Positions 1 to 60,879 of a stretch of DNA of 60,879 nt are shown here, piece after piece. The stretch's first letter is position 1. Every line of letters begins with the position of its first letter. Source of the DNA: Ectocarpus siliculosus (taxonomy: Eukaryota; Sar; Phaeophyceae; Ectocarpales; Ectocarpaceae); NCBI GenBank assembly GCA_000310025.1, contig FN648609.1:40254-101132 (forward strand), given 5' to 3'. The translations under genes and the position numbers were made by a program. Under the pieces are notes generated by a model. That model did not search any database. It was not told the origin of the DNA and saw nothing but the letters and a program-made list of their open reading frames with translations.

Positions 1-522
1 CATCACCGCGCTGCCCTTCGCACCGACGACTTTTGCCGTGCAACCTCCCTCTAGCTCTGGCTCTAACGCGTTTTCGAAGGGGTTTGGCCCGTCCATGTAC
101 ATACCGGGCGTTATTCGATCCATCTGCAAAGCGACGATCTCTTCCTGTACGCTTTTTCTGAGTGCGCTACTTTCTGGTGAAGAAGCGCTTCAAGACGTCA
201 AGCTTCTGGCCAAAGATGAGCCGCGCGCGGGGCTGTCTTGTAGCTGCAACGTACTTGTATTTTCCCCCGTGCCTGGTGTGAGGAAGCCATATTTCGCCTC
301 TTTGCGCTTGGTCGGGCGGATTTGAGACGCAAGGGGTACTCGGGGCCTTCTTGGTTGCGAACTGGTGGGCAATGCGGTGCATGACGTTCCCATTCGGATC
401 CTCCACCTCCGAACACATGTCGTGCATGCGCCCACACAGTCACCTTTAGCACTATTTTGCGCTTCGTTTGGACTCAGTGCCGCAGCTGGAAGCTTGCACA
501 GTTCTCCATCCGCGCACCGCAT
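1..522 (-). pseudogene. Decayed zinc-finger gene of a DNA transposon (runs off the left edge)
   Basis: Reading leftwards from an ATG at 522, the peptide begins MRCADGELCKLP. This matches the start of the intact zinc-finger/HTH gene at 46288 (MPCAEGELC). The match then passes into another frame, which reads MHDMCSEVEDPNGN; the relative at 22169 reads MHGTCGEVEDPDGS. At least one frameshift therefore breaks the Cys-rich domain. Further left (about 180 down to 1) a coding-like stretch contains QEEIVALQMDRITPGMYMDG and continues past the window edge. It belongs to the transposon whose outer end is at 813. The product would have been a transposon-encoded DNA-binding protein; as it stands it is a pseudogene. 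Homology is judged by eye only. Confidence 0.5.
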
Positions 523-560
523 GGTGTGTGTGTGTGTGTGTCTGTGTGTCTGTGTGTCGC
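521..560 (+). repeat. TG microsatellite
   Basis: A TG-rich dinucleotide tract with a few interruptions, just beyond the ATG of the zinc-finger relic. It has no visible function and creates spurious open frames rich in Thr-His. Confidence 0.8.
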
Positions 561-825
561 TGTGTGCTTTTTTGCGAGCATCGAGCATGCTGTGTAAGGG
601 GCTGACCAATGTCGCTGTGTGTGCAAGTAAGTGAAGCGCGCGCTTGGTCTCAGCAAAATTGAAACCGATTACCGCTATTGGTGGCTGAAAACATTTCCGA
701 TAATCGCTATGGACGGCACGATCGGTTTAAACGGTTTTAAACCGCTATTCCGGAGTGCAGCCGTGTTACGTAAGCGCTATTCAGGGCATCCCGCTAAACC
801 GGGCCCAAAACTGTACTAATCTCGG

Positions 826-1155
826 ACGACCAAGCACCGGCAAGAATGGCTGCCGGGTGCAATTTCTGTTACCACCGCATGTGACGAGTCATGGCCGTGC
901 ATGCGATCGCATTGCAAGCTGCGATGGTCGCAGGTCGTTGCGATATCAAACATGGTCGTGCGTGCTCTTTTCAATACTCATTTGGCGACCAAGCACGGGA
1001 AAAATCGGCGCTTTGTCCAATTGCTCTCACCATATGTGGCGCCGCACGGTCGTGCGTGCACTTTTCATTACTCATTTGTTGACCAGCAAGCACCGGCAAT
1101 AATGGCTGCTCCGTAATATGTTGCTCCCATATGCGACGTCGCATAATCTCCATCG
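826..1155 (+). repeat. Three diverged tandem-like units
   Basis: Units starting near 826, 988 and 1081 share GACCAAGCACCGGCAA-like openings, followed by ATGGCTGC/TCGGCGC, then CCACCGCATGTG/CACCATATGTG/CCCATATGCG, and a GTCATGGCCGTGCATG-like block. The spacing is not perfectly regular, so this is an old, diverged repeat rather than a clean minisatellite. Confidence 0.5.
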
Positions 1156-4100
1156 AACCCATTTGATGGGGGACGGAAGTTCTACCCCGCTTTGTCCGAG
1201 CGCCGTCTCATCTGTCCAGAGTGAGACCGGTTGGGTCAACCCGTTGTCCGATAAACACCGCGTCCAACAATCTACTGATTGCGACTTTTTTCGTGGAAGG
1301 GATGGTGCACTTCGACGTTACCAGGGGTTGATGCGGGGCAAAGCCCTGGTTGACCCGTGATTGCGTGTGCGACCACTCTTAACTGCATCTGACGATCAAG
1401 TTTGTTGGTGTGTTGTTATCCCATGGCCACGGCGACGGCGGACATGCAGGATGATTGTACGTACTCCCATCACCGCGTCGCCGTCGCCGCCGTGTACTGT
1501 TGCTGAAGGCTTCTTTATCGAAAATGAGGCTCGCACGTTCGATCGCACGTATGTCATGCAGTTGGCCGATCCAATCCGCTCGTTAAATCCGCCGTGATGT
1601 ATGGTCTCCGCCGTGAATCAACCACGCCGCTCGCAAGTGTTGTTGGTCCACGGAACTATGAGCTCCATTTGCCGTGTTTGGCGGCCGAACTGGTTGTTGT
1701 AGCAGCTCAACCATAGATGAGCGGGTGGTCACTCCTTGAGGTCACAGCGCTGTTTTATAGTTTTTTTGGTTGCGCGAGAGTGCGAAAGCTCAAAACATGC
1801 TGCACCGCACGAGATGCATGCCTCTTTTTCATCTCCATATTCAGCACAGGTTGCGAAGCATACGAGTTTTTTCCCTTTTCACTCGTCGACCCCGTTTCCG
1901 ACAGTCACTGTATATCTAGGCGTCGAATCGACACCCCTTCTGCCGTGCTCTAAACTATCAAATCTATACGTAGTTGTTGGTTATGACCTTTTTGACCGTG
2001 TCGACATCCCTTCGGTTTCTGTCTTCCAATGGGGCGGGTGACCCCCGTCTCCTCAAATAGGATATTTTCGCTCCTCCAGGATAGGAAGACCTTGGTGACG
2101 GAGGTAGCCAATTTACCTATGCATACAGCCAATACCTTTTTTCTCAGATCTCGCCGGCAGTGATTTACGTGTACAGTAGTACGGCACCAGGGAGCGCTGA
2201 GCTGCGGAATATATCGGTTTAGCTACTACCTGATTTCCCGAGCCTCCGTTTTCCCGCCACAGTGAAGTATACGACTCGACTTTGTTGGTTGGCGCCACAT
2301 GCCATGACTGGGTACGCAGTTTTTCAGTTTGACCCATCGTTCAGTGCAACGCTTTGCAACAGCCTTTGGTCCTCGATAAGTTTCACTTCCTGTCGCCTTG
2401 AGACCGTCTTGCCGCTGGTCGGGTTGCAGTACGGTCATGGCTCGGATATAACAGTGTCGAAATCGTGAGTCTTGAACTCGACACGGTTACAGTTGGGTAC
2501 CCTCTTATGGCGGTGGTAGAGCAGAAGAAGGTAGAGGGCCGTTGTTTCACCACCCTCTGATGTCGGAGCCATTTCTACAAGGTGATTTCCGCTGTATCAG
2601 GACGCACCAGCCTAGTCGGCCGCCCCATATGCATCGGGAGAAATCACGTCGTGACACAAATGAATTACGTTCCACCGTCTCAACACTTGATAGTGCCGGG
2701 TGTCCGGTACCAAATATGCGGCCTTATTCACGGACCACCATTTTATTGATCTATTGAACAAGTCAGGCCGTGAGAAAACACATGATTGGGAGAGGGACGG
2801 CTTCGGCGGCGAGAACATCATTACCTGGCAGTCCGTCCAACTAATGACACCGTTTTTTTTTCCTTTTCCCACTTCCAACCCCTGTTCGAAATACGTTGTT
2901 GTTGACATTTCATCAACAACGTTGCCGGTCGAACCGCTGCGGACGCCCTTCCGTGTGCACGGGCCAAATACCCCACCAGGGGACACACAGCGACGAACCA
3001 GTAGACAACAAATGAAACCACACACGATTTCACCGACACACGATAGAAGACAACATGTATGAAGATCGCAAACAGTCACGCGTCGTCGGCGATATTTCGG
3101 GCAACGACCTTCCATGCTATCGAGCCCAATGTTCGTGCTCGGCACGCGATGCCAAAAATTTTGACTCATGACAAGATAACCATCATTGATCATTGCACCG
3201 GCCAAGGGTCGCGAGGTGTATTTGGTCGGCAACACTAATTGACGATGTGAACATTATGTCGTTGGGTGCACACATGTACGTGCCGGACGTTTTTCGAAAC
3301 GTGATAAAGCACAGAAAAGCCGTCACACCCAAAGTGACATATTTGCTCGCACCTATGATGGCACACTTGTCTCACATCTCGCCAGCAATACACTCCTAGC
3401 GGTAGGTAAGGTAGAACAGCATTACTTTCATGGCGAATGCTACTGGGCTCCAATTTTTGCTGCGAGCACCTTGCCCACCAGGCTTTGCCACTGCTTGCAA
3501 TCTGAACCTGCTTGTTAAAAACACGACCAGTTTTGCCAGCTCTATGCATTGTATATGTACGCAAGGCTTTTCCATGTGTTGCAGGCACAACTCCCGTCCC
3601 ACTCCCCTTTTCTTTTTCCGCAGCAGTAGACCTTACACCCGAAAACAGCACTGCTGTGCTGCTCTCAAGTTCTGAACTTGGGGGGGCGGGGCGTCAGTTG
3701 ACGGAGGGCACACAATGAAGGCATTCCGCCTTTGACTTGAAGAGTTGAATTTTGCGGTGAGTTTTTGAAGAGCGGGCCGCACGACGTGGCCACTGTTTAG
3801 ATCGTTAGTCGGTTCGGGTGCATATTTGCAACAGGATGCGCGTGTTCTCCTCAGAGGTATCTTCTCCTTGAATATGTACGTCCCCAGTCCGAAAATTTGC
3901 TGCATGTAGTGTTTTGACGGAAATTCTCCGCAAGTGCGTCGTCCGACGCCCTCTACGCGTTGGGCTTGAGAAAGCTGCGCTTGGAGTTTTTTCCTGCCTT
4001 CATACTGCCATAGCCAAAGGAAACGCGCGAAGCAAAAAACAAGACCACTGACGAGTACCTCGATGATTTTGTAGCCGTTCGTTGTAGCCGTTCTCGGTGA

Positions 4101-7100
4101 GGATTGGCCTTATGATGCGAAATAGAAAAGCGTACACGGCTATTCCGTTATTGCGATTATTGCTCGCAGTATATCACGTGATGCCTGGGTTCGCGACATT
4201 CTGCCAACATTGAAGATAGCGGAAGGTGGACACGGATATCCCCGTGAATCGCCGCCGCGTGTTCCATGTGGTCGTTTGCTGCACATGTTGCATTGTTTGA
4301 CCGTGTGCTCTTCCACACAAGACGGGTGGTAGTAGCGTGAAAGTTGCGTTTCTGCGTAGGGCAGCCGTCGATCGATTCGTAGGCATAACCGTTTTCTAGA
4401 GTGATACCTGCGGGAAACGGGCGTCGACGGGAAAGCGGCGTCAACAGAGGAAGACCCAAGGAAATCGCGCAGCACAGAGCGCGGGACAATAAACACGCCG
4501 TGGTGCGTACAATTCGCTTCAAAGTTTCGCTTTATAGAAGGATGTGGCGGTATCGGCCGTGATACGACAGGGATGTCACTTGCACCTTGTCTACGTTGAG
4601 GCCCAGTCGTCATCCACGTCCACGATGCCTTCACACACAAGGATGAGTATATATTTCCCTACCAGGGTTGTCTTCAGCAGGTTATGATGCTGGGGTGCTG
4701 GCGGCAGGTAAAGTTCTGCGAGGATTTTCGAGCACGTATGTTGCTTGAGCAACAGAGGAAAAATCGAGACTTTTCACTTTTCGGTGTACTTACCATATAA
4801 CGGCAGCATCTTCGCGAGCACCCGGAAGTCGGACGCTAATGTGTTCAAACGTGTAGCTCTCTTTCGACACGATAGAACGTTATCGTACAGGGCCCATCTT
4901 GGATTGATTCGAACGCGAAGGGCCCACGGTCGCGAGACCTATTGCCCAACACACGCACGAACAGTAAGCTCACGTAGGCGTTTCAGATGCATAAAAAAAA
5001 CGTTTGAACAAACCGCGTGCTCGTGTTGACGGCATGGTGTCTTGCCGGGTGTCACCACGTTGCCGACATGAGTGTGTGTGCGTCAAGTCTTGCTCGCCGC
5101 CACCTCTTCGATTCTTCACGGATGGTATATTTGGTTCGCATCGAAAAAAACAGTGCGGACCCGGGCAAAGAAACTTCGACCTCCCTACTACTTGAGAGGG
5201 GTAACGCCTCTTGTGTTCGGTGTACTGTGCGTTCGTCCATCTTTCTGGACTTGTGTGCCCACTTTTCTATGGGTATTCAACGGTCCAGCCAGGGTCACGA
5301 AGGAGGTTACGGTATTCATCGCGTTGCGGTGAAATATCACGGTCGATCTTGGCGGTGCGCAATCTCATTGATTGCCACGTTCTGAATCAAACTCCTGCGT
5401 GCCTGCCCATGGCATTAGGAATCTATCGATGTTTAGTGGCAGACGGCAGCTCAGGCTCCAGAAGGTGTGAGCTTGTTGCATGCCTGTACCTCTTGCGAAC
5501 GTTTTCGCCCTCTTCGTGACACGCAAGTCCTCGACGTACTTTCTCTTCTTTTATCTCTACGCGAGCGGTTGACCTACACGAGCACCTTGGTTCGGCCTGT
5601 TGAGACCGAGGATTTTGGCAAACAAACACTGACACGTGCCCCCCGCGCAACACTGCTAGTGCCAAGCTGCGTGCTTCCTTGGATCGAAGTCACTAATACT
5701 GCGTGAAACGCCGCTATGAAGATTGCCCGCGCTCCTGTGCCTGTGCTAGAAATTATTGCTGGCACTGCTCTGTTGGAGTTGTCGTCAACGTCCACAGGCA
5801 ACAATGGGAATAAAGAATTGCGGTAGGCGGTGTTTTCATGGGTATGCCCACCAACTGGTGATTCACTTCGAAAATATGTGCGTCAGGTCTTTAGATCCTG
5901 TAATTTTTCGTGTCTCGCCTTCCCGCCTGCATACAGAACGCGCCGGCCGTCAAGCACCTCTAGTTTTGGCTGAAGCGGTGATCAGTTCCCGTAATATGTC
6001 ATGCTACGAACGGACGCTCTATAGACGTTCACCCTTCTAGACGCTCTATAAGCGTTCACCCTCTCGAGTCCGCGGGTTGCTTCGTGTTTTTGGTCCGAAC
6101 AACAAAGCGTCTGCTCATTGGGAAGGCTGTGTAGTCCCGATGTACAAAGGCCGACTTGGCTTGAGTATCGAAAATGTTCCCAAATGTGCTGGAGGCAGTT
6201 TTATTGCTGAAGCCAAGTCAGCAGCAATTGGTGCCACCCGGCCGGACATCAGGTGGCCCTGCAACAGAGGAGCTGATGTATGAAGGTTTTACGGGTCGAG
6301 TGAAACCTTTGCTTCTCCGCGGTTTAAGTTAACGGCTTCCGCTGGTGGTGGCGCTGGCGCTGCTGGGGCCGCCGCTGGCGCTGCTTGCAGAAGTACAAGG
6401 GAGTGCTGTAGGTGCACTGATGAGCTTGGGATGCATATGGTTTTTTATCGGTAACTTTTGTTGTGCTACTTTTGCTCTTTTTGCAACGCTGTTAGCGTGG
6501 TGCGTTCCGACAACACCGGTCACCGAACCCTGTGAACCTTCAAACAATGGAATTGTTCGGCAGCTGATCTATTCGGGCGTAGCTCTCGAACCTCCGGAAG
6601 AAGCACACCTGGGTTGTGTATTCACCCCTCAAGAGTCGCTGTTGTGTGAATTGCTCGCAAGACAGTTCAACCAATCCAGCCAACTTGAACAGCAAGTAAT
6701 GATGCGACAGCCTCGCTCGACGTCATTGATGTTGCCTACACAGACTTTGTGTCGCAACAGAAGCGCTTCTGTTCAGACCAATTCTCACCAGGTGGACAAG
6801 GTTGCGCTGGAAACCACAGGAACGCGGGCGGAAATTCGTGGCCCAGGCACGACCCTTGTCGCGGAAAACCCAGGGGAATTGACGTGAAAAACGCAAGGAA
6901 AGATGGGTATGAAACGACGCTGCTGTTGCTGTTGTTGTCGTTGTCTTCACATATACAACAACGATCTGGTGTCTGTTCAGATCCGAACTACAAAATGTAG
7001 TAGACGCTACGTGACTGTCCAGCGTGCCCCGGCTGCAGATACCGTCAGCATACACAAAACGAGACGAACATACACGCACAGACATGAGAAAGCAGAGCGG

Positions 7101-8762
7101 TTTTTGAATGGCCCCAAGAAAGACAAAACGGCGAAGAAAAAAAGGATGCTTAAGGTCCACAGGGCGCGTCAAGTAGTTTCGCGTCCCAGTATTACTTTAA
7201 ACAGCACCTCGTTTCACCAGCCTACCCCCGTCGTAGCAGACTCTTTCGCGCTCCTTGCGTCTCCCTGCAATAGCAATGGTATCAACCTGCAAGAACACAT
7301 CTTTGGATCGCGAAACCGGTTCTGAAAGACTGCAGATGGCGCCCGCACTTGAGACCCGCTGATTTTTTGTGAGGCTCATCGCTTATTGGCTGCCATAAAC
7401 AGAGCACGCGCTGTTGTTTTCCATCATGTTATTTTTGCAGCGGGCATCCACAGAGAACTCGGGGTTCTTGCTCATTACTATAGACGCCGAGATTCCCATG
7501 CAGGGGACAGGGATACATCTATTTCTGGGTAGATAATTACCTGCGCTGAGGGCAGCGTGCCAACAGGAAGAACACCTCTCTCGGTACAATCTCTGTATCC
7601 AACGCACCGCAGCTTCCGCGTGCACTACATAGGGTTAGAAACACAGAAGCGACAGGCATCGTCACAACACGCACGTTCCTCGTGGGGCTGTCACCAACTC
7701 ACACCGAGAGCACCACAGCGACAACAGCTCATAAGGAGCAGCATGCCGTCCTTCCTCTGGCCAACCAAGAAGGGTCACGTGAGGTGTTCGTTCATGTCCT
7801 GTCCGCGTTACCGACGCCCGTCGCATCTAGCTACCGTGTTGAGGCCGGACGTTCTCCCCTCGCGATGGTACAGAACCACCTTCCAGCTCCATGGTGCTCC
7901 CTTCAAACGAAAGCCCACACGCTCTCATCAAAGCATCCGGAGATATTGCTGGTGTACTGTTTGGACGGCATGATCTTTCATGCAGCAAGAGTTTGGTAGC
8001 TCGAAATCCACACGGTAGTCGTCAAAGTGCAGTTTACGCTGCTGAGACTGCACAGTGATCAGCCCAAGAAACCAACCCCAGGTCAGTCTAACGAGTATTC
8101 GGAGCTGCAGAAATGGACTGCCAAGAGCACCGCGGGCGTTGGACGCATAATGGTAAAAAGTCCGGTGTGCATACCTTGGATCTCATCGTCCAGGCCCATG
8201 GGGGTCATCTTCCGTCTAGAAGACCCAGCTTGTCGTTTTGACTGCGGGCCGTGTCTGCGAAGAGGAGCATTGAAAATCACACCAAGGAGTGTCACCGTTG
8301 TCCCTAAAACGCTGTTTTTTCATCGATGTAAGGGGTATTGTTAACGCAACGACACTAAGAGCGCTTTTTTTCACGGAATGGTGAAAAGAAGATCCGATTG
8401 TTTTTCGCTTGTTCTAATCGTGATGTCATCGCGAAAAGTACGTTTCCTTCCCTGAATACACGTTTTGTTCGACGCACAACAGGTTGACATGGTATTGCTC
8501 ACCATAGAGCAGCGGTGAAAGCGCAATGAGCAGCACCCGACACAGAGGACAACGCACTTAGAAAGATCCCGTCCACCTGGCCTGCTGTTTTTGTTCTCAG
8601 CAACAACAGGCGCAGGGCAGAGTGTCGCCACCTGGGTGTTCCTTGCGATTTCTTCAGTTTGCCAGCTCATTTTTCACGGTTGCGACTCCCATCTTTGACC
8701 ACCACCCGCCCAAAGGTAGACGAGCTCAACAAGCATAGGGTGGCAGCCGCGCTGACGGCCAG

Positions 8763-9040
8763 CATCATATAGATGGCCAATCCGAAAGAATTAGCGTGTC
8801 GGAGGCCCTGTTGCTCTACTGCTGCGTGGTGCCGTGGACTGATGTTGATGCGTCCGACCAAAAACAGATCATCTCGCCGCATTGTTTCCGACGGCATTTT
8901 GGTGAAGTGGCACACGTCTCTCACACACTTTATTGAGCAGTACCCAAGCACCCAATACCCACGAAGCAGCACGACGCCGGGAGATGATATCATATAGACA
9001 GCCGAACCGGAATCAGCGCGTTGGAGGTCTTGTTGCTGTT
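8763..9040. repeat. Diverged direct duplication
   Basis: The segment at 8763-8815 (CATCATATAGATGGCC followed by AATCCGAAAG) recurs with substitutions at 8986-9040 (TATCATATAGACAGCC followed by GAACCGGAAT). Both copies end in GAGG-CCT/TCT-TGTTGCT. The unit is about 50 bp with a spacing of about 223 bp. No function is evident. Confidence 0.5.
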
Positions 9041-10530
9041 GTAACTCGTTCTACTGTTTCCGTGTTTGCTATGTGTGATTGAAAAAAGAAACAGCACCAA
9101 CAGCAGCAGCTGAAGACGAGAGCACCACGCAATGCCTAGTCTTGGGGCCAAGAACGGACTGAACGCCGTTTCTGCCGCTTGTCCATCTCCACAACAGACC
9201 TGGACGTGAGTCTGACAGGTCTTTCTAGCGTTCTCAGTGATGTTACAGCGCCCGCGGTGCGCTTGTCCGATGCTTCTGTCAAAAGCACGGATTCGTTTTA
9301 AGTAGCAAGCCCCCCAAATACCCGGCTCCTTCTGTTCACGTTTTCGGGGAAAAACGTCTCCATATATGTTCACGAAAACACGGTTCCGTTTTTTTTTTTC
9401 GTGTTTTATTGGTCGGTAACAAAAGCCCTAAATTGTCTGTGGAAGCAACAGCAGCAGCAATAATAGGCAGAATACATGCACAGATTTTGAATGATATGCA
9501 TTTCACGGCAGCAGTGGTCGATCGCCTCCAAACAAACTCACATCAAAGAATGATACCTCTTCCTTTTAACTGTCGAAGTTGGTCATGCTGCTGCGATATT
9601 TTGTCTCAACGGGAATAATCATCGTGGTTACCCTCCACGCACTCATCGTGACATGCACACAGCGTGGCACGCACACGCATAGTGGCTACGCCGTCAACAA
9701 GCGGACACCCCTCCCCGCGCGCACCAGTATCATTTTGTGAGGTCCCCTCTTCCCCAGGTTCGATCGAGTGTCGTCGCGTCGATCACTGTCATCATGTGGA
9801 AGCTACCCTAACCCTATCGCACACGGGTGCCGTGGCCCGCACAAATTCGTACACGGTATGCATACATGCACAACAATGATGGATGGATATGGATAGGTGT
9901 GGAGAGACTTGACCCAGCAGCAGTCGGGGCAACGCGACCATACACACAGTGAGTGATGCGACGGTAGGTGGGTCACCTCATCATACACTTTTGGGTAGTG
10001 AGATACAACCTGTTGGCCGAGTCTTATTTCGCCCCATGATCGCCGAACAAGACTACCACGTTTTCTCCGAAGAGTGTAACGATTGGGACTTTACCCCAAC
10101 AGTGCACCCCCCTGCCGTAGCATCACTCAAGTGGCGACTTGTTTGAAATAATAGTTTGCCTGCTTCGTGAACGTGGCATCATTTTGAGGCAGACAGGACG
10201 TTCGTGCGTGGAAGTAGGCAGTCGAAAGTAGCCGTTACGTGAGACGCAGTTGGCATTATCTCGAGGGTATCGTTGAGAGACTTTGGATAAATGTGCGGAG
10301 CCCCCGTTTTCTCTCGAATATATCAGGGTATTCCTCCGTCTCTCTCTCTCTATCTCATGTTCTCTTCTTTGTTGCGAGCTAATACGCACAACAGCTAATC
10401 CGCAACCCCAAGTCCGCCTCTCACGATTTTGCAAGCTTCGCTGTGTATGTGCATCTTTCATGGCGGGTTGTGCGCGTTGTATTGGAAGTAACGGTAACAC
10501 GCAAGCGAAAATCGAGTAGAATATCAAAAG

Positions 10531-10602
10531 GGCGGCATAGCCAAGTGGCAAGGCCGGGGGTTGCCAAACCCTCTCATCCCCAGTTCGATTCTGGGTGTCG
10601 TC
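10531..10602 (+). tRNA. tRNA gene, anticodon GCC (predicted tRNA-Gly)
   Basis: A 72-nt cloverleaf can be drawn. The acceptor GGCGGCA pairs with TGTCGTC (two G-U pairs). The A-box-like TAGCCAAGTGG covers the D arm, whose stem is GCC/GGC. The anticodon loop is TTGCCAA, giving anticodon GCC after U33. The T arm is CCCAG-TTCGATT-CTGGG. The anticodon stem GGGGG/ACCCT has a G-A mismatch at its inner pair and a G-U at the outer. A T5 run follows at 10628. The body (GGCGGCATAGCCAAGTGG start, CTGGGTGTCG end) resembles tRNA-Cys more than usual tRNA-Gly, so a Cys-derived anticodon variant or tRNA pseudogene is possible. No intron and no encoded CCA. Confidence 0.78.
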
Positions 10603-10627
10603 ATGGAGATTGATTGGACATTTGTGG

Positions 10628-10632
10628 TTTTT
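10628..10632 (+). terminator. RNA polymerase III T-run terminator
   Basis: A run of five T residues, 26 nt after the tRNA discriminator region. This fits a Pol III terminator for the tRNA at 10531-10602. Confidence 0.55.
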
Positions 10633-13230
10633 GACATTTGTGGTTTTGGCCCCCATCTTGTGCGCGGTCGGAGTTTTGATTGATCGCAAGGTTTTGATAC
10701 GATCGATCTGCGTGGTAGTCGCATCGGTCAACAACAAGCTATCATCCACGTCGAAGGATGATGGTAGTTTTACTCTTTCTTCTCCGTTCCAGTTTTCACT
10801 CTCTCGCAATCACAACGTAACGTGCCCACTGTGATACATGGTATGAAGATCTGGAGCAATGGAAGTTGGTTTTAGCAGAGGCCGGGGATAAATACCGCCG
10901 GGCTCTTTAATCTTGTAAACAGCGCGAGACGATGAGGAGAGAGGAAATTTTACAGCAGTGTAGTCTGAGAACTACATGTGCACGTTAGCTTGTCTCCGAC
11001 AGCAACCATCCGCACAGAGGATGTACCTGTATAAGGAATACCTGCTGGCACATCTTCTATGCCTCATCCCTGAACAGACCACACGGCAAGCGTACATGCT
11101 AGCTGCGCTCGATGCTAGATGCGGACGGGAACCGCCTCTCAGAAGCGCCAGATCAGTAACGACCCACTTAACAAATCGGACCATCATCCACTATCGCACA
11201 AAATGTATTAAAATCGCGTGTACATCTGTACTAGAAATAGAGTACTGTGATCGGAGGTGTAGTCGTGAAAACACTCTCCTCGAGATCGAAAAGTTGCCCA
11301 CAGCAGGCAACACCTCGTTTCGCTCCCAAAGCGGGGAACCACACGCACCGCAATGGAAACAATATCAAGCACCAAGGCAGCGTTAGCATCGGCTCCGGCG
11401 CGCGTTTTCTCTGCTCTCCACCGCGCACGCGGCACAGGGTTGATCACATGTTGAGGGTGTTTATGCATATGTACCCCCGTGGTATTTTGCATTTGGATCT
11501 TACAATGTGATAGCAACTCGACGAGTATCGTGGCGTTGCCTGTCTGAAACTTTCCAGTTTTATAGCGGTAAATGAAGTCGAGGGCGCACACCGCGACACG
11601 CTCGCACACCGAGCACGGCAAAGAGTTCTGTACACAGAGTAGATGCCATAGATGTCACACTCCCTGAACATTTTTTTTTAATTTTCAACGCTCGATTGCT
11701 CCACAGCAGAAAGCGTGGCGTGGCCGGGCGGCGTTGGCGCCGATAGTTTTCGGAAATAAACCTATCGTTTGACATCCTCGTCGTCGTGGACTAACATTAT
11801 TGGCTGTGAATATCGATGATGCGATATATTATGTCACCTACTGCCGGTACATGCCATGCATAAGAACAAGGAGCACCCTCCATACTCCAGTAAGTTTTTG
11901 TATTTTTTCAGTAGTTGAATTGAAACCTCTCATTATACACACCCATGCCATGAAGAAGTCGTTTTATACGCTTAACACTTCATAGGTGCTGCAAAAACTA
12001 TCCATCCATGTGGACGAACCCAGCAGTTCTGTTGTTGCTGTCTTCACAATCAATTACAATCCCGTTCGTTCTGCTCTCTCTACCCAGTACCTTCTTCTTC
12101 TGTCCGTACTACTATGTATGATAGATAGTCTGACACTTGACGCGGTCGATCCCCGCCGTGGTCACAGGCTAACTTACCCAAAAAAGTTACACGAAAACGA
12201 AATTGACCTTAATATGTAGGAAGGGTCCGCAAGTCAACGACAGATTAGTCTAGGACCCCTCGCTCGCTTCAATACGCTATGCGAGGTAGTAGCCGTAGCC
12301 TGGACAATAAAGAAAAATAAGCAAAATAGTAATAGAGGCGACCTCGCGCACACCCGAAAAAACCGTTGGTCTTCGACCGGCACTTCTCACTACGCCCATC
12401 CATGCGCACGCAATTTTTGGACCCGAGGGACTCCATGCTTTCAAGAATGCCGCCAATTATCTCGTTGATCTTTGTCTGTCGTTTACATACATACATGTAG
12501 TGCGCACGTCACACCCGAATGAAAAGGAGACCACACCAGGACGCGCTCTCCGCACGCTGGGAAAGAATCCGGGACTAAATAAATGCGGACCCCAGAAGAT
12601 GCGCTTTTCACAGTAGTAGGTGTCCTCTCCGAAACGAAAGAAACGGACGGGAGAGAGGGAAAAAAGAAAAAAGACAGCTACCAAACTGTTTTGTTGAGCC
12701 TGTTACCCGCAGGGGAGATGTCCCTATATCCTGTCTGGGAAATCGTAGACATACAGGTAGCTTTTTCCGACGATATGAATTCATTGCTAATCTGTCTCTG
12801 ACTCTTTTTTATGATTGAGAAGGATTCGTTGTGTCATACTAAGAACAATAAAAAAAGAAGAGACTTAGTACGCGTTCCCCGTCATGGACATTTAATAAGA
12901 GTCGCATTGTGGTAGTGGCAGGAACCTCTCTCTGCGATCAGGTCAGAAGGCCACCAGTCCCCGGGGCTCTTCTGTTGCACCCACCCATGGACGGACGCAG
13001 CAGTAGTAGCGCATGTCCTGTAGTAGACAACTTACTACTGCTGAAAATATTGGAGACCACGAATCAAACCGACAGGTGGGTCGCGGGTGGGCGGGGGACC
13101 CTAAGAAACAGGCAGACTCAGCCAGTTTACATCCTCACAGTGTCTTGCAGGCAAGAACGAAGGGCGATAAAAAAAGAGAGACCACCAGCGACAAGAAACA
13201 AAGAGGTAGAGGAGGGCAGAGCTAAGAAAC

Positions 13231-14100
13231 AAGTGAAAAAACAAGGCCCCCTTGCCGCTCTGACCCACCGGAAGCTTTCCATGTACCGCAGCAAACAGCA
13301 GGGGCAGTACCCACTACCTCACAACATGCAGTACCCGGGTACACGGACTGGTACGTATTGTAGTAGAAGTTTAGTCTCTACTCTCTCCGGTAAGAACAAA
13401 AACGACCGGGCGAACTTGAACTTGTAGTCACAAGAAATAGCGTCATGATGACGTACTTTATTCTGCTTGCCGTGGGAAGTGCGCATCGTTACGCGAGGAA
13501 GGCGTTAACTCCTCGCACAGAATATGATCCTGCCGTAGACCCTATCCCTCAATGTCAACCACAGCTATAATACCCGATACATGGTAGCATCATATCCAGC
13601 TGTAGAAGAATCGAAAAAAAACTGTCTTCTTGGTGACGAAGCGGACCCTCTTTATTGTGACTCTCCAACTGCTTGCTGTTCGTGGATGGCCACATGGCGA
13701 CACAGACAGACAAAATCTAGGGTTTGACGTCGGTCTTATTCGCCGCAGGAGGTTGAAGCTATACTCAAAGTCGGGGAGGGGTCGTGATTTGCAATTCCCT
13801 ACGGAACAGTACTTGAGGCGCCATGAAATTTGCACTGCAGGAGCCGAGGTTGTTGGTCGGCAGGGAAATACAAAAAACAAAATTCATTGGTGGTTTGGGT
13901 GAGTGGGGGACCCCAAAACAATGAAACAGTCGCGGTTCGCGTTGTTCTGGGGCCCTACCGGCGGAAAACATCGTCGCCGCTCTGAACCGCTGGAAGCTGT
14001 CACACAGCACTGCATGTGCGGCGAACCTTAGGGGCCATGCGCATTGCTTGACGGAAAGAGGCGGCGCCCATCGCCTCACATGCAGCAACCGGGTACACGG
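13231..14100 (+). repeat. Dispersed repeat pair A
   Basis: 13231-13345 and 13965-14100 share the order TTGCCGCTCTGA / TCGCCGCTCTGA, then CCGGAAGCT / CTGGAAGCTG, and finally a CTCACA-ACATGCAG-ACCCGGGTACACGG-like block. This is a pair of diverged copies of one anonymous element. Confidence 0.5.
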
Positions 14101-14895
14101 GTAGCCTCCTACTCAGCAAGATGCAAACGATTGCCGTTGACGTTCGATGTTATTGGGACCCTAACGGCAAAAATGCAACAGAGAGAGAGAGAGAGGTAGA
14201 CTAAAGGAAGGGAGACTCGAGAAGACAAAGAATGAACTCTAGAGAAGACACCCATTCTCATCCCTCTGGCCCACCGCAGGCTTGAACACGTGTAACGAAC
14301 GGCGACATCCGATGTGCGCTCAGCAACAACAAACAAGACAAAATAAAAATAGTCTAGTCGTCACTTCCGAACTGCTGTGAAGATACTGCCTGTAAGTTGG
14401 TGGAGACTTTCTTGCTTTTCATCTGGTATGAAGTGGCAACAAAGAAGAACACGACTATCTGTGTAGACTAGAAGCACGACGGACGAACTATTATCTCAAT
14501 GCGCTTGCCGTCGCGATAGATGCGCACCGCTACCGCCATACGAACGAGCAGACTGTTGTCAAACCTGACTACGATAACCGTACGACCATTGCGGCACATT
14601 CCGAGCATAACAGCAGCAACCGCAGCAGCAGCCGCATGTGTACAATGGTCACTCAAGAACGAACGCAATAATAAATAAAAAAAGATTGTGGCTCGCAGCA
14701 CGCAGGACCCTCTTTTGCTGTTGCTTTCAACCGGCCGTTCCCATGGCGAAACAGGGCAAGGAACAGTCAAGGTCGACTCTTGCCGGCCACAGGAGGCGGA
14801 AGCTGCTCAAACTCGGGGACGGCTCATGGTTTGCGATTCCACACCGAACCATACTCGAGGCGCCACGAGATTTACACTGTAGCTCGAGATCGGCA
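13660..14895 (+). repeat. Dispersed repeat pair B
   Basis: 13660-13860 and 14722-14895 align in order: CATGGCGA, CAGACAGAC/CAGTCAAGG, CGCAGGAGG-TGAAGCT / CACAGGAGG-GGAAGCTGCT, CTCAAA-TCGGGGA, and GAGGCGCCA-GA-ATTT. These are diverged copies of the same anonymous repeat about 1.06 kb apart. Confidence 0.55.
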
Positions 14896-15826
14896 TTTGA
14901 GACAGGGTCGGGCAAGGGGTGGGCTATGCGAATAAAAGTTCCACGGATATTGAAAGATGAGACAGCATCAGATAGGCAGTACGTTGGATCTGGAAAGGAC
15001 ATCCATCTGTGCCTATCATCAGAGAGAGTAAGCATGGTCAATAGTACTATGTGTACCCCTGTGCACATTGCTATATTGCATGCTTTTGGGGTGGTCTGCC
15101 TCCTCTTTTTGTCTCCCTGCTGGTCTCCCTGTCATATTTTGTTCTCTTGAGCGAGGCACACCGGCGATCTTTCGGCACGCAAAGCGATCGGAGCTGAGAA
15201 CGGAGGTCATTCGTGGGTGTAGTCACAGAAGGGTTAAGAACCTCTACTTTCGGCCGAGGCCGGGGTTCTTATTTTGCTGATCATCCTCTTGTGGGCTACA
15301 AATCGCCGCAATTTAGGTTTTAGTGTAGGGGTTCTTAACCGGGCTCACAAATGGTGCTCAATTCTTAGCTTGTGATTGTTTTCGAGTCTCAATTTCTTAA
15401 CTGGTAAGTTCCTAAGTGCGGGCGCTATCTGTATACAGAAAGCTGCTGATCAGCGGTGGCCTCCACAGAGCTCAGAAGCCGAGAGAGCTTCCAGAATCAC
15501 CGACCGCACGTATATACGACATGTCGCCATGCTGCCAGCTGGCGCAAGTTAGTATGCTGAAACCACGCCACCAACTGCGGTTGCGTCACACAACGTCGGC
15601 ATCCACATGATGACACGCCCTCGAAACGCATGTACGTCACGGTGCTTTCACGGCTGCTGTGCATTCGTGACCGCAGAGCTTCGAACAAGACAGGTAGCAG
15701 ATACCCGTAGGCAGGAGTGGTGGTGTCGGCAACGTAGCATACAATGTACTCTGCGCCGGTGGCGGCAGGCCGCCGGAAGCTGGATCCGTTGTACGACTGC
15801 TGTGCACCGTAGGTGATATGACGGAA

Positions 15827-16015
15827 GATACCACACCCCGTGGACCGATGTCAAAGCAAAGCCCGAGTACTCGACGACGAAGAGGGTACCAAATCAAATG
15901 ACACGTTTCGGAAGACCCTGCACGAGACCGTTCCTAGGCTGCCTTTCGGCGCCGTCGCTGCTTTTTCTGTCGAGCCATTGAGTTTTGAAAAACGTTACCA
16001 GGGGGTGTGATATGT
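15827..16015. mobile_element. MITE copy A (ACACCCC...GGACCGA family)
   Basis: The element begins with ATACCACACCCCGTGGACCG and ends with AACGTTACCAGGGGGTGTGATAT, so its ends are imperfect inverted repeats around ACACCCC(C)TGG. It is about 190 bp and contains CGACGACGAAGAGG and TTTCGGA blocks shared with the copies at 20138, 21187, 57506 and 60050. It encodes no protein. Confidence 0.65.
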
Positions 16016-16918
16016 CACGCCATGCAACCTTGCGGTTTCTCCTCCACCGAGCCACGTGGCCACTGTTGAGAGATCCTCTTGCGGTAAAAAAACGTTTCTC
16101 GCAGACTTCGTTCATGCACCTTGGAGAGGCTTGTTTGTCCTGCATGAACCACGATCGGAGCTCTCCAGCCGGGGAGGCAAGACTGAGCTTGCGGAACAAT
16201 CGAGACCACGGGCAACGACGAGGCCGAAACGAAAGACCACGAAGTTCATCAAGTGTCGGAAAAAATGATCGAGAGAAAAACTCTCGCGCAGAGAATCGTG
16301 TGTACTTGGATACATTCGGCTATGGATCAACCCATTGACCCCATGGTAGTGTTCACGTAAGGTTGATACGGACGTAGCGCGCACACCGTGATGTGGCCTT
16401 TAAACGTTTCGCGTAAGGTGCGCATCGACCGCAACGAGCACCACCCGAAAACAACGAGAAGATACGAAAAAGAACATTGAAGCCTTCAACAATAAATCCA
16501 TACGACGTCGTACGTAACTAATGCAGCGTAGACAAAATTGCATCTACTGTAAGGGATTATATATCCCTTTCGTTGCGCCGTAAGAAGCGGTGTGTCCTCT
16601 CGTCCTGCACGGCGTTTCAGTACCCGTGTGCGGCCGGCGCATGTGCCATGTGCCAGACATAGGGGATCCTCGTCAGCGGTCCCCCACCCACAGCCATGGA
16701 GCCTTGGCTCTCAGCTCTTCCTCTGACAGCTATCGCGGTGCAGCAGCGACAGACGCAGCAACAGAGAGGGGAGGGAAGGGCCTTCGAATATAAATGAGGG
16801 TACACGATGATTCGAAGGAAACGGCAACAGCACGCCCTCACCTACCATTGACCAGCGACGTACATGGCGACAGGGAACAAGGGGGGGGGGGGGGGGGGGG
16901 GGGGGGAGAAGCCACCGG
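16016..16918. other. Anonymous sequence up to the assembly gap
   Basis: No supported gene. The stretch ends in a run of 26 G (16881-16906) directly before the gap. Confidence 0.5.
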
Positions 16919-17035
16919 NNNNNNNNNNNNNNNNNNNNNNNNNNNNNNNNNNNNNNNNNNNNNNNNNNNNNNNNNNNNNNNNNNNNNNNNNNNNNNNNNN
17001 NNNNNNNNNNNNNNNNNNTGGGTTGGGGGGGGGGG
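16881..17035. other. Poly-G tracts flanking a 100-N assembly gap
   Basis: A run of 26 G (16881-16906) precedes exactly 100 N (16919-17018). G-rich sequence resumes directly after the gap, including a 14-G run interrupted by few other bases. The N run is an arbitrary-length scaffold gap. The flanking homopurine tracts, able to form G-quadruplexes, are a likely cause of the sequencing failure. Open frames translated across the N run have no meaning. Confidence 0.9.
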
Positions 17036-17419
17036 GGTTGAAAAAGTCAACGGGACAGATTGCCGTGAAAATAACAACGGCAGCATTCGTCAAACCTGAG
17101 CCGACTCGCTACATAATTGCCTGTAGCAGTAGTAACCGCAGCAGCGGCAGCAGCAGCGCTGTTCCTGATGCGGCGGCGTACGAAACACGAAACCCCCGCT
17201 CCCCCCAAAAAACTAAATAAAATATATCATCGGTCTAAAAGCCTAGAGAAACAAAACGGCTTCGCTCCATGCGCGAGTTAGCTTGCTAATGGCACTGGTG
17301 TAAGCGTAAGGCAAGACACGACTTGCCTCATGCTTCAGGCACGGACACGGGGTAATATTATTGTTGTAAATTTTGAGCATATATTGTTCTTTGGGCGAGG
17401 CATGCGGAAAAATGCTCAC

Positions 17420-17571
17420 GTCGCAGACCACTGCGTCGACGGTGTCCAGCTCGACCGAGCCGACCCCCTCTTCTCTCGCGGTGTCCGACTGCACGAACAC
17501 GGTGGCCATCCCCAGCGAGGTGGCCGTCACGAGGTTCTTGAAGGAGTCCTCGAACATCACTTCGTAATTGC

Positions 17572-17640
<69 letters not shown>

Positions 17641-17681
17641 CCATGTACGCGAGCCATGCGTCGAACGAGATTGCACACACA

Positions 17682-17712
<31 letters not shown>

Positions 17713-20700
17713 GCGCGCGAACCAGTTAATGACAGTTAGAAGTGTTGTTGGTTTTCACCCGCACTGAGCCTGAAGTCTTTTCATTGGTCAGCCGGTTAGC
17801 GCGGTCGATGCTAATAATAAAAACACACACGCGAACCACCCGGCCAAGAAACAGAAGGGGCGGAACACGGGGCAACGCCGAAAGCAACGGGCACTGAGAA
17901 CAGACGGGGTAAGCAGCAGCGGGTCTCTTCGAAGCAACGCACAACAAAGGTGGTGCTACAGAACGCGGGCGAACGCAGACAGGTGCGTGAACGAGGAGCC
18001 TGCCAAGAATGCTGGTAAGGTGTTGGGAGTGGACGGAGATGAGAAAAAAGAGTTTCGCGAACCAGTTCGTGTACTCTCCTCTGAAGAGGCTGGAGCTCGA
18101 AATCCCTTGCCCAGATTTTTCTTCGTGCTTACCGCGACATGGTTCCGACCAAGTTCGGTTGCCCAGTGCTTCATGTCGCCGCCAAGTACTGCTCAATCCC
18201 TGCCCTTCCATGTGTTTTTTGAAAGATTTCTTGGCGGCCTCTTGGATTGTAGAGCAAGCAAGATCTTTCCGAAAACAACACCCTTCGCAGCATTCTTGGG
18301 GCGGTCCTATTAATAGTTGAAAAATCGATCGCATACTATCTGTCTTCTTCCTTCACTCGTTTTTTTTTTTTCGGTACCTCGAGAGAAAAAAAAATGATCG
18401 CACGGATCTCTTCTCACCGAAGAAACGCGACACCCAACACAGTCCCCAAGAAAAAGAAGAGGGGATGTCTCATTCCAATCGCAAACAACGTGCTTATCAA
18501 TGCCAGTTGCTGTTGTTGACGTTCGCCTGTGTAAGGCCATCACGGGCCAGGAACTAATTCGGTCCAGTCCCCGGGCATCACGGAGTACAGACTGAAGAAG
18601 GACCACGAGCACTAAGAACAACGATACCCAAAACGACACCAACACCACCGCCACCAACAACAACAAAAACAGTAACAACAGCAACAGCGACACCAGCAGC
18701 AGAAACGACAACACCCCCCTGCTGTACCTGTCTTGGCGGGGTCCGCTCCCACCGACTGGAGCACTCCTTCGAAAGCCGCCTTGTCGGGCTTGCACGTCTC
18801 CCCCATGGCCTTGGCGCCGATGACGCCCTTGAAGTGGTGCCGGATTCCCAGTAGCGCCAAGGCCTCCTGTTCCGAGATTAGAACCAAATAGATCATCATG
18901 CATGGGTCATGCGTGCGTGTGTGTGTGTATTCGTCCCATGTGTTCTGGCGCCGGTTTACAGGCCTTTCTGCGTAATATATATAGCTGACATATCAGCCGG
19001 GGTCACACAAGAGGAAGGTCACACAATGGCTTTTTCATATATACCCCTTGAAGTGGTGCCGGATTCCCAGTAGCGCCAAGGCCTCCTGTTCCGAGATTAG
19101 AACCAAATAGATCATCATGCATGGGTCATGCGTGCGTGTGTGTGTGTATTCGTCCCATGTGTTCTGGCGCCGGTTTACAGGCCTTTCTGCGTAATATATA
19201 TAGCTGACATATCAGCCGGGGTCACACAAGAGGAAGGTCACACAATGGCTTTTTCATATATACGTATATGGTATTGTTTTTTTTAAAGCTTTTTCATGTA
19301 TACGTATATGGTATTGTTTTGTTTTATTTCTCTACCTTTCCCCCGACGGTGCTTGCCTTAGTTTTTATAGCGAGAAGGGTTCAGCCATCGCTTTCCCTCG
19401 TCGACCGTGTGCGTGCGTTTTTTTTGGTAGCATCGACCGCGCTAACCGGCTGACCAATGAAAATAGGTCAGTCTCGGTGCGGTAGAAAAGACAAGACTCT
19501 TCAGTGGGCCACGATCTGGGATCCTGCCACCGAGCGTCATGGGGGAACTACGCTACCCTCCGGATAAAAAGACAGATACCGTAGCAATAACAGAAGAAGA
19601 CCGCACGTGTTTTCTATGTCTGCCACTTCTTTGGATACGCGTGCGTTTTGGTGTGTGTGTGAGAGAGAAAGAGCGAGAGAGAGAGAGCGAAAGCGAAAGC
19701 GAGAGAGAGAGAGAAACTCGTCGAAGCAAGAACTCCAACACCCGCAACACGACAAACAAATGGTGCGGAAACCAACGCCCGTGCGAGAAAACACAAATAC
19801 ATCGTCCGCTAAAAAAACGCCGAAGACACCAAAAATAAAAATTACCTCCGCCTCGACTTCGTTGCAGTTGGTGAACACGTACTTGTCCTTCTGCGGCAGC
19901 TTCTCGAGCGCCGACTTTACCCCCGGCGGTGCCTCCTTGATGAAGTCCGCGGCGCCGGCCCTGACGCTAGTCCAGAAGTCCTCCAGGTCGAACTCGTAGC
20001 CGCCTCCTACCCTGCGCATGCGTAACCAAGCCCCCCGATGCAAGCACGGAGAAAGACAGTGGTCGAAATGAAACGTGAGTATAGGATTTATGTATTTTTG
20101 TATGTATGCATGTACGTGTATGTTTACGTGACACGAGATACCACACCCCCTGCACCGATTTTCAAAGCTCGAGTGCTCCACGACAAAAAAAGGATACAAC
20201 TACGTTGTCGGAAAAGCTTCTCGGCGAGTCGGTTCCAACACCTACGCTTTCGGATTTCGACGCCACGACTTCTCTGTTGCTGTGGAGAGTAACCGGGCTT
20301 TAGAAAATTGGTCCAGGGGGTGGTATCCTACGTTACCCACGGTACTACAGCAGTGCCAGGGTCTGCAGTCAAGCGCCTGCTGGCCGTGAAATCGCACGAC
20401 GCAGATAGCTGATTTTTGGCCTCCGGAATCATCGCAATATCAAGGAAATGCCTGCTGTAGTACACAGGAATGGTCCCGCAATGATGTATAGTGCCGGGTG
20501 AAATCGCGCGACACAGATGGAATGTTCAAGTTGTTTCATGCTCTGAACACTGCCGGTTGCCCGCGACATAACGCCGGTTCAAGGGCTGGCACCTCGAGTA
20601 TGTCCTCACCGTAGTCCCTTTGCCGATTGGTTGTACTTCTGAAAAAGCGGCCTCCAAACCTTCTCCGGCTCCTCTATCCCCAGCTTGTCGCTCATGAACC

Positions 20701-21766
20701 GCCACATATTTTGCCGCTTTGTGACATTTTTGTTTTTTTCCCGATGAAACGTGCGAGAAACGGATAAACGAAACAAATTGAACGGCACACGGAGTACCAG
20801 TGAGCGTTCCAGTCTAAGGGGGGAGGGGGTTGCTGCCGACCCACTCACCACAGGCCTTGACACCTTGTCGGTTCAACTGAAGATAAAAAATATTGCTTTA
20901 TCATCCAATGGGTGGGAAAATCACCTATCCATCGCCGCATGCATACTCTTAAGGACAAGCCGATGTTTTTCGTTTTTTTTTCTTCGCGACAAGGCAGTCG
21001 GAATGAGCTCTTCGCTTGAAACAGGCAAACGAGGTACCCGTTGGAAACTAAACCATAATACGTTCGCCCATAAATAAAACTTTTCTAGCATGTAAGGCAG
21101 TGTAGTGGCCTCTGCATAAGGCTGAACAAACAAGGTTGGTCGCCCGGTATAAGATCTGCCACATCCATTGGCATTACCGTACGCGACGCAAGAACACCCC
21201 CTGGACCGATTTTCAAAGCTCGATTACTCCACGACGAAGAGGACGCATAAGCGAATCGATACGTTTTCGGAGAGCTGTCGACCAGACGGCTTCAACGCTA
21301 CCGTTTTTGGCGCTGCAACTCTTTCTGCTGTTGACAAAGCGAGCTTTGAAAATCGGTCCATTGGGTGTGTTATCTTGCGTCGCACATGGAATGCGGCTTG
21401 TACAGCGACGACTCTACGGTACAACGCAGGCGCTCTATGCACACACACACAACCGTGCAGTTTTCTTCTATTGCTACCGTTTCTGTCTTTCATTCGGAGT
21501 ACCGGCCCCCATGCCGCCTCCTCACGGGGTCCCAGTTAATGGCAGTTAGAAGTGCTTCGTGTTTTCAACCGCACTGAGACTGACGTCTTTTCATTGGTCA
21601 GCCGGTTAGCGCGGTCGATGCTCTTAAAAACTACACACACACAAAGAAACAAGTGTGGCCAACGTATCCGTTGGCTGGAGCCTACTCACTCACTCACCAC
21701 GTGGATGTGGTAACCGTTGTCCAGGGGATAGAGCGTGCCGTCGAGATCGAACAGAAGGGTTTCCAT
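17420..21766 (-). CDS. HAD-superfamily pyrimidine 5'-nucleotidase-like phosphatase, five exons, 3' end unresolved
   Basis: Exons on the minus strand: 21766-21698, 20716-20610, 20011-19846, 18866-18728 and 17559-17420. All junctions are GT-AG and the phases (0,2,0,1,0) join without a break into 207 codons. HAD motif I is DLDGTLY (Asp7, Asp9), motif II is VFTNCN (Thr106-Asn107), the motif III lysine is in CKPD (Lys140), and motif IV is FEDS (Glu164-Asp165). The sequence around WRPLFQKYNQSAKGLR is characteristic of the Sdt1/Phm8-type pyrimidine and nucleotide 5'-nucleotidases, which dephosphorylate nucleoside monophosphates in the cytosol. The start ATG lies six codons before the catalytic Asp, typical for the family. 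After VDAVVCD a good donor (GTGAGC) suggests one more short exon, which I could not place; it may lie towards or beyond the N gap. Without splicing the frame would run to a stop at 17243. The introns are loaded with MITEs, microsatellites and a 219-bp duplication. Confidence 0.85.
17573..17641 (+). repeat. (GTT)n microsatellite
   Basis: About 22 uninterrupted GTT units, 14 bp upstream (in gene orientation) of exon 5 of the HAD gene, where they read as CAA. The tract occupies the place of the usual polypyrimidine tract before the acceptor at 17560. Confidence 0.9.
17674..17719 (+). repeat. (CA)n-(CG)n alternating tract
   Basis: About 12 CA units followed directly by about 10 GC units give 46 bp of strictly alternating purine/pyrimidine. 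Such tracts readily adopt Z-DNA. It lies in the last intron seen in the HAD gene. Confidence 0.85.
17722..17812 (+). repeat. Dispersed repeat R copy 1 (partial)
   Basis: Contains GTTAATG-CAGTTAGAAGTG followed by TCATTGGTCAGCCGGTTAGC and GCGGTCGATGCT. It is homologous to copies at 19429, 21447 and 23681. It sits in the last intron seen in the HAD gene. Confidence 0.75.
18826..19263. repeat. Perfect-looking 219-bp tandem duplication that copies part of HAD exon 4
   Basis: Two adjacent units, 18826-19044 and 19045-19263, appear identical by eye. The unit includes the first 41 bp of exon 4 of the HAD gene with its AG acceptor (18866-18867), plus intron sequence. The upstream copy (in gene orientation) therefore presents a second, equally good acceptor at 19085-19086 leading into a truncated exon without its donor. 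The near identity points to a recent event. Confidence 0.85.
19429..19610 (-). repeat. Dispersed repeat R copy 2
   Basis: Starts with GCATCGACCGCGCTAACCGG and CTGACCAATGAAAA, the reverse complement of copies 1 and 3. It continues through GGGGGAACTACGCTACCCTC into AGCAATAACAGAAGAAGA. It lies in intron 3 of the HAD gene. Confidence 0.75.
19662..19712 (+). repeat. GA-rich microsatellite
   Basis: Imperfect (GA)n with interspersed GCGAAA units, within HAD intron 3. It is the source of low-complexity open frames on both strands. Confidence 0.8.
20138..20327. mobile_element. MITE copy B
   Basis: The left end reads ATACCACACCCCCTGCACCG followed by ATTTTCAAAGCTCGAG. The right end reads GAAAATTGGTCCAGGGGGTG and then GTAT, giving imperfect terminal inverted repeats of about 30 bp. 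Length is about 190 bp, in HAD intron 2. Same family as copies at 15827, 21187, 57506 and 60050. Confidence 0.75.
21187..21376. mobile_element. MITE copy C
   Basis: The left end is AACACCCCCTGGACCGATTT then TCAAAGCTCGA. The right end is CGAGCTTTGAAAATCGGTCC followed by ATTGGGTGTGTTAT. This is one of the best preserved pairs of terminal inverted repeats in the family. About 190 bp, non-coding, in HAD intron 1. Confidence 0.8.
21447..21624 (+). repeat. Dispersed repeat R copy 3
   Basis: Contains TTCTTCTATTGCTACCGTTT, GGGGTCCCAGTTAATGGCAG, TCATTGGTCAGCCGGTTAGC and GCGGTCGATGCT in this order. It lies in HAD intron 1 and is the best full-length plus-strand copy of the repeat. Confidence 0.75.
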
Positions 21767-21964
21767 CTCTTGCTGCTTCCGTCAAAACCTTCAATACCTT
21801 CAAAAAGGAAAAAAAGAAATATGAAAAATAGAAGAAAAGGAAAAAAGGAAAAAAGGAACAACGGAACACAGGAAAAACGGAAAAACGAAAAACGAAAAAA
21901 ATAAAAAAATAAAACAAGAACGTAACGTTATCCTTCAGTCGGTTATGTAGCGCAGTCGGTGCTG

Positions 21965-22490
21965 CAGTCTTGGTCCCAGTTGAGCGGTTACCCGTTTAGC
22001 GGGATGCCCCTGAATAGAGATTCTAAAACCTCGTGGCACGCCTGCACCCCGGTTGTCAACCGCTGAATCGTTGGTGCCCTCAATAGCGGTGTTCGATTCA
22101 AAATTTAGTGAGACGCCGCGCGCGCTTGCGATTGCACGCGCAACAGTTAGCACACACACATGCATACAATGCGGTGCGCTGGTGGATGGAAGGTTGTACA
22201 AGCTTCCAGAGTTCAAGCGGGGCGCACAAGTGTCAAGGTGGTTTGTGGTGGCCGTATGCACGGCACGTGTGGGGAGGTGGAGGATCCGGATGGCAGCGAG
22301 ATGCACCACCGCATATGCCACTCATGTGCTAGCCAAGACGGCGCAGACTTCCCCACTCGTCTCGAATCCACCCCAAGCCCAAAGAGGTGGTGACGTTCTA
22401 GCACAAGACGCGCGGAAGAAACCGATTCGCTCGCTCTACAGCTGCGCGGCATCCCCACCCGCGGCTCGAGTTTGGCCACGAGCCTGAAGT
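21965..22490 (+). mobile_element. Relic of the zinc-finger DNA transposon family
   Basis: The tip CAGTCTTGGTCCC at 21965 resembles the tip at 813 (CAGTTTTGGGCCC). The shared block GTTTAGCGGGATGCCC follows at about 21991, and AATAGAG/AATAGCG repeats lie at about 22012 and 22083. The zinc-finger pseudogene at 22169 follows in the same orientation. The flank is not TA and no right end was found, so the copy is degraded. Confidence 0.45.
22169..22393 (+). pseudogene. Degenerate zinc-finger gene of the DNA transposon family
   Basis: The frame starts MRCAGGWKV and passes into CGGRMHGTCGEVEDPDGSEM then HHRICHSC. This parallels CGGRLHGTCGSVEGDF and SRICSSC of the intact gene at 46288. The upstream zinc ligands (H-x-C-x-GG) are found in another frame (HKCQGG), so about one base has been lost or gained. 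The frame stops at 22393 before any HTH region. The product would have been a DNA-binding protein; this copy is most likely dead. Confidence 0.55.
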
Positions 22491-24805
22491 TCCGAAAAAA
22501 CTTTGAGCCTCAAAATTTCCGAAATAAAAAAACTCGCCCTTACCAACAGGTGCTCAGTGAAGACGCCTACGCTAAAACCTATATCGTCGCCGTAGGGAGA
22601 GGCAAAAAAAATCAAAGTTACAAGCCTCGGAAAAAATAAGAGGGTACTAAGTGCGGACCCGAACTGTGGTATGTGGAGTGGTCGTATGTCGGTCAGGCGG
22701 CGGCGTACATCGGCACCCACCCCCGTTTGTCGGTTCGGAGGCACTTCAAACTTTTCTGGTCGTGTGACGAGGGTGAATTTTCGCATTTTCGCCATCGCGG
22801 GCAACGGTGAACTCGAGGATTCCCATTCAGCGGACGTTCTTCATTGTTGTAGTAATCTTCGCAGCTTTTCCCGAGTTTCATCTTCAGAACGTCGATCACT
22901 TTGCATCATACGCCACACAGATCTCTTTGGGGAATATAGGCACAGGGCTCCAGACGAGGCCGGGGCTACCCGCGGGCTGTACCCTCAGTAAGTAGTAGTC
23001 TTTGCTTTTCTTCCCGGAGTAGGTAAATACATTGGATAAAATATGGAATCGGCTAAGTTGGGGAAATATACTTTCTTTGCGTATGCATACAACAGGCAGC
23101 CCCAGTGTATCGGCTTGCCAGAGGGTATGCATGCTTGCAAGGATTCATCCCCCGACTTCGTCGCACCCTGAGGGTCATACCCTTGTGCCAATTGCTACAA
23201 TATTGCTCAGCCAATAACGCAGGACGCCAATCACTACGAGGCTAAGGCTCGTGTCTCCGTGGGTTCTGGGTGGCCTTTGCGTGGTCTAAGCCCACTGATG
23301 GACCTAGCCTTGCTCGCGTGAAGAACCTAGCCTTGCTACGTTCAACATCGGTTAGTCCTAAAGAGTTACTACCAAAGTGTAACCCAGGCTCGTGAGGGGC
23401 GGAAATCGCATACATGTATTTTTTTTTTTGAATTTGACCCAACGAATCTATTTTAATCTCTGGCGGGGCGGGGCAATCCAACAAAAGTACGTACTTGTAG
23501 TTGCATGGAAAGGCAGTGTGCACGCACAGACGCTCGCAAAGTAGGAAGCAATCGGCACACCATAGGGACGGAAAATTGCCAAATTTACCTAACTGCGGTG
23601 GCGTACTGGTGCTCGTGCCGTCACTGCTGTTGCCAAAAATGCGCACACCAGCCCCCGACCAAAATGTTTATATTTTTGGGATCGACCGCGCTAACCGGCT
23701 GGCCAATGAAAAGACGTCAGTCTTAGTGCGGTTGAAAACACAAAACAATTATACCTGCCATGAACTGGGACCCCGTGAGGGGGCAGCATGGGGGAGGCTA
23801 AACTATCCTTCGAATCAAAGACAGAAACGGCAGCAACAGAAGAAAACTGGACGCGTCTACCAAGGCTATTGTACGATGTTCGCTTAGGAGTACAGCAGTA
23901 CTTATGTACTGGTGTGTGTCAGACGCTCTCGGTCGCGTTTACTCACAGAAAGACAGATACGCACACCTTCCTTCTAGGCTGGCGACGCTGTTCGGTGCTC
24001 CAGTTATCGGATATTGGCTCCACTACTCCGGCGGTGGGGCGTGCGCGCGTGTGCGTGGAAGTACAAGATCTGCTGTAGGAGGATGGCGGGGGCACGGGAC
24101 TGTCAAAAAATGCCCCCTTCGGTCCCATTTGCGGCGTAATACCAAAGGTTCTGGCCACCAGCCACCAGCCACAAGCCACAAGCCACCAGGTGCTCACGGG
24201 GCACGGGGTGCTCAGTGCTCAGGTGCTCTGATTCGTTGCTCGTGTAGCCCCTCGGAGCCCCCGATTGGCGAGATGAAAATCGAGGCTCCTGCCATAGATA
24301 AGCATTGATTTACGGACTACATATACAGCAGCACTGGAACGGAAGTAAGTACGGCAGCAGTAGTTGCTCCCAACGCCACGTGGGAGACGACGGGGTGTCG
24401 CCGGGCACGCTCGAGGACATGCTTTCTTATCCTGTTTTCAGGAGGAAGAATATCGTCTTTCGCTCCGCCGCAGTTGTATCGTGGTTTTGTGGGGCCGTCG
24501 TAGCAGTTATTTTATTCGAGTCAGTGCCATCGACTGCTGCTGTGAACGGGTGATCCAAGTTGGGTGATCGCATGAATTTCGAACAATAATAATCCTTCCC
24601 GTCGTACAACATCGGATCGCAGTTAGTTATTATGCGAGTCAATGTCATCAACTGCTGTGAACGGGTGACACTGACTGTAGTATGAATTTCCAATACCCTT
24701 CTGTCCGGAAAAAGAAACTCAAGTATGGTGGCGACCAGCCACAATCAATCGTCACTTCCTTACCCTCCGGAAAGGAACGCTCTTGATGCCGAAGGACAGG
24801 GTTAG
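22488..24805. other. No clear gene; contains repeat R copy 4
   Basis: Open frames on the minus strand between 22436 and 23132 look mildly coding-like (for example TLVTRPEKFEVPPNRQTGVG at about 22700-22770), but I found no consistent exon chain or known domain. Tandem CCAGCCACAAG-type repeats lie near 24158-24190. A short imperfect duplication (GAGTCA-TG-CATC-ACTGCTG then TGTGAACGGGTGA) lies at about 24519 and 24635. Confidence 0.4.
23681..23860 (-). repeat. Dispersed repeat R copy 4
   Basis: Starts ATCGACCGCGCTAACCGG and CTGGCCAATGAAAAGACGTC. It continues through CATGAACTGGGACCCCGTGA and GCAGCATGGGGGAGGCTAAA into GCAGCAACAGAAGAAAAC. It matches copy 3 in reverse complement over about 170 bp. 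Confidence 0.75.
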
Positions 24806-26142
24806 GGTTATGCTGCCACGGCATCAGCACCTAGCCTCGATGTCGAGGGTTCGCAAGACGAAGAGTTGGACGACGAGCTCGCCACCCTCGTGGCAGACGA
24901 GCCCCCGCGTGCTGCCAAGCAGTCACCTCTGGCGACGGCGCTGCTGAAGACGGCCCTGGAAAACCCGGGTGGAGTTCGTTCATTGCTACGGGAGCAAGCG
25001 GAGACGGCCGCGCAAGGGTGCGGGTGCCAGACACCCCTTCCGCAATGGAAGAAAGGCGACCCGGGCGGGGTTACAACCTGTGGGCGCCAACAGGCCCATA
25101 TCATCGCTGGGGTGTCCATCCAGGTACGTGTAGTGGCTTTCTTTTTTCACGAAAGGCCGTGTAGCAGACGGTGGGCAGCCTCCCGTCAAGCCGATACGTG
25201 GATTGTACAGCAACCAACATGTAACACTAGAATGCTTGTAGTTGTATACCTACAAACCGCTCTCTCTCGTACGTGCTGGCTCTATCCCAGCCCGCAGAAG
25301 CAGTCTATGTTGAAGCTCTAACACGAACGAAACGCAGGAATATCCTGTTGCACGCAGCAGCCACATGGATGCAGAGTTAGGAGTGGCACGGTGCTTGGCC
25401 CTAACGTACATGCCCTCTCCAAGACCAAAGAAAGTCTGCAAAATCAAAGAGAGCATACAAAAAAAATACGCGCCGTGTCACGCAAGATATCAGTCCCCCC
25501 CCCGCACAAACGTTTGGCACACACACCCCGCACCAAATGTCAGAGGTTCACTCCCGCACTGGGCCCGAAGAGGTGTGTAGTCCCAACAAAACGTTTCGGG
25601 AAGTGGTCCACAAGAGCGTTACAACTCCGACGTTTTCTGCCTCGCCAATGTGCCTTTATTGAGGGCATTGAAGAACTGGAAATTACTATCGTGGGGGGGG
25701 TGATATCTTATACCACACGATGACATCGTTGCTTCACCTCAGGGTGCAAGATGAAACGACGGTACGCACGGTGGGTGGAGGAAATTAGACGCTTTAGGCG
25801 GTGTCAATTATCCTGCCACCTTGCTCAGGGGGAGCGGTCACTTGTATTTGTTGAAACTCACCATATTTCCTGCCCCTCCCCCACCCCTCTCTCCGCGCCC
25901 CCTCGCAGCATGTGCTCGACCGTCAGAAGGCGAGGGACAGCGAAGGCGACAATGTGCCGTACGTGCTTGCGCGCACGGTTAGGAGCAATCTACAATACTT
26001 GGCGGCGCAAGAGATTGGGGCTACTGGGCAAGGAAACCAATGCCGGCGCGGGGAATGTTTTGCAGCCGCTATGGGCATGTTTTGCGGCAAGGGGAAGGAG
26101 GGCATTCCTCGTGATGTCGTTCTAGCGTTGCTGAGGCACTAG
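24806..26142 (+). CDS. Gene of unknown function, last two exons
   Basis: Two exons join in phase 0. The first is about 24806-25123, ending VSIQ before GTACGTG. The second is 25909-26142, opening with HVLDRQKARDSEGD after CCTCGCAG and ending with RDVVLALLRH and a TAG stop. The first exon is acidic at its start (DVEGSQDEELDDELATL), then carries a short Cys cluster (CGCQTPL...CGRQ). The second has several Cys (NQCRRGECFAAAMGMFCGKG). The splice sites are good and the frames stay open, so I think it is a real gene, but I recognise no family. The first exon may begin at the AG just before 24806; further 5' exons are likely and were not found. The intron (25124-25908) contains no recognisable element. 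Confidence 0.55.
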
Positions 26143-26319
26143 TAGGCTCGCATCCACGGGTCTGTTCGAACGAGAGGCCTGGTTGAAGTCGACAGAGATG
26201 TTTTTTTTTTGTGGTTGTCTAGTTGCACTGGCGGACAGTGCGAAACTTTCGCTTAAAAAAATAATGCATAAGAGCAAGTACCAGGGTTGTTGTTGGGGGG
26301 CTACTCAGGCGTGCATGTG

Positions 26320-26412
26320 TGGGCAGAGGGGGACTAGAGGTTCTGCCCTCGACGTTTTTTTTTAGGGCAGAGGGGGAGTAGAGGGTCTGCGCTAGGCGTT
26401 TTTTTTTTTTTA
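26320..26412 (+). repeat. Short tandem duplication
   Basis: GGCAGAGGGGGACTAGAGGT followed by TCTGCCCTCGACG and a T run is repeated at once as GGCAGAGGGGGAGTAGAGGG then TCTGCGCTAGGCG and a longer T run. Period about 45 bp. Confidence 0.75.
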
Positions 26413-27651
26413 GCTCAGCTTGTTCTGTTTATCATTCTATACAGGGCCACTTGGCAACGAGCAAGAGGGACACAAAAAAATAAAAGGCGAGAAACGCTGC
26501 GGCAGTGCACCTGCGATGTGCGACGTCTAGTTGCGGCGTGATGCCGAAAAAGGAAATCCGCTGTCCGTCACCAGCGCATATGTGGAAGACAAGCTACGCG
26601 TAGGCCCCGCGACAGTCGACGCTTTTCCGCTGACATGCATCCTAAAAATACACGGCTGCCCAATCAAGCACACAAAGACCCGGCTGTCCCTTCCTCGGAT
26701 GCTGGCTTTGGCGCACGCCAAGCTCCACAGCTGCGAGGTGTGTATGTGTGTGTGTGTTTTTCCAAGCCATCTTTTGTTGTCTTTCTCCGCTACCCCCCCC
26801 AAAAAAAAAAAAATACGACCTTGCCACCATCGGCAGCGGCAGAGGGATGCGGTGGGTGCTCGCCATTTCTTCCGTAAGCCATGTAGAAAAAATGTGTCGT
26901 AGACCCGTGCGCAAAGACAAAAAATAATGCACACCTAGACTCGGTGTGGAAGACACGCAAAACAGAAGGGCCCGTGCGGTCTGTGTTTCTGTTTCTCCCC
27001 CCCGTGCGGACGTTTCCTTGCACCCCCCCCCCCCCCCCTCCCGAACAGTTCCGAGAGCAAACATTGATACAATGAAGTCGAGCGTCTCCTGGCATCCCTC
27101 GGGATACATTTTACCGGCACCCCCCCCCCCCTATAACGACACGTGCGAGGGTGCACAAAGAAGGGAAAAATAAGTTCGCCGAACCTCGAACCCTTAGGTG
27201 GTTTCCCTCTGTACTATACCCGCGCCTCCCCCCAATCGCCGCCACCCCGCTTGGCAGCAACAATAAAACCATCGTAAGTCAGAAATGACATAAATACAAA
27301 GCGATTCTATGGCTCACATTATATTCAAACACGACACGTTGCTAACACCACACACAAGGACGACGTCACTCACCCTCTTACGTTCATTGTTGAAAAAACC
27401 CCACCCCGACTACAGCTTCCATCGCATGCCAGCCGTTGCCCTCGTTTCGCGTCCGGCGGCCCACGCACCCAACCACCCGCCCACTCTCCCACAGCCCCAG
27501 CCATCGCAGAAAAGCTCCTCCCAACCAAGGCTCAAGGCTCGCTCCCATCGTCGCTACTACTGTTTGAGTCAGCTGATTCCCTGCTCTCGGGAACCTCGCT
27601 GTCATCACTGGACCCCACATACGCGTTCGCAAATCTGGCAGGTTTCCTGGT

Positions 27652-27772
27652 GTGCCTCTGCTGCCGTCGACCACGTGTTGCGCTTGACGGCCCTGGCGCC
27701 GCGGCCTTCTCCGGCGGCGGCGCAGACTGTCTCTGCCGCCGTCCACCACGTGTTGCGCTTGACGGCCCTGCA
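27652..27772 (+). repeat. Tandem duplication, about 78-bp period
   Basis: The block CCACGTGTTGCGCTTGACGG followed by CCCTG occurs at about 27669 and 27747, each preceded by a CTGC-GCCGTC-AC stretch. On the minus strand it would encode two copies of a GPSSATRG motif, but coding status is unproven. Confidence 0.75.
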
Positions 27773-27904
27773 CGTACCCGAAGCCAACTGGAGATACTAT
27801 CAAACGTCCCACGCACAACTTCATATGACCACGATTGGACTTCATAACCCAACCCCTTCGCAGGCAAAGGTACCCCAAGGTGTATCGAGTGGCAATTGAC
27901 GCAC

Positions 27905-30271
27905 TCAAAAGTTGACTTTGAGCTCGGCGTCTACCCCTAGGATTTCCGTCGCCTCGGACTCGCACCGCATGAACTCCCAACTATGACGTGGCCCTTTGAT
28001 CGGGCAGTTTGGTTTGCAGTTTCTACACTGCAGGGACGTCTCTATTTCTAGAGTGAGGCGATGTGCTTCTAGGAGTAAAGGTGTCTCTGCCTCGCAGCCG
28101 ACAGTCCAGGGAATACCGGTGTTTGGTTCTCTCCGCTTCATCGCACTCCTGCAGGCAAAATCACAAGATAAAAAAAGAGGCAAAACCGAGTGGCAAGTCG
28201 GGTACTACTAGCGGGGCACCGGAACATAGATTGAGGAAAGGCATACAGGGGTTGGTGTGGAGTGGGTGTGGTGGGTGGGTGGTTGAACTGATGGGATGGG
28301 ATGGTAAGCCGAGTAAATATCACCAACAGAGCAGCATTACAAGCAGTACGTGGAAGCACAGCGTTTAGAACCCTATAGAGGGCTGACTTGGACTTGTAAA
28401 ATGCATCCATCGACACTGACGGACTACCAACTCACCAAAGAAAGGGCTGGGGTGGCCTGCTCAGGAGTTCCATGCACGCATCTTCCCCTAGCGCGACGAC
28501 GTGCCCACATCCCAGCAAATGCCAGGCGGGATTCCCGGCATGCCACCCCCGGGAAATGCCGAACGTCGAGAGGAACAGTTCATGCTCGATCGTAGAATTT
28601 CGGGCACATGGAGGCTGCAGCACGGCGCGAAGATCATCCGCTGGCAGATCTAGGAGTCTTGACAACTCGAACAAGTTCAAGAAGTACCCCCATGTTGGAG
28701 TGGACACCATCGCGTGCATCGCGTCGCTCCGAACCCACGCCACCCTGCGTGAAGCAGAAACAAGAGAAAAAATGACCGCGGCAACATGAGCAACGGAAAT
28801 AGACAGCGTCGCGGCGACGCATGAGGGATTTTCAGGTGGCATGAGCCAACACCCTCAGCATAGTGCTCGGCAATACAATGGTAGTCGCAAAGGAGTAGTC
28901 AACAGCAGAACATCAAGGCACGTGACGAGTACATGGTAGTGCGTAATTGGCCTACACAGCAGTGCCTTGTAGTCATCAGAGCACGACGGCCGCCCACTGG
29001 TAACCCCACAGAGGCACCATAATAAAATTGAACGTAGAACATACCTCCGTTTCGTTTTCTCCGGAAGCTCTTGTTCCTCTTGTTCGTCTGGCGTTTCTGT
29101 ACTACCCCCCCCCCCCCTCCTGGGCTGTCGTCGCGCCAACGGCCGGGTTGGTATCTCTAGGGGTCCCACGGTGTTCTTCAGCACCGCTCCCAGCCGGCAC
29201 GCACAAGTTATCTTCTCCTCTGTCCTCAAGCCTGGGTCGTGTCGCGTCCTTCCCCCTAAAAGCCAACCACCAAACCCTGTGCGGCTTGGTGTCCCCCTGG
29301 CTGCGGAAAACACCGGCCTTCTCCAGTTGGTCTTGTATCCTTTTCCCCTTGGTCGCCCCACTACCCCTCCCCCCTAGCCCCTGATAAAAAACGCTAATAG
29401 CGTTTTTTTCTAGACCCAGAGCCGTCTCTACTTCTTCCTGATGGCGCCAACAGCATTGCACTGGTTGGGTGCACAACAGGGTCACGATGTCTGGACCAGT
29501 GGCGACTGCAGAGAAAGCGGTTGCGTCGCTTCCTGCTGTGCCTGCGCGCCAAGGAAAATGCGGTGTTGGGTCATGTCTAGGTTTACGGTGTCAAAACTTA
29601 AACGTCTGCGCACCCTACTCGGACGCGATAGTAGTACTTCATTTCAAAGCTCTCCACCCCAGCTATCTTTCACTCTCGGGACACTTTTGGCCAGGTTCTG
29701 CTCCCATGGAGCCTGCTCTGCCTGAAGGCAGGGTACTTTCAGCGGGGTGGGGGGATAAGGCTGTCTCAAAAACATCCTCAATTTTACCAAAATGTACTGG
29801 GCAACTGCTGTTTACAACCAAATTCGCCGCTGCCTTCGGAATTAGTTGGGCATACAACTGCAATACTCTGAGGCAAAAACCCGCATTGATCGGCAGCCTG
29901 CACTCGCCGTCCGAAGGAGTTGATGCGTACCTGGCCCTTGTCATGCCGCGGGCCGGTTTTTAGACCAAAAATCGACATTTTGGTCTCAACTCGAGGTTAT
30001 ACGTGATTGCCAGCAATCGCGCAGACGATTCCTCGCTCCAGCATGGGACAGCGGTTGGCATCAAACACTCTTATGGTGTCGGTGCTGTCTGCTAAGTGGC
30101 AAGCCCGAAATGTGGCCTCTTTGGTAAGCCCTAAAACGGGGCAGCCAGCGTGGTCGGCATGCAAAAATCGTGTGGTGCGAACTCTACTCACAGCCACCCA
30201 CATGGCACCAAAACTTCAGGAAGGGTCTATCTGGGTACCATGGTCGACTCCTTACCTTGTGGGTCCGCCAT
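27905..30271 (-). CDS. Multi-exon gene of unknown function (3' exons well supported)
   Basis: The last two exons, 28744-28436 and 28148-27905, join in frame. The donor is TTTG|GTGAGTTG and the acceptor TTGCCTGCAG, with phase 2 closing to Trp. The reading stays open to a TGA at 27905. An upstream exon ending at 29045 (KTKR, then AG|GTATGTTC) has exactly the phase needed to join VAWVRSDAMHAMVSTP. That exon probably starts near 29420, after CATCAG, and contains RIQDQLEKAGVFRSQGDTKP and HRVWWLAFRGKD. It can be read only if the frame is corrected across a run of 13 C at 29105-29117. The C-terminal exon has CRNCKPNC and RCESEATEILGVDAELKV. A possible start is ATGGCGGACCCACAAG|GTAAGG at 30271. Exons between 29450 and 30271 are uncertain. 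No family is recognised; the paired Cys may bind metal. Confidence 0.5.
29957..29992. repeat. Short palindrome
   Basis: GACCAAAAATCGACATTTTGGTC forms a near-perfect hairpin around a short loop at about 29963-29985. It is isolated and of unknown meaning. Confidence 0.6.
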
Positions 30272-31376
30272 GATGACGCTGGAGCAGATGGCGCCACGGG
30301 CCCTCAGCAGCCCAGCTGTGAACACGCTCTAACTATGTGCGATTCGGCCTGTTTCCGCCACTCTCGTTGGACCACGTTTCACAGTCCCGTTAGTTCTATT
30401 TTTGAAACCGTCTGAATTTTTTTCGTCGAAATTAGCTGTATTTGTCAGAGGAAACCTGCCACCTCGAGTGCGGCCTCAATTGCATCAATCAATATAGACT
30501 TCACTACAATTATGTCGGAAGTGTTATGGAGGAACAGAGAATAAAAGAGGGAAGGGAGCAAGCTCGTTGCTCCTGGCTTCGGGTACTCACAGTTGTTGTT
30601 TGATCTCTTGTTTAGCCTTCTTAGACCAGGTCCGCTCAGCGCCCACTCGGAGAGTGAGAGAGCGGGGCTGGGATTTTGATCTTCCTTCAAGCTACTTCAA
30701 TACCCCTCAACGTCGCCAAATATCCATATCCAAAGAAAATTCAAAATATCCAATAAGCGCTTATACAACGTTCATGAAACGCTCGTACAATGCAAATACA
30801 CTAGTTGCTCCATTACAGAAGCCTGAGACGCAAGAGTTCAACCATTGTTGCACTCTAAAAGCAAGACGTTTTTTTTCGGTGCATCAGTTCGCGGTCGCCT
30901 TGAGACTGTTTTTGTCGCCGGCTGTTGCCCGCTGCAGCGGGCAAGTCTCTGGATCACAGCGCCCCTGTCGCGAGCTCGAAACTCCAAAGGCGAGTAGAGT
31001 TACAGCACGGTGAATGCACGCAACCACTATTATTTCAGTCATTGAGCTAAACGTTGCGGTGCGGAAAATCGTTTTTAATTGTTTTTAAATGGGGTTTAAA
31101 CATTTTTTTTTTCGGCCGTCTTCGCCGACGTGGGCGTGCCACTCTCACAATCACAGCGCCCCTGTCGCGAGCTCTAGAAGACTCCAAAGGCGAGCCGAGT
31201 TACAGCACCGTGAAGTACGACTAAATCTCCTGCGTCCGGGGGCGTCTACGGTAACGTAGGGACTGTCACCTCAAAGAATCACGAAGAAGCTCATTGGACG
31301 AGATTTGGGAGAACGTCAACTCCAACGGTTGAACCATGACCGACCACCACGCACGTTTTTTTTTCTTCTTCTTAAC
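30272..31376. other. Intergenic stretch left of the LTR element
   Basis: No supported gene. Two copies of a segment with ATCACAGCGCCCCTGTCGCG and CTCCAAAGGCGAG...GTTACAGCAC lie at about 30951-31013 and 31150-31213, in the same orientation. Confidence 0.5.
30951..31213 (+). repeat. Direct repeat, about 200 bp apart
   Basis: ATCACAGCGCCCCTGTCGCG followed by AGCTC, then GA-ACTCCAAAGGCGAG-CGAGTTACAGCAC-GTGAA, occurs twice with small differences. The copies lie immediately upstream of the LTR element insertion site. Confidence 0.7.
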
Positions 31377-31380
31377 CCAG
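31377..31380 (+). repeat. Target site duplication, left copy (CCAG)
   Basis: CCAG at 31377-31380 is repeated at 43849-43852, immediately outside the two TG...CA LTRs. A 4-bp duplication fits integrase-mediated insertion of the whole 31381-43848 element. Confidence 0.85.
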
Positions 31381-31648
31381 TGTGGTGGTATGCACGCGTG
31401 ATGAGGTCTGGTTGACCCGTGAAGAAGAACTCACTTGTTGTTACTCTTGTAGAACAGCAGCAGCAGTAGCTGTTGCCTTGGGTATCGGTAGGAATGACAC
31501 CAAGGGGCACAGGATCCTCTGCACAAGCAGGGGCTACTAGATCCTGTCCCCTGCTTTTTATCCTTCCGCGGAGAGTTACATCTCTCCGCGTCTTCCAGAA
31601 GGAACCAAGCTCTTCTATGTTCCGTCTACACATCTGAATCCTATAACA
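31381..31648 (-). repeat. 3' LTR (left end)
   Basis: Matches 43581-43848 except at offsets 4, 25 and 216. Boundaries are fixed by TG...CA and by the CCAG duplication. It contains the inverted repeat CGGAGAG/CTCTCCG around TTACAT. The open frame across it is LTR sequence, not a gene. Confidence 0.95.
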
Positions 31649-32228
31649 CTAGCCCACCCTGGAGGTTCTCATACGCAGATACTGTAAAACCTCGGAGTCT
31701 TGACAAGCAATTGTCGAGTCTCTAAATGAAAGTATCGAGGATGTGGAGCTCCAAAACAGCACAATTCACCCTCCCACACCTCTCACTCGATGAGTCGCAA
31801 GACCATCGTTTGACTTCTAAAACGACAAAAAGACACAGACAGGAAGGAACTGACGGGGCTAAGAAAAGCCTACGACGACCGGAAGAAGATCGGAACCAAA
31901 GAAAGGAAGACACAAAAAAAGGAAGAAAAACAGAAAAGAAAAACAGAAAAGAAAAACAAAGGTCGTCAAAACGACAAAAAGAAAGGGTCACTGCAGGAAC
32001 CACAACAAGACCGGTATCGTAAGAAAACGACAAGATACGCCATTCACGCAGTCGCCACGGCAGTGTAGAAGGGGCATCAATGGGCGCGAAACACCTACAG
32101 GTCGTGACCAAACGCTAAAGGCACAAAATAAAGCGCGGAGAAAGCGAAAACCAACCAAGGCTAAAAAAAAAAAAACAACCCAAACAACGCTGAAAACAAC
32201 AGAAAGCCAAGACAACTAGCACGTCGTC
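31649..32228 (-). other. 3' untranslated part of the retrotransposon
   Basis: Lies between the integrase C-terminal frame and the 3' LTR. On the plus strand it is A/G-rich (31850-31990, repeated GAAAAACAGAAAA units), so it is a pyrimidine-rich tract in the element's sense strand. No open frame of interest was found. Confidence 0.7.
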
Positions 32229-32520
32229 TTAATGTGGGCGCGCAACGTTATCAGGCAACGAATCAGTCCCGGGGTCACCACGCGACATGTCGACGTTGCG
32301 AAGGATCCCCTTAAAAAGGGCACTGCCGCTGTGAACTTGGAGGCACCAGAATCCGGAGACGGCGGTTTCAGCGGTGGAGTAGCGAACATCAGGAAGGGCG
32401 AGCTTGACAGGGCCAGGATCGTCCAAGAAGCGGACGACGTAGAAGTCGGACGGTAGAGGCGGTCCAGTAATCTTGCCCAACCACCATAATCCATCGCGAG
32501 CTTTGTACCAGAAGAAGGCG
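32229..32520 (-). pseudogene. Integrase C-terminal segment in the +1 frame
   Basis: After the integrase core reads MVVNER, the sequence continues sensibly one base later as FFWYKARDGLWWLGKI and then PSDFYVVRFLDDPGPVKLAL, to a TAA at 32229. A WY/WW-K-I-T-G-P segment followed by FYVVRFLDD looks like the chromo/SH3-like tail common at the end of gypsy integrases. Only about 95 codons separate the DD35E glutamate region from the stop. The segment usually found between core and tail in related elements seems shortened, so an internal deletion accompanying the shift is likely. Confidence 0.6.
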
Positions 32521-35500
32521 CCTCTCATTGACGACCATAGCCAACATCTGAGCCATAGTGTGATTGACGCGCTCCACACCCCCATTGCCGTTGGGATGGT
32601 AAGAGCTGGTAGCCACTTTGCGTATAGCCAGACGGGCGTATACAGCCTGCGACAGTTTGGAACAAAACTGAGAGCCATTATCAGACAAGAGACTCAAAGG
32701 GCAACCCCATAAAGGGATATACCGATTGACAAGTACGTCAGCGGTGCCTTCGGCGGTGAATTCTGCAGCCGTAACCGCGTACATGTCAGCACGGCGGCTG
32801 AAACGGTCAGTGAAAAGCAGAATATATGTGTTTCCGCGCGGTGTCAACGGGAGGGGACCGAAATAATCGACGCTCACCGATACACCAGGGCCCGAAGGCA
32901 GCGGAAGGCACAAAGTAGGCCATCGAGGCGTTTGACGAGATGACTTGCGAGCTTGGCATCGCAAACAATGCCGTACCCACCACTTCGTGCAAACACTCAT
33001 GCCAACCCACCAATAAAAACGTTCCAGCATGCTAAGCGTGCGAGCGGCACCGAGGTGGCAGGATGCATCAGCGTGACAGGCTTGCATGATCCACGGACGC
33101 ATGAGCATGGGAACATAAATCCGAATGGGTTCGTCGTTGAGAAGGCGAGCAGCACGCCCGCCAGGACGTGTGGTCGTAGACGACGGGGGCGCTGTTTGCT
33201 TGCGAACAAGCAAGACCAAACCATCATCGTCAACATGTAACCGGCCTTTGTTAGACAGGTCACGGATCTCCGACAGAGAAGGTCGACGAGCGGACGGAAG
33301 ATGATCCAGGAAATCCGAAGGGAGAGCCGAAGGCCGACCCAAAAGGATGAAACGAATAGCTGCATCACAAACAGGTTCGTTACGTTGCTCGCGAGCCCAA
33401 TCAGCATGCGAGAAACGTTCGACAGACGCCCGGAAGGCTAAATCTGCCGAGGAATGTAAAGCCGCCTCGATAGAAGAGGGAGCCGATTCCTGAGGCTCCG
33501 GCTGCAATCCACCCGAAGGCAGAGTAGCAGCGGAAACCGAAGACGAAGGCGTACAAGTGGTCGAAACCAAACGCGTCGAAGATTCCGAAGAATCGGGAGC
33601 AGCAGAAGACTGCTGGGCAGGAGCAACCGAAGTTGCAGGATGCGTCGAAGACGCAAGACCCGTTCCACGAGCCAGAGGCGTAGGAAGGTCCGAGATCGAA
33701 GCGTCAGAACCAGGAGCCGAAACCAGCCTGGTCAAAACGGGGGGCGTAGTCGATGTTGATTGCGCTGGCGGGGAACGTCGAAACGATCGGGGCGAAGCGG
33801 AAATCCGAGTAGGAGTAGGCAGATCCTCGGAGAAACCATAATCCACGGGCGGGAGGGGCGTGCCTGCCACAACCGCCGTGCGACGGCGAGTTCGCGTGGA
33901 AATTAGTTGAGTAGGGTCGAGAGTCCGTCGTGATGCTGCAGTCGGCGAGACGGCCGGCGAAGACTCGGGCTCGAGAGCCAAAATGTCCTCCACCGAAGAA
34001 TGTAAGGAGCCAGACCAATCGAGGGTCCTGCCACACAGGCGTCGTAGCGAAGGAGACAATCCGCGGGAGTTGTTAGACGGCCAGGGTGCGATGTTCCAGA
34101 CGCCAGGCGGAGACGAAAGGCCTGACGGCGAGAGACGTGGACCATGCCGACGGAAGTCGACAAAATCATCTGTAGAGGGGGCCAGCCCACCCAAGACCGA
34201 AGTCGAGGAAGTCGGGACGAGCCCACCCAAGCCAACACCCACGGCGCGATGGCCAGAAGGCGTAAGGCCACAAGAACGGATGAAGAATACGCTCTCCTCA
34301 TCGTCATCCGGTGTCAAGCGACTGCGACCAGATCGGTCACATTCCGCCGCATCGATCGGAAGGCGAGAGAGGAAATCAGCGTTGCCATTTGCTGAACCCT
34401 TGCGGTACTCGAGAGTGTAATTGTAGGCGGTAAGAAATTCAAGCCAACGCTGAACGCGGGCATTGTTCTCCCCCACCTTGGCAAAATGCTCAAGAGATTT
34501 GTGGTCGGTAAAAATGCGAAATTTCGTGCCCCACAAATAACCGCGGAGTCGTTTGATGCACCATACGATGCTACCCGCCTCGAGGTCGAGGGGAGTCCAA
34601 TGACGTTCGGAGTCCAAAGTAGCTCGGCTGATGAAAACGATGGGCCGGATGGAGCCATCCGGCTGTTCTTGTTCGAGAGTCCCGCCGAACCCATCGCGAC
34701 TAGCATCACAGTAGAGGCGAAAAGGTCGCGAGCCGTCCGTAACGGCATCCCAGTCTGGATAAACCAAGACAGGAGGGTTGGCCAACTCAGACAACAGAAC
34801 GCGAACAGCTTGCTCCATGGCAGGGGTGAAGGCAAACGTCGCCTGCTTCTTGAGAAGAGTGGTCAGAGGTCGAATTCGCGTGGCCATGTTGGGAAGGAAC
34901 TTGCGGTAGTAGCTGAGGCCGCCGAGAAGAGAGCGAAGTTGTTTAACATCCTTTGGCATGGGCATTTGGGTGAGGGCCGCAACCTTGGCCCCGTGAGGCC
35001 GAACACCGTCCGGGGAGATGGTGTGGCCGAGGAAATCCGCTTCGGTAGCGCCAATGGTGGCCTTCGGTGGGGTGAGTTTCAAGTTGTGTGTGCGCAAGCA
35101 TTCAAACAGAGCGCGCATGGTATCAACATGAGAAGCAGGGTTGTCGTCGAAAACGATCAAATCATCCAAGTACGATGCAACACCGTGGAGATTTTTGATG
35201 ACTTCGTTGACCACCTTGCAAAACCACCCAGGGGCAGCAGAACTGCCTTGAGGCATCTTCAGCCACTCAAAAAGCCCGGAAGACGTCACGAATGCCGCCA
35301 AAGGGATTGTATCACGGTGAACCGTGATTTGGTGGAATGAAGACTTCATGCCGAAAAGGGAATAAATTCGCCCTTTCAACAACTTGTCCAAAGTATCATC
35401 AACTCGAGGAATCGGAAGCTGGCTCAAAGCACAGAGCTGGTTGAGCTTGCGATAGTTGACAGTGATGCGAACACCACCAGATTTCTTCGGTATGACTACC

Positions 35501-36225
35501 AAAGGACTCGAGTAGGGCGAGGTCGAATGTTGGATCAGACCAGCCGCAAGATATTGTTCAAGGATCGCGTCAACTTGTTTCGCCACCGGGGGGTTAACGC
35601 GGTATGGACGAGACGTGACGGGTGCACTGCCCGGAGGAACTGTAAGCTTGAAAGGAAAAAGCGAACAAGATCCAAAGTCGGTGGGGGAACTCGAGAAGAC
35701 ATCATGATAGTCGCACAGGACGTTACCAAGCTGAGTGATGACATCCGGAGTCCAACCCGGACCATGGAGATCAAAAGAAATCTCCCGGAGATGGCAGGGG
35801 AGCTTATCCCATACGTGGGAAAAACTCTGACGTTGTTCAGACGTCAACCGCTCGAGAAGAGCAGGCGGAGGCGACGAAAGAGAAGCACTGGCAGAACCAG
35901 GGTCCTCTTTGCCGCTTTGCGACGGCGTGGGTCGCTCATGCAAATTATACACGAAGGGGTCATCAATGCGATGCGTGGCAGACGAATCAATGCCATCTGT
36001 CGAAACAGGACCCGGAACCCAGCTGCCCGAAGCAGTGGTGGGATCTTGAGCCGCAGGTTGAAGACCATCGCTCAAACTGTGGCGAGACACAGCACTGAGA
36101 GGCACGCGAAGAAGGGGAGCCGAAGCTGTACCCAGAACGTCGCCTGGTTCGAGTGAAGAGATACCCGCGAGCGGGAGTCGTTGGCAACCATTTTGCACAA
36201 AGTGTTCCTCGGAAGAAAACATAGC
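32389..36225 (-). CDS. pol: Pol: reverse transcriptase, RNase H, integrase
   Basis: This frame is open for 1388 codons from 36555, but homology starts only near 36215, at SEEHFVQNGC. Numbered from 36555, the RT holds VNYRKLNQL (366-374), the motif A position FGMKSSFHQI (401-410), MPQGSSAAP (434-442) and YLDD (462-465). RNase H has CDASRDGFGG (Asp617), ELE-type LDLEAG, TDHKSLEH and NADFLSRLP. A Ser/Pro/Thr-rich linker of about 300 residues follows (735-1040). The integrase has an H2C2 finger (His1161, His1167, Cys1197, Cys1200) and catalytic Asp1230, Asp1292 and Glu1328, the last two separated by 35 residues. Motif A normally carries the catalytic Asp at position 402; here the codon is GGC (Gly), one base from GAC, which should abolish polymerase activity. 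The frame lacks its own ATG, so it is expected as a fusion made by +1 shifting from the protease frame. Confidence 0.9.
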   Translation of the reverse strand, partial: AMFSSEEHFVQNGCQRLPLAGISSLEPGDVLGTASAPLLRVPLSAVSRHSLSDGLQPAAQDPTTASGSWVPGPVSTDGIDSSATHRIDDPFVYNLHERPTPSQSGKEDPGSASASLSSPPPALLERLTSEQRQSFSHVWDKLPCHLREISFDLHGPGWTPDVITQLGNVLCDYHDVFSSSPTDFGSCSLFPFKLTVPPGSAPVTSRPYRVNPPVAKQVDAILEQYLAAGLIQHSTSPYSSPLVVIPKKSGGVRITVNYRKLNQLCALSQLPIPRVDDTLDKLLKGRIYSLFGMKSSFHQITVHRDTIPLAAFVTSSGLFEWLKMPQGSSAAPGWFCKVVNEVIKNLHGVASYLDDLIVFDDNPASHVDTMRALFECLRTHNLKLTPPKATIGATEADFLGHTISPDGVRPHGAKVAALTQMPMPKDVKQLRSLLGGLSYYRKFLPNMATRIRPLTTLLKKQATFAFTPAMEQAVRVLLSELANPPVLVYPDWDAVTDGSRPFRLYCDASRDGFGGTLEQEQPDGSIRPIVFISRATLDSERHWTPLDLEAGSIVWCIKRLRGYLWGTKFRIFTDHKSLEHFAKVGENNARVQRWLEFLTAYNYTLEYRKGSANGNADFLSRLPIDAAECDRSGRSRLTPDDDEESVFFIRSCGLTPSGHRAVGVGLGGLVPTSSTSVLGGLAPSTDDFVDFRRHGPRLSPSGLSSPPGVWNIAPWPSNNSRGLSPSLRRLCGRTLDWSGSLHSSVEDILALEPESSPAVSPTAASRRTLDPTQLISTRTRRRTAVVAGTPLPPVDYGFSEDLPTPTRISASPRSFRRSPPAQSTSTTPPVLTRLVSAPGSDASISDLPTPLARGTGLASSTHPATSVAPAQQSSAAPDSSESSTRLVSTTCTPSSSVSAATLPSGGLQPEPQESAPSSIEAALHSSADLAFRASVERFSHADWAREQRNEPVCDAAIRFILLGRPSALPSDFLDHLPSARRPSLSEIRDLSNKGRLHVDDDGLVLLVRKQTAPPSSTTTRPGGRAARLLNDEPIRIYVPMLMRPWIMQACHADASCHLGAARTLSMLERFYWWVGMSVCTKWWVRHCLRCQARKSSRQTPRWPTLCLPLPSGPGVSVSVDYFGPLPLTPRGNTYILLFTDRFSRRADMYAVTAAEFTAEGTADVLVNRYIPLWGCPLSLLSDNGSQFCSKLSQAVYARLAIRKVATSSYHPNGNGGVERVNHTMAQMLAMVVNERRLLLVQSSRWIMVVGQDYWTASTVRLLRRPLLGRSWPCQARPS

Positions 36226-38932
36226 ACATTGGTGGAAGCATATCCACGAGATAGTTACCCACGTGGGCTGGAGAGCCATCGCTGCGTACCAAATTAACCG
36301 GAATAAGGCTATGTTCAGGGTGAAGTTGGACGGAATGTTTTCCAGCATAGCGAAGCTGGTAGTTACCATCTGTGGAAGACAAATCGTGAGCAAATGCGGT
36401 GGCACCGCAACTGCTATGCTGAGCCAGGGTAAGCTCACCAAAAACACGGTCACCAGGGCGTTTGGCACGCAAAGTGCGGTAAGAGCGGTCGCTAAACCGC
36501 ATCCAACTGTCTCTCCCAAGGAGCACGTCATGATGCATAACACCATCGGGAACAACGTACGCCCAAACAGCGAGAGAGGAAGTAGGAAGGCGCTTGCGAA
36601 GAAACTGCACGCTCAAACGGACAATAGTCGAAGTTTGAAGTGGAGCAGATTCGCCGAAACCTCCCCAACAGCGAGGTTGGGTTTGTTTCTCAGACAACGA
36701 CGAAGCGGCCGAAGCGGCTTTCATGGATTCCCACGCAGATGCACTAATAAAAGACTGCGGGGAACCCGTGTCTAAAAGAGCAACACATCCAAACTGAACA
36801 GAAGCTGAACCACTGTGAGTGAGGATTTGGGTGGTGAAAGAGTCATCATCGATGGTAACAACACCATCAACCAAATCCGGACCTTGCTCAGGAAGCAAAG
36901 AAGAGGAAGAGGATGGCTGAGGGCACCCGGAAGACACGGCCCAAACAGCGGTGTCATGATCCGATGGAACGTTCGCAGCGTATTGTGAAAACGACGCGAA
37001 TCGTTCAGTCGACGGAGGGGTTGAGGCCATCCGAAGACGCTGGTGTGTAGAAGGGCTAACTTCATAAACCGCGTTATGTTGAGACGACGTCGAAACGTGG
37101 TCGTTGGGAGGCAGCAAACGAGAGCTGCGCTCGGGCGGCGGGGCATTGCACCGCAAAAGACTGCGTACTCGTTGAAGGGCATTGCCCAACAAATTGAGGC
37201 CACGCCATCGAGAGGTGGATAGAGCGTCGGGATCATCGGCTTGAAGGCCAATGCCCCAAATACGGTCGTAAGGACTAGCTTCGGTAAGGATTTTGTCGCC
37301 AGATCCGAGAAGATGCTCGCGCAACTCGGAGTTTTGACTAAATTTTGCGTAAGAGCCAGTGAGCACAATATTTTCGCGCTCCTGTTCCCAAAGTGATGGG
37401 TCGAAACCACGGACACCTCGGCCAAACTTCTTGTGTAAGGCAGGATCGGACACGCGCATGATGTTTTGTAAAGCGCAATGGTCTTCGAAAAGAAGAGCTT
37501 TTTCCGCAGCGAAAAACTGCTCAGCACACGAGCATACCACTCCATCGACCACAAAAGTCGACGGGGTCCATTGGGAAAAGGGAGAGGGGGGCTGCCAAAA
37601 GAAGACCATATCAGGAGTACAATACTCGTTAGATGGGTCGAAGACAGCGGGAACTGCAGGAGTCGAAACACCTGGAGTGCGGTCAGCCGAAGCTGAGGTT
37701 GCAGCCGAAGCTGATGTAGTCGAAGCGGAGGCAGCCGAAACGCCCGCATTGTAATTTACGGCGTGAACGTCCATGGGGACGGTCTCGGACATGCCAGAGA
37801 CCGGCGAAGAATCGGCCGGAGCCGGATTGGTCGCAATAATTGGGCCAGCGACATGACGTTGGGTGCGCCCCAATTCTAAACCTGAAGAAACGCCTCGTAA
37901 GGTGTCATTCAACAGGTTGCTTTCGCTAGAAACGGCCGCCAAGGCCGGGTCGGTTAAAGAACCAAACCGGGCGTGGTGCTCCTGGCTATTCCTCCGTGAC
38001 AAGGTACGCGAGACCGCCGGCTGTTCGGAGGTCACTCCGGGAGGGTCCTCCCGAAGCGGTGGTGTCAACACTGTCGACGTCGGTCGCGGCGGCCTGGTAT
38101 CGGGCGCCGTGGGGCGAGCGTGCGTCGGAAGGGATGGAGCGTCCGAAGACGATCCATGGTCGAAATATCTCGTGGCGGAATCTGATGATGTTCGGCGGTC
38201 AGGACCAAGAGAACAACGCGATTCGAAGCCAGGCGAATTTGACCCTGTAACTTGCCGGTCGGAACCAGTCAAGTTAGCTACCGGTGCAACAATCGAGGGC
38301 GAACCCTCAACGGAAGCGAGCACAGACGAGTTGAGCGTATCCGAAGATTCACCCGAGGTAACCAATTCAGGCGATTCCTCTTCAATCGTCCAAAGCGCAT
38401 GGCTACGGACGGTCTGATCTGCAGACGACGGGGGGAGCGAACGAGCGGTGCCCGACAAACGAGCGGTACTCGATGGCCCCGAAGGTCCTACGGTTCTGTT
38501 CCCGCACCTCAAGACAGCACTCGCGCCAGACTGGTTAATTTCTGACGGAGAGCCAGCCCGAAGAGGCAGAGACGCAGAGGTGGCAGATGATAAGTGCGAT
38601 GTAGAAGGTGGGACGAGAGCATTTGTCTGGATACCGACCTGATCGACACTGGGGAAAACAACGGGTACCGAAGTATGGTTGTTATTGTACGGCACCGAAG
38701 TACCAGAAGGGATAACATTCACCGAAGTGCGGTTATCGTTGCGTAGGACCGAAGTGCTAGAGGCAACAGTGTGTGACGGCGCGACAGATACCGAAGTATT
38801 GTCGTTGTTGCATAAAACCGAAGTATTAGAGGCAACAGAGCGTGACACACGAGCGTCTTGTGATGAACGAGATGAGGTCCCCGAAGATGCTGAAGGCGGT
38901 CCGGGGGAAGTAGGCGAACCACCACCGATGAG
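35987..38932 (-). CDS. NADAR domain fused to retroviral-type aspartic protease
   Basis: The frame is open from directly after the Gag UGA (38935-38933) to 35987 and is in the same frame as Gag. Numbering from codon 38848: residues 1-400 are Ser/Thr/Pro-rich and disordered. Residues 411-567 (about 37618-37148) form a NADAR/YbiA (DUF1768) domain with PFSQW, VDG, CAEQFF-AEKALLF (Glu443, Lys450), GRGVRGFD, W487, AKFSQN (501-506), EASPYDRIWGIGL (523-535) and RWRGLNLLG (547-555). Residues about 680-785 form the protease, with ALLDTGSPQSF (Asp693) and a flap-distal HHDVLLGRDSW. NADAR proteins are ADP-ribosyl glycosidases, some removing ADP-ribose from guanine in DNA. Every hallmark motif is retained, so the domain may be active. 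From about 36215 on, the true product shifts +1 into pol, and the rest of this frame (to 35987) is noise. NADAR function inside a retroelement is my inference. Confidence 0.88.
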   Translation of the reverse strand, partial: LIGGGSPTSPGPPSASSGTSSRSSQDARVSRSVASNTSVLCNNDNTSVSVAPSHTVASSTSVLRNDNRTSVNVIPSGTSVPYNNNHTSVPVVFPSVDQVGIQTNALVPPSTSHLSSATSASLPLRAGSPSEINQSGASAVLRCGNRTVGPSGPSSTARLSGTARSLPPSSADQTVRSHALWTIEEESPELVTSGESSDTLNSSVLASVEGSPSIVAPVANLTGSDRQVTGSNSPGFESRCSLGPDRRTSSDSATRYFDHGSSSDAPSLPTHARPTAPDTRPPRPTSTVLTPPLREDPPGVTSEQPAVSRTLSRRNSQEHHARFGSLTDPALAAVSSESNLLNDTLRGVSSGLELGRTQRHVAGPIIATNPAPADSSPVSGMSETVPMDVHAVNYNAGVSAASASTTSASAATSASADRTPGVSTPAVPAVFDPSNEYCTPDMVFFWQPPSPFSQWTPSTFVVDGVVCSCAEQFFAAEKALLFEDHCALQNIMRVSDPALHKKFGRGVRGFDPSLWEQERENIVLTGSYAKFSQNSELREHLLGSGDKILTEASPYDRIWGIGLQADDPDALSTSRWRGLNLLGNALQRVRSLLRCNAPPPERSSRLLPPNDHVSTSSQHNAVYEVSPSTHQRLRMASTPPSTERFASFSQYAANVPSDHDTAVWAVSSGCPQPSSSSSLLPEQGPDLVDGVVTIDDDSFTTQILTHSGSASVQFGCVALLDTGSPQSFISASAWESMKAASAASSLSEKQTQPRCWGGFGESAPLQTSTIVRLSVQFLRKRLPTSSLAVWAYVVPDGVMHHDVLLGRDSWMRFSDRSYRTLRAKRPGDRVFGELTLAQHSSCGATAFAHDLSSTDGNYQLRYAGKHSVQLHPEHSLIPVNLVRSDGSPAHVGNYLVDMLPPMCYVFFRGTLCAKWLPTTPARGYLFTRTRRRSGYSFGSPSSRASQCCVSPQFERWSSTCGSRSHHCFGQLGSGSCFDRWH

Positions 38933-41455
38933 TCATCCGCTGCGAGAACGACCACCATTTTGGAAGTTGCCAGGTTGACGGGCATTGTGATTGGTCGAAA
39001 CCATGATGCCAGACGAAGGACCGGTGTGTGCATGTGTTTGTGGTTGATAGAGGGACAGAGCACCAGTGTGGTTGGTGTTGATCGAAGGGTGTGGCTGAGG
39101 GTGAGAGTTACCCGCAGAATTTCCTGGGGCATACCCACCGTTGTGCGAGTGTGTCTGATGAGTGTGAGGGGAACTACCACCGTCGGAACGGCGATTCCCA
39201 GCGTGGTTTCGACGCTGAGAGGACGAAGAGGAAGAGCGCTGGTGGCGTCTACCCTGATTGTTTTGGCGGTTGTCCGCACTTTTTCGTCGAAAAGACCGCA
39301 TACGGCCTTGCCAACGTCTAAAAGCAGCAGAATCGTCATTGAGGAGACCCAACTCGGGGTTCAACAACCCACTAGAATTCGTGAACGGTGCAACGCATTG
39401 CTTCATGGAATGGTCTTCACCCGAGCAGTTCAGACAGCGATTCCTGTTTTCGCGGAAGGCTTGCGAGCGAGCCTCTTGTGTCAACAAAGGAGTCCACAAA
39501 AAAGGATCCTCCGTGTTACGAAAACTAGAAGTGAGAGCGTATACGTCAGACCAATCGGCTTGCGAAGCAGGCCAAGAATTATAGTTGCGTGTGAAAGGGT
39601 CAGCGTCGTGCGATTGTACCGGCAAAACTACAGGGTTCTGAGCGGAACCTGGTGCCCACTGGCCCGAAGGCGCGGGGGCGCGGTGTTGGGACCGCCGAGG
39701 CTGCGAGGAGCCACGCGTCGAAGACAACGAAAAATAAGATGAACCGCCGATAGCCGGGGTTTGATTTGTCGCTAGAGGCGCGAACGCCTCCCACATATCC
39801 GCAATCGACGCAAAGGGAGTGACGGCCGTGGCCAGAGCACCCGGGTACAAAATCGGAGACAAACTCGGAAATTGCTTGCAGACCGAATGCCGCACAATTT
39901 CTAGAACCATGGACACGCTAGGGGCCAAAGTACGCTCAGAGCCAGTCACAGACGAAACCAACAAACGAAAAGCACGAAGGTAATCCGCGAAAGAAGTACC
40001 ATCTGCTACTCCAAATTGTTGAAGCCTCAAAAACGACTCTTGACGGTCGCCGACATCAAATTGCTCCGCAAGATGACGCAACAGCAACTGAAAAGCTTCT
40101 GGTCCGGTGGCGCCGCCGTCCAAGCTTCTCTTCACCTGCTGAAAGTAATCAGCGATGGAAAGGACAAGATCGGCAGTAGAGGGCTTGTCAGGGGTGATCG
40201 CACCCGAAAGTTTCTTTTCGAGAGGCCGTTCCCATCCAGGCACGTAATCCGTACTGTCCAACCCTTCGCTTTGGTCATCACACAGCAACAATATGTCGGA
40301 CAAGGCCGTTCGTGTTGTGCGGATGAGCTGTTGGTAGCCGTCCCCAGGCAACAAAGTTGAAGGGAAGGGCATGGTAGCGACATTTCCAACTTTTTTCAAG
40401 TTCAGAGTGATGTACGCCCGTTGGACAGTAACTACGTGAGCCTTGCGAACTGCCGAAGCAGCCGCATCTACGGTGGCTTGACGAGCATGTGCAATGTTGG
40501 AAGAAAGTGGCAAGACACTATCATCCGAAACGACAGGGGGTGCAGCAGCTGCAACCGAAGGAGCAGCAGGCGGAACACGATCCCAAGACGGTACAACATG
40601 ATGAACATCTTGTACGGGCACAAAAGTCGAAGGGGGGGTGGGGTTTGAGAACCCGGGGTTGTGTGCGATTCCTGAGCCTACAGCATAATCAGCGGTAGAA
40701 AAAACAGGAGGTGCCACAGTTTCCGAAGAAACGGGGGGGGGCGAAGCCTGTGGCATGTTCGAAAACGCAGCACGAGTTTCCGAAGAAACAGGGGGGGCCG
40801 AAGCCTGTGGTATGTTCGAAAACGCAACACGAGTTTCCGAAGAAACGGGGGGGGCCGAAGCCGGAAGGTTCGAAAACGCAACACGAGTTTCCGAAGAAAC
40901 GGGGGGGGCCGAAGCCGGAGGGACAAAATCGTCACGCAAAAGGAAACGAGCATCCGAAGTCGCGTCCATGAGGGACGGAACAACTTGCCTTTGACGACCT
41001 GGCTTGCGGGGCAAGCTGGTGTCCGAGCCTGACCCGGTCTTGCTCTTGTTCTTGGAGCCACGAGCGCCATCCCCGCCACGCTTGGCCACCTTTCTCTCCC
41101 GGCTACCACCCACCGAAGAGGACGAAGGCGCCGGGGGTGGACGCGATGCTCCAGCCGAGCTCCAGCCAGACTCCTCGCCCGAGCTACCAGGACCAGTCTC
41201 CCGACTCGGTTGCGCCTGCTTGACACGACCCGGCGCCGGCTGCTGGAACACATAGGAAGCCTCTAAAGGCGGATCGCTGCAGCCAGGGTACACCACCGGA
41301 GCAGTGGCACGGGCGTTGGCTGTCCGCATCCCAGCGAGGAAACGGCCGGCCAGATCCCGAAGATCCAGACGGGAGGTGTTGGCCACATCCACCGCCTCCT
41401 GAATGGTGACGACCGCCGGCAACGCGATGGCCACTTCCGTGGCCAAGTCCGGAAG
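38933..41455 (-). CDS. gag: Gag-like polyprotein with CCHC zinc knuckle
   Basis: The frame is open from 41455 (after a TAA) to a TGA at 38933. There is no clear ATG; the first usable codon in the open frame is TTG at 41446, giving 837 residues. Order: basic, Ser/Pro-rich N-terminus; four tandem copies of a roughly 20-residue ASAPPVSSETRVAFSN unit (176-243); a helical capsid-like region (about 330-560, with LRHLAEQFDVGDRQESFLRL and FADYLRAFRLLV); and a CCHC knuckle CLNCSGEDHSMKQC (Cys671, Cys674, His679, Cys684). A basic, then His/Asn-rich tail follows. It would package element RNA and assemble the particle in the cytoplasm. The absence of an ATG and the +1 relation to ORF1 suggest either expression through ORF1 by a frameshift or a one-base indel in the minisatellite upstream. 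Confidence 0.82.
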   Translation of the reverse strand, partial: LPDLATEVAIALPAVVTIQEAVDVANTSRLDLRDLAGRFLAGMRTANARATAPVVYPGCSDPPLEASYVFQQPAPGRVKQAQPSRETGPGSSGEESGWSSAGASRPPPAPSSSSVGGSRERKVAKRGGDGARGSKNKSKTGSGSDTSLPRKPGRQRQVVPSLMDATSDARFLLRDDFVPPASAPPVSSETRVAFSNLPASAPPVSSETRVAFSNIPQASAPPVSSETRAAFSNMPQASPPPVSSETVAPPVFSTADYAVGSGIAHNPGFSNPTPPSTFVPVQDVHHVVPSWDRVPPAAPSVAAAAPPVVSDDSVLPLSSNIAHARQATVDAAASAVRKAHVVTVQRAYITLNLKKVGNVATMPFPSTLLPGDGYQQLIRTTRTALSDILLLCDDQSEGLDSTDYVPGWERPLEKKLSGAITPDKPSTADLVLSIADYFQQVKRSLDGGATGPEAFQLLLRHLAEQFDVGDRQESFLRLQQFGVADGTSFADYLRAFRLLVSSVTGSERTLAPSVSMVLEIVRHSVCKQFPSLSPILYPGALATAVTPFASIADMWEAFAPLATNQTPAIGGSSYFSLSSTRGSSQPRRSQHRAPAPSGQWAPGSAQNPVVLPVQSHDADPFTRNYNSWPASQADWSDVYALTSSFRNTEDPFLWTPLLTQEARSQAFRENRNRCLNCSGEDHSMKQCVAPFTNSSGLLNPELGLLNDDSAAFRRWQGRMRSFRRKSADNRQNNQGRRHQRSSSSSSQRRNHAGNRRSDGGSSPHTHQTHSHNGGYAPGNSAGNSHPQPHPSINTNHTGALSLYQPQTHAHTGPSSGIMVSTNHNARQPGNFQNGGRSRSG
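40718..40921 (-). repeat. Coding minisatellite in gag (four units)
   Basis: About four units of 57-60 bp, each with TTCGAAAACGCA and CGAGTTTCCGAAGAAAC on the plus strand, encode the ASAPPVSSETR-AFSN repeat in Gag. Copies differ by only a few bases, pointing to recent slippage or unequal exchange. Confidence 0.9.
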
Positions 41456-41720
41456 TTACAGCCGCGGCCGAAGCCGTGGCCGAAGCCGGGGGTACTGCCG
41501 AAGCAGGGGTGGCGGCCGAAGCCGAGGGCGCCGCCGAAGCAGCGGTGGTGGCCGAAGCCGAGGGTGCCGCCGAAGCAGCGGTGGTGGCCGAAGCCGAGGG
41601 TGCTGCCGAAGCAGCGGTGGTGGCCGAAGCCGAGGGTGCTGCCGAAGCAGCGGTGGTGGCCGAAGCCGAGGGTGCCGCCGAAGCAGCGGTGGTGGCCGAA
41701 GCCGAGGGGGGTAGGACCAT
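41184..41720 (-). other. Continuation of the ORF1 frame after its TAG stop
   Basis: The frame reopens directly at an ATG that abuts the ORF1 stop (TAGATG at 41723-41718) and runs 178 codons. The first 80 codons are tandem SASATTAASAAP repeats encoded by the 36-bp minisatellite. The rest overlaps the Gag start in a different frame and looks like noise. Its composition resembles the end of ORF1, so ORF1, this segment and Gag may once have been continuous. Confidence 0.5.
41476..41712 (-). repeat. 36-bp minisatellite between ORF1 and gag
   Basis: Six or so units of GCCGAAGCAGCGGTGGTGGC followed by CGAAGCCGAGGGTGCC (plus strand) with minor variants. All three frames are low in stops here. Because the unit is a multiple of three, unit number changes keep frame, but the downstream gag frame is +1 to the frame entering the array. 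Confidence 0.92.
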
Positions 41721-43445
41721 CTAGACAGGCTCGGCCGGCCGGCCGGTGATTGCAGACCTTGTTCCGCCGCCGGTGGCGGAATCCCGAAGCTCGGGAGTCG
41801 AAAGCCGAACTGAAGATGTCGGCTCGTGCTTGGGGGCCGGAGTCGTGGTCACCATGGTGCTAAGAAGGCCGTGGAGATGGCGATTGTAGCGCTCTGCGAT
41901 TTCGAGACGATGAAAAGCCTCAGCCGTAGCAGCACGTTCATGCGAAGAAGAAAGCATGGGGGGGGGTGGGGGCACGGCGTAAGGGTAAGGGGAAAGGGTA
42001 GGGGCAGAGGGTACTGCTGAAACAACCGAGGTCGCAGCTAGGGGCGCCGAAGCAGGAGCTAGCATGGCAGAGTCGGTCGAAACGGTAGGATCGAAACCCG
42101 CCGTGTGAACACGTGAATCTGTGGAAAATGCGAGCAGAGGCGTATCTACTGGCATAGAAACAGCGGTGTTTACAGCAGCCGAAGCCGCTGACACAGGGTT
42201 CTGTGTGGAAGTAGTGTGGGCGGGGAAAGGGGCAGACGACACTGTACGCAGGGTCGAAACGGTGCGAAGAGGCGGAGCTGCAGGAATATTAGCATCGCCA
42301 GCAGTCGAAACTGTGAGCAGGGGCGGAGCTAATGGAATGGGCAAAAGTACACGTGCAGCAGTCGAAACCGCAGAGACAGGTGCACCAGTAGTGGGAACAT
42401 GATAGGCATGTGGGGGGGCAGACGTCACAGCAGTACGCAGCGTCGAAACGGTACGCAAAGGTGGGGCGGCTAAGGCAGCAGCACCGCGAACAGTCGAAAC
42501 TGTGGGTAGCGGCGGAGCTAAAGGGATGGGGGCAAACACACCTACAGCAGTCGAGACCGCAGGGACAGGCACATTAGCAGTCGAAACTGCACGTGTAGTC
42601 GAAACTACTGAAGCTAAAGCATCGGAGGCAAACGAAATGGCCTGTGTGGGCGAAACCACGGGATCAGATGCAGTAGAATCAACCGAAAGAGCTGGGGTAG
42701 ACGAGGCTACTGTGGGGAGTGTACCAGAGGCAATCGAAATCGCCCGTGTAGTCGAAACTACTGGAACAGTGGTTGGTGATGCGGCGGAATCTGCAAGCGG
42801 TGATGTCACTGAAGCAGATGCACGACGGTCACGAAGCCGTTGAGCGCGAGCCGCTGCTTGTACACGATCGCTACGAGAAGAAAAAGGGGGAATCGCCGGC
42901 ACTGTATAGTCGAACTGCAACGTGCTGCGAGAAGCCGAGCGACTGGACAAGCGTGGTACTACAGGGCCAGCAACATGGTCGAAACCGATGTCGGTCCCAA
43001 GAGCAGGGTGCTCAACGGTGGATGGGGCGAGAGGAAAATTCGAGTCGACATGTGGTTCACGCGGGAATTCAGAAAGCTCATCACCAGCAGCCGTCGAGAC
43101 GGACTGCTGTTGTACACCCAAAGACACAGAGGCAGAAACCGAAGTTCCAGGTGTGGGTGCTGGCGGTTTGAGGACAGCACCCACGGGGTTAGCGTCGACC
43201 GAAGCCGGCGAGGCGAACCTCTCCCGAATGCGTTGAGCGCGAAGCTCTGACAAACGAGCGGCATCGGCAACAGGGTCAGCGGCACGAGCACCGTCCGAAG
43301 ACAGCAGCAGTTGTGTGGTCTGACGACCAGCTGCTGGGGACCCGAAGGTCGCTACACGGGGCGATGACACTGGCGAACGCGAACGTTCCGAATGCTCAGG
43401 ACTCGCCGAAGCAGAGTCTGATGAGCCGACGCTAGGTTGAGACAT
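41721..43445 (-). CDS. Retrotransposon ORF1, low-complexity protein upstream of Gag
   Basis: The first ATG of a frame that opens inside the 5' LTR is at 43445 (MSQPSVGSSDSASASPEHSE), giving 574 residues to a TAG at 41721. It is rich in Ser, Ala, Val, Thr and Pro, with many diverged PPLRTVSTLRT/VSTA-type repeats. Two Arg-rich helices (RLSELRAQRIRERF; VQAAARAQRLRDRRA) lie in the first half. Near the end, RAATAEAFHRLEIAERYNRH and LHGLLSTM look like a short coiled coil. No domain is recognised. It could be an N-terminal Gag extension or a separate accessory protein. Confidence 0.6.
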   Translation of the reverse strand: MSQPSVGSSDSASASPEHSERSRSPVSSPRVATFGSPAAGRQTTQLLLSSDGARAADPVADAARLSELRAQRIRERFASPASVDANPVGAVLKPPAPTPGTSVSASVSLGVQQQSVSTAAGDELSEFPREPHVDSNFPLAPSTVEHPALGTDIGFDHVAGPVVPRLSSRSASRSTLQFDYTVPAIPPFSSRSDRVQAAARAQRLRDRRASASVTSPLADSAASPTTVPVVSTTRAISIASGTLPTVASSTPALSVDSTASDPVVSPTQAISFASDALASVVSTTRAVSTANVPVPAVSTAVGVFAPIPLAPPLPTVSTVRGAAALAAPPLRTVSTLRTAVTSAPPHAYHVPTTGAPVSAVSTAARVLLPIPLAPPLLTVSTAGDANIPAAPPLRTVSTLRTVSSAPFPAHTTSTQNPVSAASAAVNTAVSMPVDTPLLAFSTDSRVHTAGFDPTVSTDSAMLAPASAPLAATSVVSAVPSAPTLSPYPYAVPPPPPMLSSSHERAATAEAFHRLEIAERYNRHLHGLLSTMVTTTPAPKHEPTSSVRLSTPELRDSATGGGTRSAITGRPAEPV

Positions 43446-43566
43446 ACCGATAAGCGAGGCAAAGCTAAGCTGTGGTTGGGGCGAAAGCGCAAAAAACTGC
43501 AGCAGCAGTCTAAAGCACCAAACCGCGCCAAGACACAACCAAGCCAGACAACACCGTACGAATAAG

Positions 43567-43578
43567 CCGACAACGCCA
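43567..43578 (-). promoter_or_regulatory. Primer-binding site candidate
   Basis: On the minus strand, TGGCGTTGTCGG starts two bases inside the 5' LTR. This would pair with a tRNA ending CCGACAACGCCA. The position is right and it opens with TGG as expected; the tRNA species was not identified. Confidence 0.5.
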
Positions 43579-43580
43579 AG

Positions 43581-43848
43581 TGTAGTGGTATGCACGCGTG
43601 ATGAAGTCTGGTTGACCCGTGAAGAAGAACTCACTTGTTGTTACTCTTGTAGAACAGCAGCAGCAGTAGCTGTTGCCTTGGGTATCGGTAGGAATGACAC
43701 CAAGGGGCACAGGATCCTCTGCACAAGCAGGGGCTACTAGATCCTGTCCCCTGCTTTTTATCCTTCCGCGGAGAGTTACATCTCTCCGCGTCTTCTAGAA
43801 GGAACCAAGCTCTTCTATGTTCCGTCTACACATCTGAATCCTATAACA
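43581..43848 (-). repeat. 5' LTR (right end)
   Basis: Identical to 31381-31648 apart from three transitions. In element orientation it starts TGTTATAGG and ends CCACTACA. It should hold the promoter and transcription start. Confidence 0.95.
43755..43761 (-). promoter_or_regulatory. TATA-like box in the 5' LTR
   Basis: ATAAAAA in the minus-strand context GGATAAAAAGCAGG, about 90 bases into the 5' LTR. It is the only TATA-like motif in a fitting position; transcription would begin about 25-30 bases further on. Confidence 0.4.
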
Positions 43849-43852
43849 CCAG
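43849..43852 (+). repeat. Target site duplication, right copy (CCAG)
   Basis: Matches 31377-31380 on the other side of the element. Confidence 0.85.
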
Positions 43853-44265
43853 GGCTGGATCGCCTTTTGGGGACACTTTTTGTCCCCATCTTCTTCACCT
43901 GCTCTACCTCGCGAAGATTGGCATGATTGTCTCCTCCTTTGCACTACTCGACCAGGGGGGTGCCAGGGTACACAGGGACGACTCTAGTCTAGTATGGATG
44001 CTTTGTAGAGTGGAGGAGTATGAGGGTAATGAACAGGTCGAATCGCGGGGCGATTACGCCGCCGGTTCAACAGCGAAGTTGCGCCGCGTCTGTTTACCCT
44101 TGGGTGGAAAGCGCTACTAGGGGCAAGCGCGGAAGAAGTACCTAGACCACCGTTGATAGGAGGCACCAAGCAACCTAGGGCTTGAGTTAGAAGGTCTCGC
44201 TTTCCCTCTAGAGAAATATCTTGAAACCTCCTTTTCGTGCCCCGTTTACCACGCTCCCGCCATGC

Positions 44266-44337
44266 TGTCTATAATCCCTATCAAATGTCCCCTCGTGTCC
44301 CCTCGCATCGAGGGGACAATTGATAGGGATTATAGAC
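44266..44337. repeat. Long near-perfect hairpin
   Basis: The left arm (TGTCTATAATCCCTATCAAA then TGTCCCCTCG) pairs with the right arm (CGAGGGGACA then ATTGATAGGGATTATAGACA). There is one mismatch over about 30 bp and a loop of about 12 bp. It could be a small MITE or a precursor-like hairpin RNA; no protein is encoded. Confidence 0.8.
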
Positions 44338-44589
44338 AAGAGACGGCTCAAGTGGGAAGGCAGCTTTGCACTTGCACCCAGGGATGGAACTGTCTGCACC
44401 ATCCAATCAGCAGGCGTCGTTCGCTCTTTTTCTTAAATTCCAGAAATTGCGCAAGACCGCCGAATTTTCTGTGCGTGGTAAGGGGGTTAATATGACACGA
44501 CGAATCCATCTCTATAATAATAGAAAAGAGTCAGAGACAGATTAGCAACGAATTCATAGCGGCCCAGTGATGGACATCGCCCGCAAAAT

Positions 44590-45380
44590 GGGTGTCGATA
44601 CGATATTTGAAAATATCAGCCAAAAATTGGCGATAATCGATATTTTTCCGATATTCATTCGCCAAAGTGGGCGATGTTCCGATTATCGATGTTTCGATAC
44701 GATATTTGCCCAGAAAATCTCAAGCGGATACAACAAAATGGTCCCTGTCTTCCTGTCTTTCCAACATCACGATCACCTGATCACGATTGATTCTTCTATT
44801 TTTCTATGGCCGATTCCACAGCAGCAGCAGGCACGACGATGATACACCGTTGAGACGTAATGACGTGTGATGTAGCCGACGTAGTTAGTTGTGGATTGTG
44901 GATAAAATATGTGAATCTTGCATTACAATTAATTGTCAACTACAACAAGACGCCCAGAGGGTACGTGGCGTTTGGAACCTGTGCGAAGCTCCGGGAGAGG
45001 CAACTTGGAAGGGCATACAAAGAGGGTATACATGTACATATGAATTTAATGTAGTAATGTTGTGTGGGATGGGCGTGGTGCGCGAAGGGGGTGCTCTGTG
45101 CGTGCAGTCAGTGCTGTGCTGTGTGCTGCTGTGCTGCTGCTGGGTGCTGTTGTGTGTTGTGTATAGGGGGGGGGGGGCGTGGTTATCAATGGAAGGTATG
45201 GCATAGTTTTGGGGGCTCCGTGTCGGAAAATAAATATCGTATCGTGTATCGTCGATACTCGATACACGATGTCGATACTGTATCGGCATATCGGCAATAA
45301 AAAACAGCGATCGATGTCGATATTGAGTATCGCTGAAATATCGACATCGAATGCGGCCAATCGATACACGATGTCCATCA
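44590..45380. repeat. CGATAT-rich palindromic repeat clusters
   Basis: At 44590-44715, GTCGATACGATATTTG and inverted forms (CGATATTTTTCCGATATTC; TTTCGATACGATATTTG) recur, and the cluster as a whole is an imperfect inverted repeat. At 45225-45380 many CGATAC/GTATCG and TCGATACACGATGTC units occur. These resemble decayed non-autonomous elements. Confidence 0.55.
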
Positions 45381-46028
45381 CTGATGATAGCGTCGCAAAA
45401 AGTTTCATGTAGCACCGGCGGCGGATTTTATTGTAAGTACTTAATTGTGCTTGGTGTCAACTAGATATCGACAGACTGCTGTCGTCACCTTCTCCAGCGT
45501 AAGCAACGCTAACTGAAGTAATTACTTCGATGTCCCTACGTGCATCATCGTGTATCTTGACGCACGTGCACACGGCAACGTACATGCCTGAAATACACAC
45601 ACACCCTCTCAAATAAGTAAGTACCGGTCTAGGAAGGAATTGAACAGGGTTAGTTTTTTTGCTGTTGTTGTTGTGGTACGCCAAAGCTGGCTTGTGCTTT
45701 GAGTTCTCGAGCATGCATGCATGCACATCCCACGGAAAACTGCAAAATTTAAATTTGTTTGTATTCTTCTGTAATAATACTGTCAACGACGCTGTACAGT
45801 AGGACTCCTGGAGTATATTGAAGATGCTGCCGTAGCCTATACACTCTACCTACCGTATATATATTATACAGACAGACAGACAGACAGGTGAACGGTAGAT
45901 AGAGAGTTTACGTACGTACGTTTGTTGTGCAGTGTGCCACCACAAGTAGTAAGTATACATAATACCCCTGCCTGTCTTTCACAGGTGTGAACGGTAGATA
46001 TTACAAATAGATCACGTTTTAGTCGTCA

Positions 46029-46030
46029 TA
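46029..46030 (+). repeat. TA target duplication, left
   Basis: TA precedes the terminal inverted repeat at 46031. The matching TA is at 47834-47835. Confidence 0.8.
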
Positions 46031-46200
46031 CAGTGGGGGGCCCTCTATAGTGCCGGTTGAATAGTGCCAACTGCCGGTATAGTGCCGGTAAAATCTCTCC
46101 ACACAGAAAGCGCCCTCAATAGTGCCAAACGGCACTATTGAGGGCGGGCCTGGTATAGTGCCGGTTCGGGCACCACGTCAGCCCGCAATAGTGCCGGTTC
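46031..46200 (+). repeat. Left TIR and subterminal TAGTGCC array
   Basis: TAGTGCC occurs at about 46048, 46063, 46077, 46119, 46155 and 46186, with an inverted copy at 46131, usually as TAGTGCCGGT. The palindrome GCCCTCAATAGTGCC-AAAC-GGCACTATTGAGGGC lies at 46112-46145. These are plausible binding sites for the element's own protein. Confidence 0.8.
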
Positions 46201-46287
46201 ACACACGCACGCACACACACCACCACACTCCCAAAATACAGACACCGTGCTGCTGCAGTCCAACACAGCTCTACGCAGAGGCGCACC

Positions 46288-47297
46288 ATGCCGTGTGCGG
46301 AAGGTGAACTGTGCCTTCAACAGAACAGAACGCCGAAGGCCCCTCATGGCCACGTCTGCAAGGGAGGATGTGGCGGGCGGCTCCATGGCACTTGCGGCAG
46401 CGTGGAGGGTGACTTCGAAACATCCCGCATCTGCAGTTCTTGCGTCGCTGCTAAGACTGGCAAGCGCAAAGCGACCGCAGCTGGGGTTGATGCTGGGGCG
46501 GGACCATCTAAACGTCCGACAGAGAAAGGGGGGGGGAAGAAGGCTTCTCGCGCGCGGCTGAGCAACGCTGACAAGGTTGAGGTCCTCAAGCTGCTGGATG
46601 CCAAGATTTCTCATGAGCAGATAGCAGATCGCTTTAAGTGCTCGGAACGGCTGGTCTGCAAGGTGAACGCTGAACGGAAGGAAGTGGAGGCTAAGGCAGC
46701 TGCAGGCGACGGAAGCCAGAAAACCGCACGCAGAGGAGACTTTCCGGAGGTAGGTAGAGTACACGACATGCCTGGCAATTTCCTCTCGAACGTTGTTTTT
46801 CCCCGCCATTTTTCAAAAATGCCCTCATGTCGCCGATTTCTACTGCTGTACCTTTTTTTTTTTTGCCCTTCCTTGTTTCTTTGCCTTTCCCTTTTCGTCT
46901 TTTCGTATGTATCATATGGTGTTTTTTTTTTTTCATGTCACCTCCTTTTTTTGTTATGTCTTTGGCCTTTGAGGTCCTCGATGTCCACACTCATAGACCT
47001 TCCGATTATTTGTCCTTGAAATTGAAAGAGCACTGTTGTGTACATATTCGCACCCGCTTTTTTTTCAAAACAAACAAGCAGGCGGACAGTGATCATGAGG
47101 ACACGGGGGGCGGCCGCCGCGCCCCACCGGCTTACGGTGAACTGTCTTCTCACTTCGGCGTCCTGGAGGTGGCCGCGCGGGAGAGTGGAAACGGGGACGC
47201 TGCGTTCCACCTATCGAAAGCGAAGATGGCGATGATCGCGGCGCATGCCGCTAAGGGCGTGCGCCAGACAGACATGAGAGAGTTTGTTGATGAGTGA
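46288..47297 (+). CDS. Zinc-finger plus CENP-B/psq-like HTH protein of the DNA transposon, two exons
   Basis: Exon 1 is 46288-46749 (donor GAG|GTAGGT) and exon 2 is 47082-47297 (acceptor AAGCAG). They join in phase 0 to give 225 residues ending in TGA. The N-terminus is a Cys/His-rich module: Cys3, Cys9, His20/His22, Cys24, Cys28, His33, Cys36, Cys49 and Cys52 (HVCKGGCGGRLHGTCG then RICSSC), probably a zinc-binding fold. After a basic Lys/Gly linker, residues 91-130 (LSNADKVEVLKLLDAKISHE then QIADRFKCSERLV) match the pattern of a psq/CENP-B N-terminal HTH. This is the DNA-binding part of pogo/Tigger-like transposases. The C-terminus is Gly/Asp-rich, then helical (LSKAKMAMIAAHAAKG). There is no DDE triad, so the role is probably binding element ends or regulation. 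Two decayed relatives lie at 1-522 and 22169-22393. The 332-bp intron is T-rich. Confidence 0.78.
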
Positions 47298-47672
47298 GGG
47301 GGGGACAGCTATACCGCAGTTTTTTTCTTTTTGTTTTGTTTTATTTTTGTCCGCTTCGTTGCTGGCGCGTTTATTGGTTTTGTTGGCGTGTCTCATCACG
47401 CAACATCGTAGGGAGGCAGCGAGGAACGTGATATTTTTTCAAGTATACTAAGTTGCACGGACAGGAGCTGTACACGGGGTTTGGCTCCGAAGGTGAATTC
47501 TGCGCGTGCATGCGGGAATGGTTTCGCGGCAAACTCAGCTATCAGAGTGGAACCCACATTTGTCTCAGAAAAGGCTGCCCCTGCCGCCCACAAAGTATAT
47601 TCACCACACTCGATCCACATGCTACTCTGTTGGCCTCGCAAATGGTAAGCGATACACCATGAACTCAAACAG

Positions 47673-47833
47673 CAGTGCCTCAGTAGTGCCAGACCGGCAC
47701 TACTGAGGGGATATCGATCACCCGAATAGTGCCGTTTGGCACTATTGAGGCACTATTCCCAGTTGTGCCGGTGCCCGCTATAGTGCCGGTGAACGCCCTG
47801 CGCACGTACCGGCACTATAGAGGGCCCCCCACT
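47673..47833 (+). repeat. Right TIR and subterminal TAGTGCC array
   Basis: Hairpins CCTCAGTAGTGCC/GGCACTACTGAGG (47678-47708) and AATAGTGCC/GGCACTATT (47724-47749) are followed by TAGTGCCGGT at 47780 and the inverted 27-bp TIR at 47807-47833. Confidence 0.85.
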
Positions 47834-47835
47834 GT

Positions 47836-50157
47836 ACCACACACACACTACTATGTATGTATGTATGCACGTTTATTTCGTGGAAACTACAAGCATTTAG
47901 TAGTGGAATATTTCCTGGAAGTCAGAAGTTAGTCGGTACAGAGCGTGAAAGCGTGACCTTTTCGTGGAATTCTTTGTTGGTCTGCATAAATAACAAATAG
48001 TCTGAGGCAAGGTTGCAATAGCACCAGGAAAGTCTGCTGCTGCTGTAGAAAGGAAGTTGGACAGGGGTTGTTTTTTCATTGTTTGCTTGTTGTTGTACGC
48101 CACAGCTTGTTGATCTGTAGTAATAATTCGCTTGTAATTTCGCTCGTGCTTTGAGTTTTCGAACATCACACATCATTCATCATGCATTGCATGCACATCG
48201 TGAACTGCAAGTTTAATTTTGTCTTCTTCTGTAATACTGCCAACGACACATACATACATGACATGCTGTGGTATTGAAGGTGCTGCTGCTGTAGCCTCTA
48301 CACTACAGTTTATCATGTACTACAGGTGAACATATTTTCCAGCTTCGTGCCCTTGGTATGCTGTGCACAGTCTTCACCCAACACCCTTCCTTCCTTTCCT
48401 TTCAGCATAATACTGAGCTGAAGGCGTGGGAGGGCGCCTGGCGCCCGAGCCTGGAGACCTTGTACTACAACAAGTACTATTTATATAGTAGGTGTAGTCA
48501 ACCACAGCAGCAGCAGCACAGCACAGACAGGTGCAGCAAGAAAAATAGTAGTAATAGTATGTTCATGTATGTATGTGAAGGCACAACGAGCGGAAATCTT
48601 CGAAGAAAGTCAAGAAGACTGGATGTGTCTTGACTGGATGTATGTGTGAAGAAGACTGGATGTGTCTTGACTGGATGTATGTGTGTGTGTGTGCTACTAC
48701 TTACTTATTGTGGGTTATTATCCACATCCGATCCATGGCTGGCTTCTTTTTTCTCTATCTATGAGACATGATGAGAGACGGCGGGTTGCGACAACCCCTA
48801 CCTACAATCACTAACTTACGGGGTAAAAGGAGTGGTTGACACACACACTCTCCTCATCATCATCCCTATTCATACAACTAACAATAATGACCTCAGCCCC
48901 AAACACCGCCGGTTGAGTGCCGACCTCACATTTATTTATTATTATTGAGGTTGGCACGTTGGTACACCCCGCAAGTTATTTAAGTTGGAGTGCAAAGCGC
49001 TGTGTGTGTGTGTGGGGTGTATGGTGATGATGACGAAGAGACACACGCACGCACGCGTGCTTGACTACTACTATAAATACATTATTACTGCCTCCAGAAA
49101 CCCAAAAACCAGCTCATTTTTGGTCGGAGATTCGAAGAATAATAATAAATAGTAGATAGACTACTACTGTTTATATAATACTGCTGCTGCTGCTGCTGCT
49201 GCTGTGGAGGGTGGGACCACGTGCAGCAAAGAAAGCACCAGACAGACCAACCACAACCAACCACATTATTATTATTATTGGCACCACAGCTTTTTTCTCA
49301 TAGAGAGAGACCCGATGGGTGGGCCTCTCTCTCTAGAAGTTCAACCGATCGCAGCATGTATGTATGTAGCTAACTAACCCTATCCTAAACCACAACCCTA
49401 ACCCCCATACCTACCCATGGCATATATATATATATATGTTGTATTATACAGGCAGCACTCCAGGCAGCTAGCTGTACGCTGTATGTATGTAGTCGACAAA
49501 TAAACATTCATTTTGGTAAGGTGTGGGGCAGGGGGGATGATGCTGCTGTAGTCGAATGTAGTGTGTGTGGACGGGTAGTTCAGTTTTGGGCACGCAAACG
49601 TGCTGCAGGGATGTATAAGTGTACCTCTTCGGGCTTGTGTACCCTTTTCTTGCTAGTAGTGTGCGTGTTCTTCAGATCTTCTGATGGCTCGCTCTAGCAT
49701 TTTCGTGACCACGGACGGCGTCTTTGCTAGATTTTGGGATTAGCAACTGACATGAAGACACTCCATGTATCCAGCAAGCAGCGCGCCAACCTATTGTCAA
49801 ACCAAGTCAATAGCGAGGCAGCGGGGTATCTTTCTTTGCGCGGCAACGAAGGGCTTTCCTTCTTTCCGCAAAAAAGCGTTTGAAGTTTCGAAACTCGAGC
49901 GAGATCGTGATGCAATCTGTCGGCGGATTCGCCTCTATCGCAACTGACGAAGATTCAAAACCGTTCATAATTCGGAATGGGACTGAATCTTTGCCTCCCA
50001 ACAAAGCATGCCGGTCCCTTCTGCGGTTGTGGAACGCGTCCACCCACATCTGCCACACACGCCCCACAACTTTCTTCAACAGCAGAAACCGCGCCCTCCC
50101 TCTCTCTCTCACCACACCAGCAGTTGTTGACAGCAACACACACGGCCGCAGGCAATC
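47836..50157. other. Intergenic stretch upstream of the PiT gene
   Basis: No supported gene. It holds the right copy of the flanking direct repeat (48045-48310) and many microsatellites: GTGTATGT units around 48630-48700, (GCT)8 at 49180-49203, ATT runs, and (TA)n at 49422-49437. From about 49990 the sequence becomes pyrimidine-rich and probably forms the PiT promoter and 5' leader. No TATA box could be assigned with confidence. Confidence 0.5.
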
Positions 50158-53100
50158 ATGGACGGTGTGTTCGACGAGCGCATCCTTGCGCCAGAGACTA
50201 CTGACCAGTTCCTCTGGATCCTTATCGTGGCGGCGTTTGGCGCCTTCTTCGCCGCCTTCGGTATCGGAGCCAACGATGTCGCCAACGCCTTCGCCACCTC
50301 CGTGGGCGCCAAGGCCCTGACCATCAAGCAGGCCGTGGTCCTGGCCGGCGTCTTCGAGTTCCTCGGCGCTGTGTTCCTTGGCTCGCACGTTACCAAGACC
50401 ATCCGTAAGGGAATCGCCGAGGTGGGAAAGCTGTGTGATGTGGTGGTTGCACTTGCGTATGCATATGCATGCGTTTATTTGGTTTACGAAGTACGTATTT
50501 TTTTCTAAACGTTTTGTGGGTGGCTGACTACTTGCTCCAGAAGTTGTCGCACGGTTGTAGTCTACATACCCAATGTTGAAGAGTTGGGTGTGTGTGTGTG
50601 CGTGTGTCCTAGAGATGCGGCAAGGGTTGCCGCGCCAACTCTCTCTCTCTCTCTTTATCTTCGGTGTGTACTCGTGCATGCTCGCACTATGCTCACAAAA
50701 GCCCCTGCTGCTATCCTGCTTGGGTGTAATCAGCATGCGCATGGATTTGTTCGATTTTGAATCTCCTGTTTGTTCGTTGGCGTGTTCATGAGAATAATTG
50801 GTGATCTAAATAGCAAATGTAAGGCTACAGCGGTAGTGGGCTCTTGTTCCCATCTCCGGCAATTGCGGCGTCGTTGATGCCTCGAGAGGCCGCCAACACG
50901 CGTGGCTAGCGCCGCCGTGCAACAGCAGTTGTTGACCTTCGGCAGGGAGCCAGCGAGAGACCCCGGCGACCTGTTGGCGCCCGTGCCGATCAAGCCGTCA
51001 TACTGCTGTGTGCTTTCCATCTTGATTTTGTTCTTTTGTCTCTTGGACAATCAATCGAATCTACACACAACGAATCTTCGAATCTTCTGGCCCAACATAC
51101 CTTTGCCGTAGGCTCGCGCGTCATGATCATCATCCTTCGTTATCATCCATCAACATGACGTAACTCTTTCCCACCGCTATGAACATGAGCTAACATTTGG
51201 GAGAGCATTGCGAATGGGTCAGTCAGCCAACACTCCGGATTCGTTGGAGTCGAAACTGCTGTTGATGCGTCACGGAACGTGCGCAAGCGTGTGTATCCAC
51301 GTAACCATGTACGACAGCTCGTTGTGCGTAGGTGGTGTTTGATCGCAAACAAAATTTTGACGCATGTGCCGGCAAGGTGCCGACTGCTGCTGTTGCGATT
51401 CAAACATTCAAACCCGTGAAGGAACCGACCGATTGAACCTGAAGTGTACCATCGAAAAAGACTACAAATTCAGCATGTCTCCTCTGCCCCTTTCACACGT
51501 CTGCTCTTCCGTGCATGTAACATCAGCAGTAGGTTCGTTCCCAAATGAACACCCAACGGTTATCCGGCCACCGCTGTTGGCAACTTTCTCTCGCATTTGA
51601 TTTTTGTGCGAAGGACGGGCAGGGTCTTCGATCGGTATTTCCTGTACGGAATCGGAGGCTTGACCTCTTGGTCCCTTCGCGGCTTCATGTGATACATATG
51701 CATAGAAGTAGATTGCTGAGAGCAGTTTATTTTTCCGCCTCGTGACCTTCCGATCGTCACGTCCTATGTAGAGCATGACATTTTTCTTTAGTGCTGTAGT
51801 AGTACAGAGAGAACTGCAGTGCAGACGCGCAAACACGCTCGATCAAAATGTTTCTCGTCAGCGGTGATGAAGATACTCCCGTGTCGAAGGGGGGTATATA
51901 TCGTCGGGGTCCACGACACATGCTACAAACCTCCAGATTTGTGAGCATTTCAGAACAGGATTTTGTACATGGAATATATCTCCACCCCCTGCACACAGGT
52001 TGATTATGTAGGATGCCTAAAGCCTAACCCCAACTTGCCCGAATTGTATGCTTTATCCAACGTGTTTCCGTAATAAATACAACCCCTACCAAGGCTACTG
52101 CCATTATATTGCACAGCTGCTAAGCTCTTGCTACTTGCCAAACTCGGGCAGATCGAGTGCTTCGAGGACAACCCGGGGATCCTTATGTACGGCAACATGT
52201 GCGTCGTGTACACGACCGGCATCTGGCTCCTGCTGGCCTCCTTCTTTGAGCTGCCCGTGTCCACCACCCACTCCACCGTTGGAGGCATCGTCGGGATGGC
52301 CATGACCTACCGCGGCGCCGACTGCGTGGTCTGGTACGAGGAGGCCGACCTCTTCCCTTACCTCAAGGTGCGTGACCCGTCAAACCGCCGTTGGCATGTG
52401 TGCTTGCTTGCTTTTCTTGCTTTTTTCCGAACGTAGAATATCTCCCGTCATAAGGTTTTGTGCTTGTTGCTGCAATCGCTGGACGTGTACTAAGAACGCG
52501 TCCTTGGGCCTAATGTCTAGCGTGCCCCCCTCCCCCCCATGGGTTGAGAATCCATTTCGACCTCGCCACGACGATGTACGCTTTGCCCTCTCCTTGGACG
52601 GTACGTTCACTTTCCGCTGCCACCGACCGCCCCCCTCTACCAGGGTGTGTCCGCCATCGTAGCCTCGTGGGCGCTGTCCCCCGTCCTTTCCGCTGTGATC
52701 GCCGTGGCGCTGTTCCTGTTCATGAGGACCTTCGTGCTCCGCTCGCCCGACTCCCACAAGAGGGCTGTCAACGTTTTCCCGTTCCTCGTGACCCTCACCA
52801 TCGCCACCAACGGTAAGCCCTTTTCCTTTTCATTTATTTTTGTCGAAATACAGCAGTGGGGGTCGCTATTTAGTGCCGGTTCAACAATGTAATGCTTTTT
52901 CATTGTGACGGTTTTCGGAGGGCACAGACTGAATCCACAAGTTTCACTATTTTCTGAAAACTCTTTGAAAACGTATCATTTCCGTTGATTGTAGTGCATC
53001 CTCACCGTCGTTGCACGTGCGTAGTCGAGCTTCCAAGACCGGTCCAAAATGCTTGTTTTCTTGTGTCACAAACAGCAGTATGATACTTGTCCTGCCAGGA

Positions 53101-56071
53101 CTACAGCACACTCACGGTCGCTTGCCTCGTACCCCCCCCCCCCATGCCCGCCCGCCCGCCCATTCCCTACCGTTTCAGTTTTCTTCATCGTGTACAAGGG
53201 CGCCAAGGGTCTTGGCCTTGACGAGACCAGTCTCGCCGACGCGTTCGCCTGGGCCCTGGGCCTGGGAGGGGGTTTCGGCCTGCTCATGATCCCCACGGTG
53301 CTCCCCTACATGCGGCGCAACATCGCTATCAAGTTTAACGAGGACGGCACCCTCAAGCCGGTAAGAAAAACGCACAAGGAGTTGTACAGCGGTCGCTCGC
53401 ACGTTTTGTTTTTTGGGGTCGTCGGAAGTTGCTGAGCTTTGTCATGAAGTAAAAGGCATGGGCCTATTTTTATTTTATTTTTTTCCCATTGTTGTTTGTT
53501 ACCCAACGAATCACAGATTCGATCTTAGCTCGTCCGTTTGGGTTGTGAGGTTCGATGGGCTCGTAATGTTGGAAACCACGGCCGCTGATTTGAGCTTGGC
53601 GGATAACGGCGGTAGTAGCTGGCGTTACCCCCAGCACATTCTTTACTTTCATCCGAAATCACCCCTTGATGGCACTTTCGCGGCAATAAGCTCTGATGAG
53701 GCCCACTCCGGCATTGCGCTTTGTAGCCTTTTCCGCTTCGAACTACGATCCGTGACTTGTTGAGTGAAGCCTGGCGACGCGGAGCTTCGTTGCGTCCGAG
53801 AGTCGTCGTGGGAGGGTCGCTGATTATCCAATACTTGCCGTTGTCGTCAAGCCCCAGGGGCTCAAAGACATGTACTCAATGCACAATCCTCACCTCTCTT
53901 TTTTTCGACATCCATCGTGGAAGTGACCGCCTGAAGCTCCTCTAATGCCCAAGCACCTCGAGAGTGTACTTCTCAAAAAACTATCACCCAATCCTCATCC
54001 TCCCCCTTTTTTGTTGTTGCCCGCCAACTCTTTGTCCGTCATCATGATAATCCAGGTTGCGGCGGTGGAGGAGAAGGAGAAGCAGAGCGGCGTAGTCGGG
54101 TTCGTGATGAACCAGATGAACAAGGACATCCACTCGAGCGTCAAGGAGTCGGAGTACGTGAGCCAGATCCACGACAACGCCGAGAAGTTCGACCCCCGCG
54201 CGGAGGAGGCCTTCAAGTACGTGCAGGTGAGAAACTGGAAGGGACGAGGGCTACTCACCGAGGAACCAAGAAAAAGAAGAAAAGAAGCTGATTCAGGAGA
54301 CCGTTGTATCCCTTCCAATAGGGTGAAAAAGAAAATAAGCCGATTCAGGAGACGGCTGTATCCCTTCAAAACGGTGAAGAACGAAAATAAGCTGATTCAG
54401 GAGACGGCTGTATATCCCTATCCCTTTAGTAGGGTGCATTTCGGGCACTTCAATTCCGCAAGAAATGTTTTTTGTTTGATTGTGAGGGCAGTTCAACGTA
54501 GCAAAGCAAAGCCGTCCACGTGAGACTCACGGTCGGTTTAGGGCTGCCAAAGGGGAGCGCCCCCCCCCCCCATGATGGACAGCGGCGCGATTCCGTTGTC
54601 GATGCGTGATAAGAAGAAAATTCACGCAAGCACAAAAGAGGATTGCGACGGAACGAGGCGTGTCCGAGTTCATGTCGGCCTTGCATGCTCAGCTCTCGCG
54701 ATACGATCGATAGTACATCGTGGCATTCACCGCCGTGCATCCTCAACAACTTTTTCTTTTCCACATTGCGATAATGAACGTACGCGTACAAAACACACGA
54801 TCGTCTGCTACACAACAGACGCCCTCTACATGGAAGACGTGACCCCCCACAGCACAGCGGCGCCGTCTTACTATGCTAACACACACGAACTTTTGTGATC
54901 CCCCCCTTCGCTAGGTGTTCACCGCTATCTGCGACTCCTTCTCCCACGGAGCAAACGACGTTGCCAACGCCATGGGACCCTTCGCGGGCATCTACATCGT
55001 CTACACCACGGGAGAGGTTAGCAAGGAGGGAGACCTCGGGGACGACGCCTTCTGGATCCTCGCCCTCGGCGGCCTCGGAATCGTTGCCGGACTTGCCATC
55101 TACGGGTAAGCAAGCTTGCCAAGCCGTAGGAGGGAAATAAACCTTGCCGACGCGTCACGACAGAGCAGATATCTAGGCGTTCGCCATACCTTGCGGAGCT
55201 ATATGCATACAATAATATAGAGCTGAAATGGAGCCTTGCCACACTCGCTTCCAAGGAAAGCCCTTCTCCCAAGAAAACGCCGAAATAGAACCGGAATAGA
55301 CCTTTGCCAAGACGATATCGCGGAGAAATACGGTATTCTGGTGAGGTGTACTTGCCAGACTCTACGATTTCGTGACGTATGAAACCCTCTCTTCTCTTGC
55401 ATCGTTCTCCACGCCTGGCCTTTTCTACCATCTGACGACATCAGGTACAAGATCATCGCCGCCATCGGCGTTAAGATCGCCAAGATCACTCCGTCCCGTG
55501 GTTTCGCGATCGAGCTCGGTTCCGCCATGATGGTCATCATCGGCACCCGGCTCGAGATCCCCCTCTCCACAACCCACTGTCAGGTCAGCTTTTAAACAAC
55601 GGTTGGATGCGCTCTATATTTTTCATATTCCAAAGGCATTGTAAAATTTCATCTTCGTAACAAACCTGGGGTGCCGCGCTGCTTCTGCGTTGTCAGAAGT
55701 ATGTATCGTGTTTCGTGTACGGCAAAGACTGTCGCTCTCACAACCGTGGTTTCGGATTTGTTTATATTGAGATTTTTGGTTTTTTCTCCTGTTAAGCAAA
55801 AAATATATTTTTCTCATGAATAAATTATCTTTGTTCTCCTGTTCCGCCAAAAAAAAAAATATGAAAAAAACAGGTCGGGGCTACCACCGGTGTCGCCCTC
55901 CTCGAGGGAGCCGGCGGCGTCAACGGCACGGTGCTCGGGAAGGCCGTCTTCGGGTGGATCATCACGATCGTTGTGTGCGCCCTGACCTGCTCCGTCCTCT
56001 TCGCGCAGGGGGCCTACGCTCCCTACGTGTACGACACCATCATCCTTCCCGAGACCACCTCGTCCTCGTAA
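50158..56071 (+). CDS. PiT-family (SLC20/PHO-4) phosphate transporter, eight exons, complete
   Basis: Exons: 50158-50421, 52152-52367, 52644-52812, 53179-53360, 54056-54226, 54915-55105, 55445-55583 and 55874-56071. All introns are GT-AG and all phases join, giving 1530 nt (509 aa) with a TAA stop. Both PiT signature repeats are present: [14 protein letters not shown] (residues 37-50) and [15 protein letters not shown] (about 345-359). [10 protein letters not shown] and [13 protein letters not shown] are the paired STTH motifs in the two halves. About ten hydrophobic segments surround a charged central loop (EEKEKQSG...[11 protein letters not shown], exon 5), as in eukaryotic sodium-phosphate symporters. 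Expected role: Na+ (or H+)-coupled import of inorganic phosphate at the plasma membrane. Direct similarity to the paralogous last exon at 60524-60721 supports recent duplication. Intron 3 carries a transposon-end fragment (52851-52886). Confidence 0.95.
50422..52151 (+). other. Intron 1 of the PiT gene (1730 bp)
   Basis: Contains CT repeats near 50640 and, at about 52020-52110, a segment (CCTAACCCCAACTTGCCCG then TGCTTTATCCAAC-TGTTTCC) also found at about 59965-60045 near the second PiT gene. The two positions are not equivalent in the genes, so this is a dispersed repeat rather than a relic of gene duplication. Confidence 0.65.
52851..52886 (+). mobile_element. Solo transposon-end fragment in PiT intron 3
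   Basis: CAGTGGGGGTCGCTATTTAG followed by TGCCGGTTCAAC closely resembles the left end of the 46031-47833 transposon (CAGTGGGGGGCCCTCTATAG, TGCCGGTTGAAT). No partner end was found nearby, so it is a fragment or the start of a very degraded copy. Confidence 0.6.
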
Positions 56072-57505
56072 TAATAATAAAACCAGGACGGGTGTTAAAT
56101 ACAGCAACGGAAGCAGCAACGCCGTCTTGCCGTCTTCTGGCTTGCTAGCGCAACCGGGGGCCAAGGGTGACGCGACGGACGAACAGCAAAGAACACGGTT
56201 CGATTCATCTTTCGAGGACGAATGCGTTGCCCGGGCCCGCGGCGCCAACTGCAGGGATTTCTTTTGGCGTCGCGAATACGGGTCTTTTTATTTATTTCGG
56301 GCGGTGTGTCGGTTGCGCGAGGCCCTTCTTCCGCAACTCGGGATTCGCCCCGTCTGCCATGGTCTTCGGTGCGTAGGCAAGATTGAGTGTACCCTACCCC
56401 CTCCCAGGGTGCCCGACGCTCTGGCCCGTGTGTTGTATGTTCGACGGGTTGTCACACCGATTTATGTAGGTCAATCGGGTGATTTCGCTTCTTTCCTTGC
56501 TTGCTTGCTGGTTGCGTGGATGTATGTGTGCATCTTGTAGAAGTAGGAACAATTTTTACGAGACATCAAAGGCTGCGCGACCTGTGGAAGACTTGTACCG
56601 AACTAGCGTTGGCAGGTACTTCGCCTGTGGGAGAAGAGTGAAGTTGAACGACAGAGACGTTGGAACAGCTTTGAAGTTCGAACCACGTGTGTAGTTTTTT
56701 TCCTCCTCCTTGGTGGAAACGCCGTCACATCTTCTGTGGCGGGGACTCCTAGTGTTCGGTTGTCACTCCCTCTTCCAACTTTTCTTGTCTTGCGCGCGTT
56801 TTTCGCGCCGGTCTTGGATGTTTTTTTTGTCTTTTTCCGTCACCACGCCAGCGCATAGGAATATTGCGCACCACTCCACTCGAAATGGTGGGTTTGAGCT
56901 GCTGCTGCATTGTTTTTCGCAGCTAGTAGTATCTTGCCGCATCTTTCTTGGTCGGATTGGATACACGCTTCTTCATGAGTGTTTCGCCCCGAAGTAGTGG
57001 TTAGTGGCGGTTGGTGTTTTTACCCGCCAGATTTGCTCGCAAGACTGATGGCAGACCTCCTCCGTTTATTCTCGAGGTCGCGATGAACGAATGATGAATG
57101 AATTATTATTACGTGGAAAATGGTTATCATCATCATAATAAGTTGCTGCTGCTGTGCCTTCGTGGACCAATCCGTGACGGAAGTTGATCGTGGCCGGCGG
57201 AGCGAAGCAAGCCTGTCGCTCAACACACAAACGTCGTCCCGCACAGGGATGATATTGGCTCATTTTCCCTCAAACTGGTTACTTGCGCAAGAAATTTGGC
57301 ACTCAGATATGTGGAGAGCTAATTTACTTGTGAAGTAATTCTATTTTCTTTTTTGAACTCCCTTCGCAAAGCTCTTGACGTCGGAAAACATTTCGAATCT
57401 TTGCAAAGAAAGCGTCACGTATATTATAGAGCTTTCCCGCGACACAGGATGCCCGAGGGAACGGGAAAGATCAAAGACAGATGGCCTGTAGACGATGGGT
57501 TGCTA
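56072..57505. other. 3' region of the PiT gene and anonymous sequence
   Basis: The stop is followed at once by TAATAATAATAAAACC, which may serve as part of the polyadenylation region. No further gene was found. Confidence 0.5.
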
Positions 57506-57670
57506 AGATATCTCGCTACCCCCTGGACCGTAGTAGTAACGGTGCCGGACAGGCGGCGTTGGGGACCGTGTCGTCGAGAGCTTTCCGAAAACAAAAAACG
57601 CACCCTTTGATTTCGGCGTCCTCTTCGTGGAGTAAACGAGCTTTTTTTGGTCCAGACGGTGGGGGTACTC
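57506..57670. mobile_element. MITE copy D
   Basis: The left end is GATATCTCGCTACCCCCTGG then ACCG. The interior GTCGTCGAGAGCTTTCCGAA matches copy E. The right end is AACGAGCTTTTTTTGGTCCA then GACGGTGGGGGTA. Slightly shorter and more diverged than copies B, C and E. Confidence 0.65.
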
Positions 57671-57982
57671 ATAGTTACGCATGCTGTGGTCGTCAGACCA
57701 TTGGCCTCGCATCCCTACGAAGCCAGCACGTGATTTTACGCCGCTACCCCTCACGCTCACCGCGCCACGGTCGCGGTCGCGGTGGGCGCGAGACACGGCG
57801 CAAAGCAGGTTGGTCTCCCTCCGCGGGAAAAGAGTCGGCGGCTGAAGCAACCACTAGGAGGGCGTTTGTTTTTGAAGAGGGACTCCATCTCGTACGTGCG
57901 GAATAATCCCAAGCGTTGGCTGCGCTGGCGCGACCACGTGGTGGATGGATGGATGGGAGGAAAAATCACAAAAAACCAACGG

Positions 57983-58345
57983 TTTACTCGGTAATATTTC
58001 CGCCGCCGTCAATTTCCGCCGTGGTGGGCGGTCCCGGTAATCCCCCGTTTTACCGCCGTTAATTTGTTTTACCGCCTCAGCCAAAAACAAAGTCGTTACC
58101 ACCGAAAAACGCGTTACCGCCGTCCGCCAAAAAGGTTACCGCCATATGGGCGTTACCGCCGAAAAATAACCGCCTCCTGTGTTTTTGGTTTTACCGCCTC
58201 CGCTAGAAAAAAAGTCGTTACCGCCAAAAAACTCATTACCGACGTTCGTTCACCAAAACAATCAATTACCGCCGTATGGCGTTACCGCCGAAATTTTACC
58301 GCCATACAGCTACGTTACCGCCCAAACAGCGGCCGACCGAGTGAA
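57983..58345. mobile_element. TTACCGCC-rich repeat element 1
   Basis: Begins TTTACTCGGTAA and ends GACCGAGTGAA, an imperfect inverted match. The body is an irregular array of TTACCGCC and variants (GTTACCGCCGAAAAAC, GTTTTACCGCCTC). This structure looks like a short non-autonomous element made of degenerate internal repeats; no protein is encoded. Confidence 0.6.
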
Positions 58346-58969
58346 TAGAGGTCTACAACATATGCCTCCTCCTCAGTTCACTGAGAGGCACAAGGTCGAA
58401 TCCTCACGTGAACTTGCTTATTTTTTTTCCCGAACATTTTTTCAAAGAATTTGTTTCATCGCTTCATCTATCTATCTATCTGTTCCTCTTTGATTCTGAA
58501 GTTTGGTTCGGGTTCGGTTTCGGAAGAACCTATTGATTATATTGAGTGGACAGGGATCGAAGCGTGCGCACACACACCCACAGCCCACACCACACACACA
58601 CCTGGTCCACGCCCAGGTGGTCCAGCAGAATACTGAGCACTACAGAGGAGAATACCGGATCTAACCTTGAGCCGATGAGATTCCACGAATGATTGTGTGG
58701 GTCGTGTCGCGCAGGCAATGTAACTTTCGTTTCCGTTTATAGTTTTTTTTTTTTGATAGGTTCTCACGTCGTGCTGACTCTGAAGTAAACATGAAAGAAA
58801 GTCACTGGTGAGAACGGCAACAAATCTGATCTATGGTAGAAGTATATGATCAATCTTGGGAAGGAGGTTTGCCGTCTGTTCGGGCGCCGTAACTCAGCAC
58901 CACACTTACTTGCGGCCTTGTTTGGTGTCGCTTTAAGTTACGGCCATATAAATGTGGCAATGGCACTCA
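58346..58969. other. Anonymous spacer
   Basis: No gene seen. It contains a (TCTA)4 tract near 58463 and a CA-rich tract near 58568. Confidence 0.5.
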
Positions 58970-59399
58970 CTCATGACCGCCGTCAAATTACCGCCGTGGT
59001 GGCCGGTCCCGGTAATCCGCCGTTTTAAGAGCAATGTTTTGGTTTTACCGCCTCCGCCAAAGTCGTTACCGCCGAAAAACGAATTACCGCCGTCCGCCAA
59101 AAAAACTATCGCCGTATGGCTTTACCGCCGAAAAATTACCCCCTGTTTTTGGTTTTACCGCCTCGGCTGAAGTCGTTACCGCCGAAAAACCCATTATTAC
59201 GTACCGCCGTCCGCGAAAAAAAAAACCGCCATATGGGGTTACCGCCAAAATATTTCCGCCTTTTTGTAGTTTTACCACCTCGGCCAAAGTCGTTACCGCC
59301 TAGAAACTCATTACCGCCGTCCTCCAAAACAATTAACGCCAAATGGTATTACCGCCGAAAACGTGTCCGCCTAAAAAATAAAAACCGTTACCGAGTAAA
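58970..59399. mobile_element. TTACCGCC-rich repeat element 2
   Basis: Shares long ordered blocks with element 1: CCGTGGTGG-CGGTCCCGGTAA, TCCGCCGTTTTA, GTTTTACCGCCTC, AAAGTCGTTACC, TTACCGCCGTCCGCCAAAAA. It ends in TTACCGAGTAAA (59388-59399), the inverted form of the start of element 1. Its own left terminus is not clear. Confidence 0.6.
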
Positions 59400-60049
59400 T
59401 GAACCCTTGCAAAAAACAACCAACCAACAACAAACAAAACACAAAAAAAAGTAAACATATATGCCAACGGATATTTGAATTTGCAACGAAAAAGTTCAAC
59501 AGAGTAGTAAGTACTAGTAGTCCGAAGGAAGCCTCACCCAATCCAGTACATGCTTTTTCATGATCTTCCGTACGGCGACAGATTATTCAACTAACTTGAG
59601 TTAAAACAAACAAACAAACGCGATTAAACCGGATGGATTCCAAAATAGAAACAAATCATGGAACCACGGATGGGTATGACTCTCATTGATCGGATGTCTC
59701 GGAATTTCTAAGCACGAAAAAAAATACTTTCTCTTTTCGCTCTTTTCGCCCCGAAAACGAGTTTAAGGAACAGCTTTGATCAACCAACTTCCTTCATCCT
59801 TTTTATCCAACAACATGCATGCATGCATGCTTGCTTGCTTGCGTAATAATTAGTAGAAAATGCGAATAAGGCTACTTCCTGGCCGCTTTCGTGAGAAACC
59901 AAGTTTATTGAAGATTATAAAACAGGGAGAGGGTGGAAGTACGCCGACCCTGCCTGCTCCTGCTCCTAACCCAACTCCCCCGATTGCATGCTTTATCCAA
60001 CATGTTTACTTCATGCAAAAACCCTCCCAAGGCTACGACTACCGCAGGT
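59400..60049. other. Spacer with short repeats
   Basis: No gene seen. A GCAT/GCTT tetranucleotide tract lies at 59816-59842. The segment at about 59965-60045 matches PiT intron 1 at about 52020-52110. Confidence 0.5.
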
Positions 60050-60262
60050 GACACAAGATATCACACCCCGCCCTGAAGCTGTTTTCAAAGCTCGATTTCT
60101 CCACGACACTTTGACTGGCACCGCCGAAAATGGCGGCGTTGAAGCTGTCTCGTCGAGAGCTTTCCGATATCATCGTGTCGATTCGTTTAAGCATCCTCTT
60201 CATCGTGCAGTAATCGAGCTTTGAAAATCGGTCCAGGGGGTGTGTTATCTTGTCTTGTGTCG
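60050..60262. mobile_element. MITE copy E
   Basis: The left end is GACACAAGATATCACACCCC. The right end is CGAGCTTTGAAAATCGGTCC followed by AGGGGGTGTGTTATCTTGTC, then TTGTGTC. This is the longest terminal inverted repeat of the family in the window. The interior has CGTCGAGAGCTTTCCGATAT. Confidence 0.8.
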
Positions 60263-60523
60263 TATACGGTATACTATTATTATACTGCATCAACGGCAGG
60301 CAGGGGCAGGCGCGACAAACACGCGCAAAAGAGGTAAAAGTATATATTCCCTAGAAAAAGTGGCCAAATGTAATTTTTCGGTTCCCCGAGCAGCACACAG
60401 CCAGCCATCGCATCTCCTCCCCTCCTGTGGGTATCAGGCTCAACAAGAGTCAGGTGGTCATCTTTTGTATCTGACTGATGTATGCATATGTCATATACCA
60501 GTATATGCGTTTTGTTTTCCTTT

Positions 60524-60721
60524 TTACGAGGACGAAGTGGAGGTTGGCAGGTCGATGGTGTCGTACACGTAGGGCGCGTAGGCCCCCTGCGCGAAGATCA
60601 CGGAGCACGTGAGGGCGCACACGATGATGGTGATGATCCAGCCGAACACGGCCTTCCCGAGCACCGTGCCGTTGACGCCTCCGGTTCCCTCGAGGAGGGC
60701 GACACCGGTGGTGGCCCCGAC
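60524..60721 (-). CDS. Last exon of a second, convergent PiT phosphate transporter (partial)
   Basis: The exon follows an acceptor (TGTTGTTGCAACAACAG-like, AG at 60722-60723). It opens with [20 protein letters not shown] and ends YVYDTIDLPTSTSSS before TAA. Its length (198 bp) and splice position are identical to exon 8 of the gene at 50158-56071. The peptides differ at only a few residues (for example Ala/Thr, Val/Ile, ILPETT/DLPTST). The rest of the gene lies to the right of the window; 60722-60879 is intron sequence. The two genes point at each other, about 4.5 kb apart. Confidence 0.92.
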   Translation of the reverse strand, partial: VGATTGVALLEGTGGVNGTVLGKAVFGWIITIIVCALTCSVIFAQGAYAPYVYDTIDLPTSTSSS

Positions 60722-60879
60722 CTGTTGTTGTAGTGTTGTTGTGTCGTTATTTGTTTTAGAACCGAAAGAACAAGGGCCACAAAAAAAAAACAATGTTCCA
60801 TACTCACTCGGAGTACCGCAAGAGTCGGAGAGATGGCACCCCCGTGTTAGCGTTCTTGTATAATAGCGTATTTCTCCAC

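What the first reader, a model, noticed from the sequence alone, without database searches (positions are those of the whole stretch)
37148..37618. A NADAR (YbiA/DUF1768) domain embedded in a Ty3/gypsy retrotransposon polyprotein
Between the Gag zinc knuckle and the protease the element encodes a full-length NADAR domain with all hallmark motifs (CAEQFF, AEKALLF, GRGVRGFD, AKFSQN, EASPYDRIWGIGL, RWRGLNLLG). NADAR proteins are ADP-ribosyl glycosidases, some acting on ADP-ribosylated guanine in DNA, and they counter DNA-modifying ADP-ribosyltransferases. A retroelement with such an enzyme could protect its nucleic acid or particle proteins from host ADP-ribosylation, or use ADP-ribose/NAD chemistry during replication. 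The domain sits in the only long frame linking Gag and protease, so it would be made as part of the virion polyprotein and released by the protease. I am not aware of this arrangement being described, but cannot search.
Basis: partly seen in the sequence, partly recalled or inferred. Interest (0 to 1): 0.93.

Follow-up and report, generated by a model that had tools for sequence, protein, structure and literature searches.

The report
ADP-ribose-removing enzyme inside algal retrotransposon
A jumping element in a brown-algal genome carries, built into its own polyprotein, a well-preserved bacterial-type domain that in other proteins removes ADP-ribose; the arrangement was reported in 2025 for Ectocarpus, its role is untested, and this work adds evidence of one capture, selection and a wider spread.

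Summary
Window 37603-37151 (minus) encodes a complete NADAR domain (PF08719, 151.7 bits, cut-off 35.1). It lies between a Gag zinc knuckle and an aspartic protease in a 12.5-kb Ty3/Gypsy element (31381-43848; 268-bp LTRs, CCAG duplication). It is no one-off: 150 NADAR matches were scored in this genome, and 100 of 109 related reverse transcriptases have NADAR or its remains upstream. The 33 best-scoring Gypsy RNase H matches, apparently other lineages, have none listed.

The arrangement is already published for Ectocarpus (PMC12477816, passages read).

Added here: active-site residues are kept; NADAR is more conserved than the protease in 10 of 10 subfamily pairs while linkers are mostly near background; NADAR and RT diverged together; sampled retroelement NADARs, with one Pylaiella protein, form one clade (95/96) among bacterial NADARs including Planctomycetota; over 100 more NADAR polyproteins, mostly with a protease motif, lie on unnamed ENA contigs; one UGA-C separates Gag from NADAR-Pol in the 6 of 7 subfamilies readable there.

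Most likely mechanism (inferred): an ADP-ribose N-glycosidase packaged as part of Pol, cleaning ADP-ribose off the element's nucleic acid or proteins. Substrate unknown.

The parts
31381..43848 (-). Ty3/Gypsy LTR retrotransposon carrying NADAR
   Evidence: LTR pair, TG...CA ends, TSD, gag-pol domains
43581..43848 (-). 5' LTR, 268 bp
   Evidence: 3 differences of 268 to the other LTR
31381..31648 (-). 3' LTR, 268 bp
43849..43852 (.). target-site duplication CCAG
31377..31380 (.). target-site duplication CCAG
38933..41446 (-). Gag ORF (837 aa as listed from a TTG), ending in TGA
   Evidence: no Pfam match
39395..39436 (-). Gag zinc knuckle CLNCSGEDHSMKQC
   Evidence: read from the translation; motif recognised from knowledge
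38933..38935 (-). in-frame TGA between Gag and NADAR-Pol, followed by C
   Evidence: same site in other copies and subfamilies
37604..38932 (-). Ser/Thr/Pro-rich linker, first ATG only at 37792-37790
   Evidence: poorly conserved between subfamilies
37151..37603 (-). NADAR domain (YbiA family)
   Evidence: PF08719 151.7 bits; TIGR02464 138.7 bits; model pLDDT 96.6
37520..37522 (-). Glu equivalent to E43 of P. nicotianae NADAR
   Evidence: E in 48 of 48 aligned copies
37499..37501 (-). Lys equivalent to K50
   Evidence: K in 47 of 48
37280..37282 (-). Glu equivalent to E125, mark of the YbiA subfamily
   Evidence: E in 48 of 48; role from PMC11543638 section 12
36503..36778 (-). aspartic protease, LLDTGS (36778-36761) to LLGRD
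   Evidence: motifs recognised from knowledge, no Pfam match
35017..35493 (-). reverse transcriptase (RVT_1)
   Evidence: PF00078 81.6 bits
34423..34731 (-). RNase H (RT_RNaseH)
   Evidence: PF17917 107.5 bits
32938..33114 (-). integrase zinc-binding domain
   Evidence: PF17921 49.6 bits
32593..32889 (-). integrase core
   Evidence: PF00665 36 bits, cut-off 32.6

Best explanation
Shown: the window holds one damaged copy of a Ty3/Gypsy lineage that has a YbiA-family NADAR domain as the first folded part of Pol; the lineage has kept the domain and its ADP-ribose pocket residues while its subfamilies diverged. Inferred: the domain is a working N-glycosidase that removes ADP-ribose. It is made in small amounts as Gag-NADAR-Pol when ribosomes pass the UGA-C at the end of Gag, is packed into the particle with Pol, and is perhaps cut free by the protease. 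There it most likely removes ADP-ribose from the element's RNA or cDNA (guanine-ADP-ribose is the substrate known for other NADARs) or from particle or nearby host proteins, so that reverse transcription and integration are not blocked by a host or competitor ADP-ribosyltransferase. The domain came from a bacterium, probably once.
For: Domain and pocket; residue roles from PMC11543638 section 12 and passages of PMC11125620, where every NADAR/YbiA protein tested removed ADP-ribose from guanine. Constraint: across 21 pairs of 7 subfamily representatives synonymous differences are near saturation (pS 0.53-0.89) while NADAR pN is 0.15-0.36; NADAR identity exceeds protease identity in 10 of 10 pairs, linkers are mostly near background. 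Co-inheritance with RT: r = 0.836 over 7 representatives, reached by 8 of 5040 permutations. Lineage-specific: NADAR upstream in 77 of 150 RNase H matches, 0 of the top 33. Position at the Gag/Pol border behind UGA-C. Precedent: NADARs in polyproteins of positive-strand RNA viruses, argued to counter host ADP-ribosylation (PMC9503650 passages; structural matches to nidovirus polyproteins). Origin.
Against: No activity, substrate or host transferase is shown. No DarT in this genome (0 matches); PARP only 4 weak short matches, though intron-split genes are poorly seen. NADAR changes faster than RT in 20 of 21 pairs. Within young subfamilies pN is close to pS in several pairs, as for copies drifting after insertion. 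The position of D86, which contacts the proximal ribose, is not kept (P, Q, H, E, Y and others). Eight RT relatives have no NADAR within 2.5 kb upstream. UGA bypass is unproven: a fold of the 113 nt after the UGA has z -0.61, the 5-bp consensus stem has no compensatory change, and in Tca2 a gag-UGA-pol junction alone did not direct readthrough in yeast (PMC2194720, abstract).
Confidence: 0.42

Rival explanations
1. RNA-end processing: NADAR acts on NAD- or ADP-ribose-linked ends of RNA (a NAD cap, a product of tRNA-primer repair) to prepare template or primer for reverse transcription, not on host defence marks.
For: PMC12477816 proposes processing of the RNA intermediates of transposition (passages); PMC9503650 links NADAR to RNA repair (passages). 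Position beside RT in Pol.
Against: The activity shown for tested NADARs is on guanine-ADP-ribose (passages). Other Gypsy lineages of the same genome do without the domain (0 of the 33 top RNase H matches), so it is not a general need of reverse transcription.
Confidence: 0.22
2. Small-molecule clearing: NADAR destroys soluble ADP-ribose derivatives used as host alarm signals or toxins, or modified nucleotides such as riboflavin-pathway intermediates.
For: PMC9503650 argues this for phage NADARs (passages); TIGR02464 is named for riboflavin intermediates N-glycosidase.
Against: A domain fixed in the polyprotein at Pol dose and packaged is badly placed to clear a diffusible pool; the same paper argues for macromolecular targets in RNA viruses.
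Confidence: 0.15
3. Non-catalytic role: the domain only binds ADP-ribose marks (for example PARP-modified chromatin) to tether particle or pre-integration complex.
For: The lineage also has a chromatin-reader domain according to PMC12477816 (passages), so targeting by marks is in keeping.
Against: Residues needed for hydrolysis, not only binding, are kept (E43 48 of 48, K50 47 of 48, E125 48 of 48); in the unnamed polyproteins E125 is E in 110 of 119.
Confidence: 0.12
4. Passenger: a captured gene fragment without function for the element, or a one-off insertion or assembly artefact.
For: Copies within young subfamilies show near-neutral change; 21 of 150 NADAR matches hold stops.
Against: Long-term constraint, co-divergence with RT, 100 of 109 related RTs with NADAR or its remains, 129 of 150 matches without stops inside.
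Confidence: 0.03

Closest known systems
Ectocarpus NADAR Gypsy lineage (Gypsy-12_Ec32 and kin), PMC12477816
   Same: [quoted passage not shown] bacterial blastp hits; passages read.
   Different: Nothing essential known to differ; supplements and the Gypsy-12 sequence were not seen, so family identity with the window copy was not tested. The passages shown do not mention a Gag/Pol stop (0 occurrences of readthrough, stop codon or frameshift).
Stand-alone YbiA-family NADARs (P. nicotianae NADAR 8bau, E. coli YbiA 2b3w)
   Same: Fold, E43/K50/E125, D130, W133 and most pocket residues.
   Different: Fused into a retroelement polyprotein; D86 position not kept.
NADARs in polyproteins of positive-strand RNA viruses (nidoviruses and others)
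   Same: NADAR inside the replicase polyprotein of an RNA-genome element; structural matches to Yellow head, Gill-associated and Wenling nido-like virus 1 proteins; PMC9503650 passages.
   Different: No reverse transcription, LTRs or integrase; 18-22% identity in those matches.
Tx1 LINE ORF1 proteins with NADAR (Crassostrea gigas, PMC12477816)
   Same: A second retroelement class with NADAR (passages); P0134 here looks like such a protein (NADAR 87.7 bits).
   Different: Non-LTR; divergent NADAR that falls apart from the Gypsy rows in the quick tree.
DarT1-NADAR toxin-antitoxin (BC4488 family)
   Same: Same superfamily and presumed chemistry (PMC11543638, section 12).
   Different: Glutamate, not aspartate, at the E125 position; no DarT found in the genome.
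Gag-UGA-Pol junction of Tca2 (PMC2194720, abstract read)
   Same: Single in-frame UGA between gag and pol.
   Different: Tca2 has no NADAR as far as the abstract tells; its bypass mechanism is called non-canonical.

Membership tests
YbiA-family NADAR | Significant match to the family model over its cut-off | tested here: met
   PF08719 151.7 vs 35.1; TIGR02464 138.7 vs 73.7
YbiA-family NADAR | Catalytic Glu/Lys (E43, K50) kept | tested here: met
   48 of 48 and 47 of 48 copies; residue roles
YbiA-family NADAR | Glu (not Asp or His) at E125 position | tested here: met
   48 of 48
YbiA-family NADAR | YbiA fold | tested here: met
   AF2 pLDDT 96.6; Foldseek to viral NADARs, best TMq 0.88; the PDB comparison could not be run
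YbiA-family NADAR | ADP-ribosyl hydrolase activity | not testable with these tools
   needs protein
Ty3/Gypsy (Metaviridae) LTR retrotransposon | LTR pair with target-site duplication | tested here: met
   268-bp LTRs, 3 differences, CCAG
Ty3/Gypsy (Metaviridae) LTR retrotransposon | Order RT-RNase H-integrase | tested here: met
   PF00078, PF17917, PF17921, PF00665 in that order
Ty3/Gypsy (Metaviridae) LTR retrotransposon | RT phylogeny within Ty3/Gypsy | not tested
   no RT tree with reference elements was built; PMC12477816 reports one for Ectocarpus
Published Ectocarpus NADAR Gypsy lineage | NADAR at N-terminal region of Pol | tested here: met
Published Ectocarpus NADAR Gypsy lineage | C-terminal chromodomain after integrase | tested here: inconclusive
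   no Pfam match in window:32232-32678 even at E 5; an unusual W/Y-rich reader-like stretch is there
DarT1-associated (BC4488) NADAR | Asp at the E125 position and a partner DarT | tested here: not met
   Glu in 48 of 48; no PF14487 match in the genome
Programmed stop-codon readthrough | Conserved stop type and context at a same-frame gag/pol border | tested here: met
   TGA-C at every site found: 25 of 30 loci, plus window, L079, L087; 6 of 7 subfamilies
Programmed stop-codon readthrough | Stimulatory downstream RNA structure | tested here: inconclusive
   5-bp stem without compensatory changes; z -0.61
Programmed stop-codon readthrough | Measured Gag-Pol fusion | not testable with these tools
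   needs a reporter or peptides

The most novel reading that the evidence does not exclude
One ancient capture of a bacterial ADP-ribose glycosidase founded a large class of NADAR-Gypsy retroelements, in brown algae and in at least one other, unnamed, eukaryote, that carry the enzyme in their particles as counter-defence. This would imply an undescribed defence against retroelements in these hosts that ADP-ribosylates nucleic acid or particle proteins, with the domain also once recruited back into a host gene (Pylaiella P0010).
Probability: 0.25. Interest if true: 0.85.

Novelty: already known. Interest (0 to 1): 0.5.

Why it matters
ADP-ribosylation of DNA and RNA is a recent field, and NADAR outside bacterial toxin-antitoxin pairs has no known job in eukaryotes (PMC11125620, passages). 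A retroelement lineage that has kept the enzyme over long divergence is a natural experiment: its partner, the modification it removes, should exist in the host. The element therefore makes a concrete search possible for ADP-ribosylation that restricts retroelements. If the substrate is cellular RNA ends or a signal instead, it would link NAD metabolism to reverse transcription.

Tried and rejected
Rejected: chance match or artefact; one-off insertion; DarT1-type antitoxin NADAR; a phage or giant-virus donor as nearest source: 12 of the 80 kept viral-contig loci were put in a tree and fell apart from the retroelement clade (11 in one branch, one elsewhere), but no algal giant virus was singled out; a host NADAR gene as donor: the Pylaiella protein P0010 found no better match in this genome than the retroelement copies, 54% at best, though intron-split genes would be missed. 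Led nowhere: a conserved hairpin after the UGA; dN/dS between subfamilies (synonymous sites saturated; the zeros printed come from infinite dS; finite values 0.09-0.22 in 6 of 21 NADAR pairs); Pfam on the Pol C-terminus; PDB fold search; a regex recount of catalytic residues, less complete than the alignment. Biases: L001-L030 are the 30 best NADAR matches; L031-L046 and L066 were chosen by hand; subfamily names (own, B, C, C2, D, E, F) and the seven representatives are mine. The NADAR, RT and RNase H searches scored 150 of 230, 109 of 628 and 150 of 411 candidates, so counts are lower bounds. Rows dropped: animal proteins P0128, P0129 from the trees; P0133, P0134 only; L039 (frame broken inside NADAR) from the Mantel test. 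In one search, 6 of 27 locus translations held a stop and only the longest piece was used.
Full report
What is there. Its sequence relatives in the PDB are 8bau and 2b3w. AlphaFold2 gives mean pLDDT 96.6, and Foldseek against viral models finds NADAR proteins of phages, giant viruses and, lower down, nidovirus polyproteins. The element runs from 31381 to 43848, with 268-bp LTRs (TG...CA on the coding strand) that differ at 3 of 268 positions and a CCAG duplication. In coding order: Gag (zinc knuckle 39436-39395), TGA at 38935-38933, a Ser/Thr/Pro-rich linker, NADAR, aspartic protease (LLDTGS at 36778), RT, RNase H, integrase. RT-integrase lie in a different frame from NADAR-protease, so this copy is damaged.

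Not a one-off. In the 189-Mb genome 150 NADAR matches were scored of 230 candidates, 129 of them without a stop inside. Of 109 scored matches to this element's RT-RNase H (628 candidates), 96 have a listed NADAR upstream on the same strand, mostly 1.5-1.6 kb away: 28 of 35 at 93% identity or more, 10 of 12 at 82-92%, 58 of 62 at 62-68%. Of the 13 others, 3 have a NADAR in the list and 1 has NADAR fragments (L073), which makes 100 of 109; one lies too close to a contig end; 8 have no NADAR at E 1e-5 or better within 2.5 kb upstream. As a control, of 150 RNase H matches (PF17917), 77 have a listed NADAR within 6 kb upstream, but 0 of the first 33, which by their scores seem to be other Gypsy lineages. 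NADAR is therefore a mark of one lineage, as published.

Origin and spread. A protein search gave 1556 NADARs, 120 listed: Ectocarpus, one Pylaiella protein, Planctomycetota, Myxococcota-type and Actinobacteria, many unnamed. In three IQ-TREE runs the retroelement NADARs plus the Pylaiella protein fall in one clade: 93/92 in 47 rows, 93/83 in 72 rows with viral and bacterial loci, 95/96 in 63 rows with the unnamed polyproteins. Neighbouring rows include Planctomycetota, with weak support at the next forks; the viral rows sampled (12 of 80) lie apart. A search with P0127 returned 219 proteins; of the 119 listed apart from the query, 9 carry the RT family PF00078 in the database's own annotation, and contigs reach 4.4 Mb. 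In 120 proteins examined (118 new, P0132, P0127), NADAR was found in 119, an aspartic-protease motif downstream in 97; E125 is E in 110 of 119, K50 is K in 101 (16 gaps), E43 is E in 69 (47 gaps from local alignment), R93 is C in 81. Rows P0003, P0004, P0005 and P0127, which I grouped with the brown-algal ones, are unnamed metagenome proteins placed there by similarity only.

The Gag/Pol border. In 17 of 30 loci the NADAR frame read upstream meets TGA-C at the corresponding place. A pattern that left the four letters of stop and next base free found the site in 23 of 30, TGAC each time; with L001 and L029 that is 25 of 30, and the window, L079 and L087 agree. Six subfamilies are covered; F could not be read. 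In the window the first ATG in the NADAR-Pol frame is 380 codons after the stop, so reinitiation nearby is unlikely. UGA with a following C is a leaky context by general knowledge. A downstream structure is not supported. The passages and term counts seen for PMC12477816 do not mention a stop. Tca2 is a precedent for gag-UGA-pol, but there the junction alone did not give readthrough in yeast (abstract).

Literature. Searches for NADAR with retrotransposon (104 papers, 30 listed), DUF1768 with retrotransposon (0), NADAR domain (15), NADAR with brown alga and LTR (1), ADP-ribosyl with LTR retrotransposon, hydrolase domain and polyprotein (0), NADAR with transposable element and ADP-ribose (6) and Ectocarpus with retrotransposon and ADP-ribosyl (1) gave one paper on the subject, PMC12477816 (passages; supplements not seen). 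It describes the domain in all families of one of four Ectocarpus Gypsy lineages, bacterial blastp hits, divergent NADARs in oyster Tx1 LINEs, and proposes RNA processing. The main finding is therefore known.

Mechanism. Fold, pocket and constraint argue for a working ADP-ribose N-glycosidase. Its place behind the Gag stop argues for Pol-level dose and packaging. In the passages of PMC11125620 and section 12 of PMC11543638, characterised NADARs remove ADP-ribose from guanine; PMC9503650 argues that NADARs of RNA-virus polyproteins counter host ADP-ribosylation. By analogy the retroelement NADAR most likely cleans its own nucleic acid or particle. No partner transferase was found: DarT 0 matches, PARP 4 weak exon-sized matches, and other transferase families were not searched.

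Noticed in passing
P0010 (Pylaiella littoralis, 248 aa): A stand-alone NADAR protein with a Cys/His-rich N-terminus that falls inside the retroelement NADAR clade; perhaps a retroelement domain recruited by a host gene, or a mis-annotated fragment.
   Followed up: partly
P0135-P0252: A second large set of NADAR-protease (some with RT) polyproteins on unnamed ENA contigs up to 4.4 Mb, forming their own well-supported branch (100/99 for 15 rows); the source organism is unknown.
   Followed up: partly
window 41460-41708 and 40718-40942: Tandem repeats of 36 and 57 bases inside the Gag region; an upstream ORF 43634-41721 lies in another frame than Gag.
   Followed up: no
window 32232-32678 (-): Pol C-terminal stretch with a reader-like W/Y-rich sequence without Pfam match; PMC12477816 reports chromodomains or a Tudor domain at this place.
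   Followed up: no
window 43551-43580 (-): The presumed primer-binding site next to the 5' LTR begins CTTGGCGTTGTCGGC; which tRNA it fits was not examined.
   Followed up: no
P0128, P0129 (Patella) and P0134: Limpet proteins with several NADAR domains (4 stretches in P0128), and a protein with coiled-coil-like start and C-terminal NADAR that resembles LINE ORF1 proteins.
   Followed up: partly
G000:C89:161521-161970 (L039) and G000:C46:327197-327646 (L040): NADAR copies whose middle part is read in another frame yet without a stop, so that low scores there reflect paired indels and not divergent enzymes.
   Followed up: yes
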